Assembly (NCBI GenBank): GCA_000508305.1
Contig: CP006977.1
Location: 1,892,621 to 1,956,620, forward strand
Source: Sulfolobus acidocaldarius SUSAZ
GTDB taxonomy: Archaea; Thermoproteota; Thermoprotei_A; Sulfolobales; Sulfolobaceae
DNA: 64,000 bases
Direction of reading: 5' to 3'
A model generated the notes under the pieces. It saw nothing but the letters and a program-made list of their open reading frames with translations, did not search any database and had not been told where the DNA came from. Positions 1-64,000 of the stretch are shown one piece after another (within the stretch, counting starts at the first letter, position 1; each line of letters starts with the position of its first letter). A program made the position numbers and the translations under genes.

Positions 1-1389
1 GTTTGAGTTTGACGTATACAGATTTGAGTTTGATGACTTTAGAACTACTTGGGAGAATTTTGAATTACTTACATATGCTGTTGAACCTATAAGGGACTGA
101 GTTGAACTCAGAATAGACACGTTATTGGCATTTATAACAGTACTCTGGGCTGTTATAGTTGAACCAGATATAACAGTACTCTTCAGGTAAACTCCTGAAC
201 TGTATATATTTTGAACGGAATTTTGTATAACACTATTCACAGCACTTAGATTGGAGTTCTCAAGAGTTATCTGAGCATTGTATATTTTCGAGTTAACTAG
301 ATCACTTACAGAATTAGTTATAGTAAAAGTGGAACCGTATATGTCAGCAACAGTGTTCTGAAGGTTAGAGTACATCACCTGTGCTGTGGACGAACTTACA
401 TTCTGTACTACATTCGTTAACGTTAAGTTATCAAGTTTTATGAAAGACTTGGATACACCAACAAATGTATTTATGATGTTAGTCTTTTCCAGGTTCAGGG
501 TAGAATCATTTGCATATTGTTTTACGTTTTGTATAATCGTACCTACTGCAGTTAAAGTGGTATTTGATAAGTGGAGTGAGACTCCATCTAATAACCCTCC
601 GTTGGTTAACGCTGACGAAGATATAATACTGATGGAGCCATTGTAGAAGTCCACATTATTCAGGTAGTCCACAGTATTCTGTAATACGAAATTTGACATA
701 TAGAAACTATCATTTGTCAAGTTAAACTTGGATTGAATATTTCTAACGTTAACTAGGTAAAGATCGCTAGATGTGATGTGTATAGAGTCATTGAAGTTAA
801 TAGTGTAAGTCAAGTATAGTTTTGAAGAGTAAACCATTTGATCTGACGAGTTTATTGAGGTACCAAATAGTTTTAACTGACTATTATGAACCGTAAATGC
901 ATCTCCTATTAATGATGCATTATGCAGTGTTAAGTTAGAGCTTTGAACGTTTTGTATTGAATTACTTATCGAAGTATAGTATAAGAACAGACTACTATTG
1001 TTCACGTTAAACTGCGAATTAACAAAAACTGAATAGTTTGCGATGACTTTAGTATTATTGAAAAAACCCCTAGTAATTGATACTAACGAACCTACTTGAA
1101 CTGCAGTAGAGTTACTAATCTCAAAGCCATCCGCAAATATACTAGAGTTGTACATGAAAATTTTCACATTTATAAAACTACTATTATATGTGTAAAGTAT
1201 TGAATTATACACATATAGTATAGCATTCATTAACGTTGAGTTGTATAGCCTTTGGACTGAGTTCTTTATGTACAGTATGGTAACTGGTGTGTTTTTGGGA
1301 GTTTGAGCAGTAGTCATTGCTCCTGAGGATACTAGGGTGATTAGTAATATAAGTCCTATAATTAAACCTAATTTATTTATTTTGTTCAT
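1..1389 (-). CDS. Secreted Asn/Ser-rich beta-solenoid-like surface protein (3' end beyond window)
   Basis: Reading leftwards from an ATG at 1389 the frame stays open to base 1, so at least 463 residues are visible and the C-terminus is missing. Residues about 8-27 form a hydrophobic signal or anchor segment (LGLIIGLILLITLVSSG) followed by TTAQ. The rest is almost entirely short Asn/Ser/Thr-rich beta-prone repeats of the type x-N-S-x-L-x-L, with many N-x-S/T sequons, as expected for a glycosylated extracellular parallel beta-helix. A TATA-like A/T element lies about 25 bp upstream of the ATG. No enzymatic motif is visible. A similar repeat stretch occurs in the large surface protein at the right edge, but a relationship is only inferred from composition. 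The function is unknown; a cell-surface role is the reasonable inference. Confidence 0.75.
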   Translation of the reverse strand, partial: MNKINKLGLIIGLILLITLVSSGAMTTAQTPKNTPVTILYIKNSVQRLYNSTLMNAILYVYNSILYTYNSSFINVKIFMYNSSIFADGFEISNSTAVQVGSLVSITRGFFNNTKVIANYSVFVNSQFNVNNSSLFLYYTSISNSIQNVQSSNLTLHNASLIGDAFTVHNSQLKLFGTSINSSDQMVYSSKLYLTYTINFNDSIHITSSDLYLVNVRNIQSKFNLTNDSFYMSNFVLQNTVDYLNNVDFYNGSISIISSSALTNGGLLDGVSLHLSNTTLTAVGTIIQNVKQYANDSTLNLEKTNIINTFVGVSKSFIKLDNLTLTNVVQNVSSSTAQVMYSNLQNTVADIYGSTFTITNSVSDLVNSKIYNAQITLENSNLSAVNSVIQNSVQNIYSSGVYLKSTVISGSTITAQSTVINANNVSILSSTQSLIGSTAYVSNSKFSQVVLKSSNSNLYTSNSN

Positions 1390-1624
1390 TTCTGATTTCA
1401 GGTCTTATTTTTAACTTATAAATTTTACTACTGTTCCTAATTCTTTTATTTTTTATTAGAAACATACTTTTACTTTATTCTATTGATTAAGAAGGGACAA
1501 AAGCCGTTACTTAAATATTTTAAATATATTATACATTGTACATTGACTAACTGAATAAATTTTTTCAATTCTCAGAAGGTTATGCACACCTTATAGAGAC
1601 TGTTAAACTTATCTTGTGTATCCT

Positions 1625-2242
1625 TTAAACTTCAATTCTTGCATTTATTTTCCTTGCAACGTCTGCGAATATAAGAGCAGTATTAGTATATTTTCCTAGT
1701 TCTGACAGAGAACCTTTCTTAATTTTTATTGTATTACCTAAAAGCGCCAATGATGCGTCCAGTTTTCCCTGAATTATTCTAACCCAGTCTTGATATCTAG
1801 CCTCAAGTATGACATCTGCACTTACATTTAGTATATCTACATAGAATTCGGTTGCGACACATTTTCCCTTATCTAAAATTAATTTTACAGCTCCAGAGCT
1901 CGAATTATTAATATATCCACTCTTAATGTCTTCTGGTAATTTCCTTCCTGTAATATTTTCCAATGCCTCCATAACAATTTTCCTTTCTTCAGGTGGTACT
2001 GTAGGTGACAGTAACTCAGTTGCTTGCTTAATTAAGTCTTCATTTAGAACGCCTAGAGAAATAGCTACACTCTTTACCACAGCAGCCCTTACATTCTGTG
2101 GTGCGTCTATTCCAACAAAGAGAATTGAGTTCCATTTAATGTTCTTTGCCCCCTCTAAAAATTGCTTATTTTGATTTAATGACTTACAAAACTCTTTAGC
2201 CCATTCCTTGCTGGGAAACAAAAGTTTATTCTCCTCTCCCAT
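1625..2242 (-). CDS. SCP2-like (sterol carrier protein 2 fold) lipid-binding protein
   Basis: A 205-residue soluble protein whose C-terminal half (about residues 110-200) has SCP2-type features: an I-x-G-K-L-D-A segment, L-L-G-N-T-I-K-I-K-K-G-S-L and a terminal helix. It starts MGEENKLLFPSKEW, which aligns directly with the N-terminus of the paralogue at 5703-6197. Compared with that paralogue it carries an extra helical insert of about 40 residues after residue 70. SCP2 domains bind fatty acyl-CoAs and other lipids in a hydrophobic tunnel. The gene is divergent from the acyl-CoA dehydrogenase beginning at 2395, which supports a role presenting acyl-CoA or lipid substrates. The ligand cannot be told from sequence. 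Confidence 0.75.
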   Translation of the reverse strand: MGEENKLLFPSKEWAKEFCKSLNQNKQFLEGAKNIKWNSILFVGIDAPQNVRAAVVKSVAISLGVLNEDLIKQATELLSPTVPPEERKIVMEALENITGRKLPEDIKSGYINNSSSGAVKLILDKGKCVATEFYVDILNVSADVILEARYQDWVRIIQGKLDASLALLGNTIKIKKGSLSELGKYTNTALIFADVARKINARIEV

Positions 2243-2394
2243 CTTATATCAGTGTGATTTCAATAAAATAAATATATATAAAAATCTTTTCTAAAAACAT
2301 TAAAATGATGTCTTATGATTGATTTGTCTTTGTAGATATAACGATACCAAAAGGCTTATATTTGATCAGTAATGAAGAATTAAAAGATAGAAAA

Positions 2395-3594
2395 ATGGTT
2401 TTACCATTTAACACACTGGAAATATACAACGTAAAGGTTTCAGAGAGTCATGAACTCTTCAGAAAAGCAGTGAGAGAGTTCATGGAACGAGATGTGGCAC
2501 CAATTGTAGACAAAGGTGAAAAGGAAGGAAAAGTTCCTGAAAATGTTTTGGAGAAAGCTAAGGAATTAGGACTATTTGGAATAAGCGTTCCTCAAGAATA
2601 CGGAGGTCAAAGTGGAGACATTTTAATGAGCACAATAGCCGTAGAGGAAATGTCGAGAATCTGGACTTCCTTTGCAGCGAGAGTGACAATAGGGAACCTA
2701 TTTATGACTCCAATATTGCTATTTGGTAGTGAGGAGCAGAGGAAGAAGTATGTTACACCTGTTGCCAAGGGAGATAAGGCTGCTGCGTTTGCAAATACTG
2801 AACCACAGGCAGGAAGTGACGTTGCAGGAATACAATCAACTGCCAAGAAAGTGAACGGAAAGTACATTCTAAACGCCAGGAAGATATTTATCACTAATGG
2901 TGGTATTGCTGATTATTATATTGTCACTGCAAGGACTTCACCACCAGAACCAAATGCAAGGTGGAAAGGAATATCAATGTTCATAGTGGAGAGGGAATGG
3001 AAAGGAGTAAAAGTATTAAACAGAATAGAGACAATGGGGCTAAAAGCCTCAAATACTGCTGAGCTGGCATTTGAGGATGTGGAAGTTCCTGCGGAGAACT
3101 TGGTAGGAGAGGAGGGTATGGGGTTCAAATACGCAATGTCTACATTTGATGCTTCTAGAGTTGGTGTTGCTGGACAAGCCCTAGGTGTTGCTCAAGCTGC
3201 ATTAGAGAAGATGACAAACTACTCAGTGCAAAGGAGTGCTTTCGGCTCACCACTTCTAGGATTCCAGATGGTCCAGGAGAAAATAGCAGAAACACTAACA
3301 GAAGTAAACGCAGCAAGGCTATTAACCTACTGGGCTGCCTCACTCATAGACCAACGTAAGGTAGATGAAGGAATCGTCGCAGCATCAATGGCTAAATATT
3401 TTGCCACAGAGGTTGCTGAGAGGGCTGCCATAAGGGCTATAACTGTTCACGGCGGTTATGGTGTAGCCACTTCAACCGGTGTCGAGAGGTTGCTAAGAGA
3501 TGTTGAAATAATGAAAATCTACGAAGGGGCAAACGATATACAAAAACTGGTTATATTAAAGGAAACTGCTAGAAGACTTCTTAAGGTGCTCTGA
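2395..3594 (+). CDS. Acyl-CoA dehydrogenase
   Basis: FAD-dependent acyl-CoA dehydrogenase of about 399 residues, normal for the family; it oxidises acyl-CoA to the 2,3-enoyl-CoA and passes electrons to an electron-transfer flavoprotein. The signature TEPQAGSD in the middle domain and the C-terminal IYEGANDIQ are present; the Glu in YEG sits where the catalytic base of medium-chain acyl-CoA dehydrogenases lies. A TTG at 2362 could extend the frame by 11 residues, but a TATA-like element at 2354-2361 places transcription start near 2383, so the ATG at 2395 is preferred. It is followed by the hydratase/dehydrogenase fusion on the same strand, consistent with consecutive beta-oxidation-type steps. 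Chain-length preference is unknown. Confidence 0.92.
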   Translation: MVLPFNTLEIYNVKVSESHELFRKAVREFMERDVAPIVDKGEKEGKVPENVLEKAKELGLFGISVPQEYGGQSGDILMSTIAVEEMSRIWTSFAARVTIGNLFMTPILLFGSEEQRKKYVTPVAKGDKAAAFANTEPQAGSDVAGIQSTAKKVNGKYILNARKIFITNGGIADYYIVTARTSPPEPNARWKGISMFIVEREWKGVKVLNRIETMGLKASNTAELAFEDVEVPAENLVGEEGMGFKYAMSTFDASRVGVAGQALGVAQAALEKMTNYSVQRSAFGSPLLGFQMVQEKIAETLTEVNAARLLTYWAASLIDQRKVDEGIVAASMAKYFATEVAERAAIRAITVHGGYGVATSTGVERLLRDVEIMKIYEGANDIQKLVILKETARRLLKVL

Positions 3595-3734
3595 GTACTT
3601 TAAACTCTAAGTCCTGGATTTTTTATTCCTATCTTTTTCTTTTTAATTCGTTTAGAGTAAATTTATTATTTTCGAAGGAGTTAAAGTTATTAGCTATTTT
3701 ACTATCCTTAAATTCGGAAAGAGGTAGAATAAGT

Positions 3735-5654
3735 GTGAAGGTAGTGGTAATAGGTTCTGGCGAGATGGGACATGGAATAGCTGAAGTAATGGCGATATAC
3801 AAGAACCAGGTTACCCTAGTGGATATAAAAGACGAGATACTAGATAAGGCGATCTCTAAGATAAGGGAGAGCTTAGATAGATTAAAGAAGAGGGGCTCAA
3901 TTGAAGAGGAGCCCGAGGACGTATTAAAGAGGATAGCAAAGTCAATAAACCTTGAGGAAACAGTTAAAGATGCTGATCTTGTAATAGAGGCAGTTCCTGA
4001 AATAGTTGACTTAAAACAGAACATTTTCAAGAGACTAGATCAATCCACAAAGCCAGATGCTATCCTTGCCACTAACACCTCAAACATAAGGATAAGTGAA
4101 ATATCTAAGTATGTTAGTAAGAAGGATAGAGTTGTTGGAATGCACTTCTTCAACCCACCAGTCCTCATGCAGTTGGTGGAAATAATAAAAGGACCAGATA
4201 CTAGTCCAGAAGTAGTTCAGAAACTCTATGAAATAACTAAACAGATCGGTAAAACACCAGTGATCGTGAATAAGGATACTCCTGGATTTATAGTGAACAG
4301 GATCAATGCCGCTGAAAGTCTATTCATTTGCCTTGTTTTACAAAAGGGTATTAATTATGAGGAAGTAGACGCTTACTTTAGATCTCTAGGTCTACCCATG
4401 GGACCTTATGAGCTAATGGATTATGTTGGATTAGACATAGTAGCCCATAGCCTAGAATACTTTGCAAAAGAAATATCCCCTGAATATGGAAAATGTACGA
4501 AGATCAAGGAGATGGTCAATAATGGTCTATTGGGTAGGAAAAGTGGAAGAGGATTTTACGACTGGACTAAGGGAAGACCTCAGATTAATGCTAAGCAAAA
4601 TCCCATAATTGATGTAAATGACTTACTCGCAATAGATATAAATGAAGCCTCAAAATTACTTGAAGATAACGTTGCCACACCTAATGATATTGAAACAGCA
4701 GTAAAGTTAGGTATGAACAGACCCTTCGGTCCAATAACTGTGGCGAAAAGTGCAGATCTCAACGACATAAAAATTAGACTTGAAAGGATATCAAGTGAAT
4801 ACGGGATTACAATTTTCCAGCCAACTGACTCCATAAAGACAGGTAAACTTAAGGAATTACTTGAGGGCGAGAAAAAAGAGGAGAAAAAGGAGTTTGAGAC
4901 ACTTGTTGTGAGCAAGGAAGGAAAGGTTGCAATAGTTAAGCTTAACAGACCTAAGCTGAATTTAATAAATTACACGCTATTGGACGAGCTGGATAGATTG
5001 CTCACAGAACTGTGGAATGATAAATCAATTAATGTGATCTTGATTACTGGAGAAGGACAAAACTTCTCAGGTGGAGCTGAACTTTCTGCTCCTATCACAG
5101 ATCAAGTGCAATTCCTAGAGCTAGTGAGGAAAGGAGAGAGGACTTTCAAGAGGTTAACTGAGATTCCTAAGATCGTTATTGCATTTGTTAAGGGTTATGC
5201 TCTAGGAGGGGGCTTTGAGCTGTCTTCCTATTGTGATTTAAGACTAGCAACTGAAAATGCTGTGTTCGGTTTCCCTGAAACTGGTTTAGGTTTAGTTCCA
5301 GCGTGGGGAGGCACCCAAAGACTACCTAAATTGATTGGAATTTCTAGAGCCATGTACCTAATATTAACTGCTCAGAGAATAACTGCAAAGGAAGCACTAG
5401 AGTATGGTATAGTCAATAAGATAGTCAAGGACGAAAATGAAGCATTGGAGTTTGCAAAGGACTTATCGGAGAGAATAGCACCCATATCTGCAATGTTAGC
5501 TAAGAGGTTAATTAATAGAGGTAGTGAAGTACCTATTGACGTAGGTTTAGAGATGGAGTCTATAGCCGGTGGACTTTTATTTACAACAGAGGATCTAAAG
5601 GAGGGAATTGTAGCCTTCTTCTCAAGGAGAAAGCCAGAATTTAAAGGTAAGTAA
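3735..5654 (+). CDS. Bifunctional 3-hydroxyacyl-CoA dehydrogenase / enoyl-CoA hydratase (crotonyl-CoA hydratase type)
   Basis: A 639-residue fusion starting at GTG. Residues 1-290 are an NAD-dependent 3-hydroxyacyl-CoA dehydrogenase: dinucleotide motif GSGEMGHGIA near the N-terminus, HFFNPP and DTPGFIVNR further on. Residues about 395-639 are a crotonase domain with the oxyanion-hole motif FSGGAEL and both catalytic glutamates, in GGGFELS and FPETGLG. This dehydrogenase-first order is that of the crenarchaeal crotonyl-CoA hydratase/(S)-3-hydroxybutyryl-CoA dehydrogenase of the 3-hydroxypropionate/4-hydroxybutyrate cycle, and unlike bacterial FadB/FadJ, where the hydratase comes first. It may serve that cycle, fatty-acid oxidation or both. 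A T-tract follows the stop codon. Confidence 0.93.
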   Translation: MKVVVIGSGEMGHGIAEVMAIYKNQVTLVDIKDEILDKAISKIRESLDRLKKRGSIEEEPEDVLKRIAKSINLEETVKDADLVIEAVPEIVDLKQNIFKRLDQSTKPDAILATNTSNIRISEISKYVSKKDRVVGMHFFNPPVLMQLVEIIKGPDTSPEVVQKLYEITKQIGKTPVIVNKDTPGFIVNRINAAESLFICLVLQKGINYEEVDAYFRSLGLPMGPYELMDYVGLDIVAHSLEYFAKEISPEYGKCTKIKEMVNNGLLGRKSGRGFYDWTKGRPQINAKQNPIIDVNDLLAIDINEASKLLEDNVATPNDIETAVKLGMNRPFGPITVAKSADLNDIKIRLERISSEYGITIFQPTDSIKTGKLKELLEGEKKEEKKEFETLVVSKEGKVAIVKLNRPKLNLINYTLLDELDRLLTELWNDKSINVILITGEGQNFSGGAELSAPITDQVQFLELVRKGERTFKRLTEIPKIVIAFVKGYALGGGFELSSYCDLRLATENAVFGFPETGLGLVPAWGGTQRLPKLIGISRAMYLILTAQRITAKEALEYGIVNKIVKDENEALEFAKDLSERIAPISAMLAKRLINRGSEVPIDVGLEMESIAGGLLFTTEDLKEGIVAFFSRRKPEFKGK

Positions 5655-5655
5655 G

Positions 5656-5686
5656 ATTTTTTATAACTTTTTTAAAAAATAAAAAA
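5656..5686. terminator. Bidirectional T-tract terminator between convergent genes
   Basis: The gap between the convergent hydratase/dehydrogenase and SCP2-like genes contains runs of T followed by runs of A, so each strand has a T-rich tract just after its stop codon. Archaeal intrinsic termination relies on T tracts without needing a hairpin. The role is inferred from position and composition. Confidence 0.5.
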
Positions 5687-5702
5687 CAGGAAAATAAAAA
5701 CC

Positions 5703-6197
5703 TTAAGCTAATATCTTGGACTTTATTTTCCTACTCATGTTTGACATTATTACTGCAGCATTAGTGTATCTAGCTAATTCTGTTAAACTACCCTTCTTTA
5801 TCTTTATTGAACCGCCCAGTAAAGCCACAGTAACATCTAATTTACCTTGGATGATCTTTAACCAAGTGTCATAGGGAGCCTCTAATATTAATGAACCCAT
5901 AACCTTTGACATGTCCGTATGAAATTCTGTACCTAAACATCTACCTTCTTTAATGTTTAGTTTTATTGCACCAGCAGTTGAGTTAAAATCTACTGAATCA
6001 GCTTTAGCTTCTCCCTTCTTATACATCTCTATTAGCGTTGTTCTTACTTTTTCAGGTACATTTGTTGATACTAGAACTACAGAGTCCCATGGAGTAGTCT
6101 TAGATGCTTCGTAGTACTCTTTGCTTCCGTTAAGTAGCTTACACCACTCATCTGCCCATTCCTTACTTGGAAATAGATACTCTTGTGTTTGAGACAT
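5703..6197 (-). CDS. SCP2-like lipid-binding protein (short paralogue)
   Basis: About 164 residues, paralogous to the gene at 1625-2242 and lacking that gene's internal insert. It shares the N-terminal L-F-P-S-K-E-W block and the C-terminal I-I-Q-G-K-L-D plus I-K-K-G-S-L-T-E-L-A-R-Y-T-N segments. The frame can be extended upstream to 6245, but the ATG at 6197 gives MSQTQEYLFPSKEW, which matches the paralogue start residue for residue and is therefore chosen. SCP2-fold proteins are small acyl-CoA or lipid carriers. It is convergent with the hydratase/dehydrogenase fusion and lies upstream of, and divergent from, the diiron oxidase gene. Confidence 0.75.
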   Translation of the reverse strand: MSQTQEYLFPSKEWADEWCKLLNGSKEYYEASKTTPWDSVVLVSTNVPEKVRTTLIEMYKKGEAKADSVDFNSTAGAIKLNIKEGRCLGTEFHTDMSKVMGSLILEAPYDTWLKIIQGKLDVTVALLGGSIKIKKGSLTELARYTNAAVIMSNMSRKIKSKILA

Positions 6198-6354
6198 GTT
6201 CAAGATATATAAATACATTTTCTTATAAAAAATTTGTCCTAACATTAATTAATCAATACAAGAAAATTAGGTGGGTTATAGTAAAGACTGAAATAAAGGA
6301 AATATTCCTTAAATTTTTATTGACTAATAAATATTAAACGATTTTTCAAAAAAA

Positions 6355-6364
6355 TTTTTATATC
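6355..6364 (+). promoter_or_regulatory. TATA box of the R2-like oxidase gene
   Basis: TTTTTATATC lies about 45 bp upstream of the TTG start, which would give a transcript leader of some 15-20 nt carrying the Shine-Dalgarno sequence at 6388-6396. Called from sequence and spacing only. Confidence 0.5.
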
Positions 6365-6387
6365 AGGTTTTTAAAGATATATCGTTA

Positions 6388-6396
6388 GAGGAGGTG
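6388..6396 (+). promoter_or_regulatory. Strong Shine-Dalgarno deciding a TTG start
   Basis: GAGGAGGTG ends 8 nt before the TTG at 6405. Such a strong ribosome-binding site is unusual beside the largely leaderless genes of this window. It supports the TTG as the genuine start of the oxidase gene, since no in-frame ATG lies close by. Confidence 0.65.
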
Positions 6397-6404
6397 CGTT
6401 TTTA

Positions 6405-7442
6405 TTGGATAAACCGGTAGAAATAACTCCAGACGGCAAAGTAGTTAGGAAAAGCTATTCTTCAGTAAAAAAGGGAATAGACTGGAACTCTTATCCCATG
6501 AGATTATGGGCAAAATCTAATGAACTATTCTGGTCTCCCCTACAATTCAAGGAACTAATACAACAGGATAAGCAAGATTGGGAGACAATGAGTGAATCAG
6601 AAAGGGAGATTTCTGAGTACATTGCAACAGCGTTTTCTGCAGGAGAAGAGGCAGTATCAAGATATTTGGCAGAGTTAGTTATAGCTTTAGACGAGTTAGG
6701 ATACACTGAAGAAGTATTATTCCTAAATCAATTTCAGCAAGAGGAAACCAGACATACAGATGCTTTTAGAAGGTGGATGGACTCCATAGGTATGGATAAG
6801 GACACAGAAAAATGGACCACGGAAGTTAATCCATCCTACTACGAGCTTTTCTATGTCGCATTACCCTCAGCCGCTTATGGAGTTAAGGCAAATCCCTCTC
6901 CAGAGAGCATATTGAGATTTACTGCTACGTATATGTTCTCCATAGAAGGCATAGCTGCAGAGACAGGATTTTACTTCTGGAGAACCATGTGGGAAAGAGG
7001 TAGACATCTTAAAGGCATTTACGAGATCGTAAAAAGAGTAGCTGCTGATGAATCAAGGCATTTAGCCTTTGGAACCTACCTTACAACCATGCTAATAGGT
7101 GAAGACCAATCCCTATACGATAAATTCTTAGAGTACTTCAACTATGCGGGTGGTCTAGCTGTGAGGCTGATTGGAACAATAGTGGAGCAACAAGTAAACA
7201 AGTGGGAACCATATAAGGAGAAATGGGGAAGATATTTTGAATGGGTATATAAGGAGAATGGTCTAGGTTCACTGGTGGACTACGCTGCAAAAATGGTTCA
7301 GCACAGACTATTCTATGTCAATAGGCTAAGAAACGCTAACAGAGAGAAGTTAAGATATATGCCATTAAACGAAGCTGCTCCAGTTATAGAGAATTTCGAT
7401 ACTGTGGAGAAATACCTAACCCCACAGTATGATCCCGAATAG
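6405..7442 (+). CDS. R2-like ligand-binding oxidase (ferritin-like dimetal protein)
   Basis: A 345-residue ferritin-fold protein of the ribonucleotide reductase R2 superfamily. The dimetal ligand set is visible: a Glu at 81/82 on the first helix, E114 with H117 in QEETRH, a Glu in the SIEGIAAE helix (181-186), and E216 with H219 in DESRH. This pattern resembles R2-like ligand-binding oxidases, which bind a Mn/Fe centre and a fatty acid, more than class Ia R2. No R1 subunit gene is in the window, and the neighbours are lipid and acyl-CoA genes, which fits a fatty-acid-liganded oxidase. The substrate is unknown. Databases often label such proteins ribonucleoside-diphosphate reductase beta subunit, and that alternative cannot be fully excluded. 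Confidence 0.75.
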   Translation: MDKPVEITPDGKVVRKSYSSVKKGIDWNSYPMRLWAKSNELFWSPLQFKELIQQDKQDWETMSESEREISEYIATAFSAGEEAVSRYLAELVIALDELGYTEEVLFLNQFQQEETRHTDAFRRWMDSIGMDKDTEKWTTEVNPSYYELFYVALPSAAYGVKANPSPESILRFTATYMFSIEGIAAETGFYFWRTMWERGRHLKGIYEIVKRVAADESRHLAFGTYLTTMLIGEDQSLYDKFLEYFNYAGGLAVRLIGTIVEQQVNKWEPYKEKWGRYFEWVYKENGLGSLVDYAAKMVQHRLFYVNRLRNANREKLRYMPLNEAAPVIENFDTVEKYLTPQYDPE

Positions 7443-7523
7443 AAAAGTTAATTTTTTATAATAGAATTTTTTAGCTTAAACATTAAGTAATATTTATTAC
7501 CATAACAAATTATACTTAATTTC

Positions 7524-8216
7524 ATGCTAAAAAGAATCTTCAAAATGAGCACTGAAGATTCTCCTTTAAGCGAAGTAAATCCACTAAAATTGCTTCCACC
7601 AATTACAGAGGAGAAATACAATGACTATGACGGAATAGGGCTCCTGAGTATTAAAAAGTTCTCACTACTTTACACTATCTCCTTCTTCGTAATCATAGCT
7701 GGACTATTGGGAACATTGACATCAATTCCTGCCTTTCCTACACCATCATTTTTCATAATACCTGTAGTCTCACTAGTTTTCGTCATAATTACGGCTGTAG
7801 GATTTATGTTAGGTACAGTATCAATAAACATCCTAAGCATTGGACTAAATATATTAGGCAAGATAAGGAAGGATTATAATAGTAGACTTGTTGAGTTTTC
7901 AATACTGACTCCACTAGTGACAGGGATAGGTCTCTTAGTCTTCTTGATACTAGGTTTATTAGGATTAAACCCAGTCCCAGTGTTAGAACTAAATATTGTA
8001 ATGGCTATAATAGGAATTGCCATGGCTGTCTTCTTCATAGGAATGATAGCAGCGGCAATAAAGATGTGGAAACTGGGGAAAAGGTATGAGAGTTGGGGTT
8101 TGAGGATAGGCGGAATCTTCCTTTTCCTCTTTCCTCCTTTAGGTGGGATATTAACATACATTTTTTCAAGTAGAGCAGCCAAGAAGGTAAAAAGAACCGA
8201 TTGCTTCCTCGCTTAG
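7524..8216 (+). CDS. Multi-pass membrane protein of unknown function
   Basis: A 230-residue protein with a hydrophilic N-terminus of about 50 residues and then five to six hydrophobic segments (about 52-75, 80-105, 130-150, 155-180, 195-215), ending in a short basic tail. It resembles the small Sulfolobales multi-span families DUF973/DUF996 in layout, but I cannot assign a family with certainty. A second ATG eight codons in (MSTEDS) is an alternative start. It runs straight into the CoxG-like gene at 8227 with an 11-bp gap, suggesting co-transcription. Confidence 0.7.
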   Translation: MLKRIFKMSTEDSPLSEVNPLKLLPPITEEKYNDYDGIGLLSIKKFSLLYTISFFVIIAGLLGTLTSIPAFPTPSFFIIPVVSLVFVIITAVGFMLGTVSINILSIGLNILGKIRKDYNSRLVEFSILTPLVTGIGLLVFLILGLLGLNPVPVLELNIVMAIIGIAMAVFFIGMIAAAIKMWKLGKRYESWGLRIGGIFLFLFPPLGGILTYIFSSRAAKKVKRTDCFLA

Positions 8217-8226
8217 GTGATAGAAG

Positions 8227-8652
8227 ATGTCGTTGAACAGGATATGCGGAAGGTTCTCTGTACTAGATCTGGTTAAAACATTGCAGTTCATTGGAGATCA
8301 GAACAACTTTGTGGGTTGTATACCAAATATATTAAGTGCTAATGAGAACACATTTAAGGCGAAAGTAAAAGCACTGGGCTTACCATTAACTGTAAAGGGA
8401 GAGCTTTACAAGTACGAGATCTCCCCGGAGACGTTAATACTTACAGTTGGACTAAAGGTCAAAACTACGGGTGCAGTTATAGATATAATTACAAGGAGTA
8501 AGGTTAAAGAAGATGGCAGTCAATTCATATGGGATACTCAATATAATATCTCAGGACCCCTTAAAATACTTTTAAAACCGTTATTAGAGAGTGTGACGGA
8601 ACAGACAGTGGTAGACACGATAGAGTGTATTAAGCTGAGAACTACTTCTTAA
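8227..8652 (+). CDS. CoxG-like SRPBCC-fold protein
   Basis: A 141-residue soluble protein resembling the CoxG group of the SRPBCC (START-like) superfamily, which forms a hydrophobic ligand cavity. It begins with a GRFSVLDLVKTLQFIGD block and ends with an amphipathic helix including TIECIK. The paralogue at 11850-12260 shares the same opening (GKFKVKD...Q) and the identical T-x-E-C-I-K ending. CoxG was first named from CO-dehydrogenase operons, but no CO dehydrogenase is adjacent here; the neighbours are a membrane protein and an alcohol dehydrogenase. A membrane-recruitment or lipid-binding role is inferred. Confidence 0.7.
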   Translation: MSLNRICGRFSVLDLVKTLQFIGDQNNFVGCIPNILSANENTFKAKVKALGLPLTVKGELYKYEISPETLILTVGLKVKTTGAVIDIITRSKVKEDGSQFIWDTQYNISGPLKILLKPLLESVTEQTVVDTIECIKLRTTS

Positions 8653-8703
8653 GTTTATCTTTTGAGAAAAATATATATATGTTTGTTTTTTAAATATAAG
8701 TTA

Positions 8704-9762
8704 ATGAAAGCCGTAATATTTAAAGGAGCAAATGCACCACTTCAATTAGCGGATATCCCTAAACCATCTCCAGGTGAAGGAGAGATACTAATTAGGGTAG
8801 CATCTACTGGTGTCTGCCATTCTGATATACACCACATGAAGGGTGAGCTACTTGGATTTATGCCACCTGAAGGATTTATTCTTGGACACGAAATTTCAGG
8901 ATGGGTGGAAGATTTTGGACCGAATGTCACAAACCCATATGGACTGCAGAAAGGAGACCCTGTAATAGTATCATGGATTGTGCCCTGCGGAAAGTGTAGA
9001 TATTGTGCGTCTGGTAAGGAAAACTATTGTAACAACGTAATGATGAAGATGCCGGGTATAATTGGAATAAACGGAGGTCATGCCGAATACACTTCAGTCC
9101 CTGAAATAGCTGTAATACCGGCAAGAGAAATAAAAGATATGATCGCCTCTTCACCTGTTTCGTGTGCATATGGTACAGCCTATGGAGCACTTAAGACTGC
9201 TGGTGCGTCTGCAGGTCAAAGTATAGTTGTGGTAGGTACTGGTGGTGTAGGTTCAGCAGCGATTCAGTTGGCAAGTGTAATGGGGCTTTATCCCATAATT
9301 GCAGTGGATGTAGTAGACAGTAAATTGGCTAAAGTGAAAGAACTGGGAGCCACTCACACAGTTAATCCTAACAAGGAAGACCCTGTGGGCAAGATAACTG
9401 AGATATTACCAGAAGGAGCGGATATAGTTTATGAGACTAAACCCAATCCAGATTTACAAATAGCCTTTAACGTTGTGAACAAGTCAGGTACAATGGTTGT
9501 CACTGGACTAGGGAATGCCACATCGAGTACAATTAACTTAATGACTAACCTCTTTGTGGGAAGGGGGCTTAGACTTGTGGGAAGTTTAGGTTATAGACCC
9601 AGGATTGACTTGCCAGAGTTAGTGAGGATGGTAGCATCAGGTAAGCTTGACGTTAAAAAACTTGTGACTCACGTTTATAGACCAGATGAGATAAACACTG
9701 CATATGAAAATCTTGAGAAGGGACTACACTTAAGAGCAATAATTGACTGGACTAAGCTGTAA
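8704..9762 (+). CDS. Zinc-dependent alcohol dehydrogenase (medium-chain family)
   Basis: About 352 residues. It has the medium-chain dehydrogenase layout: catalytic zinc ligands in the STGVCHSD and GHEISG segments, structural zinc cysteines in the CGKCRYCASGKENYC stretch, and a Rossmann motif VGTGGVGSAAIQL. It should oxidise alcohols or reduce aldehydes with NAD(P). The frame opens at a TTG (8662), but the ATG at 8704 gives the conserved MKAVIFKG start and is preferred. In context it could act on a hydroxy-acid semialdehyde or aldehyde linked to the CoA-ester genes around it, for example succinate or malonate semialdehyde reduction; this is a guess. Confidence 0.9.
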   Translation: MKAVIFKGANAPLQLADIPKPSPGEGEILIRVASTGVCHSDIHHMKGELLGFMPPEGFILGHEISGWVEDFGPNVTNPYGLQKGDPVIVSWIVPCGKCRYCASGKENYCNNVMMKMPGIIGINGGHAEYTSVPEIAVIPAREIKDMIASSPVSCAYGTAYGALKTAGASAGQSIVVVGTGGVGSAAIQLASVMGLYPIIAVDVVDSKLAKVKELGATHTVNPNKEDPVGKITEILPEGADIVYETKPNPDLQIAFNVVNKSGTMVVTGLGNATSSTINLMTNLFVGRGLRLVGSLGYRPRIDLPELVRMVASGKLDVKKLVTHVYRPDEINTAYENLEKGLHLRAIIDWTKL

Positions 9763-10117
9763 GATAAAGGGTTTAATACCTTTTTCTCCCTTTTCTTCTC
9801 CCTCTAGTATTCTTGCGTAGATTACAAACATCCACGGATATTTTTAACACTATGAAAGATCTTAACTATTAATGCTAAAACTTGTGTTCATGTATAAGCA
9901 CAATATCTAACATTTAAACTATCATAGAAAAATTTAAAGATGACACCTTTTCACTTATATTTTTTTCAACACGGAATTATTAAATGTTTAGCTTGATTGT
10001 AGTGAATAAGATTGAGAGACTACACTAATTAAGTTGTTAAATAATTGATAACTTTGAAATTATTTTTGTGTTATTAGATCATAAAGTTTTTTAACTCCAT
10101 AAAATATCTTAATAACG
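9763..10117. other. 355-bp AT-rich intergenic region
   Basis: No coding frame, tRNA or repeat could be recognised between the alcohol dehydrogenase and the acyl-CoA synthetase. A T/C-rich tract just after the upstream stop (about 9780-9805) may terminate transcription. The last 40 bp hold A/T elements that could be the synthetase promoter. Confidence 0.5.
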
Positions 10118-11740
10118 ATGAGTTCAGGGTACTATAAATATCAGTTAACTATAGATAAATTTCTAGATAGTGGTGAGACAGTCTTTCCAACAAGAGAAAT
10201 AGTTTACACAGATAAGAGAAGATACACGTTTAAAAAATTTGCAGAGTCAGCTAAAATCTTAGCAAATGCTCTAAAGAAAATCGGGGTCAAAAAAGGTGAT
10301 ATTGTAGGTGTTATTGACTGGGATACAGATGTGTATATGCACCTATACTATGCTGTACCAATGATAGGAGCTGTTCTGCACACAGTGAATCTACGATACC
10401 CTCCAGAACTAATTATAAAGACAATGCTACATGCTGAGGACAAATGGGTGATTATAAGGGACGATCTAATAGGACTAGTTGAAGATATTAAGAACTTCAA
10501 TCCCAACATAAGGTTCATTATATATAACGACGACAAGGAGAAAATAAAAGTAGATGACAAGACCATAGATTTCTGGGACTTATTACAGGGAGAACCTAAA
10601 TACGATCCCGATGAAGAAGGACTAAAAGAGGATATGATGGCAACATTAATGTACACTTCAGGAACCACAGGTAATCCTAAGGGAGTATGGTTTACACATA
10701 GAGACCTAGTGCTTCACGCAATGGCTATGGGTACCATATCAAGGGCACCTCCAGTTGAGTTGACAACCAGAGATGTCATGATGAGCCTTGTACCAATGTT
10801 CCACGTGCATTCATGGGGATTCCCATATGTTGCCTTAGCAAGTGGTCTTAAGTATGTGCTACCTGGTGTTTACAACCCAGCAACTCAGTTGAAGTTGGTA
10901 GCCAATGAGGGAGTAACTTTCTCAGCAATGGTTCCAACAATATTGTTCATGATACTAGCTCAACCAGATATTGACGATTATAAACCATATCTGAAGAACT
11001 GGAAAGTTGCTATAGGTGGGGAGGCGCTTCCTGAAGGTTTAGCAAGGAAGGCTAGAGAGTACGGTATTAAATTGTATTCAGGTTACGGTTTGACTGAAAC
11101 TTGTCCAGTTTTAACTGTGGCATATCATAATTCCATTGTGGAAAGTTTTGATGAAGAGAAGAAGTTCGAGATACAACTGAGCGCTGGAGTTCCGATACCA
11201 GGAGTAAAGCTAAGGATAGTGGATGAAGAGGGTAAAGATGTCCCAAGAGGAAAGATAGGAGAAATAGTAGTTAGAGCTCCATGGACAACAAGAGAATACT
11301 ATAAGGATCCTGAAAAAACAGCCCAATTATGGAGAGGTGGTTGGTTACATACGGGCGATTTAGGATATATTGACGAATATGGTTACTTACATTTAGTGGA
11401 TAGGGAGAAAGATGCAATAAAGAGCGGTGGTGAGTTCATACCATCACTTCTATTGGAGACAGTCATATCCCTACACCCAAGTGTTGCTGAGGTTGCAGTT
11501 GTGGGTATTAGACATGAAAAGTGGGGCGAAAGACCTGTCGCGTTTATAGTGCCTAACGGTCAATTTGATGAGGTAGAAATGAGGAAGTTCCTGATGAAAA
11601 AGGTAGAGGAAGGCAAGATACAGAAGTGGTGGATACCAGACAAGTTCTTCGTCGTGGAAGACATACCAAAGACCTCGACTATGAAGGCTGACAAGAAGTT
11701 ACTGAGGGAAATGGCAAGTAAGGAACTTCAAAAAAAATAG
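10118..11740 (+). CDS. AMP-forming acyl-CoA synthetase (medium-chain type)
   Basis: A 540-residue ANL-superfamily ligase that activates a carboxylic acid through an acyl-adenylate to its CoA thioester. Motifs in order: P-loop YTSGTTGNPKGV near residue 180, GYGLTETCP near 330, HTGDLGYIDEYGYL near 415, the hinge DREKDAIKSGGEFI, and a C-terminal K-A-D-K-K-L-L-R-E containing the adenylation lysine. Metallosphaera sedula has acyl-CoA synthetases (Msed_0394 and Msed_0406, as I recall) near its crotonyl-CoA hydratase/dehydrogenase gene, and one was assigned as 4-hydroxybutyryl-CoA synthetase. By context this gene is a candidate for such a role, but substrate cannot be read from the sequence alone. 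Confidence 0.88.
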   Translation: MSSGYYKYQLTIDKFLDSGETVFPTREIVYTDKRRYTFKKFAESAKILANALKKIGVKKGDIVGVIDWDTDVYMHLYYAVPMIGAVLHTVNLRYPPELIIKTMLHAEDKWVIIRDDLIGLVEDIKNFNPNIRFIIYNDDKEKIKVDDKTIDFWDLLQGEPKYDPDEEGLKEDMMATLMYTSGTTGNPKGVWFTHRDLVLHAMAMGTISRAPPVELTTRDVMMSLVPMFHVHSWGFPYVALASGLKYVLPGVYNPATQLKLVANEGVTFSAMVPTILFMILAQPDIDDYKPYLKNWKVAIGGEALPEGLARKAREYGIKLYSGYGLTETCPVLTVAYHNSIVESFDEEKKFEIQLSAGVPIPGVKLRIVDEEGKDVPRGKIGEIVVRAPWTTREYYKDPEKTAQLWRGGWLHTGDLGYIDEYGYLHLVDREKDAIKSGGEFIPSLLLETVISLHPSVAEVAVVGIRHEKWGERPVAFIVPNGQFDEVEMRKFLMKKVEEGKIQKWWIPDKFFVVEDIPKTSTMKADKKLLREMASKELQKK

Positions 11741-11810
11741 AGGGAATCAATTATGTCCAATTTTTCTCCTAAACTAGAGTTAGAATGTAGGTGTATTAAT
11801 TTAGGAAAAA

Positions 11811-11820
11811 CATATATATT
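11811..11820 (+). promoter_or_regulatory. TATA box of the second CoxG-like gene
   Basis: CATATATATT lies about 30-40 bp upstream of the ATG at 11850. A Shine-Dalgarno GGTGAG at 11839-11844 follows with 5-nt spacing. The gene is therefore predicted to have a short leader and a conventional ribosome-binding site. Confidence 0.5.
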
Positions 11821-11849
11821 AAGATTAATGAATTAAACGGTGAGAATAT

Positions 11850-12260
11850 ATGCCTCAAAAATTAAGTGGGAAATTTAAGGTGAAAGATCAAGCAAAAGCA
11901 GTTCAGTTCGCATCGAACTATTCAAACTTCATATCCTGTTTACCTACTGTCAGGGACATACAGGATAAGAAATTCAAACTAGATGCTACTGTAGGTGCAA
12001 TGAAGGTCACTGTCGATGGTGAATTGATAGACTATAAGATAACAGAGAACGGATATGTAGCTACAATACAAATAAGAGGTCCTGGTGTCACAACAACCAC
12101 AACTACCAAGAGTACATTAAATGGAGATGAAGTTGTGTGGGAAGCTGAGTATAAGAATGAAGGCTCTATGGTAGCTATGCTAGGAAACCTCCTCGATACT
12201 ACAGTTCAAACCATGATGAACCAGACTACAGAGTGTATTAAAAACAAACTTAATAGTTAA
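11850..12260 (+). CDS. CoxG-like SRPBCC-fold protein (paralogue)
   Basis: A 136-residue paralogue of the protein at 8227-8652, with the same START-like layout: N-terminal GKFKVKDQAKAVQF block, central beta strands with a Thr-rich turn, and a C-terminal helix containing T-E-C-I-K. It has its own promoter and ribosome-binding site and lies downstream of the acyl-CoA synthetase. Two such proteins plus two SCP2-like proteins in 11 kb suggest hydrophobic thioester handling. The ligand is unknown. Confidence 0.72.
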   Translation: MPQKLSGKFKVKDQAKAVQFASNYSNFISCLPTVRDIQDKKFKLDATVGAMKVTVDGELIDYKITENGYVATIQIRGPGVTTTTTTKSTLNGDEVVWEAEYKNEGSMVAMLGNLLDTTVQTMMNQTTECIKNKLNS

Positions 12261-12297
12261 AATATTTATTTATTTTTTAACAAATCATTATTATTTT

Positions 12298-12375
12298 TGC
12301 TGTTTTATTAAACTATAAGCCGCTTCTTTACCATTTAACTTAGTTCCTGCTATTTGTGAATTATTATCAGAGTGA
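12298..12375 (-). pseudogene. Possible 3' remnant of a decayed gene
   Basis: On the minus strand a short open stretch just upstream of 12298 reads like the C-terminus of a soluble protein (A-G-T-K-L-N-G-K-E-A-A-Y-S-L-I-K). It is preceded in frame by a stop within about 25 codons and has no start. The helical, charged ending is more protein-like than the surrounding intergenic DNA. I could not assign a parent family and the call is weak. Confidence 0.2.
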
Positions 12376-12478
12376 AATTGGTTTCATATAAAAAATTTTC
12401 ACCTATAAGTGTATAAAACTAAATGAACATAATTCAAAATAAGGCAAAATCTGACCATGAAGTTAATTCAAATAAAGG

Positions 12479-12487
12479 TTTATAAAT
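12479..12487 (+). promoter_or_regulatory. TATA box of the peroxiredoxin gene
   Basis: TTTATAAAT is centred 26 bp upstream of the ATG at 12509. That spacing predicts a leaderless transcript beginning at or next to the start codon. Confidence 0.6.
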
Positions 12488-12508
12488 TCAAAAACAGTAT
12501 GTAATCTT

Positions 12509-12976
12509 ATGGTAAAAATAGGGGAAAAGGCACCTATATTTGAAGCTGTTACTGATAGTGGAGAGAGAATCTCATTGGCGGACTTCATTGGAAAATATAA
12601 TATTGTACTCTACTTTTATCCAAAGGACGATACTCCTGGATGCACAACAGAGGCTTGTGCTTTCAGAGATAACTGGGACTCGTTAAAAGGATATGATGCA
12701 ATGGTTATAGGTGTTAGTTCCGACGATACTAACTCACATAAGAAATTTAAACAAAAGTATAACTTGCCGTTTATCTTGGTAAGTGACCCTGACAAAAAGA
12801 TTAGAGAAATGTATAACGCAAAGGGCTTTATCCTACCAGCCAGAATAACATTTGTAATTGATAAAAAAGGAGTAATTAGACATATTTATAATTCACAGAT
12901 GAATCCAGGTAACCATGTAAACGAAGCCCTAAAAGCACTTAAACAGATTAAGTCAGAGGAGATGAGCAAAAGCTGA
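12509..12976 (+). CDS. bcp: Thiol peroxidase of the Bcp/PrxQ peroxiredoxin family
   Basis: A 155-residue peroxiredoxin. The peroxidatic cysteine is C45 in D-D-T-P-G-C, and a resolving cysteine C50 follows five residues later (CTTEAC), the atypical 2-Cys arrangement of Bcp/PrxQ enzymes. It reduces hydrogen peroxide and alkyl hydroperoxides, with electrons from a protein disulfide oxidoreductase or thioredoxin. The leaderless promoter is clear. Its last 24 bases overlap the 3' end of the convergent iorB gene. Several Bcp paralogues are usual in Sulfolobales, so the paralogue number is not assigned. Confidence 0.93.
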
Positions 12977-13519
12977 TTTAGCTGATTGAAAGGCTTTGAC
13001 ATTACTCTCATACTTCAGAGACTTGTAAAACGCCTCTTCAGTAAGTAGTCCCTTGAATGCTCCTAAACTGTAAAGGTATCCTAGCAGGGCTGCATTTACA
13101 GCTTTAGTATTCCCTGCCTTCTCAGCTATTTCATACGCATTTATCAAATGGACATTTAAACCCTTAAGTCTGTCAAGAACCTCCCTAATCTCCAATAACC
13201 TCACTTTAGGTAAAACGGGTCTCAGTACGTAGTTGTTCAGAACTATGACTGTGTTTTTTGAGCAGTAGTTCAAGTTCCTTAGGACTTCAGTAGCCTCTAA
13301 CCCTACTAAATAATCAGCTCCTCCTAACGCAATGAGAGGAGAATTCACATCCCCTATCCTTACATGAACATTTACAGCCCCTCCCCTTTGAGCTAAACCG
13401 TGAGTTTCTGCAACTAATACCTTGACATTACAGTAGTTCCCAGCCTCTGCGATCATTTTGCCCATTGTTATAATACCTTGACCGCCTACTCCTGCAAGAA
13501 GGATATTTACTCTAGCCAT
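12953..13519 (-). CDS. iorB: Indolepyruvate ferredoxin oxidoreductase, beta subunit
   Basis: A 188-residue gamma-domain subunit of the 2-oxoacid:ferredoxin oxidoreductase superfamily. It opens with [18 protein letters not shown] and has the [12 protein letters not shown] motif typical of IorB. With IorA it oxidatively decarboxylates aryl pyruvates (indolepyruvate, phenylpyruvate) to aryl-acetyl-CoA, reducing ferredoxin. Its start overlaps the end of iorA by 13 bp, a translationally coupled pair. Its 3' end overlaps the convergent peroxiredoxin gene by 24 bp. Confidence 0.92.
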
Positions 13520-15345
13520 AACTTATCCCATCCCTCCGGCTTATCTCCCTTTATAGATATTGCCTTAAATGGACAGACTGGTACACATGCTCCACAGCCT
13601 ATACAGTTATAAACGTCTATTTCAGCCTTCTTGTCCTTCCTGGGAATAATAGCAGGGCATGTGAAGTAATCATAACATATGGTACAACCAGTACACTTAG
13701 CCATATCAACTACGGCTTTAGGTAATTTATTATCATCAATCACATCTGTAACTAATAGGGCACAAGCTCTCTTAGCTATTATCACCGCAGGCTCTCTGTT
13801 CTTCTTCACCCACTCTATAGCCTCAGTTAAGCTCTTAACGGAAGAGTTAATCTCAAAAGGATCAAAGTACTTCACAAACCTTACACCGAGTCCCTTAGCA
13901 GCCTCTCCTATATCTATCTCCTTTGAAGGACTTGGCTGTTGTCCCGTCATTGCGGTGGACCTGTTATCGAGGACTAAGAGAACAAGCGGGGTCTTGTTAT
14001 ATACGGCATTAGCCAAGCCACTCATACCACTGTGAAAGAACGTGGAATCACCTATGATAGCGACAGGTATATTCCCAGTAGCCCTATAGACACCATTGGC
14101 AATACCTACACTTGAACCCATATCTGTCGAGGAATCTTGCTCTTCAAATGGTGGCAAAAGTCCTAAAGTGTAGCATCCAATGTCTCCTGATATGAACGCA
14201 TTACTCATTGAGGTCATGGATAAAGCTTTCTTGAGATCTACAAATGAGCTTCTGTGAGGACAGCCTGGACACAGTGCTGGAGGTCTCTGAGGAATATCTG
14301 AAGGTGACTCTAGGAAATTTAAATCTAAATTCAGGTCAAAAAACCTGCTAAAGGCAGTGTAGACTTTGTCCAATGTCATCTCTCCTACTTTACTTACCAT
14401 GTCCTTTCCATGAAGCTCTACCCTTATACCATGATCATAGAGCAAGTCCTTAACTTGATATTCCACAATTGGTTCCACCTCTTCCACAATTAATACCCTT
14501 TCAGCCTCGCTTACAGCTTTTAAAATCAATTTACTGGGTATTGGTACAGGAGTTGAAATGCGTAATAAATTGGCTCTTATGTTCAATTCGTTCATTGCGT
14601 CTTTGATAAAAGAATATGATATACCTGATGCTATAATTAAGTCCTTAGAACCGTTATCTTCATATTCATTTAGGCTTTCCACTTCCTCCTTTATCATTTC
14701 CCATCTTTTCAACTGCTCTATTCTGTTCCTTCTGGCATTTTCAGGTACGAGGACATATTTCTTGGGGTTCTTTGTCACCTTACCGTATATAGGATTTATA
14801 GGCGGTTTTATTGAAACGGGAGCTCTCACATGGCTTATCCTTGTTGTAGTTCTGAATATCACGGGGTGTTTTACCTTAGCACTGAGCTTGAAAGCCTCTA
14901 TCATTAGGTTGTAAGCTGACTGTGGGTCGTAAGGTTCAATAACTGGAATTAAGCCGTGTAGACCGTAATAACGATTATCCTGTTCGTTTTGAGAAGACCA
15001 CATTGAGGGATCATCAGCTGACACTATGACAAAAGCACCCTCAACTCCTGTATAGGAGGAACTCATTAATGGATCTGCAGCAACGTTTAAACCTACATGC
15101 TTCATTGTAGTCAATGCATATGCCCCATTAATGGCTGCACCGTAAGCTGTCTCAAAGGCTACCTTTTCATTTGCACTCCATTCAACATAAACGTTCTTGC
15201 TATGTTTTTGTATCATCTCCAGTATTTCTGTGGAGGGTGTGCCTGGATATCCTGCGGCTACTGATACCCCCGATGCTAATGAGGCGAGTGCTATTGCCTC
15301 GTTTCCTAGCAAGATTTGCCTTGTTAATGAAGAAGTAATCATCAT
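13507..15345 (-). CDS. iorA: Indolepyruvate ferredoxin oxidoreductase, alpha subunit
   Basis: About 612 residues: an N-terminal pyrimidine-binding domain beginning [10 protein letters not shown] with [11 protein letters not shown], a thiamine-diphosphate domain with CPGCPHR and GDIGCYTLG, and a C-terminal ferredoxin-like segment with [13 protein letters not shown] and [12 protein letters not shown] for two [4Fe-4S] clusters. This is the standard archaeal IorA layout. A TTG at 15360 would add five residues, but a TATA-like element near 15370-15381 puts transcription start close to the ATG pair at 15345/15342, so 15345 is preferred. It forms an operon with iorB and probably acts in aromatic amino-acid fermentation or synthesis. 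Confidence 0.92.
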
Positions 15346-15507
15346 TATAAATGTTGACAAAAAATGCTAATAAATATTCCTATCTAATGTATATACTTTT
15401 GATAATTTAGAATAATTAAATCAAATAGAGTCAACTTATTAATGGTGTCTCCTGAAAAATTTTTATCAAAAAATATTTTAAAATCATGGAAAAATAAAAA
15501 GATATAT

Positions 15508-15942
15508 CTACTCTATAGAAATTCTCAAGGGGTAGTTAAAGTTTGAAACTCTTATCCTCCCACCTTTTTTAGGAGTCCCTTCAAGATAACAGAACAGACC
15601 GCCATTTACCCCTTTAAACCTCAGTAACCCTATATGAACAGGCTCAGCCAATTTTTGTCCATCATCATCTTGATAGATTGTGGTGAATGAGTCCAAATAT
15701 GCATCATCCAACTTGAGTTCAACATATTCTTCTATCTTTGTGAAACAGTCTTCACAGTATATTCTTGGCGGTAGATAGACTTTACCGCATTTCTTACACT
15801 TACTTCCTATTATTTTATTCTCCTTAAGACCTTGGAAGAATCTCTCTCCAGCTGGTCCTACAGTATATTCATATTTTTCAGCTTCCATTATGTCATACCA
15901 TTTCAGTAAACTTCCTTCCTTACCCTCTTTTTCCCACGACAT
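15508..15942 (-). CDS. DUF35 OB-fold protein with rubredoxin-like zinc ribbon (acyl-CoA-associated), copy 2
   Basis: A 144-residue DUF35 protein with zinc ligands C49, C52, C63 and C66 (C-K-K-C then C-E-D-C), followed by an OB fold. The four cysteines are at identical positions in the upstream neighbour. DUF35 proteins partner thiolase-fold enzymes: in archaeal thiolase/HMG-CoA synthase complexes they shape the CoA tunnel, and in actinobacterial steroid degradation a DUF35 domain binds the Ltp2 aldolase. The start ATG directly follows the stop of the preceding gene. It is the last gene of a four-gene operon with two thiolase-like proteins. Confidence 0.88.
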   Translation of the reverse strand: MSWEKEGKEGSLLKWYDIMEAEKYEYTVGPAGERFFQGLKENKIIGSKCKKCGKVYLPPRIYCEDCFTKIEEYVELKLDDAYLDSFTTIYQDDDGQKLAEPVHIGLLRFKGVNGGLFCYLEGTPKKGGRIRVSNFNYPLRISIE

Positions 15943-16440
15943 TTAGATCACCTTAAAGCATTGAATGTCGTTTATACTAGCTTTCCTTTCTTCTTTTGGT
16001 CTCCACACTGCCTTAACCCTCTTTCCTATTACGCTCATATTTTTCACCTCTTCGTAGGAAACACAGAGCTTATGGAATATCCCAGGATAAACGAAGTCTC
16101 TTGGACTGGATGGAAGCAATCTTATGACTCCTACCAGTTCTGGTTCAGAAATCTTCTCCCTGGTCCAACTTATAAAACTGGCAACAGCCGTCATTACATA
16201 GCCCTCATCCATTACTTCTACCCATGTATCGGTAGGTCTAAAACACTCGTCACAATACATCTTAGGCGGGACGTAAATCTTGCCACATTTAACACATTTC
16301 CTTCCTAGAATCTTTCCCTCTTTTAGACCTAAGAGATATCTGCTTTGAGCCTGACCTGCAGTATAGGCATACTTTGCGTTTGGTTTATATGGAATTAATA
16401 CATGCTTATGTAATTCCTCTTCTTTAAGTGAAGTAACCAC
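15943..16440 (-). CDS. DUF35 OB-fold protein with zinc ribbon, copy 1
   Basis: 165 residues, GTG start supported by a GGTGAGG ribosome-binding site a few bases upstream. The zinc ribbon uses C49, C52, C63 and C66 and the C-terminal half is the OB-fold domain. It lies 11 bp after the thiolase-like gene at 16452-17630 and immediately before the second DUF35 gene. Two DUF35 genes beside two thiolase-fold genes suggest a heteromeric complex with one DUF35 partner per thiolase subunit; this is inferred from order and family knowledge. Confidence 0.88.
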   Translation of the reverse strand: MVTSLKEEELHKHVLIPYKPNAKYAYTAGQAQSRYLLGLKEGKILGRKCVKCGKIYVPPKMYCDECFRPTDTWVEVMDEGYVMTAVASFISWTREKISEPELVGVIRLLPSSPRDFVYPGIFHKLCVSYEEVKNMSVIGKRVKAVWRPKEERKASINDIQCFKVI

Positions 16441-16451
16441 TTCTCCTCACC

Positions 16452-17630
16452 TCAATTACGCATAATAATAACTGTGGATGCTTGCATTAAATCACCCCAT
16501 GCTTGAGCTAAACCAGTATGAACTGGCTTCTTTACCTGCATCTTACCTGCAGTGCCCTTTAGTTGCCAATATATACTGATAACTTTCATGAGCCCCGCAG
16601 CTGCAATAGGATTACCAACTCCCAAGAGACCTCCACTTGGGCTACTAGGAATATCTCCATCAATATCAAAGACTCCCTCCTTTAGGAGTTTGGGCGCTTC
16701 TCCTCTCTGTGCAATTCTTAACCCCTCAATATGATGTAGCTCTTTATAATCGAACGGGTCATATGGCTCTATTACGTCAAGTTCTTTATAGGGGTTCTCT
16801 ATTCCCGCCATTTTATAAGCCATCCTTGCGGCAAACTCTAAATACCTAGCATATGCAAGATCTCTTGCTGGCCATTCTGTATTATCCAGTGTCCAACCCA
16901 CTCCATCAACCCAAATTGGCGTATCAGAATACCTCCTAGCCACATCTTCAGACGCCATTATCATTGCTGCTCCTCCATCACTCACGGGGCTTATGTCTAA
17001 AAGCTGAACAGGCCACACTAAAACTTCACTGTTCAGAACGTCATCTACTGTTATATTTCCTCCCAATTGGGCATAGGGATTATTTGCCGCATTCCTCTTG
17101 TTCTTTACTGACACTAGTGCTATTTCCTCCTTCTTTATTCCATAAGTAGCCATATACCTGTGCATCTCCATAGCGAATATCCATATCAAGTTTGGGTTCA
17201 ATGGTTTTTCTAAAATAGGATCCCATATGTATCTAAATACTGATTGTGGGTGAGGTCTTGCAGGACTCATCTTCTCTTCAGCAACGACGAGCACAGTATT
17301 ACACATTCCACTAGCAACATGATACCAACCAGTTATGGCAGCCATAACACCAGTTGCTCCGCCAACAAACACTCTGCTCGAGGGCTTTCTAATGCCTCCT
17401 GAACCATGGGATAAGTACTCTCCCTTTAAATTAACTCCATCAAAGGCGTCAGGAGCACTACCAATCACAACGCATTCTATATCCTTCAACTCTAATCCTG
17501 CCTCTTCCAAAGCCTTACTAGATGCTTCCCATGCTATCTCCTGAGGTGTCTCAAGTATTCTCCTTCTGAACTGTGTCATCCCTGCACCAATTACGGCTAC
17601 CCTCTTATTCAAATGTATGTTTACCTTCAT
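16452..17630 (-). CDS. Thiolase-fold (SCP-x/Ltp2-like) protein lacking canonical catalytic residues, copy B
   Basis: A 392-residue thiolase-superfamily protein. The usual nucleophile motif (small residues around Cys, such as C-A-S-G) reads F-V-G-G-A-T-G at about residues 88-94, with no cysteine. The C-terminal G-H-P motif reads G-V-G-N-P (Asn 340 for His), and the late Cys-x-Gly loop is also absent. It therefore probably does not do a classical Claisen condensation or thiolysis. Ltp2-type aldolases of steroid side-chain degradation are thiolase-fold proteins that lack the cysteine and work with DUF35 partners, so retro-aldol cleavage of a 3-hydroxyacyl-CoA is a candidate function. Its ATG overlaps the upstream gene's stop by 4 nt. 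Confidence 0.82.
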   Translation of the reverse strand: MKVNIHLNKRVAVIGAGMTQFRRRILETPQEIAWEASSKALEEAGLELKDIECVVIGSAPDAFDGVNLKGEYLSHGSGGIRKPSSRVFVGGATGVMAAITGWYHVASGMCNTVLVVAEEKMSPARPHPQSVFRYIWDPILEKPLNPNLIWIFAMEMHRYMATYGIKKEEIALVSVKNKRNAANNPYAQLGGNITVDDVLNSEVLVWPVQLLDISPVSDGGAAMIMASEDVARRYSDTPIWVDGVGWTLDNTEWPARDLAYARYLEFAARMAYKMAGIENPYKELDVIEPYDPFDYKELHHIEGLRIAQRGEAPKLLKEGVFDIDGDIPSSPSGGLLGVGNPIAAAGLMKVISIYWQLKGTAGKMQVKKPVHTGLAQAWGDLMQASTVIIMRN

Positions 17631-18775
17631 GGTCTTTCCACCACCACAACTGAACCTGTAAAAGTAGGGATCCCTCTCCAGGATCCAACCAAAGCCCTAT
17701 CTCCTTTTCCACTATTTATGTAGTCTATTGCGTCAAGTAATAGGGAGAACCCTGAAGCCTCTAATGGAACCCCCTTAGCCAGATGACCACCTAAAGGATT
17801 AACTGGAATCTCGCCTTGTGGATGTAGATTTCCCTCCCTCAGGTCTTTTACTGGTTCCTCTGAGATACCTAACGCCTCGAGGTGCTGTAACTCTTTATAA
17901 CTGTATCTATCGTCTACAAATACTGCATCGAAGTATTTTCTCGGTGAGTCGATTTTGCCCATTCTATATGCCATATTTGAGGCTAGTCTCATGTATGTAG
18001 CTTTTCCTATATCCGCGGTCTCGGCATTTGCTGAATCTGTGGCATATCCCACTCCCCTTATTATTAGATAGTCGTCTCCCTTAACTCTCTTTGCAACCTC
18101 CTCAGACGCTATCACAATTGTAATTGCTCCATCTACGAATGAGGCAATATCTAGTCTGGTCAACGGATAAACCACATACTCGTTATATTTAAGAATCTCA
18201 TCTACGGATAGATTACTTGCATAAGAGGATCGTACAGACTTAAGTCCAGCCCTTTTGTTCTTTTCTACAACTAAAGCTAAGTCCTCCCTTGTTACTCCTT
18301 TCCTTTCCATGAATTTCACTGCATCTATTCCTGCGAGAAAATGAAAGTTAGGAGGGTTCAATGTCCTTAAGTAAATCGGGTCCATTGCAAATTTAACTAA
18401 GTCAGGGAATGTTAGAATGTCACTTATCTTAGAATGACCTTCAATAGTAACGACATCTGCTACACCAGAGTTAATATGCATTATACCATGAGCTAAACCC
18501 TGGATTGTATCACCACTGACGGTCATAGTAGGTCGCATTGCCCCTCCTATTTGATCCGGGGCAAACTCATCGCTTATAGATATTCCATCCCAAAAATCCT
18601 CTTGGCATGATATAAAGGAGTCAACATCTGTTCTTGGATTAATGTCTCCTGCATCCTTATATGCCCTTGATGCTGCCTCGAATACCATTTCTCTAAAGGA
18701 CACTTCTGGGGTAGTTGGTTTAAAACCATACCAACCCACGCCAATAATGGCTACTCTATTCAGAAAAACCACCAA
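17627..18775 (-). CDS. Thiolase-fold (SCP-x/Ltp2-like) protein lacking canonical catalytic residues, copy A
   Basis: 382 residues; a TTG at 18775 or GTG at 18772 starts the protein. It is a divergent paralogue of its downstream neighbour. The nucleophile loop reads M-T-V-S-G-D-T (about residues 84-90) without cysteine, and the G-H-P position reads K-G-V-P (Val 336). A D-D-R-Y-S-Y-K-E-L-Q-H-L-E segment corresponds to E-P-Y-D-P-F-D-Y-K-E-L in copy B, where the family keeps acidic and tyrosine residues. First gene of the operon with copy B and two DUF35 genes, and downstream of an acyl-CoA dehydrogenase on the same strand. A hetero-oligomer of A, B and DUF35 subunits is inferred. Confidence 0.8.
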   Translation of the reverse strand: MVVFLNRVAIIGVGWYGFKPTTPEVSFREMVFEAASRAYKDAGDINPRTDVDSFISCQEDFWDGISISDEFAPDQIGGAMRPTMTVSGDTIQGLAHGIMHINSGVADVVTIEGHSKISDILTFPDLVKFAMDPIYLRTLNPPNFHFLAGIDAVKFMERKGVTREDLALVVEKNKRAGLKSVRSSYASNLSVDEILKYNEYVVYPLTRLDIASFVDGAITIVIASEEVAKRVKGDDYLIIRGVGYATDSANAETADIGKATYMRLASNMAYRMGKIDSPRKYFDAVFVDDRYSYKELQHLEALGISEEPVKDLREGNLHPQGEIPVNPLGGHLAKGVPLEASGFSLLLDAIDYINSGKGDRALVGSWRGIPTFTGSVVVVERP

Positions 18776-18812
18776 TTAAAATTAAATAATAATTATTATT
18801 AAAAATTTTTGT

Positions 18813-19937
18813 CTAGATATCATTCAGCGTGGGAATTCCGTATTTTTCGACATATTTGGAAATAATATGCCTTTGAACCTCGTCTGTTCCTTCACCAATC
18901 CTCATTAACCTCACGTCTCTGTAGATTCTCTCGATCTTTGTACCTTTTGCATAACCCATACCTCCAAATATTTGTAAAGATAGATCCACCACTTGGTTTG
19001 CCACCTCTCCAGAGAGTAACTTAAGCATTGAAGCATACACTCCCTTGGTATTTGAATTCTCCTCAAACTTCTTACTGACCTCTTTCATGAACACCTTGAC
19101 CGAGTTAAGTTTTGTAACTGAATCAGCAATATACCACTTTATCCCCTGAAAAGAGTATAACTTACTGCCAAAAGCTTCCCTATTTAATGCCCAGTTTAAG
19201 GCTTCTTGCAGGGCAGACTCAGCTAAACCTATCGCTATACCACTTATTGCCAGTCTTCCTACATCTAATACTGCATTTACCATATCCCAGCCCTTATTAA
19301 TTTCTCCAACAACTTGAGACTCATCAGCCTTACACTCTCTAAATACGACCTCAGATGTCCCAGTGCCTCTATTACCCATGACCTCGATCTTCCTGCTCTC
19401 TATACAACTACTCCTAGGTAATAGAAATACAGATAGCTCGCCTCTCTTTGACCCAGTCCTAGCCACAGTTATGAATAAATCAGCGTAAATCCCCTGAGTT
19501 ATCCACATTTTACGTCCCGATATTACCCATTCTCCATTTCTCTTCTCTGCAAATGTTTTCATGGAACCAACATCACTACCACCTGTGGGTTCAGTCAACG
19601 CAAAACTACCTATCATTTTCCCTCTACTTATAGGATCAAGAAACTGTTTCTTCTGACTTTCATTAGCAAAGAGCCTCAGCATTTCGCCTACTAACTCTCC
19701 CTGAGCATCGGCAATTAGTGCTATAGAACCGCTAACCTTAGCCATTTCCTCTAACGAGATAACCATATCATAATAAGATAGGTTACTCTGCAAGGGGACA
19801 AGATAGCCAAGTTCACCCAGCTTTTCCACAATCTGTCTTGGATAATAATCCTCCCTATCTACCTTCTCTGCAATTTTCTCTACTTCTCGCTTAAGGAATT
19901 CTCTTAAAGAATTAACTAAAATAGTTGTTTCGCTCAT
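18813..19937 (-). CDS. Acyl-CoA dehydrogenase (second)
   Basis: A 374-residue FAD-dependent acyl-CoA dehydrogenase. It has FALTEPTGGSD in the middle domain and G-E-G-T-D-E-V-Q-R near the C-terminus with the candidate catalytic Glu at about residue 349. It is more divergent at the N-terminus than the enzyme at 2395-3594. It lies 37 bp upstream of the thiolase-like/DUF35 operon on the same strand, so it may supply an unsaturated acyl-CoA that is hydrated and then cleaved by that complex. It is divergent from the acyl-CoA synthetase at 20022, with the two starts 84 bp apart. Confidence 0.9.
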   Translation of the reverse strand: MSETTILVNSLREFLKREVEKIAEKVDREDYYPRQIVEKLGELGYLVPLQSNLSYYDMVISLEEMAKVSGSIALIADAQGELVGEMLRLFANESQKKQFLDPISRGKMIGSFALTEPTGGSDVGSMKTFAEKRNGEWVISGRKMWITQGIYADLFITVARTGSKRGELSVFLLPRSSCIESRKIEVMGNRGTGTSEVVFRECKADESQVVGEINKGWDMVNAVLDVGRLAISGIAIGLAESALQEALNWALNREAFGSKLYSFQGIKWYIADSVTKLNSVKVFMKEVSKKFEENSNTKGVYASMLKLLSGEVANQVVDLSLQIFGGMGYAKGTKIERIYRDVRLMRIGEGTDEVQRHIISKYVEKYGIPTLNDI

Positions 19938-19990
19938 ATTCTTACATTAGAATTCTTGTATTTTAAAATATTTGTTTTAAACAAGCAAAA

Positions 19991-20000
19991 GATAAATATA
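19991..20000 (+). promoter_or_regulatory. TATA box of the acetyl-CoA-synthetase-like gene
   Basis: GATAAATATA is centred about 27 bp upstream of the ATG at 20022, predicting a leaderless transcript. The 84-bp gap also has to contain the opposing promoter of the acyl-CoA dehydrogenase. Confidence 0.6.
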
Positions 20001-20021
20001 ACTTTTTCTTAACTATATAAA

Positions 20022-21881
20022 ATGAATTGGAGAATATATTCTTTAGAACAAATTAAATCCATGAGTAAGTATGCCATGGATGACACCACGGGCTTTTGGA
20101 GGGATAAAACCGAGTACATCACTTGGTTCAAAAAACCTGAAACTATTGTAGAGGGTCGTGCACCATATGACAAGTGGTTTGTAAGAGGAACTACAAATAT
20201 CAGTTATAATGCAGCAGATAGGCATATTCCCAGTAGGAAAGATAAAGTAGCTTTTTACTGGGCTAATGAAAGGTTTGAGACCAAGACTATATCATACCTG
20301 GATTTGTACAACGAGGTAAATAAGGCAGCATATGTATTGCGAGAGTTGGGAGTGAGAAAAGGTGACAGTGTGTCACTTCTATTTCCCAGTATTCCAGAGG
20401 CAGTATTTTTTAGCCTTGCTGTACATAGATTGGGAGCGGTCCTTGTAATTCATTATGTGGGATTGAGTCATGAAACATTAGCCTATAGGTTAAATGACTG
20501 CGGGTCAAAGGTAATGGTTGTTGCCTCGAAGGGGATTAAAAACGGTAATGAGATAAGAATCAAGGACTTTGTGGACAAATTACTCGACTCCCATAGTACA
20601 CCGGTAAAGAATGTGCTGATAGTGTCAAGAGGCTACTCGGATTTCGAGGTCAAACAAAACAGGGATATTGTATATGAGGATGTAAAACCGAAGGGAAAGG
20701 TGTATGTGAGACCAGAGGAAGTGGAATCAAATGAACCTGGTACTATTTATTATACTTCTGGTACCACTGGTAAGCCTAAAGGGTTATTTCACTCTCATGC
20801 TGGTTATACTATAGGTTTAAACTGGGCTTTCAGGGCACTTCTAAATCCTCAGGATAATGAAGTGTGGTGGACAGTATCTGAGTTAGGGTGGCCTGTTTGG
20901 CCCATGGCTAACCTATACACAATTCCAGTAATGGGAATTACAGGAGTCCTGTTTGAAGGATTTATAGGATACAAAAAGGATCTGTTCTCTAGGGTTATAG
21001 AGCGATTTAATGTAAATTACGTTTGGAGCTCAACCACTACACTTTACACACTAAAAAGTTTAGGTGAAGAATCTGTAAAGTCAGGTGATACTTCCAGCTT
21101 AAAAATCATTCTTAATACTGGAGAACCACTAAATGTAGGTGCATGGAATTGGTTAACTGAAAATATGCCTCATGTGAAGATCGGTGACGCTTATTGGATG
21201 ACTGAACACCTTATACCTATAGCCTGTACACCCTATGGGTTAGGAGAGATTCCTTACAAACCTGGGTCTGCTGGTATAGTATTCCCAGGTACATATTTCA
21301 CGGTAGTGGATGATGATGGAAAGCCTTTGCCACCAAAACAGAAGGGATACATAGTGGTTAAACCTCTAAATCCAGCCACAGCTAAGATGTGGAATGACCC
21401 TACTTACGAGAAAATAAAAGAGAAATATTGGTTACGATTCCCAGGTTACTTCTATACAGGGGATTACGGATACATGGATGAAGATGGATATCTTTTCGTA
21501 TTGGGAAGAGCTGACGATGTGATAAGAAGTGAGGGAGAAAGAATAGGAACTCTTGAGGTGGAAAGTATAATAGGAACCTATCCTCAAGTTGCAGAGACTG
21601 CAGTTGTGGGAACATCAAATTCTATTGTGGCTTTTGTTGTCCCTAAGCAGGGAGTTAATCCAGATGATGTTTTAAGAAACGAAATCAGGAACTATTGTAG
21701 AAACTCTGGATATATTGTAGATAAGGTGATATTTCTTAAGAGGTTACCAAAGACTAAGAGCGGAAAGATTATGAGAAGACTACTAAAGTCAATTTTAGCT
21801 AATGAGGATCCAGGGGATGTTTCAACTCTAGATGACATTAAGGTTATTGAAGAGTTAAAACAGTCCCTTAGCCAGACATAA
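20022..21881 (+). CDS. AMP-forming short-chain acyl-CoA synthetase (acetyl/propionyl-CoA synthetase-like)
   Basis: A 619-residue ANL ligase of the acetyl-CoA synthetase branch, judged by the long N-terminal domain and the motifs YTSGTTGKPKG near residue 247, GDAYWMTE near 383, YTGDYGYMDEDGYL near 486, the hinge GRADDVIRSEGERIG, and S-G-K-I-M-R-R with the acetylation-type catalytic lysine near the end. The Trp in YWMTE matches the position that limits acyl pocket size in acetyl-CoA synthetases, which argues for a short-chain acid such as acetate, propionate or 3-hydroxypropionate. It is divergent from an acyl-CoA dehydrogenase, which supports a catabolic or cycle-related role. Confidence 0.88.
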   Translation: MNWRIYSLEQIKSMSKYAMDDTTGFWRDKTEYITWFKKPETIVEGRAPYDKWFVRGTTNISYNAADRHIPSRKDKVAFYWANERFETKTISYLDLYNEVNKAAYVLRELGVRKGDSVSLLFPSIPEAVFFSLAVHRLGAVLVIHYVGLSHETLAYRLNDCGSKVMVVASKGIKNGNEIRIKDFVDKLLDSHSTPVKNVLIVSRGYSDFEVKQNRDIVYEDVKPKGKVYVRPEEVESNEPGTIYYTSGTTGKPKGLFHSHAGYTIGLNWAFRALLNPQDNEVWWTVSELGWPVWPMANLYTIPVMGITGVLFEGFIGYKKDLFSRVIERFNVNYVWSSTTTLYTLKSLGEESVKSGDTSSLKIILNTGEPLNVGAWNWLTENMPHVKIGDAYWMTEHLIPIACTPYGLGEIPYKPGSAGIVFPGTYFTVVDDDGKPLPPKQKGYIVVKPLNPATAKMWNDPTYEKIKEKYWLRFPGYFYTGDYGYMDEDGYLFVLGRADDVIRSEGERIGTLEVESIIGTYPQVAETAVVGTSNSIVAFVVPKQGVNPDDVLRNEIRNYCRNSGYIVDKVIFLKRLPKTKSGKIMRRLLKSILANEDPGDVSTLDDIKVIEELKQSLSQT

Positions 21882-21977
21882 AACATGCTGAAATAATTGA
21901 TATTTTTTATTTTGTGTCGGAATTTCTTTGAATACTTTTTACTAGCCAATTTTTACCCTTCAGTCTTTTTCTAAAAA

Positions 21978-22799
21978 TTAATTCCTATCCTTCTTAACTG
22001 AATACCTTACCTTGCCCCTTTCCCTGATTTCTTCCACATATCCTAGCCTCACGAGTTTCCTTATCCTCCTATATATAGTGGATTTAGGTAAGCCAGTAAG
22101 TCTCATTATTTCTGTTAAGTTATTCCCTCCCATCTTTATGGCTTCTAAAATCATCGTATCTCTCTCATCTAGTGTTTCATTAGATAAATTTACCTCTTCG
22201 TCTTCAGCTCCCTGCGTGGTGATCTCGACATTTCTCCTCCTTATCAGCCTAACCAAAAAATACAATAGGACAGCGTCTATTATCACAAGAGCTATGATTA
22301 TGAGGAATACTAAATTGTTTTGTTGTGAAACTGTAACTTGGGGAGAGGGTGAAGAGGCATAGAGCAAAGTAATTTGAGACACATTCTTAAATGTCAAATT
22401 ATATAGATTGTCAACCACTGTGAAGCTACTAGGTTGAGGAGAAATGTAATTTAATGTAGTATTTATGGGAAGGAGAACGATGACGTTAAAACTGTTATTT
22501 TCTACCACATTAATAACTCCTTTAGGAAGAACTGTATTGTAGACTACGTATATACTCCCGGTAATATTGTGAAAATACATGTAACCATTTACTATTGTGT
22601 AAGTTGCACCTGTCACCCTAATGTCATTATAACTAGAACCTATCAGCTTGAACTGGTTTACATTATTTAATGTTGCCACAACAGTTCCGTTATAATATAT
22701 TATAATTTGATTGTTCAACTGCAAAGACGAATTAGACACCACGCAGGTAAAGAGTATTAGTAGAGTCAGCAGAACCCCCAGTTGTAATGAAAATCTCAT
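21978..22799 (-). CDS. Membrane-anchored winged-helix transcription regulator with extracellular domain (COG2512-like)
   Basis: A 273-residue protein. Residues about 5-22 are a signal-peptide-like segment; about 23-160 form an extracellular beta-rich domain with many N-x-S/T sequons; about 164-187 form a transmembrane helix followed by an R-R-R stop-transfer; about 205-270 form a winged helix (EIMRLTGLPKSTIYRRIRKL, then VEEIRERGKVRYSV in the wing). This topology puts the DNA-binding domain in the cytoplasm under a surface sensor, a one-step transmembrane regulator. The neighbours are an acyl-CoA synthetase (convergent) and a small exported protein. Targets and signal are unknown. It differs from Sulfolobus ArnR, whose HTH, as I recall, is N-terminal. 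Confidence 0.82.
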   Translation of the reverse strand: MRFSLQLGVLLTLLILFTCVVSNSSLQLNNQIIIYYNGTVVATLNNVNQFKLIGSSYNDIRVTGATYTIVNGYMYFHNITGSIYVVYNTVLPKGVINVVENNSFNVIVLLPINTTLNYISPQPSSFTVVDNLYNLTFKNVSQITLLYASSPSPQVTVSQQNNLVFLIIIALVIIDAVLLYFLVRLIRRRNVEITTQGAEDEEVNLSNETLDERDTMILEAIKMGGNNLTEIMRLTGLPKSTIYRRIRKLVRLGYVEEIRERGKVRYSVKKDRN

Positions 22800-22992
22800 C
22801 TTAGCTTATTTTACATAAAGGGCTATTTAAAGAGTTAGCCATAATTTACGTAAAGCGCGACAAAAAAGACCATAGATCGTTTATGTACGCATAGAAATCC
22901 CTTTTATAATTTCACAGAAAAAATTTACTAATATTTTAACTCAAATACTAAAATATATTTAATTTAAAAAAAAGATATATGTCTTTATATTT

Positions 22993-23490
22993 TTAGTCTT
23001 CAGATTCATTTTCTTGTTGAGCAGGATGGACTATTATGAGAGGCTCTCTTTTAACATTCAAGTCTCCGTGAGGATGCTCACTAACAGTATAGCTTAATGT
23101 GACTACCACATTGTATTTTCCAGTAGTGAGGTTTAATGCCTGATGGTCATTATCTAATGATAGAGTCACTACTTTTCCACTTATGTTCAGTGTAACATTG
23201 AAAGATGAGAATACATTATTTAGTTTTTCCTCATGTAATAATTGAAATACATATGTTCCATTAGCATTCACTATTAATGTGGTATTCAGCTTGATCTCTC
23301 CGCTTTGTCCGGGCGTTATATTACCAAGGCTAAAGAATACTGGTGTCAACTGTATTGAAGAGTTGGAGTTACTAACGCCTACTACATGGTAGGATATATA
23401 TGCTAGTGGTCCATATCCTGATACTCCTGCTATCAATATTCCAGATGTTAGACCTATTGCCGCCAATGCTACTAATAGTATTGGTTTCAT
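22993..23490 (-). CDS. Small exported glycoprotein-like protein of unknown function
   Basis: 165 residues from the ATG at 23490 (a TTG one codon earlier is possible). The N-terminus M-K-P-I-L-L-V-A-L-A-A-I-G-L-T-S-G-I-L is a signal peptide or pilin-like hydrophobic stretch. The rest is beta-rich with several N-x-S/T sequons and a His-containing tail (S-E-H-P-H-G-D) ending in an acidic stretch, N-E-S-E-D. No cysteines and no domain I recognise. It is followed by a T-rich tract and lies between two other exported or membrane-bound proteins. Confidence 0.7.
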   Translation of the reverse strand: MKPILLVALAAIGLTSGILIAGVSGYGPLAYISYHVVGVSNSNSSIQLTPVFFSLGNITPGQSGEIKLNTTLIVNANGTYVFQLLHEEKLNNVFSSFNVTLNISGKVVTLSLDNDHQALNLTTGKYNVVVTLSYTVSEHPHGDLNVKREPLIIVHPAQQENESED

Positions 23491-23721
23491 CAATTATGTT
23501 ATTGTCGTTTGGTCCTTATTAATACTCCCTTGTTTCACTGTTCCACTGTCTATGAAACTGAAGTTTTAAATAGAATTTATCAGATTAAAAACTAAAAGAT
23601 AATAATGTGTAGAATAGAATTTAAGCACTTACTACGTTATCATAGATCAATTTTGAAAAATGACCGATCCTGTGATATATTTCCAATTAAATTCTGTTTC
23701 ACTTCACGGATGGAACTAACA

Positions 23722-23729
23722 CTTATATA
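23722..23729 (+). promoter_or_regulatory. TATA box deciding a GTG start
   Basis: CTTATATA is centred about 27 bp upstream of the GTG at 23753, supporting a leaderless message that starts at this GTG. The nearby ATG at 23747 is out of frame. Confidence 0.55.
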
Positions 23730-23752
23730 GAATTCATGGGAAATTATGAATC

Positions 23753-24334
23753 GTGGAGAAACAAACACTATTGATAATATTACTGATAGTCACAATACTG
23801 GTGAATGCATTCTTAGGTATTCAAGTGTACTATCTGCTTCACCAATCATCTCATCCTAATGCCCAAACTCCATTTAACGTGTCAGATCTTCAGATTGTTA
23901 GCCAATCATCAAGTAGTCAGAACACCACGTCGTCTAACAATATGCAGACTAGCAGTATGTCCACGACTGTCAACAATAACTCTGGACAAATATATAATTA
24001 CTCACTCACAGTTAAATTTACTTTACATATTAGAGATCCAGGCGTCTACTTGATAGAGATAAATCCCAAGATATATTTCTATCACCTTTACGTTATATTA
24101 TACCTGGAGGACGGTAAAGTAGTATCTCTGAATCTCAATCATACTACCCAGAATATAACAATAGATAGTAAAGACGTAAAAGTGACACTGTATATTTATG
24201 CTGAAACTAATCAGCAACTATCTCCTAAGAAACTCATAGAAGATATCGGTCTTTCATTTAGCTTTGTATCACCCTCAGAAGACACTGAAAATGATTTAGT
24301 CTTAGTTCTTCAAGAAGTTTCATTTGATAGTTAA
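23753..24334 (+). CDS. Exported or membrane-anchored hypothetical protein
   Basis: 193 residues, GTG start. Residues about 5-28 are a single hydrophobic anchor; residues 35-80 are a Ser/Asn/Thr/Gln-rich linker typical of glycosylated archaeal surface proteins; the remainder is a beta-rich domain (V-K-F-T-L-H-I-R-D-P-G-V-Y onward) with sequons. No recognised family. Together with the exported protein at 22993-23490 and the membrane-anchored regulator it forms a small surface-related group, but no functional link can be shown. Confidence 0.65.
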   Translation: MEKQTLLIILLIVTILVNAFLGIQVYYLLHQSSHPNAQTPFNVSDLQIVSQSSSSQNTTSSNNMQTSSMSTTVNNNSGQIYNYSLTVKFTLHIRDPGVYLIEINPKIYFYHLYVILYLEDGKVVSLNLNHTTQNITIDSKDVKVTLYIYAETNQQLSPKKLIEDIGLSFSFVSPSEDTENDLVLVLQEVSFDS

Positions 24335-24506
24335 GTCTATGATTTAATAGTTTTCTTCTGATTTTTCAGCCATTTTTGATAACCTTTTAGAATTCAATAA
24401 CCTTCAACTGTAGTTAAACTCATTTTAACACAGTTAAAGTATCCCGAACTCTTTCGGACAAAGTTTTATTAGGAGGTTTTTTTTAATTACGACATGGCGT
24501 AAAGAA

Positions 24507-25277
24507 ATGATTGATTTGGCTCCAATTGCATTAGGATTTTTGGCAGGAGGAACAGTGGCAATAGGAAGTATAGGAATAACTAAGACTAATATAAGTAAAA
24601 CTAAGACAGCTTACCTAAGTGTGTTAGCAGCAGGTATCCTAGCATATATAGCCTTAGACACTGGACAGGCAGCATCTGAGGTTATAGAGGGATACTTGGA
24701 TCAGAAGCAATTATTCCTGTTCGGTGTTGGGATTGTTGTTACTTCGATTGCCCTCCTTGGTACGTGGTTACTTCTAGCCTCTTTTGACAGGACTAAAGGA
24801 CCCGCAGAGGCAACACATAATACACCCGTTATATTAGCAGCAGCATTGGGCTTTCATAACATAGGAGAGGGATTTGCTATAGCAGCAGCTTTATTGGGGG
24901 GAGCAGTAGTATCTGCTATAACTTTCACAATAGCCTTTGGTGTCCACAATGCTACAGAGGGTGTTGCAATAGCATCTCCTGGAAAGCTGGTGAGGTCAAA
25001 GTGGTTAAACCTTAGGAATGTGGTGATACTCTCACTGATTGCAGGTTTACCAACAATGTTGGGTGCATCAATTTATTATATCGGTATACAAAATCAGTTA
25101 TTCTTAGCAACACTCAACACAATAGCTACTGCAGCTTTAGTATTTCCAATGATAAGGATAAATATGATAGGAGCGTCAATGCTAGGTGGCTTTAACGTTA
25201 AATTCTGGACTTGGTTCTTCTTAGGAATAGCAATAGCGTATGGTCTAGAAAGCTTGGTTACGTTATCCATGAGTTAA
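24507..25277 (+). CDS. ZIP-family metal transporter
   Basis: A 256-residue membrane protein with about eight hydrophobic segments. Two metal-site motifs of the ZIP family are visible: H-N-I-G-E-G-F-A and H-N-A-T-E-G-V-A on consecutive helices (residues about 118-160). ZIP proteins import Zn(II), Fe(II) or other divalent cations into the cytoplasm. The His-rich loop seen in many ZIPs is absent. The nearby zinc-finger and zinc-ribbon genes are suggestive of zinc but do not prove the ion. Confidence 0.85.
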   Translation: MIDLAPIALGFLAGGTVAIGSIGITKTNISKTKTAYLSVLAAGILAYIALDTGQAASEVIEGYLDQKQLFLFGVGIVVTSIALLGTWLLLASFDRTKGPAEATHNTPVILAAALGFHNIGEGFAIAAALLGGAVVSAITFTIAFGVHNATEGVAIASPGKLVRSKWLNLRNVVILSLIAGLPTMLGASIYYIGIQNQLFLATLNTIATAALVFPMIRINMIGASMLGGFNVKFWTWFFLGIAIAYGLESLVTLSMS

Positions 25278-25319
25278 GAACAAAAATATTAGGAGTACAA
25301 AGACACTTGAGTTTTTAGC

Positions 25320-25787
25320 CTATTTCGATAATTTCCAATAAGCTCTTCTAAAATATACCAGAGGGGAGAAATCTTCTCTAAATATTTTTCCATCAACAAC
25401 AGCTCCAATGATTATACTGTGATCACCCACGTCATGAATCTGGTACTTTTCAGCCTCAAGGTAAGCGTAACTTTGGGGAAATATGGGGGAACCTGTTTTC
25501 CCCTCTTGGACTTCTATACCGTCAAAACGTTCCTTTACGTCTTTAAAAGCAAATATGTCAAGTAGTTTTTCATCATCAACAAAGTTTATGACGAAACCGT
25601 TACTCTCCCTGAAGGGCTTATCATTCCCTTTTATTCTATCCGCTGAAAACATGATCAGTGGAGGGTTTAAGGAGAGGGAGTTAAAGGTATTTATGGTCAT
25701 ACCTATGTATTTACCGTTCCAGTTTGTAGTGACTATGGCTACGCCTAATGGAAAGTTCCTCATAATGTTTCTTAGCAGTTCACTCAT
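25320..25787 (-). CDS. Flavin reductase-like protein (FMN-binding split barrel)
   Basis: About 155 residues from the ATG at 25787, which has a purine-rich ribosome-binding site upstream; a TTG at 25805 would add six residues. Family features: F-P-L-G-V-A-I-V-T-T near the start, S-L-N-P-P-L-I-M-F-S in the flavin-binding strand, and D-H-S-I-I-I-G-A-V near residue 130. Such proteins supply reduced FMN or FAD to two-component monooxygenases or act as flavoproteins. No oxygenase component of that class is adjacent. It is divergent from the extradiol dioxygenase-like gene at 25891, which suggests an oxidative catabolic setting. Confidence 0.85.
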   Translation of the reverse strand: MSELLRNIMRNFPLGVAIVTTNWNGKYIGMTINTFNSLSLNPPLIMFSADRIKGNDKPFRESNGFVINFVDDEKLLDIFAFKDVKERFDGIEVQEGKTGSPIFPQSYAYLEAEKYQIHDVGDHSIIIGAVVDGKIFREDFSPLVYFRRAYWKLSK

Positions 25788-25890
25788 ATGATAAAATCCT
25801 CTCAAAAGAATATATTAAGTGATTTATGGAACGGGTTTTATTGATAGCTATATTTTTTAGTAAACAAGAGAAGAGATATATGCGATAAAG

Positions 25891-26667
25891 GTGAACGGAG
25901 TAGGATATTTCATATCTCATGGTTCTCCAATGATACTTGTGGAGGAAAACCCTTGGAAAGGGCACTTAGCTGATTTAGGGAAGGAAATAAAGAGCAAGTA
26001 CGATCCAGAGACAGTGATTATTTCAAGTCCTCACTTCTTTTCTTGGGGCGAGAATAACTATACTGTTATTTCTAAAGACCTAAAATGTATACAAGATTAC
26101 TTTGGTTTTCCAAAGGAACTTTACGAGTTCTGTTATCAGGCTGAAAATGATGTTGAACTTGCAAGTGAACTAATAAAGGAAAGTAATGGTATGCTTAAAG
26201 TTGAGGAGAATTGGGGACTGGATCATGGTGCATGGATTCCCCTTTATTATATGTTTCCAGAGGATAAGCCAAGAGTTGTTCCAATTTCCATCTCTTCTGT
26301 TAGTCCTAGAAAACATTATGAATTAGGTTCTGTAATTAGAAAGGTCTCAGAAAAATTAGGCAGGAGGACTCTATTCATAGCTACTGGTTCACCTACACAT
26401 AGACTAGACCTACTTTACTTTAACCTTAAGCCACGTGCAACGAAGTTTGACGTTTTACTTATAAAGCTCATAAATGAGGGAAAGTTCGAGGATATACTTG
26501 ATATGGATAGTAAGTATCCTAAAGAGTATTCCTCAGCGACTCCTGAAGGAGATCTGAAAACGCTCCATACTCTTCTAGGATTTGTGAGACCCACAAAGGC
26601 TAAAGTCCTAGGATATGATATACCTTGGGCTGGAGTGAGTATGCTGAGTGCATTATTTGAAGAATAA
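25891..26667 (+). CDS. Class III extradiol dioxygenase (LigB/DODA-type)
   Basis: 258 residues, GTG start. Motifs of the DODA-type LigB family: F-I-S-H-G-S-P near residue 10, S-S-P-H-F near 47, the L-D-H-G-A-W-I-P-L-Y-Y-M-F segment near 113, and T-G-S-P-T-H-R near 172. The histidines bind a catalytic non-haem iron or zinc that opens catechol-like rings beside the hydroxyls. The natural substrate in archaea is not established. Clustering with a flavin reductase, amidohydrolases of the ring-fission pathway superfamily and a molybdenum hydroxylase supports breakdown of an aromatic or heteroaromatic compound. Confidence 0.85.
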   Translation: MNGVGYFISHGSPMILVEENPWKGHLADLGKEIKSKYDPETVIISSPHFFSWGENNYTVISKDLKCIQDYFGFPKELYEFCYQAENDVELASELIKESNGMLKVEENWGLDHGAWIPLYYMFPEDKPRVVPISISSVSPRKHYELGSVIRKVSEKLGRRTLFIATGSPTHRLDLLYFNLKPRATKFDVLLIKLINEGKFEDILDMDSKYPKEYSSATPEGDLKTLHTLLGFVRPTKAKVLGYDIPWAGVSMLSALFEE

Positions 26668-26715
26668 AACAACGAAAAAATAAGAAGGGAAGATGGGTCA
26701 CTTACACATCAATGC

Positions 26716-27036
26716 TTAAGCTACTTCCTTGAAAGTCTCTACTCCTGCGTCCTCATTAAAGCGGATATAGAACTTATACTCTTTTTGACCTCTCTTGGAG
26801 ACACATGTCCTGCCACTACTGTAGTTTCCATTTATCACTATCTCATCAATTCTATCCCAACCTGTTCTCTTCTTAACCTCCTTTAGCATATTCACGAACT
26901 CGAGAGCGCATATATCACAACAGAAGAAGAGTTTTTCGCCATCTATCTCCTCATAATAGTCTCCCCAAGTTCCACCACACAATGCACAACCAGTTTCCTT
27001 AGTTCCTGCTATCCTACCATTTACAGTTATTTTCAT
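26716..27036 (-). CDS. TA0938-like small zinc-binding protein
   Basis: 106 residues with a multi-cysteine N-terminal zinc site: C17-x2-C20, then C39-C40-x2-C43. The sequence resembles the Thermoplasma TA0938 family, for which a structure but no function is known. Its ATG overlaps the stop of the upstream gene by 4 nt, so it is co-translated with the zinc-finger/haem-oxygenase-like protein. A partner role for that protein is inferred from the coupling. Confidence 0.75.
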
Positions 27037-27947
27037 AAGTTATACACCTTCTTTACTAACTCAGGTTCTATTTCAAAACCTCTCTCTAATCTTGCTAATA
27101 AATATTTCGAAAATGCGTCAAAAGACCTCAGTACGATAATTTGAGCTTGCTCTTTTAATCCCAATTCCTCAGCATACTTCTCGCCAAGTTTTAAAGCTTC
27201 AGAGGCATGGGATACGTCAGCCTCATATCCTTCCCTCAAGAAATCTTTTACCTCTTGAGGATATCTATCTGAGGAAAGTATCTCAGGATTAAAGTAATGG
27301 ACTTTAGCACCATATTGCCTTAAACTTCTGTCAGCTACTAATTCTAAGCTATGCATAGCGAGCATAGTTTCTAACCATGTTCTCGTCTCAGCAACTCTTC
27401 TCCAGAAATTTATTGCGTTTCTGGTACTTGGTAAGGGAGACATAGAGAGAATTTTCTCCCGTGGCATCCCTAAAGACTCTCCCATTCTAAGGAGTAACTC
27501 ATAATGTGATGGTCTTACCCCATAGCCTATAAACTCCACCTTAATATTTTCAAGTTCATATTCCATTACATCATCCTTATCAGTCTTAAACACTATAGAA
27601 GATAATACTTTCACCCAGTTTTTAAGAAAGTGTTGATGCTCTATAACGTAACCTAGCAGAACACCTCTTGTAGGATTTTGCATGGCTGAAATGAAAGGAT
27701 GAGAATTTTCTCCGTAAAACCTCTCTATAAATCTTTTCCTTATCCAGGATGATAGCTCTGCGGGTTGACTGAAGAAATTCTCAAGAGAAACCTTTAGCTC
27801 CTCCCTGTTCATTCTTTCGTAACCTAAATTTCGATTGAGCCACATAACATGGGACGGGTCACTCTTAGAGTTTGCCATTAGTTCCATATGACCGGCTAGA
27901 TCTCCCCATGTCTCAAATTTCATCTCGCATGAGGGACATAGAGGCAT
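27033..27947 (-). CDS. C2H2 zinc finger fused to a haem-oxygenase-like (TenA/PqqC-type) helical domain
   Basis: 304 residues. A single zinc finger at the N-terminus (C4, C7, H20, H33) precedes an all-helical domain with Y-V-I-E-H-Q-H-F near residue 116, an A-M-H-S-L-E-L segment near 202, and D-V-S-H-A-S near 249. Glu/His/Asp pairs spaced like this are seen in the haem-oxygenase-like diiron oxidases and related TenA/PqqC proteins. The protein may therefore be an oxygen-activating enzyme, with the finger binding nucleic acid, zinc or a partner. The family assignment is by pattern only; the fold call would need a profile search. Confidence 0.65.
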
Positions 27948-28154
27948 ACATAAACTATTAACATAGTAAAATAAAAATTAAGTATTAAAATAAACATTTA
28001 TAAATTGAAAGTAGAAATTAATTTTCTCTCCTAGAGATGACCTAATATAACTAATTTTCATTTTTAATCAGACTGTATTTTCAGTAGTTTATAAATAGAG
28101 TGTGTAATGGCTTCTAATTATTGTTTTAAACGATTATATCATATTTCTATAGCT

Positions 28155-28165
28155 AAAAATATAAA
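28155..28165 (+). promoter_or_regulatory. TATA box of the first amidohydrolase gene
   Basis: AAAAATATAAA is centred about 29 bp upstream of the ATG at 28189, fitting a leaderless or nearly leaderless transcript. Confidence 0.55.
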
Positions 28166-28188
28166 CAGCTCGCATAAATTAATAGAGT

Positions 28189-29028
28189 ATGGGCTACATA
28201 GATGCACATACTCATGCGTGGTTTAGGGAATTTTTACCTCAAAATTTTTCCTCAAAGAATGCAGGTTATGAGTTTAAGCCTCCTTCTCTTCAACAAGTCC
28301 TAAAGGAAATGGACTCAACAAATATTGATTACATAGTTATCATAGCTTATCCAGCTAGAGAATTATGGAATATTGACGAAAGTATTGCTATCCAGGCTAT
28401 AAACTTTCTTAAACCTTACGGCGAAAGGTTCTCAGTTGTAGGTGGTATAGAACCTAACAAGCTCACGATTGAGGAAACTAAATATTGGCTAGAAAAACAA
28501 TACGAACAAGGAGTAGCTGGCTTTAAACTGCATCCTGTACATAGCTGGGTAAAGCCTAACGCTTATAGGGAAGAAGAGGGAGGACTTAAACAATTGGAAA
28601 TAATGTATCAGTTTGCAGAGGATCATAACTTACCTGTAATAATTCACACGGGTACCAGTATGTTCTTAAGGGCAAGAAACAAGTACGGCGATCCCATATA
28701 TGTTGATGATGTTTCTGTAGATTTTCCCAGGCTCAAGATAGTTATGGCTCATATGGGAAGACCTAACTGGGTTCCAACTGCTTTTCAGTTATGCCGAATT
28801 AGAAGAAATATATACGCGGAAATCTCATCTATACCACCAAAGAAGATTCTGGATTATTTACCGAGAATTGAGGAAATTTCAAATAAAACAATTTACGGAA
28901 GTGACTATGGTGGACCAGGTACAAAGGGACTTGCAGAAAATTTGAAAGAGTTCTTGTCATTAAACATTGAAGGAAAGGAGAATATAGCTGATAAAAACCC
29001 AAGATCTTTATACAAGACTCTGAAATAG
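28189..29028 (+). CDS. Metal-dependent amidohydrolase (amidohydrolase-2/ACMSD-like), copy 1
   Basis: A 279-residue TIM-barrel hydrolase. Metal ligands are visible: H7 and H9 in D-A-H-T-H, a His in F-K-L-H-P, the I-I-H-T-G-T-S histidine, M-A-H-M-G-R, and the late aspartate in Y-G-S-D-Y-G. The superfamily includes aminocarboxymuconate-semialdehyde decarboxylase and related ring-fission-product decarboxylases and hydrolases. It is paralogous to the next gene, with which it shares the stretch P-N-A-Y-R-E-E-E-G-G-L-K. Same strand, 100 bp upstream of that copy. Confidence 0.85.
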   Translation: MGYIDAHTHAWFREFLPQNFSSKNAGYEFKPPSLQQVLKEMDSTNIDYIVIIAYPARELWNIDESIAIQAINFLKPYGERFSVVGGIEPNKLTIEETKYWLEKQYEQGVAGFKLHPVHSWVKPNAYREEEGGLKQLEIMYQFAEDHNLPVIIHTGTSMFLRARNKYGDPIYVDDVSVDFPRLKIVMAHMGRPNWVPTAFQLCRIRRNIYAEISSIPPKKILDYLPRIEEISNKTIYGSDYGGPGTKGLAENLKEFLSLNIEGKENIADKNPRSLYKTLK

Positions 29029-29095
29029 TTTCCTGATGCAGACCTCTCCTTCTAGTATATTATTGTTTTGAATTTTGTAAAAAATATAAATTAAA

Positions 29096-29106
29096 GATTT
29101 AAAAAG
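29096..29106 (+). promoter_or_regulatory. TATA box of the second amidohydrolase gene
   Basis: GATTTAAAAAG lies about 27 bp upstream of the ATG at 29129. The tandem copies therefore seem to have separate promoters. Confidence 0.5.
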
Positions 29107-29128
29107 ACGTAGGTTCCAATTATTCTTT

Positions 29129-29941
29129 ATGGACAGGATCAAGGTTATTGATGCCCACGTCCATTATCATATTTATAGAGGCTTGATCCCTGATGAATGT
29201 AAAGGATTTCTAAGGTACACAAAAGATACTAAGATGACATTAAGTAATGATTGGGTAGAACTAGATAAAATACTCCTAGTACCATCCCACCCCTGTTACA
29301 CTAGAGAGTGCTACGACGGTTTTTACATAGATTATGAGGAGAGAAAGAGAAATCCTGACTTATATCTACAGTGGGGCGAGGTAAACCCCTTAACCTGTAA
29401 TGTTAGGGAGGAATTAGAAAAACAATACTCACTAGGAATTATAGGAATAAAATTACATCCGCCTCATCACGGTTTTAAACCTAATGCCTATAGGGAAGAA
29501 GAGGGAGGGCTAAAATCTTTATTATACGTTTATGAGTTTGCCCAAGATCACGACTTGCCCGTGATGATACATACGGGAACAAGCATAGAGGGTGCTACGA
29601 GAAATAAGTATTCTGACCCAATATTAATCGACGATGTAGTGAAGGACTTTCCAAAACTTAAAGTAATCATAGCCCATGCAGGGAGACCAATATGGTACAC
29701 TACTGCCTTTTATATGGCTAAATATTTTGACAACGTGTATTTAGAGATATCCTCTATTCCTCCTAGAAATATACTGAAGTCCTTACCTAATTTGCTCACC
29801 ATACCTGAGAAAGTAATATATGGTAGCGACTTTCCTGCATATGTGGGACAGGACTTAGCAGACTATGCCCACCAGATTTATGAAGTTGTTAAGGACAAGA
29901 GAATATTGAGGGATAATATTTTACGGCTTATCAAGTTTTGA
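29129..29941 (+). CDS. Metal-dependent amidohydrolase, copy 2 (tandem paralogue)
   Basis: A 270-residue paralogue of the preceding gene, with metal ligands H10 and H12 in D-A-H-V-H, I-K-L-H-P, M-I-H-T-G-T-S, I-A-H-A-G-R and Y-G-S-D-F. It differs in the region after the first strand, which contains a cysteine-bearing insert (H-P-C-Y-T-R-E-C-Y), suggesting a different substrate. Its last 21 bases overlap the 3' end of the convergent FAD/[2Fe-2S] gene. A tandem duplication with divergence is the likely origin. Confidence 0.85.
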   Translation: MDRIKVIDAHVHYHIYRGLIPDECKGFLRYTKDTKMTLSNDWVELDKILLVPSHPCYTRECYDGFYIDYEERKRNPDLYLQWGEVNPLTCNVREELEKQYSLGIIGIKLHPPHHGFKPNAYREEEGGLKSLLYVYEFAQDHDLPVMIHTGTSIEGATRNKYSDPILIDDVVKDFPKLKVIIAHAGRPIWYTTAFYMAKYFDNVYLEISSIPPRNILKSLPNLLTIPEKVIYGSDFPAYVGQDLADYAHQIYEVVKDKRILRDNILRLIKF

Positions 29942-31300
29942 GCTATTCTGAAGTGACCTAGAAAGGTCTTTAGTAGCCCTTATTATATTCACATAACCTG
30001 TACATCTGCAAATATTCTTTATTGCATATTTCATCATATCCTCGTCTGCATCAGGATCAACATTTGTTAAGTAATCATAAATAGTCATCATAAAACCATG
30101 GGTGCAGTATCCACACTGCATAGCGTAATTTCTAAGAAATGCGTCTTGAACCAACTGCTTGGTCTTTAAACCTTTAATTGTCACTATATTCTTCCCAGAG
30201 AACTGAATAGCGAATGCATTACAGGATTTTATAGCCTTTCCATCCACTAAAACTGTACATGCTCCACACTTCCCCTCATCGCAACCCCTTTTTACTTCAG
30301 TAAATCCGTTCTGTCTCAGAAAGTCAATGAGCAGAATTCTCGGCTCCACATTGAGTGAAATTTCCTCTCCGTTCACAACTAAGCTATCGTTAGTATTAGA
30401 GTGATTATTTGGTGTATTCACAATTTCTTTTGATGGGAGTTTAATCTCAGAATACCCCATAAGTGTTTTAACTAACAAATTCCTAGTAAGCTTTAGTCTA
30501 TAGCTCTTACTGGCATGAATATCATTTATAACCTTCTCGTCTCTCTCCATAATGATCTTTTCAGCAATCGAGTCCAGGTCTGCCCTCCTCCTTATCTCAT
30601 CCACCTTTTCTCCTAAAAACAGATCCCTGATTAAAACAGGTTTCTCGAACACACCTCCAATAGCGATCTTTGAACCTACAACAACTCTATCCTCAGAGAG
30701 CTCTAGATTAACTGCTACTAGACATGTTGGATACGAAGCTCCTCCTCTTTTAACCACATTAAAGTTTAGCCAATACTCTCTGTTCTTCTTTACGGGTATT
30801 TCGATCTCCTTTATTATCTCTCCATGACTTAATGCTGTGGTATAAGGGAATAAGTAAAAGTCTTCAATATTAATTGACCTACTACTACTCAGTATAACCT
30901 TGCCCTCTAATGTTAATAACACTGGAAAATAATTTCCTGAGGGATCTGCATGAGCGATAGAGCCCCCTATAGTTCCCTTATTTCTCACTTGGAGGTCAGC
31001 TATAACCCAAGAAGCTTTTGCTAGGGATGAGTACCTTTGCCTTATTATATGGTTAGTCGCAATTTCATTATGAGTTAAAAGAGAGCCAATCCTGAGCTTA
31101 TCTTCCTCTAACTTTACATATCTTAACTCGTCTAGGTCATTGAGATCAACTAGAGTATCTACATTTATTATCCTTAATTTCATCATAGGAACTAAACTTT
31201 GACCTCCGGCTAATGGTCTGGCACTCTCATTTTTCTTTAATAGGTCTAAAGCCTGTTGTAAGTTTGAAGGTCTGTAATACTTAAACTGGGCTGGAATCAC
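29921..31300 (-). CDS. Molybdenum hydroxylase FAD subunit fused to [2Fe-2S] subunit
   Basis: 459 residues, GTG start directly after the large subunit's stop. Residues 1-285 match the FAD-binding medium subunit of the xanthine dehydrogenase/CO dehydrogenase family ([21 protein letters not shown]). Residues about 310-455 match the small subunit: plant-type ferredoxin motif C-D-E-G-K-C-G-A-C then C, and the second cluster C-G-Y-C-T-H-G plus C-R-C-T-G-Y. The medium-then-small order in one chain is unlike the separate CutB and CutC genes at 53.8-55.1 kb and unlike eukaryotic xanthine dehydrogenase, where the Fe-S part comes first. Electrons flow Mo to 2Fe-2S to FAD. Confidence 0.9.
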   Translation of the reverse strand: MIPAQFKYYRPSNLQQALDLLKKNESARPLAGGQSLVPMMKLRIINVDTLVDLNDLDELRYVKLEEDKLRIGSLLTHNEIATNHIIRQRYSSLAKASWVIADLQVRNKGTIGGSIAHADPSGNYFPVLLTLEGKVILSSSRSINIEDFYLFPYTTALSHGEIIKEIEIPVKKNREYWLNFNVVKRGGASYPTCLVAVNLELSEDRVVVGSKIAIGGVFEKPVLIRDLFLGEKVDEIRRRADLDSIAEKIIMERDEKVINDIHASKSYRLKLTRNLLVKTLMGYSEIKLPSKEIVNTPNNHSNTNDSLVVNGEEISLNVEPRILLIDFLRQNGFTEVKRGCDEGKCGACTVLVDGKAIKSCNAFAIQFSGKNIVTIKGLKTKQLVQDAFLRNYAMQCGYCTHGFMMTIYDYLTNVDPDADEDMMKYAIKNICRCTGYVNIIRATKDLSRSLQNSSKLDKP

Positions 31301-33628
31301 TTACTTCACCCCGTCTTCAATAAGTCCCATTATAATTTCAGGAGTTATAGGTATCTGAGTAATCCTTTTTCCTATAGCGTCTGAAACTGCATTGGCTATG
31401 GTAGCAGGAACTCCCATAATTGGACCTTCTCCCGACCCTAATGCCTTTGAGGGAATATAATTAATATCGCTCTCAAAGTGATGGATGTCTACTTCAGTGT
31501 GTAACATTTCGGAAAAAGTAGGGGTTTCATATGCATCAAAGGTAGTTATCAGTGGATTACCATTTTCGTCGTAAGCCAACCTCTCATATAAGCTCATAGC
31601 TATTCCATGCAGTAAACTTCCATACATCTGGCTTTCTAACAATTCTCTTTTTAATATTCTCCCCACGTCATGAATTATAATGTATTTCTCTACTTTAACA
31701 TCATAAGTAATAGGATCTATCCTGACTACGGCTAGATGAGCTTGAATGGAATACCCTAGGGAGGAATTTATCTTATCCCCCTCTGGTGGTGCTAGATAGG
31801 GAGAATTGTAGAAAGAAACTACAGATAGACTCCCTGGATTTGAGTAGGGATCCCAGTGAAAAGCCGATGCAAGTGTTTTTAAATCTACTGACTTACTTGA
31901 ATCTTTTTTAGCGTAAAATTTACCATTGCCGTAGTAAACTTCTTCAGTCTCAAGGAATCTTTTGGCTACATCAGATAACTTGTCCTTTAATTCGTTACAT
32001 GCCTTCAGTACACCGGTTATAACTATTGGAGCGAAACGGCTGGAATAACTACCACTGGCTATTGTCCACGGAAGAGAAGTATCAACTCTATTCTCTACCT
32101 TCACTCTACTGACATCTATTCCAAACTCTCTAGCTACGACTTCCGCTGTCACTGTCTCATGACCTAGCCCTTCATTAGTACCATTTATAAAGACACTGAT
32201 ACTTCCATCGAAATTAAGGGACATTATGATGTAATCCCCAGATGCTGAATGTTTATGTCTCCTCTTGGATCCCTCAAGTGCTAAATCCACATAACCTAAA
32301 TTAGTTCCGCTCGGTTCCAGGAAAAGAGATACTCCAATTCCTGTAAGGGGCTCTCTTTTAATCTTACTATACTCTTCCTCCAAAAGTTTAAGAACCCTAT
32401 TGTAGTCCTGTTTTGGATATAGTCCTCCCGTAGGAGTTTCATAAAAGTAGTCACTGTTAATCCTCTTGTTGAATTCAGTTATCACATTTCTTTTTCTGAT
32501 TTCAATTGGACTTATTCCCAATTCTTCTGCTAACTTGTCTATCGTGGTTTCTAACGCAAAGTAAAATTGTGGAGCTCCATAGGCTCTGTTTAAGCCCGTG
32601 GGAGATTTATTAGTAAGAACGACCGTGTGGTTTACTTCAATGTTACGTACATCATAAGCGCCATTTAAATTACCGTGAACTCTAAACAGAGCCCCTGGCT
32701 CTGGTGGTCTAGGATAAGCTCCTACATCCTCGAAGAATGCATACCTTATCCCCTTTATTTTTCCTTCCTTATCACTAGCTATTTCCACATACCCCTCTCT
32801 GTCGCCACTTGACGAACTATATAGAAAACTCTCCGTCCTACTCTCAATCCATCTAACAGCGTGATTAGATAGAATAGACGCTGCTGCAGCTATTGTCATA
32901 TAAGGATAAAGTGAATACTTTACTCCAAAACTACCCCCAATGTCCCTAGGTGTCGAAAGCTTGATCCAGTTTAAGGAAATACCCAATGCACGGCTAATAA
33001 AGTAGGCTTCGAGCATTGGACCTTGAAAGTTAGCCATGATATTTAATGTATCAGTTTTGTAAGCTAGAACACCGTAACCCTCGAGGGGTAAAGCCGAGTG
33101 TTTAGTAACCTTAAATTCGTTCTTAATTACAATAGGCGATTCTGAGAAAGCCCTTACCATATCACCATAGCTCATTTTACGATTTACAGCAATATTGCTT
33201 CCTAACTCCTCATGTACTAAAGCTTTCTTATCTAAGGCTTCTCTCACACTTGTTACAGCCGGCAAAGGGTCCACTTCTACATTAACATAGTCTAGAAGAT
33301 CGACTGCCTTGTACAAATCTCTGGCTAAAACTATGGCTATAGGTTCGCCCACAAACCTAACCTTATCCTTAGCTACTGCATAGTATTTTATGGGTAAGTC
33401 AACGCCTAAAGGGAATGGGTTCTTGATAACCTTCAGTAATTCCTGGTTCGTGTAAGCTATTCCGCCGTGGTTAAAGACCTCACTAACATCTACTTTTTTG
33501 ATAACGCCGTGAGGTAAATTACTCCTATATATAACCATAAATAGGGTTCCAGAGGGATTGGGTATATCATTAATAAACTCTGAAGAACCGTTAACGACCC
33601 TGGAACCCTCTATATAGTGAGTGCTCAT
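31301..33628 (-). CDS. Molybdenum hydroxylase large (molybdopterin) subunit
   Basis: A 775-residue large subunit of the xanthine dehydrogenase/aldehyde oxidase superfamily. The motifs G-G-S-F-G (Moco contact), L-N-R-A-Y-G-A-P-Q and the late L-G-S-G-E-G-P with the catalytic Glu are present. The A-Y-R-C-S-F-R loop of true form-I CO dehydrogenase is absent. It should hydroxylate an aldehyde or N-heteroaromatic substrate with water. It is co-transcribed with the fused FAD/[2Fe-2S] subunit and opposite two amidohydrolases, so hydroxylation of a heteroaromatic compound ahead of ring opening is a plausible role. The substrate is unknown. Confidence 0.9.
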   Translation of the reverse strand: MSTHYIEGSRVVNGSSEFINDIPNPSGTLFMVIYRSNLPHGVIKKVDVSEVFNHGGIAYTNQELLKVIKNPFPLGVDLPIKYYAVAKDKVRFVGEPIAIVLARDLYKAVDLLDYVNVEVDPLPAVTSVREALDKKALVHEELGSNIAVNRKMSYGDMVRAFSESPIVIKNEFKVTKHSALPLEGYGVLAYKTDTLNIMANFQGPMLEAYFISRALGISLNWIKLSTPRDIGGSFGVKYSLYPYMTIAAAASILSNHAVRWIESRTESFLYSSSSGDREGYVEIASDKEGKIKGIRYAFFEDVGAYPRPPEPGALFRVHGNLNGAYDVRNIEVNHTVVLTNKSPTGLNRAYGAPQFYFALETTIDKLAEELGISPIEIRKRNVITEFNKRINSDYFYETPTGGLYPKQDYNRVLKLLEEEYSKIKREPLTGIGVSLFLEPSGTNLGYVDLALEGSKRRHKHSASGDYIIMSLNFDGSISVFINGTNEGLGHETVTAEVVAREFGIDVSRVKVENRVDTSLPWTIASGSYSSRFAPIVITGVLKACNELKDKLSDVAKRFLETEEVYYGNGKFYAKKDSSKSVDLKTLASAFHWDPYSNPGSLSVVSFYNSPYLAPPEGDKINSSLGYSIQAHLAVVRIDPITYDVKVEKYIIIHDVGRILKRELLESQMYGSLLHGIAMSLYERLAYDENGNPLITTFDAYETPTFSEMLHTEVDIHHFESDINYIPSKALGSGEGPIMGVPATIANAVSDAIGKRITQIPITPEIIMGLIEDGVK

Positions 33629-33764
33629 TAAGTAAACATATGTGATGTGGATTAATATTATTGTCTAATTGAAATCATTAAATGATTAAAATAGAATTTA
33701 ATTTATCATGCGTACACGTAGTAAATTTTTACACTCCTCCTGTGATTTACGACAGTCAGAGATT

Positions 33765-34022
33765 CTACTTTTCATTCCCACACACTGACAGTATAGATTT
33801 GAGTATTAAGTCTTCCTTACCTTTACCCTTACCCATTGAAATATATTCTATTACCTCTTCTATTAGCTCTCTGATCTTATCACTCTCTTCATTACAGAAT
33901 CTATTCTTCATTTCCTGGTCATCATTCAATCTCTCCTGAATGTATTTCTCTATAGACTCTTGCTCAACAACTTCTCTTATAAAGTTCCTCATCAACGCAT
34001 ATTTATAAAATTGTGACTCCAC
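33765..34022 (-). CDS. Small acidic helical protein
   Basis: Up to 85 residues from a GTG at 34022, or 75 from the ATG at 33992. It is highly charged and helical (E-L-I-E-E-V-I-E-Y and similar) with two cysteines. The opposite strand also has an open frame, but that one is Ser/Leu low-complexity and looks like the shadow. A TATA-like TTTATAAAT lies at about 34002-34010. No family recognised. The gene sits alone between the molybdenum hydroxylase operon and the DmsBC-like gene. Confidence 0.5.
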   Translation of the reverse strand: MESQFYKYALMRNFIREVVEQESIEKYIQERLNDDQEMKNRFCNEESDKIRELIEEVIEYISMGKGKGKEDLILKSILSVCGNEK

Positions 34023-34086
34023 AAATTTGGGTAGATTTATATCATTATAAAGCTATTATTATTAATTTAGAATACCACATTAACCC

Positions 34087-35277
34087 ATGGAAAGAAAATT
34101 AGGATTCATATTCGACCACAGTAAATGCATTATATGTAATGCCTGCGTTGATGCTTGCAATAAGGCTTACGGTGGTTTGAACTGGAGAAGTTTGGTTGTA
34201 ATGCCCTATGAAGATACTAAAACTGCCCTTTCCATAGCATGCAACCATTGTGATAACCCAGTTTGCATGAATGTTTGTCCTGCGAATGCCATGGCAAAGA
34301 ACGAGATGGGGATAGTGCGAATAATAGAGGATAACTGTATAGGCTGTGGTTTCTGCACATGGGCATGTCCCTATGAGGCGTTAAAGATGACTCCGAGCGG
34401 TATAATGAGCAAATGTCATCTCTGTTATAATAGGATAGGAAGTGGTCTTCCTTATTGCGTTGAGGCATGTCCCACTGGAGCATTGACATTTGGCTGGATA
34501 GAGAAAGGAGATGCCAATGTAAATTACTTAGCACCTGAAAATATAACTGAACCCAGATTTGTTATCAAGAGACCTGAGAAGGCTGAAACTATAAAGGTTG
34601 AAACTCTTCATCAGAAGAAAGAGGAGAACTACATAGGATTATTAGCTTTCACCATAGCCAGTGAGATAGCCTTAGGTTACTCCATTTTCAAGTTACCATA
34701 CTGGAATTTAGTGGGTCTTATACTACCCCTAGTCTCATTATTGCTCTCAGTCAACCACGCAAAGAGATTTGATAGGTTTTACAGAGTGATTTACAATTTG
34801 AAGACTTCATGGTTAAGTAGAGAGGTATTATTCTCCTCTATATCGGTATTATTCTACCTTATCTCCTTCTTCAATCAGTTATTTTACTATCCTGCTGTGA
34901 TATTCTTAGGTTTAGGCGTACTTTCAAGTATCATGATATATATACTAAAGGCAAGACCATCTTGGTATAATCCAGACACACCAGTATCGTTTATAGGCTC
35001 GATTTTCACAACCTCTCTCCCATTACTCTTCTACCTAACTCATGAGATTTCTATAATAGCAGCTTTAATTGTAGTATTGGGAGTTGAGATATTTACAGGC
35101 TATAAGAAATCAAGGACCAGGGTAATACTGAACGCGGTCTCAATAGTATTGTCGTTACTTTCTATACCTCTCCCCTTCATTATTTTAACAGATGAAATAG
35201 TAAACTTAGTATCTGAGGTAAGCCACAGGATTCAGTTCTATCAAAAAGTTATATACTATGGATTGCCCAAAGTTTAA
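34087..35277 (+). CDS. DmsB-like four-cluster ferredoxin fused to a DmsC-like membrane anchor
   Basis: 396 residues. Residues 1-165 have four cysteine groups for [4Fe-4S] clusters: C-I-I-C-N-A-C-V-D-A-C, C-N-H-C-D-N-P-V-C, C-I-G-C-G-F-C-T-W-A-C and C-H-L-C through C-V-E-A-C-P. Residues about 185-380 have six to eight transmembrane segments resembling the DmsC/NrfD-type quinone-interacting anchor. Such proteins pass electrons between a molybdopterin oxidoreductase and the quinone pool. No DmsA-type catalytic gene is adjacent. A fused B-C subunit is uncommon. The gene precedes the pyruvate:ferredoxin oxidoreductase operon. Confidence 0.85.
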   Translation: MERKLGFIFDHSKCIICNACVDACNKAYGGLNWRSLVVMPYEDTKTALSIACNHCDNPVCMNVCPANAMAKNEMGIVRIIEDNCIGCGFCTWACPYEALKMTPSGIMSKCHLCYNRIGSGLPYCVEACPTGALTFGWIEKGDANVNYLAPENITEPRFVIKRPEKAETIKVETLHQKKEENYIGLLAFTIASEIALGYSIFKLPYWNLVGLILPLVSLLLSVNHAKRFDRFYRVIYNLKTSWLSREVLFSSISVLFYLISFFNQLFYYPAVIFLGLGVLSSIMIYILKARPSWYNPDTPVSFIGSIFTTSLPLLFYLTHEISIIAALIVVLGVEIFTGYKKSRTRVILNAVSIVLSLLSIPLPFIILTDEIVNLVSEVSHRIQFYQKVIYYGLPKV

Positions 35278-35340
35278 ACATTTTTCATAATAGACTTTTT
35301 AAACATCGAATACTATATATTTCTCAAGGGTGGTCAATTA

Positions 35341-35904
35341 TTGCTCGAAATAAGATTCCACGGTAGAGGTGGTCAAGGTGTCGTTACGGCTTCTCACCTA
35401 CTGGCTGAAGCAGCGGGTTATGATAACTTATACTCTTCGTCATTCCCCATATACGGGGCTGAGAGAAGAGGAGCCGAAATAGAGGCATATTGTAGAATTT
35501 CTGATAGTCAAATCAGGGTTACGTCTCCAATACAGGAACCTGATTACGTTGTAGTTCTAGATGGTTCCCTCCTACATCTTTCAAACAATGTTTATAGGGG
35601 ACTAAAGCCAAGCTCTGTAATTCTAGCTAACTACGCCTCTGAAATAGAGAGGGATAAGAAAATAATTACTGTAAACGCTACAAAGGTTGCCTCGGAACTA
35701 GGTTTAATTAGATCAGGTTGGCCTATGGTAAATGTGATAATGTTAGGTTCTTTGATCAAACTCACTAGAATCCCCAGTATTGAATCACTTGAAAAGGCAA
35801 TTAGAGACGAATTTGATGATAAGTTGGCAGAGATCAACATCATAGGAGTAAGAAAGATGTATGAACTAGTAGAAGAGAGGAGATATAATGTCGTTACTAC
35901 TTGA
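35341..35904 (+). CDS. porG: Pyruvate:ferredoxin oxidoreductase, gamma subunit
   Basis: 187 residues, TTG start with a GGTGG-type ribosome-binding site just upstream. The N-terminal R-F-H-G-R-G-G-Q-G-V-V-T and Y-G-A-E-R-R-G-A-E-I motifs identify the gamma domain of 2-oxoacid:ferredoxin oxidoreductases. It is the first gene of a gamma-delta-alpha-beta operon, the standard four-subunit archaeal arrangement. The enzyme interconverts pyruvate plus CoA with acetyl-CoA, CO2 and reduced ferredoxin. The delta gene overlaps its 3' end by 17 bp. Sulfolobales also use a two-subunit 2-oxoacid oxidoreductase; this is not that enzyme. Confidence 0.9.
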   Translation: MLEIRFHGRGGQGVVTASHLLAEAAGYDNLYSSSFPIYGAERRGAEIEAYCRISDSQIRVTSPIQEPDYVVVLDGSLLHLSNNVYRGLKPSSVILANYASEIERDKKIITVNATKVASELGLIRSGWPMVNVIMLGSLIKLTRIPSIESLEKAIRDEFDDKLAEINIIGVRKMYELVEERRYNVVTT

Positions 35905-36154
35905 TTATCAATACTTTCCAATAACAAAGCCCGGTAAGGGAGCTGGAGGTAAGACAGGTTCCTGGAGAGTAATTAAGCCTGTTATAGATTTGAGTAAGTG
36001 TATAGGTTGCAAGGCTTGTTTCATGTTCTGTCCAGAATCCACCATAGTTCCCAAAGGAGGAAAAGTTACAGTTGATTATGAGTATTGTAAGGGATGTGGA
36101 GTTTGTTCGAATGTTTGCCCTGTAAAAGCAATAAGTATGGTGAGTGAAACATGA
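35888..36154 (+). CDS. porD: Pyruvate:ferredoxin oxidoreductase, delta subunit (2x[4Fe-4S] ferredoxin)
   Basis: 88 residues with two [4Fe-4S] motifs, C-I-G-C-K-A-C-F-M-F-C-P and C-K-G-C-G-V-C-S-N-V-C-P. It carries electrons from the thiamine-diphosphate site to external ferredoxin. The N-terminal K-P-G-K-G-A-G-G-K-T-G-S-W-R stretch is typical of PorD. It overlaps both neighbours: 17 bp with gamma and 4 bp with alpha. Confidence 0.92.
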   Translation: MSLLLDYQYFPITKPGKGAGGKTGSWRVIKPVIDLSKCIGCKACFMFCPESTIVPKGGKVTVDYEYCKGCGVCSNVCPVKAISMVSET

Positions 36155-37344
36155 TCAGAAAAATTATTTCAGGAAACGAAGCAGTAGCCACTGCAGTAAA
36201 GTTAGCTAGAGTAGGTTTAACAGGAATTTACCCAATAACACCACAGACTTCGATAATAGAGAAATTGGCTGAAATGAAAGCCCAAGGAGAAATACAGACC
36301 GAGATAGTTAGAGTTGAGAGTGAACACTCTGCAATGGCTGCGACATATGGTGCTGCACTAGCTGGTATAAGGGCTTTTACAGCGACTGCGTCACAGGGAC
36401 TTCTTTACATGCATGAAATGGTATGGTGGGTAGCCGGAAGTAGAGTTCCAGTTGTAATGGTTGTTGGGACTAGGGCAGTTGGAGCACCATGGAATATCTG
36501 GAACGAACATACTGACTTTACAAGTGAGAGGGACAGTGGTTGGATTATGGCATTTGCAAGTAACCCACAGGAAGCCTTAGACTTGACTATTCAGGCTTTC
36601 AGGATTTCTGAGGACGAGAGGGTATTCTTGCCTGTAATGGTGGGGATGGACGGGTTCATTCTATCACACACTAAAACTAACGTGCTAATACCTGACCAAG
36701 AGCAAATTGATGATTACTTACCACCTAGGAGGCAGCCATATGTAATTGATCCCGAGGATCCAGTGGAAATAGGAAATATGTTTCCTCCAGAGGGTTATAT
36801 GAAATTGAGGGAGTCAATCCATCTTGCATTGAAGAATTCTGAAGATATAATCAGACAGCACGGTAGAGAATATAACAAGAAAGTTTCCCCTATGATTGAT
36901 TATTCTACCCTTAATTCTAGCTATAGGTTAGAAGATGCTGACTATGCTGTAGTATTAATGGGAGCCTGGGCAGGAGATGCCATGGAGGCTATAGATGTTC
37001 TCAGGGAGAAGGGAATAAAAATAGGTATGTTGAGAGTGAGGTACTTGAGACCGTGGAGCGAAAAGGAGATTAAGGAGAATTTGGAAGGTAAGAAAGGAGT
37101 TCTGGTAGTTGACAGGAGTACTAGCTTTGGCAGAGGAGGACCATTGTACATAGAGGTTAAGTCTACTATTCAGGACACAGAAGTTAAAGATATAGTAACT
37201 GGATTGGGTGGAGTTACAGTTGGTAAGAATGACATGATATACTTGTTCTCAAAGTTTGTAGAGGGCATAAAAGAGGACGTAACCTGGTATTATCCAAAAG
37301 AGGTGGGAAAACTTGACATTAGGACTCCGAGAGATATTGAATAA
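36151..37344 (+). CDS. porA: Pyruvate:ferredoxin oxidoreductase, alpha subunit
   Basis: 397 residues. It begins S-G-N-E-A-V-A-T-A-V and continues with Y-P-I-T-P-Q-T and V-E-S-E-H-S-A-M-A, the family motifs of the pyrimidine-binding subunit. It assembles with beta to form the thiamine-diphosphate active site. It overlaps the delta gene by 4 bp and the beta gene by 32 bp, indicating tight translational coupling. Confidence 0.92.
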   Translation: MIRKIISGNEAVATAVKLARVGLTGIYPITPQTSIIEKLAEMKAQGEIQTEIVRVESEHSAMAATYGAALAGIRAFTATASQGLLYMHEMVWWVAGSRVPVVMVVGTRAVGAPWNIWNEHTDFTSERDSGWIMAFASNPQEALDLTIQAFRISEDERVFLPVMVGMDGFILSHTKTNVLIPDQEQIDDYLPPRRQPYVIDPEDPVEIGNMFPPEGYMKLRESIHLALKNSEDIIRQHGREYNKKVSPMIDYSTLNSSYRLEDADYAVVLMGAWAGDAMEAIDVLREKGIKIGMLRVRYLRPWSEKEIKENLEGKKGVLVVDRSTSFGRGGPLYIEVKSTIQDTEVKDIVTGLGGVTVGKNDMIYLFSKFVEGIKEDVTWYYPKEVGKLDIRTPRDIE

Positions 37345-38203
37345 ACATAATTCACTTATATCAGGTACAGCAGCCTGTCCTGGATGCCCAGAAAATATGG
37401 CAATGAGAATGTTGGGCATGGGACTTGGAAAGGACACAGTGGTTGTAGTTGTAGCAGGCTGCTCATCCATAATACAAGGTAATGCACCTTATAATTCCTT
37501 TAATTTACCTGTAGTAAACATAGCATTTGCAGCTGGTTCTGCAGCTGCATCAGGACTTGCTAGGGCATATAAACAAAAGGGTAAGGATGTGAATGTGGTA
37601 GTATGGGCTGGAGATGGAGGGACTGCAGATATAGGATTTGCATCATTAAGCGGTGCTGCAGAGAGAAATGAGGATATAATCTATGTCTGTGTGGACAATG
37701 AAGCCTATATGAACAGTGGAGGACAGAGAAGTGGTTCTACGCCATTAGGCGCAATAACTTCTACTACTCCAGAAGGCAAGAAAGAAAATAAAAAGAATCT
37801 TCCCTTCCTTATGGTATCTCACAATGCGCCTTATGTTGCTACTGCAAGTGTAGGGTATCCCCACGATTATATTCAGAAGTTAAAAAGAGCAAAGGAAATT
37901 GATGGCTTTAGGTACATACACGTGCTTACACCCGATCCATATGGATGGCTATTTGACCCATCAAGGACTGCTGAAATAGCTAAGTTGGCAGTGCAGACGT
38001 GCTATTGGCCATTATTTGAATACTACAATGGTAAAATAACAGTAAGCCAAGAGTGTCTTCACTGTTTGGACAAGAGGACGAGAAGACCAATTAAGGACTT
38101 TCTGTCTGTGCAGGGTAGATTTAAGAGAGTAAAGGAAGAGGATATAACCAAACTGGAGAAATACATAGATGATATGTGGGAAAAGATAAAGGAGCTAATG
38201 TAA
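37313..38203 (+). CDS. porB: Pyruvate:ferredoxin oxidoreductase, beta subunit
   Basis: 296 residues from a TTG at 37313. Features: A-C-P-G-C-P-E-N near residue 21, a G-C-S-S-I motif, W-A-G-D-G-G-T-A-D for thiamine diphosphate and Mg, and V-D-N-E-A-Y-M-N-S-G. The four cluster cysteines of the family include C22, C25 and C50, with another at E-C-L-H-C near the end. The start lies 32 bp inside porA; downstream in-frame candidates would cut into the conserved N-terminus, so the TTG is accepted. Confidence 0.9.
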   Translation: MTLGLREILNKHNSLISGTAACPGCPENMAMRMLGMGLGKDTVVVVVAGCSSIIQGNAPYNSFNLPVVNIAFAAGSAAASGLARAYKQKGKDVNVVVWAGDGGTADIGFASLSGAAERNEDIIYVCVDNEAYMNSGGQRSGSTPLGAITSTTPEGKKENKKNLPFLMVSHNAPYVATASVGYPHDYIQKLKRAKEIDGFRYIHVLTPDPYGWLFDPSRTAEIAKLAVQTCYWPLFEYYNGKITVSQECLHCLDKRTRRPIKDFLSVQGRFKRVKEEDITKLEKYIDDMWEKIKELM

Positions 38204-38227
38204 ATAAAAATAGAAGGGAAAGTTACC

Positions 38228-39100
38228 TTAAGGCCTCATGGATTTAAAGAAACTTACCACTTTCTCCTTTAAGTACCCCTTAGTCCTGAAATGATTATTT
38301 ATTGCCTCCCAATCCTCCCTTGAAAGCCTCCACTCCATAGCCTGCGCATTTTCCTCCACGTGAACAGGAGTAGAAGCCTTAACGATAGGCACTAGATTAT
38401 CCACACTTATGTACCAGTTTAGAGCAACTTGCGATGCAGTCTTGTTATATTTCTTACCTATTTCTTTGAGGAACTCATTTCTTGTTAGTATCCCATTTTC
38501 TAATGGAGTATAAGCCATATACATTAACCCATTGTTCCTTGCGAATAATAACGCTTCGTTCCAATCCTTTCTACTCAGTAAGCTAAAATGGTTCTGAACT
38601 GCTACAACTTCATACTTTTTACAGCAAGACATAGCCTTCGGGATACCCGAGGAATCAAAATTACTTAAACCAAAAAATCTTATTATACCGTCGTCCACTA
38701 GTTTCTCGAAAGCACCTATAGTTTCACATAAGGGAACTGTCCTTGATGGTGTATGAAGAAGATATAAATCTATATATGTACCCAGCCTTTGTGAACTTGC
38801 CTTAGCAGATTTCAACACTTTTTCATAACTTGCATGACTAGGCCATACCTTGGATACTATAAACAGCTTGTCCCTCTCAAAACCCTTTATAGCCTCTCCT
38901 ACCAGTTCCTCAGCATGCCCATTACCGTACATTTCAGCTGTATCAACTGTAGTTATCCCTAACTCTATTGCCCTTTTTATCGATGCAATCCACTCTCCGT
39001 CTCTTGTATGGCTTGCCCTCCAAAAACCTCCCCCTATCCTCCATGTACCAAAAGCCATGGACGAAACGGTAAAATGTTTAAATTTCTTTAGGTCAGCCAT
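38228..39100 (-). CDS. Aldo/keto reductase
   Basis: A 290-residue NADPH-dependent (alpha/beta)8 reductase. Catalytic tetrad positions are visible: Asp and Tyr in D-T-A-E-M-Y, Lys in S-K-V-W-P, and His in D-L-Y-L-L-H. The C-terminal part carries the cofactor loop around P-I-V-K-A-S-T. Its ATG follows directly after the stop of the upstream thiamine-diphosphate enzyme, so the two are co-transcribed and may act on the same 2-keto or aldehyde intermediate. The substrate is unknown. Confidence 0.88.
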   Translation of the reverse strand: MADLKKFKHFTVSSMAFGTWRIGGGFWRASHTRDGEWIASIKRAIELGITTVDTAEMYGNGHAEELVGEAIKGFERDKLFIVSKVWPSHASYEKVLKSAKASSQRLGTYIDLYLLHTPSRTVPLCETIGAFEKLVDDGIIRFFGLSNFDSSGIPKAMSCCKKYEVVAVQNHFSLLSRKDWNEALLFARNNGLMYMAYTPLENGILTRNEFLKEIGKKYNKTASQVALNWYISVDNLVPIVKASTPVHVEENAQAMEWRLSREDWEAINNHFRTKGYLKEKVVSFFKSMRP

Positions 39101-40693
39101 TCAACTCCTCCTGAATAATATTGTTGGTACGCTATTGGGAGTAACGTGAACTCTTAGGAGAGTAGGATACTTATATGATGAATTTATTGCCTCTTCGGTG
39201 ATCCTCTTTAAGTCGTCTTTCTTCTTAACTTCAAAAACCTTTACACCAATACCTTCAACAACCTTCGTGTAATCTATAGGAAATACATCAGTCGCAAAGG
39301 GCTTACCGTGCTTCATCATCTGATTCATCCTCAAGAAGTGTTGTACATTATCTTGAACCAGCACTATCAAGAAATTTACCTTATATTCCACAGCAGTAAT
39401 TAATTCATTGAAGCAAGCCTGAAAACCGGCATCTCCGATTATACTGACCACTTCCCTCTCTGGTGAGGCTATTTTAGCACCTATTCCAGCCGGTATAGCT
39501 GACCCCATTGCGTTGAAGATTAAGGGATTAAAGTAAGAGTTATGCCTATATACTTTCATATCCATTGCCATTACTTGGTTTGTACCCGCATCGGCTATCA
39601 CAATCCTATCTTCACCTAATTGGCTATCTAAAACTCTGATAAGATCGTCATGGGTAATATCAGGATTCTCAGGGGCTGGGAATTGACGTTCTACCTTCTC
39701 GACTGTCCATGCCCTTGTCTTAACCTTTTCAGATATCTGTTCCAAGAATGCTTCAGCACTAGCCTTTATCTCAAGATCGGTTTTAACACTGTTGTTAAAA
39801 ACTGAAACGTCTACATCAACATGCAATATTTTAGAAGGCAATTTAGTTGTCCAGTTCCACATTTCAAGAGAATTAAAGGAAGTCCCTATGGCTATCAAAC
39901 AATCGCCAGGCACCTCTGACATTTCAAATATGTTTCCCGCATATAGGGGATGGTCCTCGGGTATTGCGCCTTTGCCCCTGACAGTAACTAGTACCGGGAT
40001 ACCCAGTTTCTCCACATATTTCAGAACATTAGATCTCGATGCGCCGTAACCAAGTAACAGAATGGGCTTAGAACATGAGTTAATGAAATCGACAGCCTCC
40101 CTCAGTTCATCCCTTGTGGGATAAATTAATTTTCTACCTATCTTTGATTGATTTTTCAATTCTGTGTCTGTTGAATCCTCAAGTACATCCACTGGAACTT
40201 CAACATACACTGGACCCATTTTGTCCTCTAATGCTATTCTGAATGCTTTTTCTATGGTGGATTGGGCTTCAGATGCGGAATAAATTCTAAAGGAAGCCTT
40301 TGTCACTTGTCTAGCTAACTCTAACTGTGCATCATAATAGCCCATGTCATGCAGTTGCTTGTCATTACGATATTTGAACTCCTTATTGAGTGATATTAAG
40401 ACTAAGGGCGAACCTTCAGAATAAGCTTCAGCTAGACCTGTTAGGGAATTGGTGAAACCTGGACCGTTTACTGATATGAACACACCAACATTCTCCTTTA
40501 CCCTTGCATAGTAATCTGCCATTATAGCTCCTCCGTACTCTAGCCTAGGCATAAAGTATTTGAGTTCCCCTTTCTCAGTTTTCTTCCTTATTTCCTCAAA
40601 AAGGCTCAGTCCATGAGTTCCTGCTATCCCGAAAACATCTGATATCTGGGAGGATATGGAATCTATCAAAATTTCGGCTGTAGATTTTGCCAT
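39101..40693 (-). CDS. Thiamine-diphosphate-dependent enzyme (acetolactate synthase/benzoylformate decarboxylase-like)
   Basis: A 530-residue member of the acetolactate synthase/decarboxylase superfamily. The N-terminal activating Glu lies in R-L-E-Y-G-G-A near residue 51; N-G-P-G-F-T-N follows; and the cofactor motif G-D-A-G-F-Q ending in V-Q-D-N lies in the third domain. No acetolactate-synthase small subunit gene is near, and the neighbour is an aldo/keto reductase, so a 2-oxoacid decarboxylase or carboligase other than valine biosynthesis is likely. The reaction cannot be settled from sequence. Confidence 0.85.
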   Translation of the reverse strand: MAKSTAEILIDSISSQISDVFGIAGTHGLSLFEEIRKKTEKGELKYFMPRLEYGGAIMADYYARVKENVGVFISVNGPGFTNSLTGLAEAYSEGSPLVLISLNKEFKYRNDKQLHDMGYYDAQLELARQVTKASFRIYSASEAQSTIEKAFRIALEDKMGPVYVEVPVDVLEDSTDTELKNQSKIGRKLIYPTRDELREAVDFINSCSKPILLLGYGASRSNVLKYVEKLGIPVLVTVRGKGAIPEDHPLYAGNIFEMSEVPGDCLIAIGTSFNSLEMWNWTTKLPSKILHVDVDVSVFNNSVKTDLEIKASAEAFLEQISEKVKTRAWTVEKVERQFPAPENPDITHDDLIRVLDSQLGEDRIVIADAGTNQVMAMDMKVYRHNSYFNPLIFNAMGSAIPAGIGAKIASPEREVVSIIGDAGFQACFNELITAVEYKVNFLIVLVQDNVQHFLRMNQMMKHGKPFATDVFPIDYTKVVEGIGVKVFEVKKKDDLKRITEEAINSSYKYPTLLRVHVTPNSVPTILFRRS

Positions 40694-40920
40694 TAATAGT
40701 GTATTAAATTATCTTGTTAAATTAAGTTTCGGATACTATATACCAAGATAAATACGAATTAGTCATGGGTAATGTAATCCTTTAAGATATCACTTTAACC
40801 CTCTGTGAAATCGAAAACTACTATTTCGAGTATATAGTCTTTTTGCAAGGCTATGATTCTAGTCATTTCTAATATAAGATCTACTCTGTTTTATTAGATT
40901 TGGTTGAATAAAAATAAATA

Positions 40921-41484
40921 ATGATAAAACTTAACAGGGACCAAAAGCTTACCTACAAATTTCTCGTTCTACCGATCGCACTATTGATTCTCTCCTTTAA
41001 CCCTTATACTGAAAGCCTGGAGTTCTCAGTACCAGCAGTATATATGGCTTCCCATTACGCTGTGTATTTCTCAGGTCTGTATATAGGCTATAAGTACTTT
41101 AAAGGAGGGTATATATCACTCATTCTAGGATTGATTCCAGCCATCTTATGGCACACACCCTATTTCTTCTCCTTAGGGGCAGGCATATTAGATTATAGAA
41201 TACTCCTTGAAATAACACTATTATTGGGAGGAATTTTACTAGGGTCCAGTATAAACTCAATGAGACTACAAATTAAAATAACACTATTAGCCTTGTGGAT
41301 GTTAGGAGATTCCATACTGGCAATACTCTTTATCACCTCCACTACGCTCTACTCAAATTTAGCTTATTCCTTTTCCCCTTATCCTCCAGCAAGTTTACCG
41401 CTAGCGGGCATACTGATGTTTGTGATAATGAATGTGTTTCTGATTTACGTTATATCAAAGTTCATGAAAAGTATTATTGGATAA
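40921..41484 (+). CDS. DUF1404-type membrane protein (upstream of the SoxM locus)
   Basis: A 187-residue protein with five to six membrane segments. It is a clear paralogue of the protein at 50152-50709: both have N-P-Y-T-E-S after the first segment, an H-Y-x-x-Y-x-S-G motif, W-H-x-P-x-F-F, and A-L-W-M-x-x-D before the last segments. The conserved intramembrane-edge histidines could bind haem or copper. I associate this layout with the archaeal DUF1404 family. It lies at the left border of the terminal-oxidase locus while the paralogue directly follows soxM, which suggests an oxidase-related role. Confidence 0.75.
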   Translation: MIKLNRDQKLTYKFLVLPIALLILSFNPYTESLEFSVPAVYMASHYAVYFSGLYIGYKYFKGGYISLILGLIPAILWHTPYFFSLGAGILDYRILLEITLLLGGILLGSSINSMRLQIKITLLALWMLGDSILAILFITSTTLYSNLAYSFSPYPPASLPLAGILMFVIMNVFLIYVISKFMKSIIG

Positions 41485-41690
41485 CTTTTTAGCTTTTATA
41501 AAGTTAAATCAGTTTTGAATACAAAAACCATTTTCAAGATTGCTAAATTGTAAATTGCTCTACTGATGTTTACTTTTTGAGATTATATGGTATTTACTGT
41601 ATCATATCACTTATATCTAAGAATAAATAGATAAGATAGAGAAATCTCCATTAGTTGTATATATTCGAATATCAGCTACACCTAAATATC

Positions 41691-42416
41691 CTAAGACATC
41701 AGCCTAAGTAATGAATTAGATAGATGTTTTAAAACTATTACTGTAACTAGAGGTAAAATAACATAGGCAATAAATACGACCTCCCATGAAAACGTAGTTA
41801 ATAAAACAACTCCAACTGCCTCAATCGAAGTTGCCAGTAATACAGGTATGGAAACACAACAGCTTGCCCCTACTAAAATTCCAAGCATGGGAACAAGGGC
41901 TAGGTACTTCAGTCTTTTTCTAGTTGAAATCACAATCATTAAGCTTGACGTTACCAAAAAAGAAATTAGGAGACCCATGGAAATTGAGTAGAATGATAGC
42001 TCAATCACCAGTTGATCAGATAAATGAATTAACAAAGTGGGATTTAATATGAGAGATAGAGCTAAACCAGTCAAACTCGGCGATACACTGAAGGGTGTGA
42101 TGTAAATTGCAAAAGGTGGACCTATATATAATAGGTTATTCCCTTGGCTAAACTGACCTAACAATAGCTCGATGGCAAGACTATATACGGCGTAATGAAT
42201 TGCCAAGTAAATGAAAAATATCATCCACCTGAGTCTATCTTTACCGAAAATAACCATTTTTGCCTCATCACTGAGCGCAGTACGTAAAACCAAAATGGTC
42301 ATGAATATCCAGAATATAGTTAAGGGCACTAATTGACTTAGAGGAAATAGGTAAGTTAGTAAAAGGCTTCCAAATATTATAGGTAAATACGGGATAATGC
42401 TTATGAGGGATTTCAC
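41691..42416 (-). CDS. Multi-pass membrane protein with a Cys-Cys motif, next to sox genes
   Basis: 241 residues, about seven hydrophobic segments and a short basic tail. A G-A-S-C-C-V-S-I-P sequence sits at the start of a late membrane segment (about residue 185), resembling the Cys pairs that handle soft metals in some transporters. It is on the same strand as soxI-soxF, 111 bp beyond soxI, so it may be read with them. A role in copper delivery to the CuA or sulfocyanin proteins is conceivable, but there is no direct evidence. Confidence 0.7.
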   Translation of the reverse strand: MKSLISIIPYLPIIFGSLLLTYLFPLSQLVPLTIFWIFMTILVLRTALSDEAKMVIFGKDRLRWMIFFIYLAIHYAVYSLAIELLLGQFSQGNNLLYIGPPFAIYITPFSVSPSLTGLALSLILNPTLLIHLSDQLVIELSFYSISMGLLISFLVTSSLMIVISTRKRLKYLALVPMLGILVGASCCVSIPVLLATSIEAVGVVLLTTFSWEVVFIAYVILPLVTVIVLKHLSNSLLRLMS

Positions 42417-42527
42417 ATTATTTAATCATTATTTCAAATTAATAAATCTTACTTAATCTAGAATAAAAAACTCTATTAAAGAGAATTCACCTCATGTTAA
42501 TGAAAAAGAAAAAATATTACTTTCAGT

Positions 42528-42974
42528 TTAGTCTGTGAAATACATTTTGTATATTAAATAAATTATTGACCCAAATATAAAAACGTCCGCTGACGCTAAC
42601 GCACCTATTAAAAACTCATATGAAATTGTTGTCATCAAATAGGTTATAACTACGCCTGCAATTAGATCCATGACTAGAGCTATGTAATAGTAAGTTAGTG
42701 TACTTATTCTCCTTACCTCTGTAGTAGGTGAAGGAGCTCTGAATCTGACTGCAAGAAATACAATACTCCCCATAAATAGGGCGAAAACAATTCCTGCTGT
42801 CAAATATGTTGCTGTATAAAGATTCTCTACATAACTGGTAATTGGACTTGACGTCAAATAAGCTAACCTGCCAAAATCGCCTATCCACTCAAAGGCAACA
42901 AAGAACGCTACAATACTAACCACCCACCATATATAATCCTTTAAAGTCAATTTCTTCCTGTTGTTAGCATCCAT
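42528..42974 (-). CDS. soxI: SoxI, small membrane subunit of the SoxM oxidase supercomplex
   Basis: 148 residues with four transmembrane segments and no obvious cofactor ligands. It is identified by position: directly after soxH (2-bp gap) in the soxF-G-H-I order known for the Sulfolobus acidocaldarius SoxM complex. It probably has a structural role. The frame inside it at 42616-42888 is an overlapping shadow. Confidence 0.85.
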   Translation of the reverse strand: MDANNRKKLTLKDYIWWVVSIVAFFVAFEWIGDFGRLAYLTSSPITSYVENLYTATYLTAGIVFALFMGSIVFLAVRFRAPSPTTEVRRISTLTYYYIALVMDLIAGVVITYLMTTISYEFLIGALASADVFIFGSIIYLIYKMYFTD

Positions 42975-42976
42975 TA

Positions 42977-43423
42977 TTAACTCACCACTATGAGAGTTCC
43001 TCTCATGGTGTAATGACCAGGACCGCAGAATTCAGCACACCATATATCATATGTACCTGGGGTCTTCACCATTATGTAGAAATCGTATACATATCCAGGG
43101 ATAGCCTCAAACTTGAACCCTAACTGCGGTATATAGAATGCATGAATGACGTCCTTTGACTGTATTTCCAGTAAATAGGTCTGATTAGCTTCAATCACTA
43201 ACTTATCTATAGTGGTAGTTCCGTTGGGATAAACAAACTCCCATGCATACTGAAAAGCTATAACCTTAATGACTATTGCATCTTGTTTCTGTTGTGTTGA
43301 CAAGTAATTACCACTGTTTATAAGGGCTAAATACCCGTCCGATATTACACCTAGCACAATTAAGACAACTGCCGCAAGAACTATAGTTGTTAATTCTAAT
43401 ATTCTACCTCTTTCCATATCCAA
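42977..43423 (-). CDS. soxH: SoxH, CuA-containing oxidase subunit II
   Basis: 148 residues: one N-terminal membrane anchor (about 10-30) and an extracellular cupredoxin domain. The full CuA ligand set is present: H94 in V-I-H-A-F, then C129, E131, C133, H137 and M140 in the D-I-W-C-A-E-F-C-G-P-G-H-Y-T-M region. It accepts electrons from the soxEFG part of the complex and passes them to the haem-copper subunit. The gene overlaps soxG by 20 bp. Confidence 0.95.
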   Translation of the reverse strand: MDMERGRILELTTIVLAAVVLIVLGVISDGYLALINSGNYLSTQQKQDAIVIKVIAFQYAWEFVYPNGTTTIDKLVIEANQTYLLEIQSKDVIHAFYIPQLGFKFEAIPGYVYDFYIMVKTPGTYDIWCAEFCGPGHYTMRGTLIVVS

Positions 43424-44933
43424 TCACCACGTTTAGAAATACGGATAATGAAAACATTATCATGGATAATCCTATATATTGACCTATTATAAATTGATCA
43501 CCTAACGAAGTCATGGGTATTGTTAATGCTTGATATAGAGAGTAAATCAGAGTACCTAGGATGAAGAGATTCATCGATAAAACCACTGCTCCACTAAGAA
43601 CTCTTTTCTCAGGCTTTATTGTCATTATACCACCGTCTCTAAATGGCGAACTATTCATCTTTGCTAACACTCTCGGCTGTACTACATATCTGAGTAAGGG
43701 CCATAGCACTGCAAAACAGGCTATGAATATAATTGCGTCCACAATTAGACCTATAGTGCCAATCTCTTGACCTGGAGTTTCCTCTGCCCAAATGGTATTT
43801 ACTATGAATGCTATTATGAATCCCGTACCTAAAGATATTGCAGCAGGTCTGAGTCCTGGATGAGGAGCCTTATGTCTAAATACGTAAGCATCTATAAACG
43901 GGAATAGTACAGTGACCGCTACCCAGCCTAAGAATATTATTGAGGCACTACTGGGATCTATGGTTTTGTAGAAGAAGTAGATAAATAAGAAATACCAGTC
44001 TGGTAATGGAGGTGCTTGGGCAGCGTTTACAGGATTGTACTCTGGTTTAACGTATTTAAGTGCAGTGCCACTAACGGAAATATCAAAGGGTATCAGGGAA
44101 GCTATGAAGAATATTATTCCGAAGGTTAGCAGGAAGATCATTACCACCATACCTATGGATCTTATAAGAGGTTGTAGTTCCCATCTGTAATCAGACTTCA
44201 ACTTGTCCTGATATTCATCTATTAACTCAGGTGCATCAGGCTTAACTTCGGAGAGTGGTGGAGTTATACCGTGTTTCTCAAATATATATAGGTGAAGACC
44301 AACTACTGCTATTAACAGTCCGCCAACTATCCAGTGGAAAACGAAAAATCTTTGAACTAGAGGGTCTACACCAGACATTATCCCTGGCTGATTAGGATTC
44401 ACTATAGTAAACAGAGAAATTATATAACCCAGGTTAAAGGGCATATATCCGAACAAGTTTAGTCCAGTTGTTGTGGCAACCCATGAAATTAAATTATAAG
44501 GTAAGGAATAGCCAAGATAGGCCTCAGTTAGAGTTAAACCAGCTAATAAACTACCAACAATCCACATGAACTCTCTTGGAGGTCTATAAGCCCCAACTAT
44601 GAAGTTTCTAGTAATGTGAACTAACATAGCAAATATCATAACATATGCTCCCCAACTGTGGAGACTAAACAATAGTGCACCGTATGGAACTTGAGTTATA
44701 AGATAAGTAGTAGATGTATATGGATCACTTGGAGTGTAATAAAGGGCAGTGAGAGCTCCTGTTATTATCTCAAAAATTAGCGCAGCTAGTACAAACCCTC
44801 CTAACCAATAATCTATTGAATAAGCATATCTTGGAGCTTGCCTTAATGTATGACCATAAATACCCAACCTTTCGTCTAACCAATATAATATCCTATCTAG
44901 AGTAGATCCTTTCTGGGTTACCATACACCTCAC
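43404..44933 (-). CDS. soxG: SoxG, cytochrome b homologue (cytochrome a587)
   Basis: 509 residues, about ten to twelve membrane segments. The four haem ligands of the cytochrome b family are at H92 and H106 (same helix) and H200 and H214. P-D-W-Y, equivalent to the P-E-W-Y loop of the quinol-oxidation site, lies near residue 320. In Sulfolobus this subunit carries As-type haems and works with the Rieske protein SoxF in quinol oxidation. The 4-bp overlap with soxF and 20-bp overlap with soxH show tight coupling. An internal ATG three codons in is an alternative start. Confidence 0.94.
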   Translation of the reverse strand: MRCMVTQKGSTLDRILYWLDERLGIYGHTLRQAPRYAYSIDYWLGGFVLAALIFEIITGALTALYYTPSDPYTSTTYLITQVPYGALLFSLHSWGAYVMIFAMLVHITRNFIVGAYRPPREFMWIVGSLLAGLTLTEAYLGYSLPYNLISWVATTTGLNLFGYMPFNLGYIISLFTIVNPNQPGIMSGVDPLVQRFFVFHWIVGGLLIAVVGLHLYIFEKHGITPPLSEVKPDAPELIDEYQDKLKSDYRWELQPLIRSIGMVVMIFLLTFGIIFFIASLIPFDISVSGTALKYVKPEYNPVNAAQAPPLPDWYFLFIYFFYKTIDPSSASIIFLGWVAVTVLFPFIDAYVFRHKAPHPGLRPAAISLGTGFIIAFIVNTIWAEETPGQEIGTIGLIVDAIIFIACFAVLWPLLRYVVQPRVLAKMNSSPFRDGGIMTIKPEKRVLSGAVVLSMNLFILGTLIYSLYQALTIPMTSLGDQFIIGQYIGLSMIMFSLSVFLNVVIGYGKR

Positions 44934-45682
44934 CCATTACTACACGAAGGATTATTCGGAACTGCATAACTATATCTCGGATCATACAGTAGGTTATCTT
45001 GAGGTGTCGTTCTTGGTATTCCGGCACTGAAGTACGGTGCGTTAGTACCCACTGCGTATATGTCTCCTGTAGAGCTGTCGTAGTCCAATATAACTATTGG
45101 AAGTGGTCTAGGTGCTGGACCTGCGACTACAACTCCTCCATCTTTTAATGCGTATATTGAACCGTGACATGGACAGTGTAAATCAGCGCCCTTGGCATAC
45201 AATCCAGCCTGATCCTCACTGGAGACTATAACCTGAGCAGGTAGTTGGCAACCTAAGTGTACGCATACATCAGAAAATGCAAATATTGTACCGTTGGGTC
45301 CAACACCCTTAATAGTTTGCATTTGACCTAAAGGACCTGCGTATTTGCCATAATAAGGATTAGAAATTTCTGTAATCTGCTGACCTGTTAACACTTGTAG
45401 GTCAACTAAAAAACAGGGCTCATTAGTCAGAGGATATGGGAAGAAATAAACTGCACAACCAGAGCTCTTAATCTGTTGTTGTACTTGTTGTATATTAGCT
45501 ACCTTATATTTAGGAAATCCAGCTAAGCCGTCCGTGTTGTTTGCAACTAAATACTGTTTCGAGATTGAACTTAGTTCACTATAGTAATAACCCACATAAT
45601 CTAGTGCAGGTTTTATGACTGGAGCAACAGCTATAGCAGCCCCTACTAATAGATACAATCTCAAAAATGTCCTTCTGTCCAT
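44930..45682 (-). CDS. soxF: SoxF, Rieske iron-sulfur protein
   Basis: 250 residues. The N-terminus MDRRTFLRLY has a twin-arginine-like pair before a hydrophobic anchor (10-22). The Rieske motifs are C140-V-H142-L-G-C145 and C170-P-C172-H173-G-S, giving the [2Fe-2S] ligands and the structural disulfide. It takes electrons from quinol at the SoxG site. An insert with two further cysteines (C76, C90) precedes the cluster region. First gene of the leftward soxF-G-H-I operon, divergent from soxE. Confidence 0.95.
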   Translation of the reverse strand: MDRRTFLRLYLLVGAAIAVAPVIKPALDYVGYYYSELSSISKQYLVANNTDGLAGFPKYKVANIQQVQQQIKSSGCAVYFFPYPLTNEPCFLVDLQVLTGQQITEISNPYYGKYAGPLGQMQTIKGVGPNGTIFAFSDVCVHLGCQLPAQVIVSSEDQAGLYAKGADLHCPCHGSIYALKDGGVVVAGPAPRPLPIVILDYDSSTGDIYAVGTNAPYFSAGIPRTTPQDNLLYDPRYSYAVPNNPSCSNG

Positions 45683-45791
45683 TGATTATTAATATTATAT
45701 CATGTTTTTAAGTTTTACGATAAAATTTTCTAATATAAAATTCTGTTAATTTTAAAAATAGCTAACGGATAATCGGAAAGTTAGATAACTA

Positions 45792-45808
45792 TTAAATTTA
45801 AATTTAAG
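45792..45808 (+). promoter_or_regulatory. TATA region of soxE
   Basis: A TTAAATTTAAATTTAAG tract is centred about 27 bp upstream of the ATG at 45827. This supports that ATG, rather than the one at 45812, as the start of a leaderless soxE message. It sits in the 144-bp divergent soxF/soxE gap. Confidence 0.55.
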
Positions 45809-45826
45809 TATATGTATCTAAATTTT

Positions 45827-46426
45827 ATGAAGGCTCAAAGTTCTGTCTTGCCTGTCGTAGTTGGAATTTTAGTTGTAATATTAGCTGTAGCCGTAGGAGT
45901 TTACGTCTACAACCAATATACTATGTTATCCTCGCCATCTGGCGGCAATAATGTAAGCACAAGCACCGGACCTAGTAAGATTACGTTACCATATAGTAAT
46001 AGTAATAAGACTGTTTTTTTGACAATTGTAACTGAATCTTCAAGTAATGTCAATCAGTTCAATTTTAATGGCACTTCATCAGGAAGCTTAGTAATATACA
46101 TACCAGCAGGATCTACAATAGTTGTAAAATTTATCAATCAAGAATCACTACCTCATAACCTTATACTTCTACAAAATTCCACGCCTACACCTCAAAGTCC
46201 TCAAATAACCAGTGATGGAAAGATAATAGATCTAGTAGGTGCATCAATTAGTAACTACGATGTAAATGGTATATCTGGAGGTGCTTCCGCTGAAGGAGTA
46301 TGGGGACCAATAAGCGCAGGATATTATATGCTAGTATGTGGAATAACTGGTCACGCCGCTTCAGGAATGTGGGCAGTTGTAGTAGTCTCAGATAATGTAA
46401 CAGCCCCTTACGCAATAGTTCAGTAA
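45827..46426 (+). CDS. soxE: SoxE, sulfocyanin (blue copper protein)
   Basis: 199 residues from MKAQSSVLP; an ATG 15 bp upstream would add five. A hydrophobic N-terminal anchor (about 7-30) is followed by a Ser/Gly/Asn linker and a cupredoxin domain. Type-1 copper ligands are visible: a His in S-L-P-H-N-L, then Cys, His and Met in V-C-G-I-T-G-H-A-A-S-G-M-W. Sulfocyanin is the cytochrome-c substitute that shuttles electrons from the Rieske/cytochrome b part to the oxidase. It is transcribed divergently from soxF and is separated from soxM by a decayed transposon gene. Confidence 0.95.
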   Translation: MKAQSSVLPVVVGILVVILAVAVGVYVYNQYTMLSSPSGGNNVSTSTGPSKITLPYSNSNKTVFLTIVTESSSNVNQFNFNGTSSGSLVIYIPAGSTIVVKFINQESLPHNLILLQNSTPTPQSPQITSDGKIIDLVGASISNYDVNGISGGASAEGVWGPISAGYYMLVCGITGHAASGMWAVVVVSDNVTAPYAIVQ

Positions 46427-46740
46427 AAAGTCCATAAGATGTATAATAGCTTTTTTTACTGAAACCTAGATATATCATGATCATATATTACATACTAACC
46501 ATCACTTACTCTTAATCAAATAGTAGTGAGGTAAACTACAGAGTATTTATACTAAATATTTCAAACAAATTAATATACTAATTATTTAACGTTTTAATCA
46601 ATTAAAGCTTAAGGTAATCAAAACGTAAAACTATAACTTGAACGCATATAACACTTAATATATTACAATCTAATCCCTATTTCAAAAATAATGAATAAAA
46701 GGAATAATGTAGGATAAGCAAATTAAGTTCAATGACTTTA
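46427..46740. other. Intergenic stretch between soxE and the transposon remnant
   Basis: AT-rich sequence without a recognisable frame or RNA gene. It forms the left part of the 1.34-kb soxE-soxM gap. Confidence 0.4.
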
Positions 46741-46753
46741 CAATATGAGGAAA

Positions 46754-46769
46754 GCCTCGCAGGGCAGGG
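46754..46769 (+). repeat. Degenerate IS605/tnpB-associated stem-loop
   Basis: GCCTCGCAGGGCAGGG resembles the intact stem-loop at 59920-59939 (both preceded by AAAG) but has lost its loop and pairing. It lies about 200 bp ahead of a tnpB remnant, so it is probably a decayed element-end or guide-RNA-type structure. Confidence 0.4.
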
Positions 46770-46920
46770 ATGATAAAGTTAAAAAAATCCTTTTCTCTCT
46801 CTTCCGTATTGTTAGTAAGGGGAGTTAATAAGAAGAAAGGGTTAGGAATCATAACTACAATCACTCTTATGATCCCCTTACCCCTTCCCTGCTCTCTCCT
46901 CCAGGTATGAGAGAGGGCTT

Positions 46921-47440
46921 AAAATACGTCTTGAATGGTTGAGAGAAATAAGCCAAAGAAAGATATAGTAAAAGAGGTTCATAATGCAACTTATAAAGTG
47001 TTAAAGGAGAAATTCAACCTTCATCCAAGGTTGGCTTAAGATTGTTATAGGCAGACTGTAGCAGTATACAAGGATTGGCTTAAAAATCCTAAACGCGGTA
47101 AGTATTCTAGGGTATGTAGAGTGCCAGTTTGGTTAACTCCTACTACCTCATATAAGCTAAACCTTGAGAGGATGAAAGTGTTAGGGATGGTGGTTATTTA
47201 CCAATTCTAGGTTATCTTAGAGTGAAATGAAAGAGAAGTATCTCATATTTTTCCTGTGAGAGTTGTGGTTGTGAGAATGATAGGGATGTTATTGCAATCG
47301 TGAATTTATATGGGAGGGGGTTTTTGCCTCTTGACTGTTCCTTAGAGATGTAAGCACGAACCGATGGGGAAACCATCGTGTGGATGAGGAAGAAGTCAGT
47401 AAAGTTATGAAAATACTTTTCAGAAAAGGAAGGCATATTT
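46921..47440 (+). pseudogene. Degenerate tnpB (IS200/IS605-type) remnant
   Basis: Two pieces of a TnpB-like protein remain. The first (about 46971-47200) reads K-E-V-H-N-A-T-Y-K-V-L-K, then a stop at 47037, then R-Q-T-V-A-V-Y-K-D-W-L and V-P-V-W-L-T-P-T-T-S-Y-K-L, matching the N-terminal region. The second (47255-47352) reads [23 protein letters not shown], the zinc-ribbon end with the final RuvC motif. The middle with the first two RuvC motifs is deleted and the frames differ. A short A-C-C-G-A-T-G-G-G-G hairpin follows. The element is dead. It lies between soxE and soxM. Confidence 0.75.
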
Positions 47441-47730
47441 CAATTAAGATTCGAGGTTCCTCTTCAGGAGATTGCAATTACAAAGTGACATGTTGTATAA
47501 GTATTACACACTATCCATTTCGACTGTTATTTAAAGCCTCTACGTCAGAAAATGATAAATGATTTAACATAAATATCCTTTGCTACTTCACCTATAGATG
47601 CTGAAAAGATATAAGGCTAAGGATACAATCCTAAAATAATTACAGCCATTTTTCATTTTATTAATATTATTTATATTAATATTTAATTTGGTATAAATAC
47701 AAAGGGTTACAGACATTAGATTTACTTAAT

Positions 47731-47746
47731 AAAAATTTAAAAATAA
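47731..47746 (+). promoter_or_regulatory. A/T-rich promoter element of soxM
   Basis: AAAAATTTAAAAATAA lies 25-35 bp upstream of the soxM ATG, and a weak AAGTGAG ribosome-binding sequence precedes the start at 47769. soxM therefore has its own promoter rather than depending on soxE. Confidence 0.45.
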
Positions 47747-47768
47747 AAACTAGTATGTAATAAGTGAG

Positions 47769-50135
47769 ATGAACATAAAAAGAATTCTCAAAGTTGCACT
47801 TTATACCACTAACGCAAGTGACGTAGGACAGATGTATATATTATTAGGTATAATTGCACTTATTATAGGATCAGTTAATGCTGCCCTAATAAGAGATCAA
47901 TTATCGTTCAATAATTTAAGCGCAGTGGACTATTATGATGCAGTAACACTTCACGGTATATTCATGATATTTTTCGTTGTAATGCCATTAAGCACTGGGT
48001 TTGCTAATTATTTAGTTCCAAGAATGATAGGTGCACATGATTTGTATTGGCCAAAAATTAACGCCTTATCCTTTTGGATGTTAGTACCAGCGGTAATACT
48101 AGCATCTATTTCACCACTTCTGGGTGCCGTAGATTTAGGATGGTATATGTATGCCCCACTATCTGTTGAAACGACAGTCAATTACGGACTAGGAACAAAT
48201 ATGATAGAAATTGCACTAATTCTTTCCGGTCTATCTTCCACTTTAACTGGTGTGAACTTTGTAATGACAATTACCAAGATGAAGAAAGTTCCCTATCTTA
48301 AAATGCCTCTGTTCGTATGGGGATTTTTCACTACTTCCTTATTGTTAATTATAGCTATGCCTTCATTAACTGCAGGTTTAGTTTTCGCTTACCTAGAGAG
48401 ACTATGGGGAACACCATTCTTTAATTCTGCTCTAGGCGGAAGCGCTGTTTTGTGGCAACAATTATTCTGGTTCTTTGGTCACCCAGAGGTTTACATTTTA
48501 ATATTACCCGCTATGGGATTGGTAAGTGAATTATTGCCAAAGATGGCAAGAAGAGAGATATTTGGTTATACTGCTATAGCCTTATCTTCCATTGCAATAG
48601 CATTTCTAAGTGCGTTAGGAGTATGGATGCATCACATGTTTACAGCAATCGATAATACTCTTGTTCAGATAGTATCATCAGCCACAACTATGGCAATTGC
48701 TATACCCTCAGGAGTGAAGGTTCTGAACTGGACAGCTACTCTTTATGGAGGGGAAATAAGGTATAAGACACCTACAATACTGCTTATATCATTCATTGCG
48801 ATGTTTTTATTGGGCGGAATTACTGGCGTATTTTTCCCATTAGTGCCAATTGACTACGCATTAAATGGAACGTATTTCGTGGTAGGTCATTTCCATTACA
48901 TGGTTTATGCAATACTCTATGCTCTTCTTGGTGCCTTATTCTACTACTTCCCATTCTGGAGTGGGAAATGGTACAATGATGATTTAGGCAAAGCTGGTGC
49001 AATACTATTAGTAGGTGGAACATTTTTGACAGCTACTGGAATGTCAATCGCAGGTATACTGGGTATGCCAAGAAGATATGCTGTTATACCCAGTCCCATA
49101 TATGACCCATTCCAATTCATGGCTAGCGTAGGTGCAGTATTAACTGGTATAGGATTATTTATATTAGCAGGAGTATTAGTTCATGGTATTTTAAGAGGGA
49201 GAGCTGTTAGTGGAGTAGATCCCTGGGATAATATTTCCGTGAAATTACAGGACTTCTTTATAAAACCTGTAAAGTTGCCATTAAGCTTTGGTAAATCATT
49301 AGACGGAGCTTTTGATGAGGAATATCATGGTATTAAATTCCCATATTACAGTGTCTTAGGCTTATTCCTCTCATTTATACCCTTAGGTTTTATGTTCATA
49401 CTGATTGGTTTAATACCGATAGGTATACTACTGTTATTAGCATTCATAGGTGTTGGGCTGTACTGGGGATATGATCAGTGGTTTAAACCTATGCAACCTC
49501 CTCCACACTTCTATGCGGATGGAGGTGTACCTGTCACCAACTCAGTTAATAACTCAGTTTCACCATCACTTGGAATTGCCTCAATGAGAGATGCAAGAAG
49601 TGCTGTACTATGGTTTATACTGGCTGAAGTGGTACTGTTTGGGTCTTTCATAGGTGGATACGCTTTTATAATGAGTCCTGTTACTAATCCATTATCTTAC
49701 GTAAATAATATTGTGCCAGCTGTAGAAATCTTCCCATTACCCGCAATTATGACCGCAATATTACTTTCAAGCTCGATACCTGCTCATATAGCATATGAGT
49801 ATTTCAAGAAAGGAAATGTAAAGATGTTCAGAAACTTGGGACTGTTAACTATGGCTATGGGTCTCACATTCTTAGGTGGACAAATATATGAATTCACCCA
49901 CTACATCCACTTTATCCCACAAGACTCAGCGGCTTCAGCATTCTTCTTTGCGACAGTGAACCTACACGGCTTCCACGTAATAATGGGATTAGTAATATGG
50001 GCATTTATGATGTTGAGAATTCGTAAAGGCTTTACACCATATGCAGGTTCAGTAGCAGCAACGTACTATTGGCACTTCGTAGATGCCGTATGGGTAGTGG
50101 TGTTTAGTACATTCTATTTACATCTTATCGTCTAG
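47769..50135 (+). CDS. soxM: SoxM, fused haem-copper oxidase subunits I and III
   Basis: 788 residues. Residues 1-550 are subunit I: low-spin haem ligand H62 (L-H-G-I-F-M), CuB ligand H238 with the cross-link tyrosine Y242 (G-H-P-E-V-Y), H288-H289 (W-M-H-H-M-F), and H374 and H376 (G-H-F-H-Y-M). Residues about 600-788 are subunit III, ending with [13 protein letters not shown]. This I+III fusion is the hallmark of SoxM. It reduces O2 to water while pumping protons, with electrons from SoxH and sulfocyanin. A DUF1404-type gene follows 16 bp downstream. Confidence 0.96.
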
Positions 50136-50151
50136 TATTGGGGATAAATAA

Positions 50152-50709
50152 GTGAAAAAAAGCAGTTTTTTTATAATTATATCGGTTTTTTTAATAATAA
50201 TTACAATTAATCCATATACTGAGTCCTACATGTCTATAAATCCTATACCTTATATGTTAGCGCACTATTCTTTATACGCTTCAGGTATACTACTTGCCTA
50301 TTTTGTTTATGACAGACTAAAAACACTTAACAAGTACATCTCGTTAGTTATTGCAATATTTTTAGCTGTAACATGGCACATTCCTTTCTTCTTCAATTTA
50401 GGTGTATATGATTTATGGATAAGATTAATTGAGGAATTGTCACTGTTTATAGGAGGTTACTTTATGGGACATAGTATTAAGGGGCTGAGTAGAAACTTTA
50501 ACCTATTTCTTCTGGCACTCTGGATGATAGCTGACACTTATCTTTCAGCTCTACTTATGACTTATCCTTCCTTATACACTACACTATATAGTACGCAAAG
50601 CCTACAATACCTTGGCGTAATAATGTTTCTCATGATGAATACATTAGTTGTTTATCTTTTGCTTCAATATGTAATTAAGATATTCAAAGAGGAAAAGATG
50701 TTCATATAA
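50152..50709 (+). CDS. DUF1404-type membrane protein (directly after soxM)
   Basis: 185 residues, GTG start, five to six membrane segments. Paralogue of the protein at 40921-41484, with the same N-P-Y-T-E-S, A-H-Y-S-L-Y-A-S-G, T-W-H-I-P-F-F-F and A-L-W-M-I-A-D motifs. The 16-bp gap after soxM implies co-transcription. The conserved histidines near the membrane surface make haem or copper handling, or an assembly role for the oxidase, worth testing. Confidence 0.8.
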   Translation: MKKSSFFIIISVFLIIITINPYTESYMSINPIPYMLAHYSLYASGILLAYFVYDRLKTLNKYISLVIAIFLAVTWHIPFFFNLGVYDLWIRLIEELSLFIGGYFMGHSIKGLSRNFNLFLLALWMIADTYLSALLMTYPSLYTTLYSTQSLQYLGVIMFLMMNTLVVYLLLQYVIKIFKEEKMFI

Positions 50710-50948
50710 CAGTAGAGATTCCAATTAATCTTATTGAAGTGAAATAGGTAGGAGCTTAACTAATGAAATGGTATTTAGTATAGTCTTTCTTTAAACATAA
50801 TGTGTAAATCTAAAAGTTAGAGATGACATTACGATAGCTAACTCATGAGCCTTTACTTTTATCCTTTTAACTCTACGAGATTGTCTCCTCTAAAAAAGCG
50901 GAAGACTAAGATAATTGATATAAATACCAGTTAATTTAATAATTAACA

Positions 50949-51356
50949 ATGAAGCTTGAAGAGGAGATATTAAAGTTTCTAAAAGATATGTCTGCTAAAG
51001 AAGAGGAATTAGAATTTCTTATAATAAATCTGTTTAAACCTCAGTTAGAAAATAAGGGAATAAAACTCGGCAAGATTAGGAGAGAGTATGTGGTCGACGA
51101 TACTGGAGTTTTACATATAGGTTATGTTTTGCCTATAATGTATTATGAGGAAGGAGATAAGGTATATCTCTTCGTCTCAAAGAATTTTGCTGATTATGGC
51201 GCAATAGAACAACTCTTAGTTAGGGAGAAATTGTTATCGGGAAAATTCAATAAACCCATACTTAGATTTCTAGTAGCGTTTACAATACCCAAGAGGTATT
51301 ATGAATTAGCTAGTAAAATGGGAATTATAGTTATTGCCCAAAATATAATCGAGTAA
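50949..51356 (+). CDS. Hypothetical soluble protein
   Basis: 135 residues: a charged N-terminal helix, then alternating beta and alpha (R-E-Y-V-V-D-D-T-G-V, V-Y-L-F-V-S-K-N-F, F-L-V-A-F-T-I-P, G-I-I-V-I-A). The order of a strand with acidic residues followed by later strands recalls the restriction-endonuclease-like fold of some Sulfolobales proteins, but no clear D-E-x-K site is seen. It is convergent with the small HTH regulator at 51361, 4 bp away. Function unknown. Confidence 0.6.
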   Translation: MKLEEEILKFLKDMSAKEEELEFLIINLFKPQLENKGIKLGKIRREYVVDDTGVLHIGYVLPIMYYEEGDKVYLFVSKNFADYGAIEQLLVREKLLSGKFNKPILRFLVAFTIPKRYYELASKMGIIVIAQNIIE

Positions 51357-51360
51357 ATTT

Positions 51361-51597
51361 TTAGTCGTTAAAAAGCTTATAACACTCTTCTGATTCCACG
51401 ACTAAGTATACTCTTTCTCTTGTATCGTCCAGACAAGGCATGGCTTTTATTACTTTTTTCTCCTTTAGGAGTTTTAGGGCATAGTAAAGTGTCCTTGTGG
51501 GAAGCTGAGTTTCTTCCTTTAATTCTCTAAATCTAAGGCTCCTTCTCTCCATAAGTATTTTTAGAACTAGCTTAGCAGAGGGCGGAAGATTTTCCAT
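51361..51597 (-). CDS. Small winged-helix transcription regulator
   Basis: 78 residues forming one winged helix: R-S-L-R-F-R-E-L-K-E-E-T, recognition helix L-P-T-R-T-L-Y-Y-A-L-K-L-L, and a wing with D-D-T-R-E-R-V-Y-L-V. No ligand domain. It lies 18 bp downstream of the rhodanese gene on the same strand and may regulate that pair, the oxidase locus or the divergent SelD-like gene. Confidence 0.8.
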   Translation of the reverse strand: MENLPPSAKLVLKILMERRSLRFRELKEETQLPTRTLYYALKLLKEKKVIKAMPCLDDTRERVYLVVESEECYKLFND

Positions 51598-51615
51598 ATG
51601 CTATAATCCCCCATT

Positions 51616-52041
51616 TTATTTCTTAAGAGTTTCGCTTGGTGCAACTTTCTTCAATATGTAGTCTTTCCAAAACATTCCATTACTATCCATACCATAGGTT
51701 GTCTCATATCCCATGTTCATCCAAAGCTCCATACCACCCAACATATTATATACTGTCTTTCCTTCGAAGAGTTCAGGTTTAGAGTTTATCAACCAAGTAG
51801 TTCTATTTGCGTGTTCACATACTAGTACTATTTGTTTTGTCTCTAACTTAGGTAGTAATATGTCACAATAATCCATTGGAATTAATATTGCTCCCGGTAT
51901 ATGGTGGTCTTCATATTCCCATGGATTTCTTATATCAACTATTGTTACTTCTCCTTTTTTATAGAGTTCTCTCACCACTGAGGGAGGAACGTTCTTCACG
52001 TTTTTGTAATAAGGAGTTCTCCTCTCAGTTATTTGAACCAT
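51616..52041 (-). CDS. Rhodanese-like sulfurtransferase
   Basis: 141 residues from the ATG at 52041; a TTG at 52062 would add seven, but a TATA-like CATTTATATTC upstream predicts a leaderless start at 52041. Single rhodanese domain with V-D-I-R-N-P-W-E-Y, H-I-P-G-A-I, and an active-site loop C75-E-H-A-N-R80 (the C-x5-R pattern). The Cys would carry a persulfide, or possibly a selenide. It is divergent from the SelD-like gene, 140 bp away. Confidence 0.88.
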   Translation of the reverse strand: MVQITERRTPYYKNVKNVPPSVVRELYKKGEVTIVDIRNPWEYEDHHIPGAILIPMDYCDILLPKLETKQIVLVCEHANRTTWLINSKPELFEGKTVYNMLGGMELWMNMGYETTYGMDSNGMFWKDYILKKVAPSETLKK

Positions 52042-52180
52042 CGGACTAAATCTAATAGACAAGAATATAAATGTATCGCATAATACAAGTTTTACAAAAT
52101 ATATTTAATTATTATTATAATTACTTGAATAAGAAATTACATTAGATAAGCTTTTATTTCTAGCCTGAGTAGGAAAACCC

Positions 52181-53575
52181 ATGAGCATTGATAAGATGGT
52201 TGACAGATTCAGAGAGAATTTAGAGAAATATAAGAGAATGGGACTAAACCCTTTGTCTTTAGCAACAGGTTGTGCAGTGAAGGTTGACCTCATTGACACT
52301 GTATACCCAGCAATAACTAAAATAAGACCAGTATTAGATAAACTAAATATAGAGATAACTCCAAGAGAGGATGCAGATATATTTATCTCAAGAAAGTTGA
52401 CCACGAGAAAGAGGATAATAAACTCAGGTGAATTTGATGCCGATAGAGCAGTAGCTCTAATTCAGGTTAATCAGAACACTGCAAGTAGCCCAGATAAATT
52501 TGGTGAGTTTCTACTGAGAGTTTACACTTCAATTAAAACTAATAGGAAATTGACAATAGGCAAAGGACATTCCATAGTGACCACAAATCCAAAAGGTGAG
52601 GTGGCAGTGCTGGATTTATTCAAATTAGACGGAGATAAGGAAAACTCATACACTGTCACAAATAATGATACCATTCAGATCGTGGATCCTTTGGACGATC
52701 CAGGATCCCAGGTTCAAGTTGATGTAGCTATCTCAAACTCCTTAAATGATTTGTTCACTAAGGGGGTCTTTCAGGATATCGAGATTGTTCCTGTGGTGGA
52801 TGCTCCTTTAGAGGAGTTAAGGACAAAACTCCTAGAGAACTACAAAGTATTCTCTGAAAAATATTCATTCCAGATGGAAAATGATATTCAGCCTAAAGTA
52901 GGTACATTAATGATTGGGGCAACTGTTATAGGTAAGTCTGATCATGAGTTGCCAACTTTTTATAATAACGTGAACGAGAAAATGGAAATTCTAGTTACAA
53001 GACCAGTAGGTGAATTAACTCCAATAAACTTATCCATGTGGATATTAGCTGTTCCAGAACTAGTAGAAGAACTTGAGAAGAGAGGAATCACAATAAAAAG
53101 GGTTGAGGATGCTAAGAGAAAGGCATTAGATTACATGAAGAAACCTAATATTGATGTGGCGAAAACCATGTACAATTATTTACCTCCCTTTGGAAAGCAG
53201 TTTGATGAGAGAAGCCATATAGCTATTACTACTGATGTCACAGGACCTGGCTTATTTGTAGTTAAGGAGTTTGCTAAAAAGGCAAATGTTGACGTTGAAA
53301 TAACTGATATTCCAGTAATCGATTCAGATATTCATGAATTCTCCACAGAGAATTTTATAATACCTAATTCTACTGCTGGAACTAATGGTGCTATAGTCAT
53401 ATTTGCCCATAGTGATGTGATAAATCAGTTATATGAAGATCTAAAGAAAATAGGACAAGAACCAAGGGTTATAGGTAAGGTTATACGTAAGGGAGATGGT
53501 ATTGTATATGCTCCACAAATAGTTACAAAATACATTCATAGGGCTAATGTACTTAAGGAGTTTAAGTTAAAGTAA
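52181..53575 (+). CDS. SelD-like (AIR-synthase/selenophosphate-synthetase superfamily) protein
   Basis: A 464-residue protein whose N-terminus reads [11 protein letters not shown]31-A-V-K34, aligning with the catalytic glycine-rich C17-x2-K20 loop of selenophosphate synthetase. Later segments ([32 protein letters not shown]) fit the two-domain PurM-type fold. Sulfolobales are not known to make selenoproteins, so it may phosphorylate a sulfur species or serve tRNA selenium modification. Divergent from a rhodanese. A TATA-like CTTTTATTT lies about 27 bp upstream of the ATG. Confidence 0.78.
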
Positions 53576-53778
53576 AGTATAAATATTTCTACTTATACAT
53601 ATTTTATACAATTTGAGTTAAAAAATTTACCTTGAAAAATAATTAGGAGAAACAGTAATATTCCTAAAAAGAGTTGAGTCTGTCCACATTTTTCAATGTA
53701 AATTTTTCACAAATTTATGCTTTAGAAGTTAAAAATATTTTAATGATTAAATAAATACTTATGAATATATTATAAAAT

Positions 53779-54624
53779 GTGTATCCGCCTGAGTTTAGTT
53801 ATGTAAGGGCAGAAAGCCTACAAGAAGCTCTAAAATTCCTGGAAGGAAATGACAACACTAGACCACTAGCTGGTGGACAGAGCCTAATTCCTATGTTAAA
53901 GCTGAGAGTTCTGTCACCTGATTATATACTAGATATTAACAGGCTCAATGAACTGAATTACGTAAAGACAAGCCTAAATGGCGTAAGTATTGGAGCTCTG
54001 ACGAGATATCACGACATACTGAGTAATGATATTCTAAAATCTAAAGTACCATTAATGCATCATGCGACAAGAACAATAGGAGACATGCAAGTTAGAAATA
54101 TGGGAACAATAGGTGGGGCAATTTCCAATGCAGACCCTGCGTCCGATATGCCAGTCGTATTAACTGCACTAAATGCAACAATTATTCTTTCCTCAGTTTC
54201 AGGAAGCAGATCTGTGAAAGCCCTTGATTTCTTCAAGGGACCATTTACAACAGACACGAACAAAGGAGAATTAGTAACTCAGATTGAGGTTCCAGTGTTA
54301 GACGGGTATAAAACTGTGTACAAAAAAGTTGTAAGGAGAGCCGGAGATTATGCCCTGGCTTCAGTTGCACTAGCCATTAAATTAAAGGGAAATGAAATAG
54401 AGGATATTAAATTAGCCTATGGAGGAGTTCATGATAAGCCATTCAGAGCCATGGAAGTTGAAAAAAATGTGATTGGAAAGAAATTGGACGATGACCTAGT
54501 GAAAGATATTGCAAGTAAAGTTTCTAGTCAAGTCAATCCCCCCTCCGATCATAGGGGAAGTTCCTGGTATAGGAGGGAAGTTGTTAAAGTTCTAACCATG
54601 AAAGCATTTAAGGAGGTGGCTTAA
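53779..54624 (+). CDS. cutB: Glyceraldehyde/aldehyde oxidoreductase, FAD-binding medium subunit
   Basis: 281 residues, GTG start. Medium subunit of the xanthine dehydrogenase/CO dehydrogenase family: [12 protein letters not shown] near residue 31 and [11 protein letters not shown] near 112 for FAD binding. The gene order medium-small-large with 2-bp and overlapping junctions, and the sizes of about 31, 18 and 82 kDa, fit the molybdenum aldehyde oxidoreductase purified from Sulfolobus acidocaldarius, which oxidises glyceraldehyde in the non-phosphorylated Entner-Doudoroff route. Confidence 0.92.
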
Positions 54625-54626
54625 AG

Positions 54627-55118
54627 GTGTTAGTTGTTAAGAAAGGAGAAGGGGTAAAAGTAAGAGTAAGAGTAAACGGAGTATGGTATGAAAAATATGT
54701 GAGCCCAAGAACACTGTTGGTGGATTTCATAAGAGATGAGTTAGGTCTAACGGGAACTAAAGTTGGCTGTGATACAACGACCTGTGGTGCGTGTACAGTA
54801 ATAATGAATGGTAAATCAGTTAAATCCTGTACAGTCTTGGCTGCACAGGCTGATGGGGCAGAAATAACAACGATTGAAGGTTTATCAAGTGATTCCAAGT
54901 TACACCCAATTCAAGAAGCTTTTAAAGAAAACTTTGCACTACAATGTGGATTCTGTACTGCTGGCATGATTATGCAAACTCACTTCTTCCTAAAGGAGCA
55001 TCCAAATCCCACAGAAGAGGAGGTAAGGGATGGGATACACGGTAATATTTGTAGATGTACAGGTTATCAGAATATAGTTAAAGCTGTTCTAGATGCTTCT
55101 AAGAGGTTGAGATCATGA
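54627..55118 (+). CDS. cutC: Glyceraldehyde/aldehyde oxidoreductase, [2Fe-2S] small subunit
   Basis: 163 residues, GTG start. First cluster: C-D-T-T-T-C-G-A-C with a fourth Cys in S-V-K-S-C. Second cluster: C-G-F-C-T-A-G-M and C-R-C-T-G-Y-Q-N-I. It relays electrons from the molybdenum site in CutA to FAD in CutB. It starts 2 bp after cutB and overlaps cutA by 4 bp. Confidence 0.93.
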
Positions 55119-57361
55119 CCTACTCGGGTAAATCCATAAAAAGATTAAACGACGATAAATTCACCACAGGAAGAAGTAACTATATTGACGATATAAAAAT
55201 ACCGTCCCTTTATGCAGGCTTTGTGAGAAGTCCACATCCCCATGCTAATATAAAGAGAATAGACGCTACCGATGCTCTCAAAGTTAACGGGATCGTGGCT
55301 GTATTTACTGGTAAGGATATCAATCCGATGTTGAAAGGTGGTGTTGGAGTACTTTCAGCATATGTAAATCCAAGTCTATTCAGATTTAAGGAGAGGAAGG
55401 CGTTTCCGGAAGATAACAAAGTAAAATATGTTGGAGAACCTGTAGCAATAGTGATTGGACAAGATAAGTATGCTGTTAGAGACGCTATAGACAAAGTAAA
55501 CGTAGAATACGAACAATTAAAACCAGTACTAAAAATGGAAGACGCTGAGAAAGATGAAGTAATAGTCCATGATGAGTTGAAAACCAACGTGTCTTATAAG
55601 ATACCGTTTAAGGCAGGAGATATTGAGAAAGCGTTTAGCCAAGCTGATAAAGTAGTGAAAGTTGAGGCAATAAATGAGAGACTAATTCCAAACCCAATGG
55701 AGCCAAGAGGTATTCTCTCAGTTTATGATGGAAATTCACTTTCAGTATGGTATTCTACACAAGTACCACACTATGCACGTAGTGAGTTTGCTAGAATTTT
55801 CGGAATACCTGAAACTAAGATAAGGGTAGCCATGCCTGATGTGGGAGGCGCATTTGGTAGTAAAGTTCACATTATGGCAGAGGAGTTAGCAGTAATTGCG
55901 TCCTCAATATTATTAAGAAGACCTGTAAGGTGGACAGCAACAAGAAGTGAGGAGATGCTAGCAAGTGAAGCTAGAAGTAATGTGTTCACTGGAGAAGTCG
56001 CAGTGAAGAAAGACGGGACTGTCTTAGGCATCAAGGGTAAACTATTGCTTGATCTAGGCGCCTACCTCACGCTAACCGCAGGAATCCAACCTACCATAAT
56101 ACCCGTAATGATACCTGGACCATACAAGGTTCGTGACCTGGAGATAGAGAGCACAGCAGTTTACACTACAACACCCCCAATAACCATGTATAGAGGAGCT
56201 AGCAGACCTGAGGCTACATATATAATTGAGAGAATAATGAGTACTGTTGCCGACGAGTTAGGTCTAGATGATGTGACAATCAGGGAAAGGAATCTTATTG
56301 ACCAATTACCATATACCAATCCATTTGGACTCAGATATGATACAGGAGACTACATAAGAGTGTTCAAAGATGGTGTAGCTAAGCTAGAATACAACGAACT
56401 AAGGAAATGGGCTCAACAAGAGAGAAGTAAAGGACATAGAGTGGGAGTTGGACTAGCATTCTACCTGGAGATATGTAGCTTCGGTCCCTGGGAGTATGGA
56501 GAGATTAAGGTAGACAATAAGGGAAATGTATTAGTGATAACTGGAACTACTCCTCATGGTCAAGGGACTGAAACTGCTATAGCCCAAATAGTTGCAGACG
56601 CATTACAAATACCCATAGAGAAAATAAGAGTTGTATGGGGAGATACTGATATTGTAGAGGGTAGTTTTGGAACATATGGTTCAAGATCATTAACTATAGG
56701 TGGCTCAGCTGCATTAAAGGTTGCTGAAAGAGTCCTAGACAAAATGAAGAAAGCTGCTGCGAGCTACTTCAACGCTGATGTACAGGAGATAAGATATGAA
56801 AATGGAGAATTCTCGGTGAAGAATGACCCAAGTAAGAAAGCAAGTTGGGATGAAGTAGCCAGCCTAGCTACAACAAAAGAACCTATAGTGGAGAAGATAT
56901 ATTATGAAAATGACGTTACATTCCCATATGGTGTTCACGTAGCTGTAGTTGAGATTGACGACTTAGGAATAGCCAGAGTTGTGGAGTACAGGGCTTATGA
57001 CGATATAGGTAAAGTCATTAACCCTGCATTGGCAGAGGCACAGATACATGGTGGAGGAGTTCAAGGTGTAGGACAAGCATTATATGAGAAGGCTATAATT
57101 AATGAAAACGGTCAACTAAGCGTAACCTATGCCGACTATTATGTTCCTACAGCTGTAGAGGCTCCAAGATTCATATCTTACTTTGCAGATAAGTCTCACC
57201 CATCCAATTACCCAACAGGAACCAAAGGTGTTGGAGAAGCTGCATTAATTGTAGGACCTGCAGCTATCATAAGGGCTATTGAAGACGCTGTAGGTGCAAG
57301 GTTTACAAAAACGCCAACTCCTCCTGAGGAAATATACAAGGCTATGATGAGTAAAAAGTGA
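55115..57361 (+). CDS. cutA: Glyceraldehyde/aldehyde oxidoreductase, molybdopterin large subunit
   Basis: 748 residues. Moco-binding motifs G-G-A-F-G-S-K near residue 247 and [10 protein letters not shown] near 352; catalytic Glu in K-G-V-G-E-A-A near 710. The C-S-F-R loop of real CO dehydrogenase is missing, consistent with an aldehyde oxidoreductase. It is distinct from the second molybdenum hydroxylase at 31301-33628, and the two differ in whether the FAD and Fe-S parts are fused. The enzyme should oxidise D-glyceraldehyde and other aldehydes to acids. Confidence 0.92.
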
Positions 57362-57601
57362 AAATTTCTTTCTCGCGCTTTTTTCCCATCCTTCTTTATT
57401 TTCGCTTATAACACTGTTATATGACTTTATTTCCTTTTCAGACTTCTAACCACTTATTTGCATAAAAAGAATCCAAATTTACTTTTCAACATAACCTTGT
57501 CTAAAATCAGGCTTTATGTTAAAGTTCTATTCTCTTACCAATATAACAATAATTTGAAATAATTCTTCTCTTTGATTTACTCCTAATTGATAATGAAAAC
57601 A

Positions 57602-57609
57602 CTTAAATA
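57602..57609 (+). promoter_or_regulatory. TATA box of the sulerythrin operon
   Basis: CTTAAATA is centred about 33 bp upstream of the ATG at 57639, which would leave a leader of only a few bases. It supports the ATG over the TTG at 57630. Confidence 0.5.
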
Positions 57610-57638
57610 GTCTCCATCATCATATATTATTGATTCTT

Positions 57639-58073
57639 ATGGCGGACATAAAAAATAGTAAAACTGCAGAAAACTTAAGACACGCATTTATGGGAGAAGC
57701 AATGGCAAACAGGAGATACCTATTCTTCGCTAAGACTGCTGATGAAGAAGGATATCCTGAACTAGCTCAGCTAATGAGAAGCATAGCTGAGGGTGAAACA
57801 GCCCACGCATTTGGACATTTAGACTACATAAAGCAAGGAGGAATTGGTGATCCAGCTACAGATAAACCAATAAGGACATTAGAAGAAATGTTGCAATCTG
57901 CAATAGCTGGAGAAACCTACGAATGGACACAAATGTACCCTGGTTATGCAAAGCAAGCTAGAGAGGAAGGATTTGAAGACGTTGCAGAATGGTTCGAGAC
58001 TTTAGCAAGAGCAGAGAAGAGCCACGCAGAGAAATTCACTAAGGCTTTAGAGTTACTCAAGGGAGGCAAGTAA
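57639..58073 (+). CDS. Sulerythrin-type rubrerythrin (no rubredoxin domain)
   Basis: 144 residues from ATG MADIKNSKTAEN; a TTG three codons upstream is less likely. It is a four-helix ferritin-like protein with metal-ligand helices M-G-E-A-M-A-N, A-E-G-E-T-A-H, I-A-G-E-T-Y-E-W and R-A-E-K-S-H. It lacks the C-terminal rubredoxin domain of normal rubrerythrins, as in sulerythrin of Sulfolobus tokodaii, whose sequence it closely resembles. It probably reduces peroxide at a dimetal centre and needs an external electron donor; the adjacent Fe-S protein is the obvious candidate. Its stop overlaps the next gene's ATG by one base (TAATG). Confidence 0.93.
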   Translation: MADIKNSKTAENLRHAFMGEAMANRRYLFFAKTADEEGYPELAQLMRSIAEGETAHAFGHLDYIKQGGIGDPATDKPIRTLEEMLQSAIAGETYEWTQMYPGYAKQAREEGFEDVAEWFETLARAEKSHAEKFTKALELLKGGK

Positions 58074-59266
58074 TGTATACTTTAAATCCAAGTAATCCTT
58101 CTTTTTTTAATTCTGAGAAGTTATACTCTGAATTCGTTAGGCAAGTAACAGTTTGTCACGGCTGTAGAATGTGTGTAAACTATTGTGATTCCTTCCCTGT
58201 TTTATTTAAAAAAATTGACAGTAAAGAACAGGACTTAAACAAGCTTACCCTAGATGACTTATTTGATGTTGCGTCAAAGTGTTTTCACTGTAAACTTTGC
58301 TATGTGAATTGCCCCTATATCCCTCCCCATGAATTCAACATGGATTTCCCTAGTCTAATGGAATGGGCGTGGTTATATTATAAGAGCAAGACTGGACTTA
58401 GAATTAAAGATTACATGTTTGAAATGTTAGATGCAACCAACTTAGCTAGACCTTTGGTAAAGCATTTAATGCAAAAAGGAAAAGAAGTTCTTGGACTACA
58501 CAAAGACGCCCCCACTTTGCCCGTTTCTGAAAAAGGTTTGAAGGAAAAAGTCAAACCCAAGAAGATAGAAAATCCCAAGGCTAAAGTTGCACTGTTCACT
58601 ACTTGCCTTGTAGATAACTTCTTTACAGATATAGGTGAAGATCTAATAGAAGTCTATAACTCTTTAGGTATAGAAGTTATAATACCAAACTTTTTGTGTT
58701 GCGGTGCTCCCATGCTTGATGCAGGAGATGTTAACAGACTGAAGAAGAATGCAGAACATAATATGAAATTAATTGAAGAGCTTATAAATAAGGGCTATGA
58801 CATTGTTGTACCTATCCCTACATGTGCTTTGATGATCAAAGAATACCATAGGGTTCTTGATAAAAAAGTACCTAAAGTTTATGACTCTATTGAGTATCTA
58901 CAAAAGCTGAAAAATGAAGGCAAAATTGAATTAAATGCCAAATTTGACAAGACCATATACTATCATCCACCTTGCCATTTAAAGTACTTGCAGGTTGGTT
59001 TGCCAGGACCTCGATTACTTAGAACTCTAGGAGCCAAGGTTGAGATATCAAATAAGGGCTGTTCAGGTATTGACGGAGGATGGGGTTTAAGGAATTACAA
59101 TACAGCTAGGAGAGTTGGAAGTAAAATGATGGAATCATTTAAGCAAAGTAAAGCTGACGTATTCATGACTGAGTGCCCACTTGCTGGGCTTCAAATTGAA
59201 AAAGCCTCTAATAAGAGGCCATTACATCCTATACAGTTATTAAAGGAGGCGATGAAAAACGGTTAA
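58073..59266 (+). CDS. HdrD/GlpC-like (Fe-S)-binding oxidoreductase with CCG domains
   Basis: 397 residues. Two [4Fe-4S] motifs at the N-terminus, C-H-G-C-R-M-C-V-N-Y-C and C-F-H-C-K-L-C-Y-V-N-C-P, then two cysteine-rich CCG-type domains: F-L-C-C-G-A-P near residue 205 and a second one, H-P-P-C-H-L then G-C-S-G near 300-325, where the second Cys of the CCG is replaced by Ser. This layout is that of GlpC and the HdrD family. In many genomes such a gene lies between rubrerythrin and DUF3501, as here, and it may carry electrons to the rubrerythrin. It ends with MKNG and a stop at an A5 run where the DUF3501 frame takes over. Confidence 0.88.
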   Translation: MYTLNPSNPSFFNSEKLYSEFVRQVTVCHGCRMCVNYCDSFPVLFKKIDSKEQDLNKLTLDDLFDVASKCFHCKLCYVNCPYIPPHEFNMDFPSLMEWAWLYYKSKTGLRIKDYMFEMLDATNLARPLVKHLMQKGKEVLGLHKDAPTLPVSEKGLKEKVKPKKIENPKAKVALFTTCLVDNFFTDIGEDLIEVYNSLGIEVIIPNFLCCGAPMLDAGDVNRLKKNAEHNMKLIEELINKGYDIVVPIPTCALMIKEYHRVLDKKVPKVYDSIEYLQKLKNEGKIELNAKFDKTIYYHPPCHLKYLQVGLPGPRLLRTLGAKVEISNKGCSGIDGGWGLRNYNTARRVGSKMMESFKQSKADVFMTECPLAGLQIEKASNKRPLHPIQLLKEAMKNG

Positions 59267-59837
59267 GTTAAGTGTAGAAGAATTCCTCCCATGGAAAGAG
59301 TATGAAAAGGTAAGAAAAGACAGAGTTAAAAGAATAGTTGAAATAAAGAAAATAAGAAGAGTAAGTTTAGGAGAGAGACTATCACTACTATTTGAGAACA
59401 GAGACACAGTAGCGCACCAAATACAGGAGATGATATATCTAGATAAGTTATATAAGAAAGAGGATATTCTCAGGGAAATACAGGTCTACTCTACACTCCT
59501 ACCATGCAACGGAAAACTTAAAGCTACACTATATATACATGCGTATGACTTCAAGGACTTAGACTGGGTATTCGACAATCTAGGTGGAATTTATAATGAG
59601 GTTTACCTGAAAGTGGGAAGTAAATTAATACAAGGGGAGCCTGAGGGAGGAAGGGAACAAGGTAGAGAGTTCTCAACAGTTCAATACCTAATTTTTGATC
59701 TTCAGGGAGAAAAGAGCACAGATATGGAGTTACAAGTACTTCACAAGAACTACAAATACACAGTGAAACTGGATAAGAAACTGGCAGAGGACTTGATTAA
59801 AGACGCCTATGAAGTTTGTGAACAAGTTATAGGTTAA
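59256..59837 (+). CDS. DUF3501 family protein; conserved N-terminus has no standard start codon
   Basis: The first usable ATG in frame is at 59430 (135 residues), but DUF3501 similarity continues upstream: the frame reads V-K-L-S-V-E-E-F-L-P-W-K-E-Y-E-K-V-R from about 59262 and then L-L-F-E-N-R-D-T-V just before the ATG. Between the in-frame TGA at 59253-59255 and 59430 there is no ATG, GTG or TTG. The ATG of the upstream gene at 59252 is one base out of frame across an A5 run (59255-59259); four As would join them and give M-K-T-V-K-L-S. So either the run slips, the start is non-standard, or the sequence has one extra A. DUF3501 is a regular partner of rubrerythrin and GlpC-like genes. Function unknown. 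Confidence 0.75.
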   Translation, partial: KTVKLSVEEFLPWKEYEKVRKDRVKRIVEIKKIRRVSLGERLSLLFENRDTVAHQIQEMIYLDKLYKKEDILREIQVYSTLLPCNGKLKATLYIHAYDFKDLDWVFDNLGGIYNEVYLKVGSKLIQGEPEGGREQGREFSTVQYLIFDLQGEKSTDMELQVLHKNYKYTVKLDKKLAEDLIKDAYEVCEQVIG

Positions 59838-60206
<369 letters not shown>

Positions 60207-60629
60207 TTAGATAATTTCTTTAAAAGATAGTAGGGCTGAAGAATCTGAGTATAATGTAATAATCTCTGACCTAACCTGATTTATCTCAGATGTTGATTTA
60301 ACATTTCTATCCGTTATCTTCTTAAGCAAACTTTCTAGTTTCTTATTAACTTCTATCCTTCTAATACCTAATTCGTGTAATAGACCGTAGACCAGAGACT
60401 TCATAACAGAATTTACTTTACACTCTTCAACCTCACCTTCATTCCCTAGCTTAACTAAGAACTCGGAGTGAAACAGTATGTTCTCATTGGTTATAGTTAG
60501 ATAGTGAGGCTTCTCACTGAAGTCAATTCTAACATAATAGGAACCATTTTCACAGATTAACCTATAGACGTCGACATCGTCCTTGGGGAAGTCAGAGGGT
60601 AGTTCAGATACTGCGAAATTACATACCAT
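60207..60629 (-). CDS. Hypothetical soluble protein
   Basis: 140 residues. The N-terminal half is beta-rich (V-D-V-Y-R-L-I-C-E-N-G-S-Y-Y-V-R-I-D-F) and the C-terminal half helical (L-E-S-L-L-K-K-I-T-D-R onward). Codon use is like the neighbours and the amino-acid mix is normal, so it is probably real. No family recognised. It is divergent from the AIR-synthase-like gene with a 115-bp gap. Confidence 0.6.
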   Translation of the reverse strand: MVCNFAVSELPSDFPKDDVDVYRLICENGSYYVRIDFSEKPHYLTITNENILFHSEFLVKLGNEGEVEECKVNSVMKSLVYGLLHELGIRRIEVNKKLESLLKKITDRNVKSTSEINQVRSEIITLYSDSSALLSFKEII

Positions 60630-60713
60630 AGAATCACATTAGAGAAGAATATTATAAAAAATATAATCAATACACTTAAACGGTAACTTACTGTTAAATT
60701 TGAGAGGATATAA

Positions 60714-60725
60714 CGATTTAAATAA
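60714..60725 (+). promoter_or_regulatory. TATA box of the AIR-synthase-like gene
   Basis: GATTTAAATAAT is centred about 25-26 bp upstream of the ATG at 60745, consistent with a leaderless transcript. Confidence 0.5.
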
Positions 60726-60744
60726 TAATTATAAATTATAAGGC

Positions 60745-61770
60745 ATGAGATTAGGAAAGATAGACGCAAAAGTATTCTCCAGTGTGATCTATCCGCATCT
60801 GGGTAAGATAAGAGAGGAAGTTATAGTACCACCACAGAATGGTGTAGATACAGGCGTAATAGACCTGAATGACGGAAGGGTTTTAGTAGTTAAAACGGAT
60901 CCCGTATTTATTGTACCTCAACTTGGATTCAGAAAATCAGCCTGGTTTGCAGTCCACATCTTAGCGAGTGATGTAATGACATCAGGAATTCCGCCACAGT
61001 ATGCGTTAATTGATCTTAATCTTCCGCCCAGTATAAAAGACGATGAATTTCAAGATATGTGGGTAGGGATGCATGAGGCTATGAAAGAAATAGGGGTAAT
61101 GGTAGTTGGTGGGCACACAGGTGTATACGAGGGCACAGATTATCCCATGATTGGAGGCTTTTCGATGTTAGGTATCGGAAGTAAAGAAACTGTCGGAATG
61201 CCATCAAAGGTTAGGGTAGGCGATGATGTAATAATGACTAAGGGACCGGCAATTGAGGCAGTAGCGTTGTTGACCAATCTACATCCAGAGTATTTTAAAC
61301 AGAGAATCAGTAGCAAAGAACTCTTCGAAGATGCCTACAACTTATACTGGGAGATGAGTTGTTGGAAGGATGGACTTATAGCTTCAAAGATTGGTATCCA
61401 CTTAATGCATGACGCTACTGAAGGAGGAGTTTATGGAGCATTAAATGAAATAGCAAAGGTCACGAACAAGATGATAAAGATATATGAGAGTAGATTATTC
61501 ATTAGACCCAGCGTTAGGGAAATAACCAGAATAGTGGAGATTGATCCATGGTCATCAATAAGTGAAGGTACCATGATTATTATAAGTGATAAGGGGGAGG
61601 AGATAAAGAGAGAGCTCATTCAAAATAGAATAGAGGCTGAAATTATTGGAAAGATTGATAATGGCGAGGGAGTTGAATTGGTAGGTAAGGATGGGGCCAA
61701 GAGAAAAGTAAATCCACCTGAAGAGGATCCGTTCTGGAGAGCCTTCTTCAAGCTATCTAAGGAAATGTGA
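60745..61770 (+). CDS. AIR synthase-related protein (HypE-like, no C-terminal Cys)
   Basis: 341 residues with a PurM-type two-domain ATP-binding fold: D-T-G-V-I-D-L-N-D and V-V-K-T-D-P-V near the N-terminus, [21 protein letters not shown] near residue 120, and [12 protein letters not shown] near 225. These match HypE and its relatives. The conserved C-terminal P-R-x-C tail that HypE uses for thiocarboxamide transfer is absent (the protein ends K-L-S-K-E-M), and no hydrogenase gene is in the window. It likely phosphorylates a different small molecule. It is the second PurM-superfamily protein here, besides the SelD-like one. Confidence 0.85.
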
Positions 61771-61835
61771 AATATTATCTAGAAGAAAAGAGAAAAAATA
61801 AAAAATCTTGGTTACTTTTAAAACATTTTTTCCAT

Positions 61836-64000
61836 TTACCTTCTCCTACTAATAAATATAGCAACTATTCCTAATGCCAGTGCTATAATAGCAGCTATTA
61901 ACGCTCCAGTAGCAATTGAGGATTGAGAGGACAATCTCGAGTCAAGTGTACTGGATACTGACTGTAAATTGCTATTTAGGGTGTTAGACACCGACTGAAT
62001 CTCGCTGTGAGCAGATTGTAGACCTTGATTTAATTGGTTACTAAATGTTACATATGTTGATGTCTTATTGAATAACCCTGTAGTTTGCTGAGCAACAACA
62101 GCCAATGTATAAGTACCGTCGGGATATTTTGTGGTATTAAGTTGATAGCTAAATGTTCCACTACCACTAAATGTGGTCAACAACTGATTATCTAGGTATA
62201 GACTCACTTGCGATACTTGACTACCTGAGACTGTTATACCAATATTTACTGTACCAGTTAGATTACCTGAGGGAACACTTATTTGAATCGTGGGAAGGGC
62301 TGGCGAGACACTGAGAATATTAGAATTTATCTCTGAACTGATCTTGGAGTTAGTTAAGTCTGCACTATTAACGGTTGTGGATATTAGGTTAATATTGCTG
62401 TTTACCGCATTTATTGAGGCAACCTGTGAATTTACAATTGTAATATTGGCATTCTCGATGGTTATGGATGACACATTAGAGCCCACTAGCATAAAGTTAC
62501 CATTTGATAGAACTACGTTCTGGAGAACATTACTTCCTAAAATGGAGTAACCCGTTATATTTACGTTTCTTAAAACCATATTGTATAATTCCACGTTCGA
62601 TAGGGTCTGATTTTCAATTAGTGTATATGGAGTTACATAGAAGGTATATGCAGAACTTAAGTCATTTGTTGTAGGCACACCATCTGCAGAAACTCCTGAA
62701 ATCAGTATCTGGAATGGACCTGTGAAGTAAGTTAAACCTTTGAAATAGCTGAAGTTGCCTAATGAGGAAGATGATGGTAAAGTGAAATTGCCCTCCCATA
62801 GTTGAGTAGAAGGATTGTAGAATAATGGTATATTAACATTCGCACTTATACTTGAATAGTTGGAACTGAATGTCATTGGATAAACTGTAGCTGAATACAT
62901 TCCATATCTTACAGGTGTCCCATTTGGATATGTGATATTAGCATAGACGTATACTGTTTGACCTTGATATACATACTTTTGAATATTTATTTGTGGTACA
63001 CTGTACTTTGGTACAACGTAGATCTGTCCGTAAAAGAAACCTGTAAATACTTGACCCAGTGTTGACGAATTAAAACTTGCGAATAGTAATATAGTGTATA
63101 GACCAGCATTTACTTTCTGAGGAATTGGTATGTAGCCATAGTATAGACCTAATGGACTAAAAGTGACAAGTCCTTGACTCACAACTTCACCCTGCTGGTT
63201 GAGTAACTCAGCTTTTATTGTGATTCCCTGTGCTATAAAAGGATCAGGAATGTTTGTTAATGGTACTCCTTGTATTATTATTGACTGACCACTTGCAACA
63301 CCACCAGGTTCAGCAATAACTTGGGGTAGAATGAATAAGGATTGTAGATATATTCCATTAGAGAATGCTACAATACCATAAGCATTATTCACGTAAATTA
63401 GATCATCACCTACCGTTAAGTTAGCTGGTAAAGTACCTACCCATGCGGCTACATTATTAATATATACTAGAGTAATGTTAGTGAGGAATGTATATGAATT
63501 ATCTGTTATATTATAAGAGTAAACAGAGGCTTCAACTGTAAAGTTAGCAGGCGCAGGATTACCGTTAATATCTGTGACGATTGCTTCAACTGGATTTATG
63601 CCTGAATAGAATGGAGACATAGTTACTGGAGATAAGAAAGTGACGTAATAGCCTGAAAATGTCTCAGTGAAACCATAGCCACTTATTCCTTGAGAACTTC
63701 CATATACTACAACTGATAAGATTCCATTAGCAGTTGACGGAAGGGTAAACTGTCCTGTCCATAAGCGAAGGCTTGAATTATAAGTTAGAGGTATGTTAGT
63801 CACATTTCCATACAAATCCTCTAATACTGCATTAAAGCTACCTGATGAAACTACAGTTCGATTGTTGGTTATATTTGCTATTACAGTCATCGTTTCTCCC
63901 GGCATGAATGTGCTCTGAGATCCTTGTGAACCTAATAATTCAACTATGATGGATAGAGTATTATTAAGTACCGATTTATACGATTTTAAGTATTGCGCAA
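61836..64000 (-). CDS. Large surface-anchored protein, 5' end beyond window
   Basis: The frame stays open to the right edge: upstream of the ATG at 63905 the codons still read V-E-L-L-G-S-Q-G-S-Q-S-T-F-M-P-G-E-T without a stop, so that ATG is internal and at least 720 residues are visible. Several Ig-like or bacterial-surface-type beta domains with sequons come first, then a beta-solenoid stretch of x-x-N-V-x-L repeats (about residues 430-520 of the ATG-based frame), a P-D-G-T-Y-T-L domain, a coiled coil (S-E-I-Q-S-V-S-N-T-L repeats) and a final transmembrane helix with R-R-R. The layout suits an outward-facing anchored protein. The missing N-terminus could hold a protease domain such as a subtilase, which is a guess. 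Confidence 0.75.
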   Translation of the reverse strand, partial: AQYLKSYKSVLNNTLSIIVELLGSQGSQSTFMPGETMTVIANITNNRTVVSSGSFNAVLEDLYGNVTNIPLTYNSSLRLWTGQFTLPSTANGILSVVVYGSSQGISGYGFTETFSGYYVTFLSPVTMSPFYSGINPVEAIVTDINGNPAPANFTVEASVYSYNITDNSYTFLTNITLVYINNVAAWVGTLPANLTVGDDLIYVNNAYGIVAFSNGIYLQSLFILPQVIAEPGGVASGQSIIIQGVPLTNIPDPFIAQGITIKAELLNQQGEVVSQGLVTFSPLGLYYGYIPIPQKVNAGLYTILLFASFNSSTLGQVFTGFFYGQIYVVPKYSVPQINIQKYVYQGQTVYVYANITYPNGTPVRYGMYSATVYPMTFSSNYSSISANVNIPLFYNPSTQLWEGNFTLPSSSSLGNFSYFKGLTYFTGPFQILISGVSADGVPTTNDLSSAYTFYVTPYTLIENQTLSNVELYNMVLRNVNITGYSILGSNVLQNVVLSNGNFMLVGSNVSSITIENANITIVNSQVASINAVNSNINLISTTVNSADLTNSKISSEINSNILSVSPALPTIQISVPSGNLTGTVNIGITVSGSQVSQVSLYLDNQLLTTFSGSGTFSYQLNTTKYPDGTYTLAVVAQQTTGLFNKTSTYVTFSNQLNQGLQSAHSEIQSVSNTLNSNLQSVSSTLDSRLSSQSSIATGALIAAIIALALGIVAIFISRRR

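Follow-up and report, generated by a model that had tools for sequence, protein, structure and literature searches.

The window analyzed here, a 64,000-nt stretch of the Sulfolobus acidocaldarius SUSAZ genome, contains the gene for a SelD-like protein, oriented divergently from a gene for a single-domain rhodanese (Table 1). As the preliminary description had noted, the two share an intergenic region of about 140 bp (139 bp measured from the rhodanese ATG), and a small HTH gene follows the rhodanese, 18 bp beyond it on the same strand. A TTG start in place of the ATG would extend the rhodanese from 141 to 148 residues. The intergenic region is partially conserved in two Saccharolobus-type loci, while the HTH gene is retained in four examined Sulfolobaceae loci and adjoins a separate rhodanese at L145. 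A scan for sigma-70-type promoters between the two genes was discarded as meaningless for an archaeon. The molybdenum (Mo) hydroxylase operon downstream is probably context, lying outside the function of the SelD-like protein. The window also encodes a second PurM-superfamily protein (341 aa, 60745–61770, + strand), which is AIR-synthase-like, falls under the cut-offs for HypE (85.8 bits), ThiL, and SelD, and is left unassigned.

Table 1. Genes and sequence features of the SelD-like locus, in window coordinates
Feature	Position	Strand	Remarks
SelD-like protein (NF038049 family), 464 aa	52181..53575	+	ATG start; 710 bits vs 250 cut-off; AlphaFold pLDDT 91.0; selenophosphate synthetases rank first in the PDB search
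Single-domain rhodanese, 141 aa, catalytic loop C75-E-H-A-N-R80	51616..52041	−	PF00581, 53.7 bits
Small winged-helix/HTH protein, 78 aa	51361..51597	−	Weak sub-threshold HTH matches
Intergenic region, 139 bp, common to both divergent genes	52042..52180		Window coordinates
Mo-hydroxylase operon (FAD, 2Fe-2S, and Mo subunits; glyceraldehyde dehydrogenase type)	53779..57361	+	Mo subunit NF041018, 1293 bits
Loop G30-C31-A-V33-K34-V-D36-L37	52268..52291	+	Corresponds to C17-x-x-K20 of E. coli SelD
D64, candidate equivalent of the first Asp that binds metal in SelD	52370..52372	+	Hand-placed by motif; invariant 46/46
G127-K-G-H-S-I132, inside the insertion relative to SelD	52559..52576	+	Invariant
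N161-N-D163-T, candidate equivalent of TTD68 in E. coli SelD	52661..52672	+	Hand-placed; invariant 46/46
N186-S-L-N-D190, counterpart of SelD N87 and D91	52736..52750	+	hhalign; invariant 46/46
D352-V-T-G-P-G, counterpart of SelD D227-V-T-G-F-G	53234..53251	+	hhalign; invariant 46/46

The SelD-like protein matches NF038049 (SelD_rel_HyperS, SelD-related putative sulfur metabolism protein; curated NCBIfam cut-off 250 bits) with 710.4 bits, residues 9–462 aligning to positions 2–464 of the 465-position profile. Its score against the SelD equivalog TIGR00476 is 17.4 bits (cut-off 125), and a Pfam search gave no match at E 0.01. The orthologue in a second genome of the genus (G152) is 98% identical. 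The SelD-like protein of the window belongs to a known family, not to a new one. Li et al. (2014; PMC4210487) defined this family in Sulfolobales and Thermoproteales, named S. acidocaldarius as a member, noted the catalytic Cys, which they state to be absent from the other families of the superfamily, and proposed thiophosphate as the product. They described SirA-like, COG2210, and rhodanese-related neighbors as well as an acylphosphatase fusion. The window protein departs from their family in nothing: the Cys loop, the TusA (SirA-like), DsrE-type (COG2210), and rhodanese neighbors, and the Thermoproteales acylphosphatase fusion are common to both descriptions. Two later reviews repeat the proposal as speculation, and our literature search found no later functional, biochemical, or genetic study of the family. 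What is added here beyond that work is the linkage to YeeE/YedE, a standalone acylphosphatase neighbor, a wider distribution, an inactive sister branch, and an explanation of the rhodanese in terms of Mo enzymes.

An AlphaFold model built with 40 sequences (pLDDT 91.0, pTM 0.90) has a SelD-type fold. Selenophosphate synthetases fill the first 15 places among its PDB matches (best E 1.7e-18), followed by HypE (1.2e-13) and then ThiL; a viral structure library returned distant FGAM-synthase-like matches only. An hhalign comparison with a profile of ten SelDs (one from E. coli and nine from plasmid records, of which seven are bacterial and two haloarchaeal; three have an in-frame TGA codon where Sec would be placed) aligned 239 columns in the C-terminal two thirds, with a probability of 98.8 and a single-comparison E-value of 4.5e-17. 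It pairs N186, D190, and D352 with SelD N87, D91, and D227. The N-terminal loop, D64, and D163 lie outside this alignment and were placed by motif and order. The full loop reads L27-A-T-G30-C31-A-V33-K34-V-D36-L, with Cys31 encoded by tgt (52271–52273) and Lys34 by aag (52280–52282).

The Cys/Lys spacing of this loop, from which the preliminary description had started, is not a chance resemblance. Both residues are invariant in alignments of 34, 40, and 46 sequences, and 28 of 28 chosen positions, these two included, are identical in all 46 catalytic members. Neither an unrelated fold nor a loss of the Cys and Lys among the 46 catalytic members was found, and the SelD-like identity is upheld by profile and structure, at a score beneath that of the SelD equivalog cut-off. 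The protein shares with SelD (TIGR00476; for example E. coli SelD, PDB entry 3U0O) the fold, the Cys-x-x-Lys loop, the Asn and Asp ligands, and TusA/YedF-type gene neighbors. It differs in an insertion of very roughly 80–100 residues, located after the first Asp motif and before the second, and in a displaced GHSI motif: an invariant GKGHSI lies within the insertion, while the GGHSI of SelD occupies another position in the chain.

The superfamily to which this fold belongs leaves room for phosphorylation of some other small molecule or protein group, in a role nearer to HypE, ThiL, or PurM; the linked acylphosphatase would then, like that of HypF, have an acyl phosphate as its substrate. HypE and ThiL structures do match strongly, the linked acylphosphatases belong to the family of the HypF N-terminal domain, and HypE likewise combines the ATP-binding superfamily with a functional link to an acylphosphatase domain. 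However, SelD structures rank above HypE, the invariant Cys/Lys loop is specific to SelD (the catalytic Cys being absent outside the SelD families, PMC4210487), and the linkage to sulfur carriers is strong. Such a role is therefore considered improbable.

Conserved gene neighbors were counted at 54 non-redundant SelD-like loci. A same-strand TusA gene lies within 250 bp at 31 of these (crude binomial 7e-58, a figure that ignores the relatedness of loci), and every adjacent TusA has the CPxP motif. YeeE/YedE is found within 2.5 kb at 20 loci, an acylphosphatase is adjacent or fused at 25, with further fusions in Thermoproteales-type genomes, and a rhodanese lies within 3 kb at 18. At least one of TusA, YeeE, DsrE, or rhodanese occurs near the gene at 47 of the 54 loci; in the window the rhodanese alone is adjacent. 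The preliminary description had suggested a presence/absence comparison with sulfur metabolism. Among the 165 genomes of the class, TusA is present in 50/50 carriers versus 54/115 non-carriers and YeeE in 39/50 versus 9/115, counts that are uncorrected for phylogeny, although the association also holds outside Sulfolobaceae (TusA in 23/23 carriers, YeeE in 18/23). The steady partners of the SelD-like protein are TusA, a YeeE/YedE-type transporter, and acylphosphatase.

Outside Sulfolobaceae, the recurrent gene order is YeeE/YedE–TusA–SelD-like–acylphosphatase, in some cases with a further TusA. In Saccharolobus-, Stygiolobus-, and Sulfurisphaera-type genomes, the SelD-like gene follows or adjoins a TusA–SQR-like–DsrE–DUF1641 run. 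In the genome containing the window, this run occupies another site, next to DsrE and TusA genes similar to the sHdr-linked set. The SQR_III family profile proved too general to discriminate across the class. Genus g9 keeps TusA, YeeE, and SQR-like genes without the SelD-like gene, which is absent from both genomes searched; this speaks against the sulfur-activation reading. At six Acidilobaceae-type loci, a PLP enzyme gene of the O-phosphoserine-sulfhydrylase/cysteine-synthase type adjoins the SelD-like gene; PLP enzyme genes at or next to it were recorded at L043, L044, L054, L062, L063, L094, and L097, suggesting a possible link to cysteine synthesis.

The rhodanese behaves differently from these partners. 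Its divergent placement across a common 139-bp region recurs in several other Sulfolobaceae, an arrangement compatible with the tRNA system that the preliminary description had envisaged, in which the two proteins would act as a dedicated pair in the manner of SelD and SelU. SelU/MnmH joins a rhodanese to a P-loop domain or, in archaea, is split into subunits; neither form was found here, the rhodanese being a lone domain of 141 aa without the second half of SelU, and SelU (arch_SelU_Nterm) scores above cut-off in 0 of 165 genomes of the class. Outside Sulfolobaceae, the divergent arrangement is missing from most carriers. Rhodanese orthologues occur in 31/31 Sulfolobaceae genomes, and in genomes without the SelD-like gene they lie beside Mo-hydroxylase genes, so that the rhodanese is not an obligate partner. 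A tRNA system of this kind is very unlikely, and the claim that the rhodanese is the functional half of a SelD/SelU-like pair is not supported.

A partnership with the nearby Mo hydroxylase accounts better for the adjacent rhodanese. The rhodanese is the next same-strand gene after a CutA-like Mo-hydroxylase subunit at L131–L133 (all in g9), L134, L135, L140, L144, L146, L147, and L148, with a short unassigned ORF between the two at L134 and L135. At L134, L135, L140, L144, and L146–L148, the pair is located away from the SelD-like gene. In g9, the rhodanese follows the Mo-hydroxylase large subunit in three genomes, and the SelD-like gene is absent from the two that were searched. Saccharolobus- and Metallosphaera-type loci, like the window, have the rhodanese, SelD-like, and Mo-hydroxylase genes grouped together. 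From what is generally known of its enzyme class, the rhodanese is a candidate persulfide donor for the Mo sulfido ligand.

By extension, the SelD-like protein itself might provide Mo hydroxylases with the activated sulfur (or selenium) of their sulfido ligand, much as SelD does for selenium-dependent enzymes. Its gene is directly upstream of the Mo-hydroxylase operon in the window, the rhodanese pairs with such genes, and orphan SelD clusters, including haloarchaeal ones, serve selenium-dependent Mo hydroxylases (Haft and Self 2008, PMC2276186). The loci here have TusA beside the SelD-type gene, DsrE genes, and a nearby Mo hydroxylase in common with those clusters; they differ in that YqeB and YqeC were not recognized in the examined neighborhoods. 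Yet XdhC was not found in the genome of the window, and a MoCoBD_1 gene is lacking in 15 of 50 carriers, which rejects Mo-hydroxylase maturation as a general function of the family. Outside Sulfolobaceae, SelD-like and MoCoBD_1 genes show no association (8/23 vs 56/113, p = 0.25). Supply of Mo hydroxylases is accordingly regarded as a quite improbable role.

A further question is whether the chalcogen is sulfur or selenium. The preliminary description placed the protein in a lineage without known selenoproteins, and this agrees with our searches: true SelD, like SelU, is above cut-off in none of the 165 genomes, and Li et al. (PMC4210487) report no known Se trait in Sulfolobales or Thermoproteales. 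A divergent but genuine selenophosphate synthetase serving an unrecognized archaeal use of selenium would nevertheless have the Cys/Lys loop and SelD active site seen here. The best named relatives of the neighboring proteins are associated with selenium, as in the bacterial set (YedE/FdhT for the transporter, YedF for TusA, and SQR_III_seleno and Nterm_to_SelD for an oxidoreductase), and genuine haloarchaeal SelD is found in a TusA–SelD–YqeB–DsrE setting. These relatives all score below their curated cut-offs, however, and YeeE family scores were rejected as a discriminator between sulfur and selenium, YeeE proteins unlinked to the SelD-like gene ranking alike. TusA, rhodanese, and the other sulfur-type neighbors fit sulfur just as easily. 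Gene context does not separate the two elements, because YedE/YedF-like, SQR-like, and TusA genes also surround genuine SelDs. The absence of known selenium users favors sulfur over selenium, and we regard a genuine selenophosphate synthetase as unlikely.

The family is above cut-off in 50 of 165 genomes of the class and in 59 of 398 genomes drawn from the phylum. Uncultured Thaumarchaeota/Nitrososphaerales of marine and groundwater origin also carry it, as a scan of named genomes showed; this extends the previously described range (Sulfolobales and Thermoproteales only, PMC4210487) to uncultured Nitrososphaeria. Contamination is unlikely to account for these carriers, since they form one clade with common synteny. 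At L083, L090, L092, L093, and L095 (and L079), next after the SelD-like gene come TusA, in most cases a further TusA, and a two-domain rhodanese; at four of these loci YeeE–TusA is also close, adjoining β-propeller genes. Two record titles probably reflect mis-binning: L103 (“Marinimicrobia”) resembles the thaumarchaeal locus, and L074 (“Euryarchaeota”) has the gene order of a contig from the Sulfolobaceae genome G151.

Six divergent homologs (family f54, L106–L111, from G347, G357, G399, G432, G453, and G480; 232–267 bits family-wide) form one clade outside the catalytic members in a tree whose long branches leave the exact branching unsure. This sister branch probably belongs to Nitrososphaeraceae. 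Cys31 is kept in five of the six, while Lys34, D64, D163, N186, D190, and D352 are lost in all of them, and TusA and YeeE neighbors are lacking. With their catalytic residues mostly replaced, these proteins are apparent pseudo-enzymes.

On balance, we lean toward the SelD-like protein carrying out ATP-dependent phosphorylation of reduced or carrier-bound sulfur to give thiophosphate. We infer such a reaction from the SelD active site and the sulfur-gene setting. ATP and Mg2+ would be bound in the SelD/PurM-type active site, and Cys31 and Lys34 would take part in phosphate transfer to reduced sulfur. The donor could be sulfide or sulfane sulfur carried on a TusA/DsrE-type protein, with the linked YeeE/YedE-type transporter importing the sulfur species. 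The product would be thiophosphate, that is, the chemistry of SelD applied to sulfur, and the linked or fused acylphosphatase may act on the phosphorylated product or a by-product. No obvious acceptor enzyme for thiophosphate is present among the neighbors of the SelD-like gene. The leading idea of the preliminary description, activation of sulfide, persulfide, or selenium, thus stands as one already published in 2014 (PMC4210487), while the rhodanese as second member of the pair is not supported as a general mechanism. The available S. acidocaldarius strain is reported to have lost sulfur oxidation (PMC11323534, mBio 2024) and the gene is kept in the genome of the species; a biosynthetic or protective role would therefore be no less likely than one in energy metabolism.

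More tentatively, and with some doubt as to the whole, the family may be dedicated to thiophosphate synthesis (or to some hidden use of selenophosphate), terminating a transporter–TusA relay and working with an acylphosphatase partner. Thermoproteota and some Nitrososphaeria would then contain activated sulfur, as a P=S compound, among their ordinary metabolites, and one archaeal branch would have become catalytically dead. If true, metabolism would gain a second activated chalcogen-phosphate, and the presence of a SelD active site in archaea without selenoproteins would be explained. The family and the thiophosphate idea have been known since 2014; what is gained here is a sharper list of partners, a broader known range, and a natural control that is inactive. 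TusA, YeeE/YedE, and acylphosphatase, together with the inactive sister branch, provide reagents and natural controls for testing in S. acidocaldarius, for which genetic tools exist.
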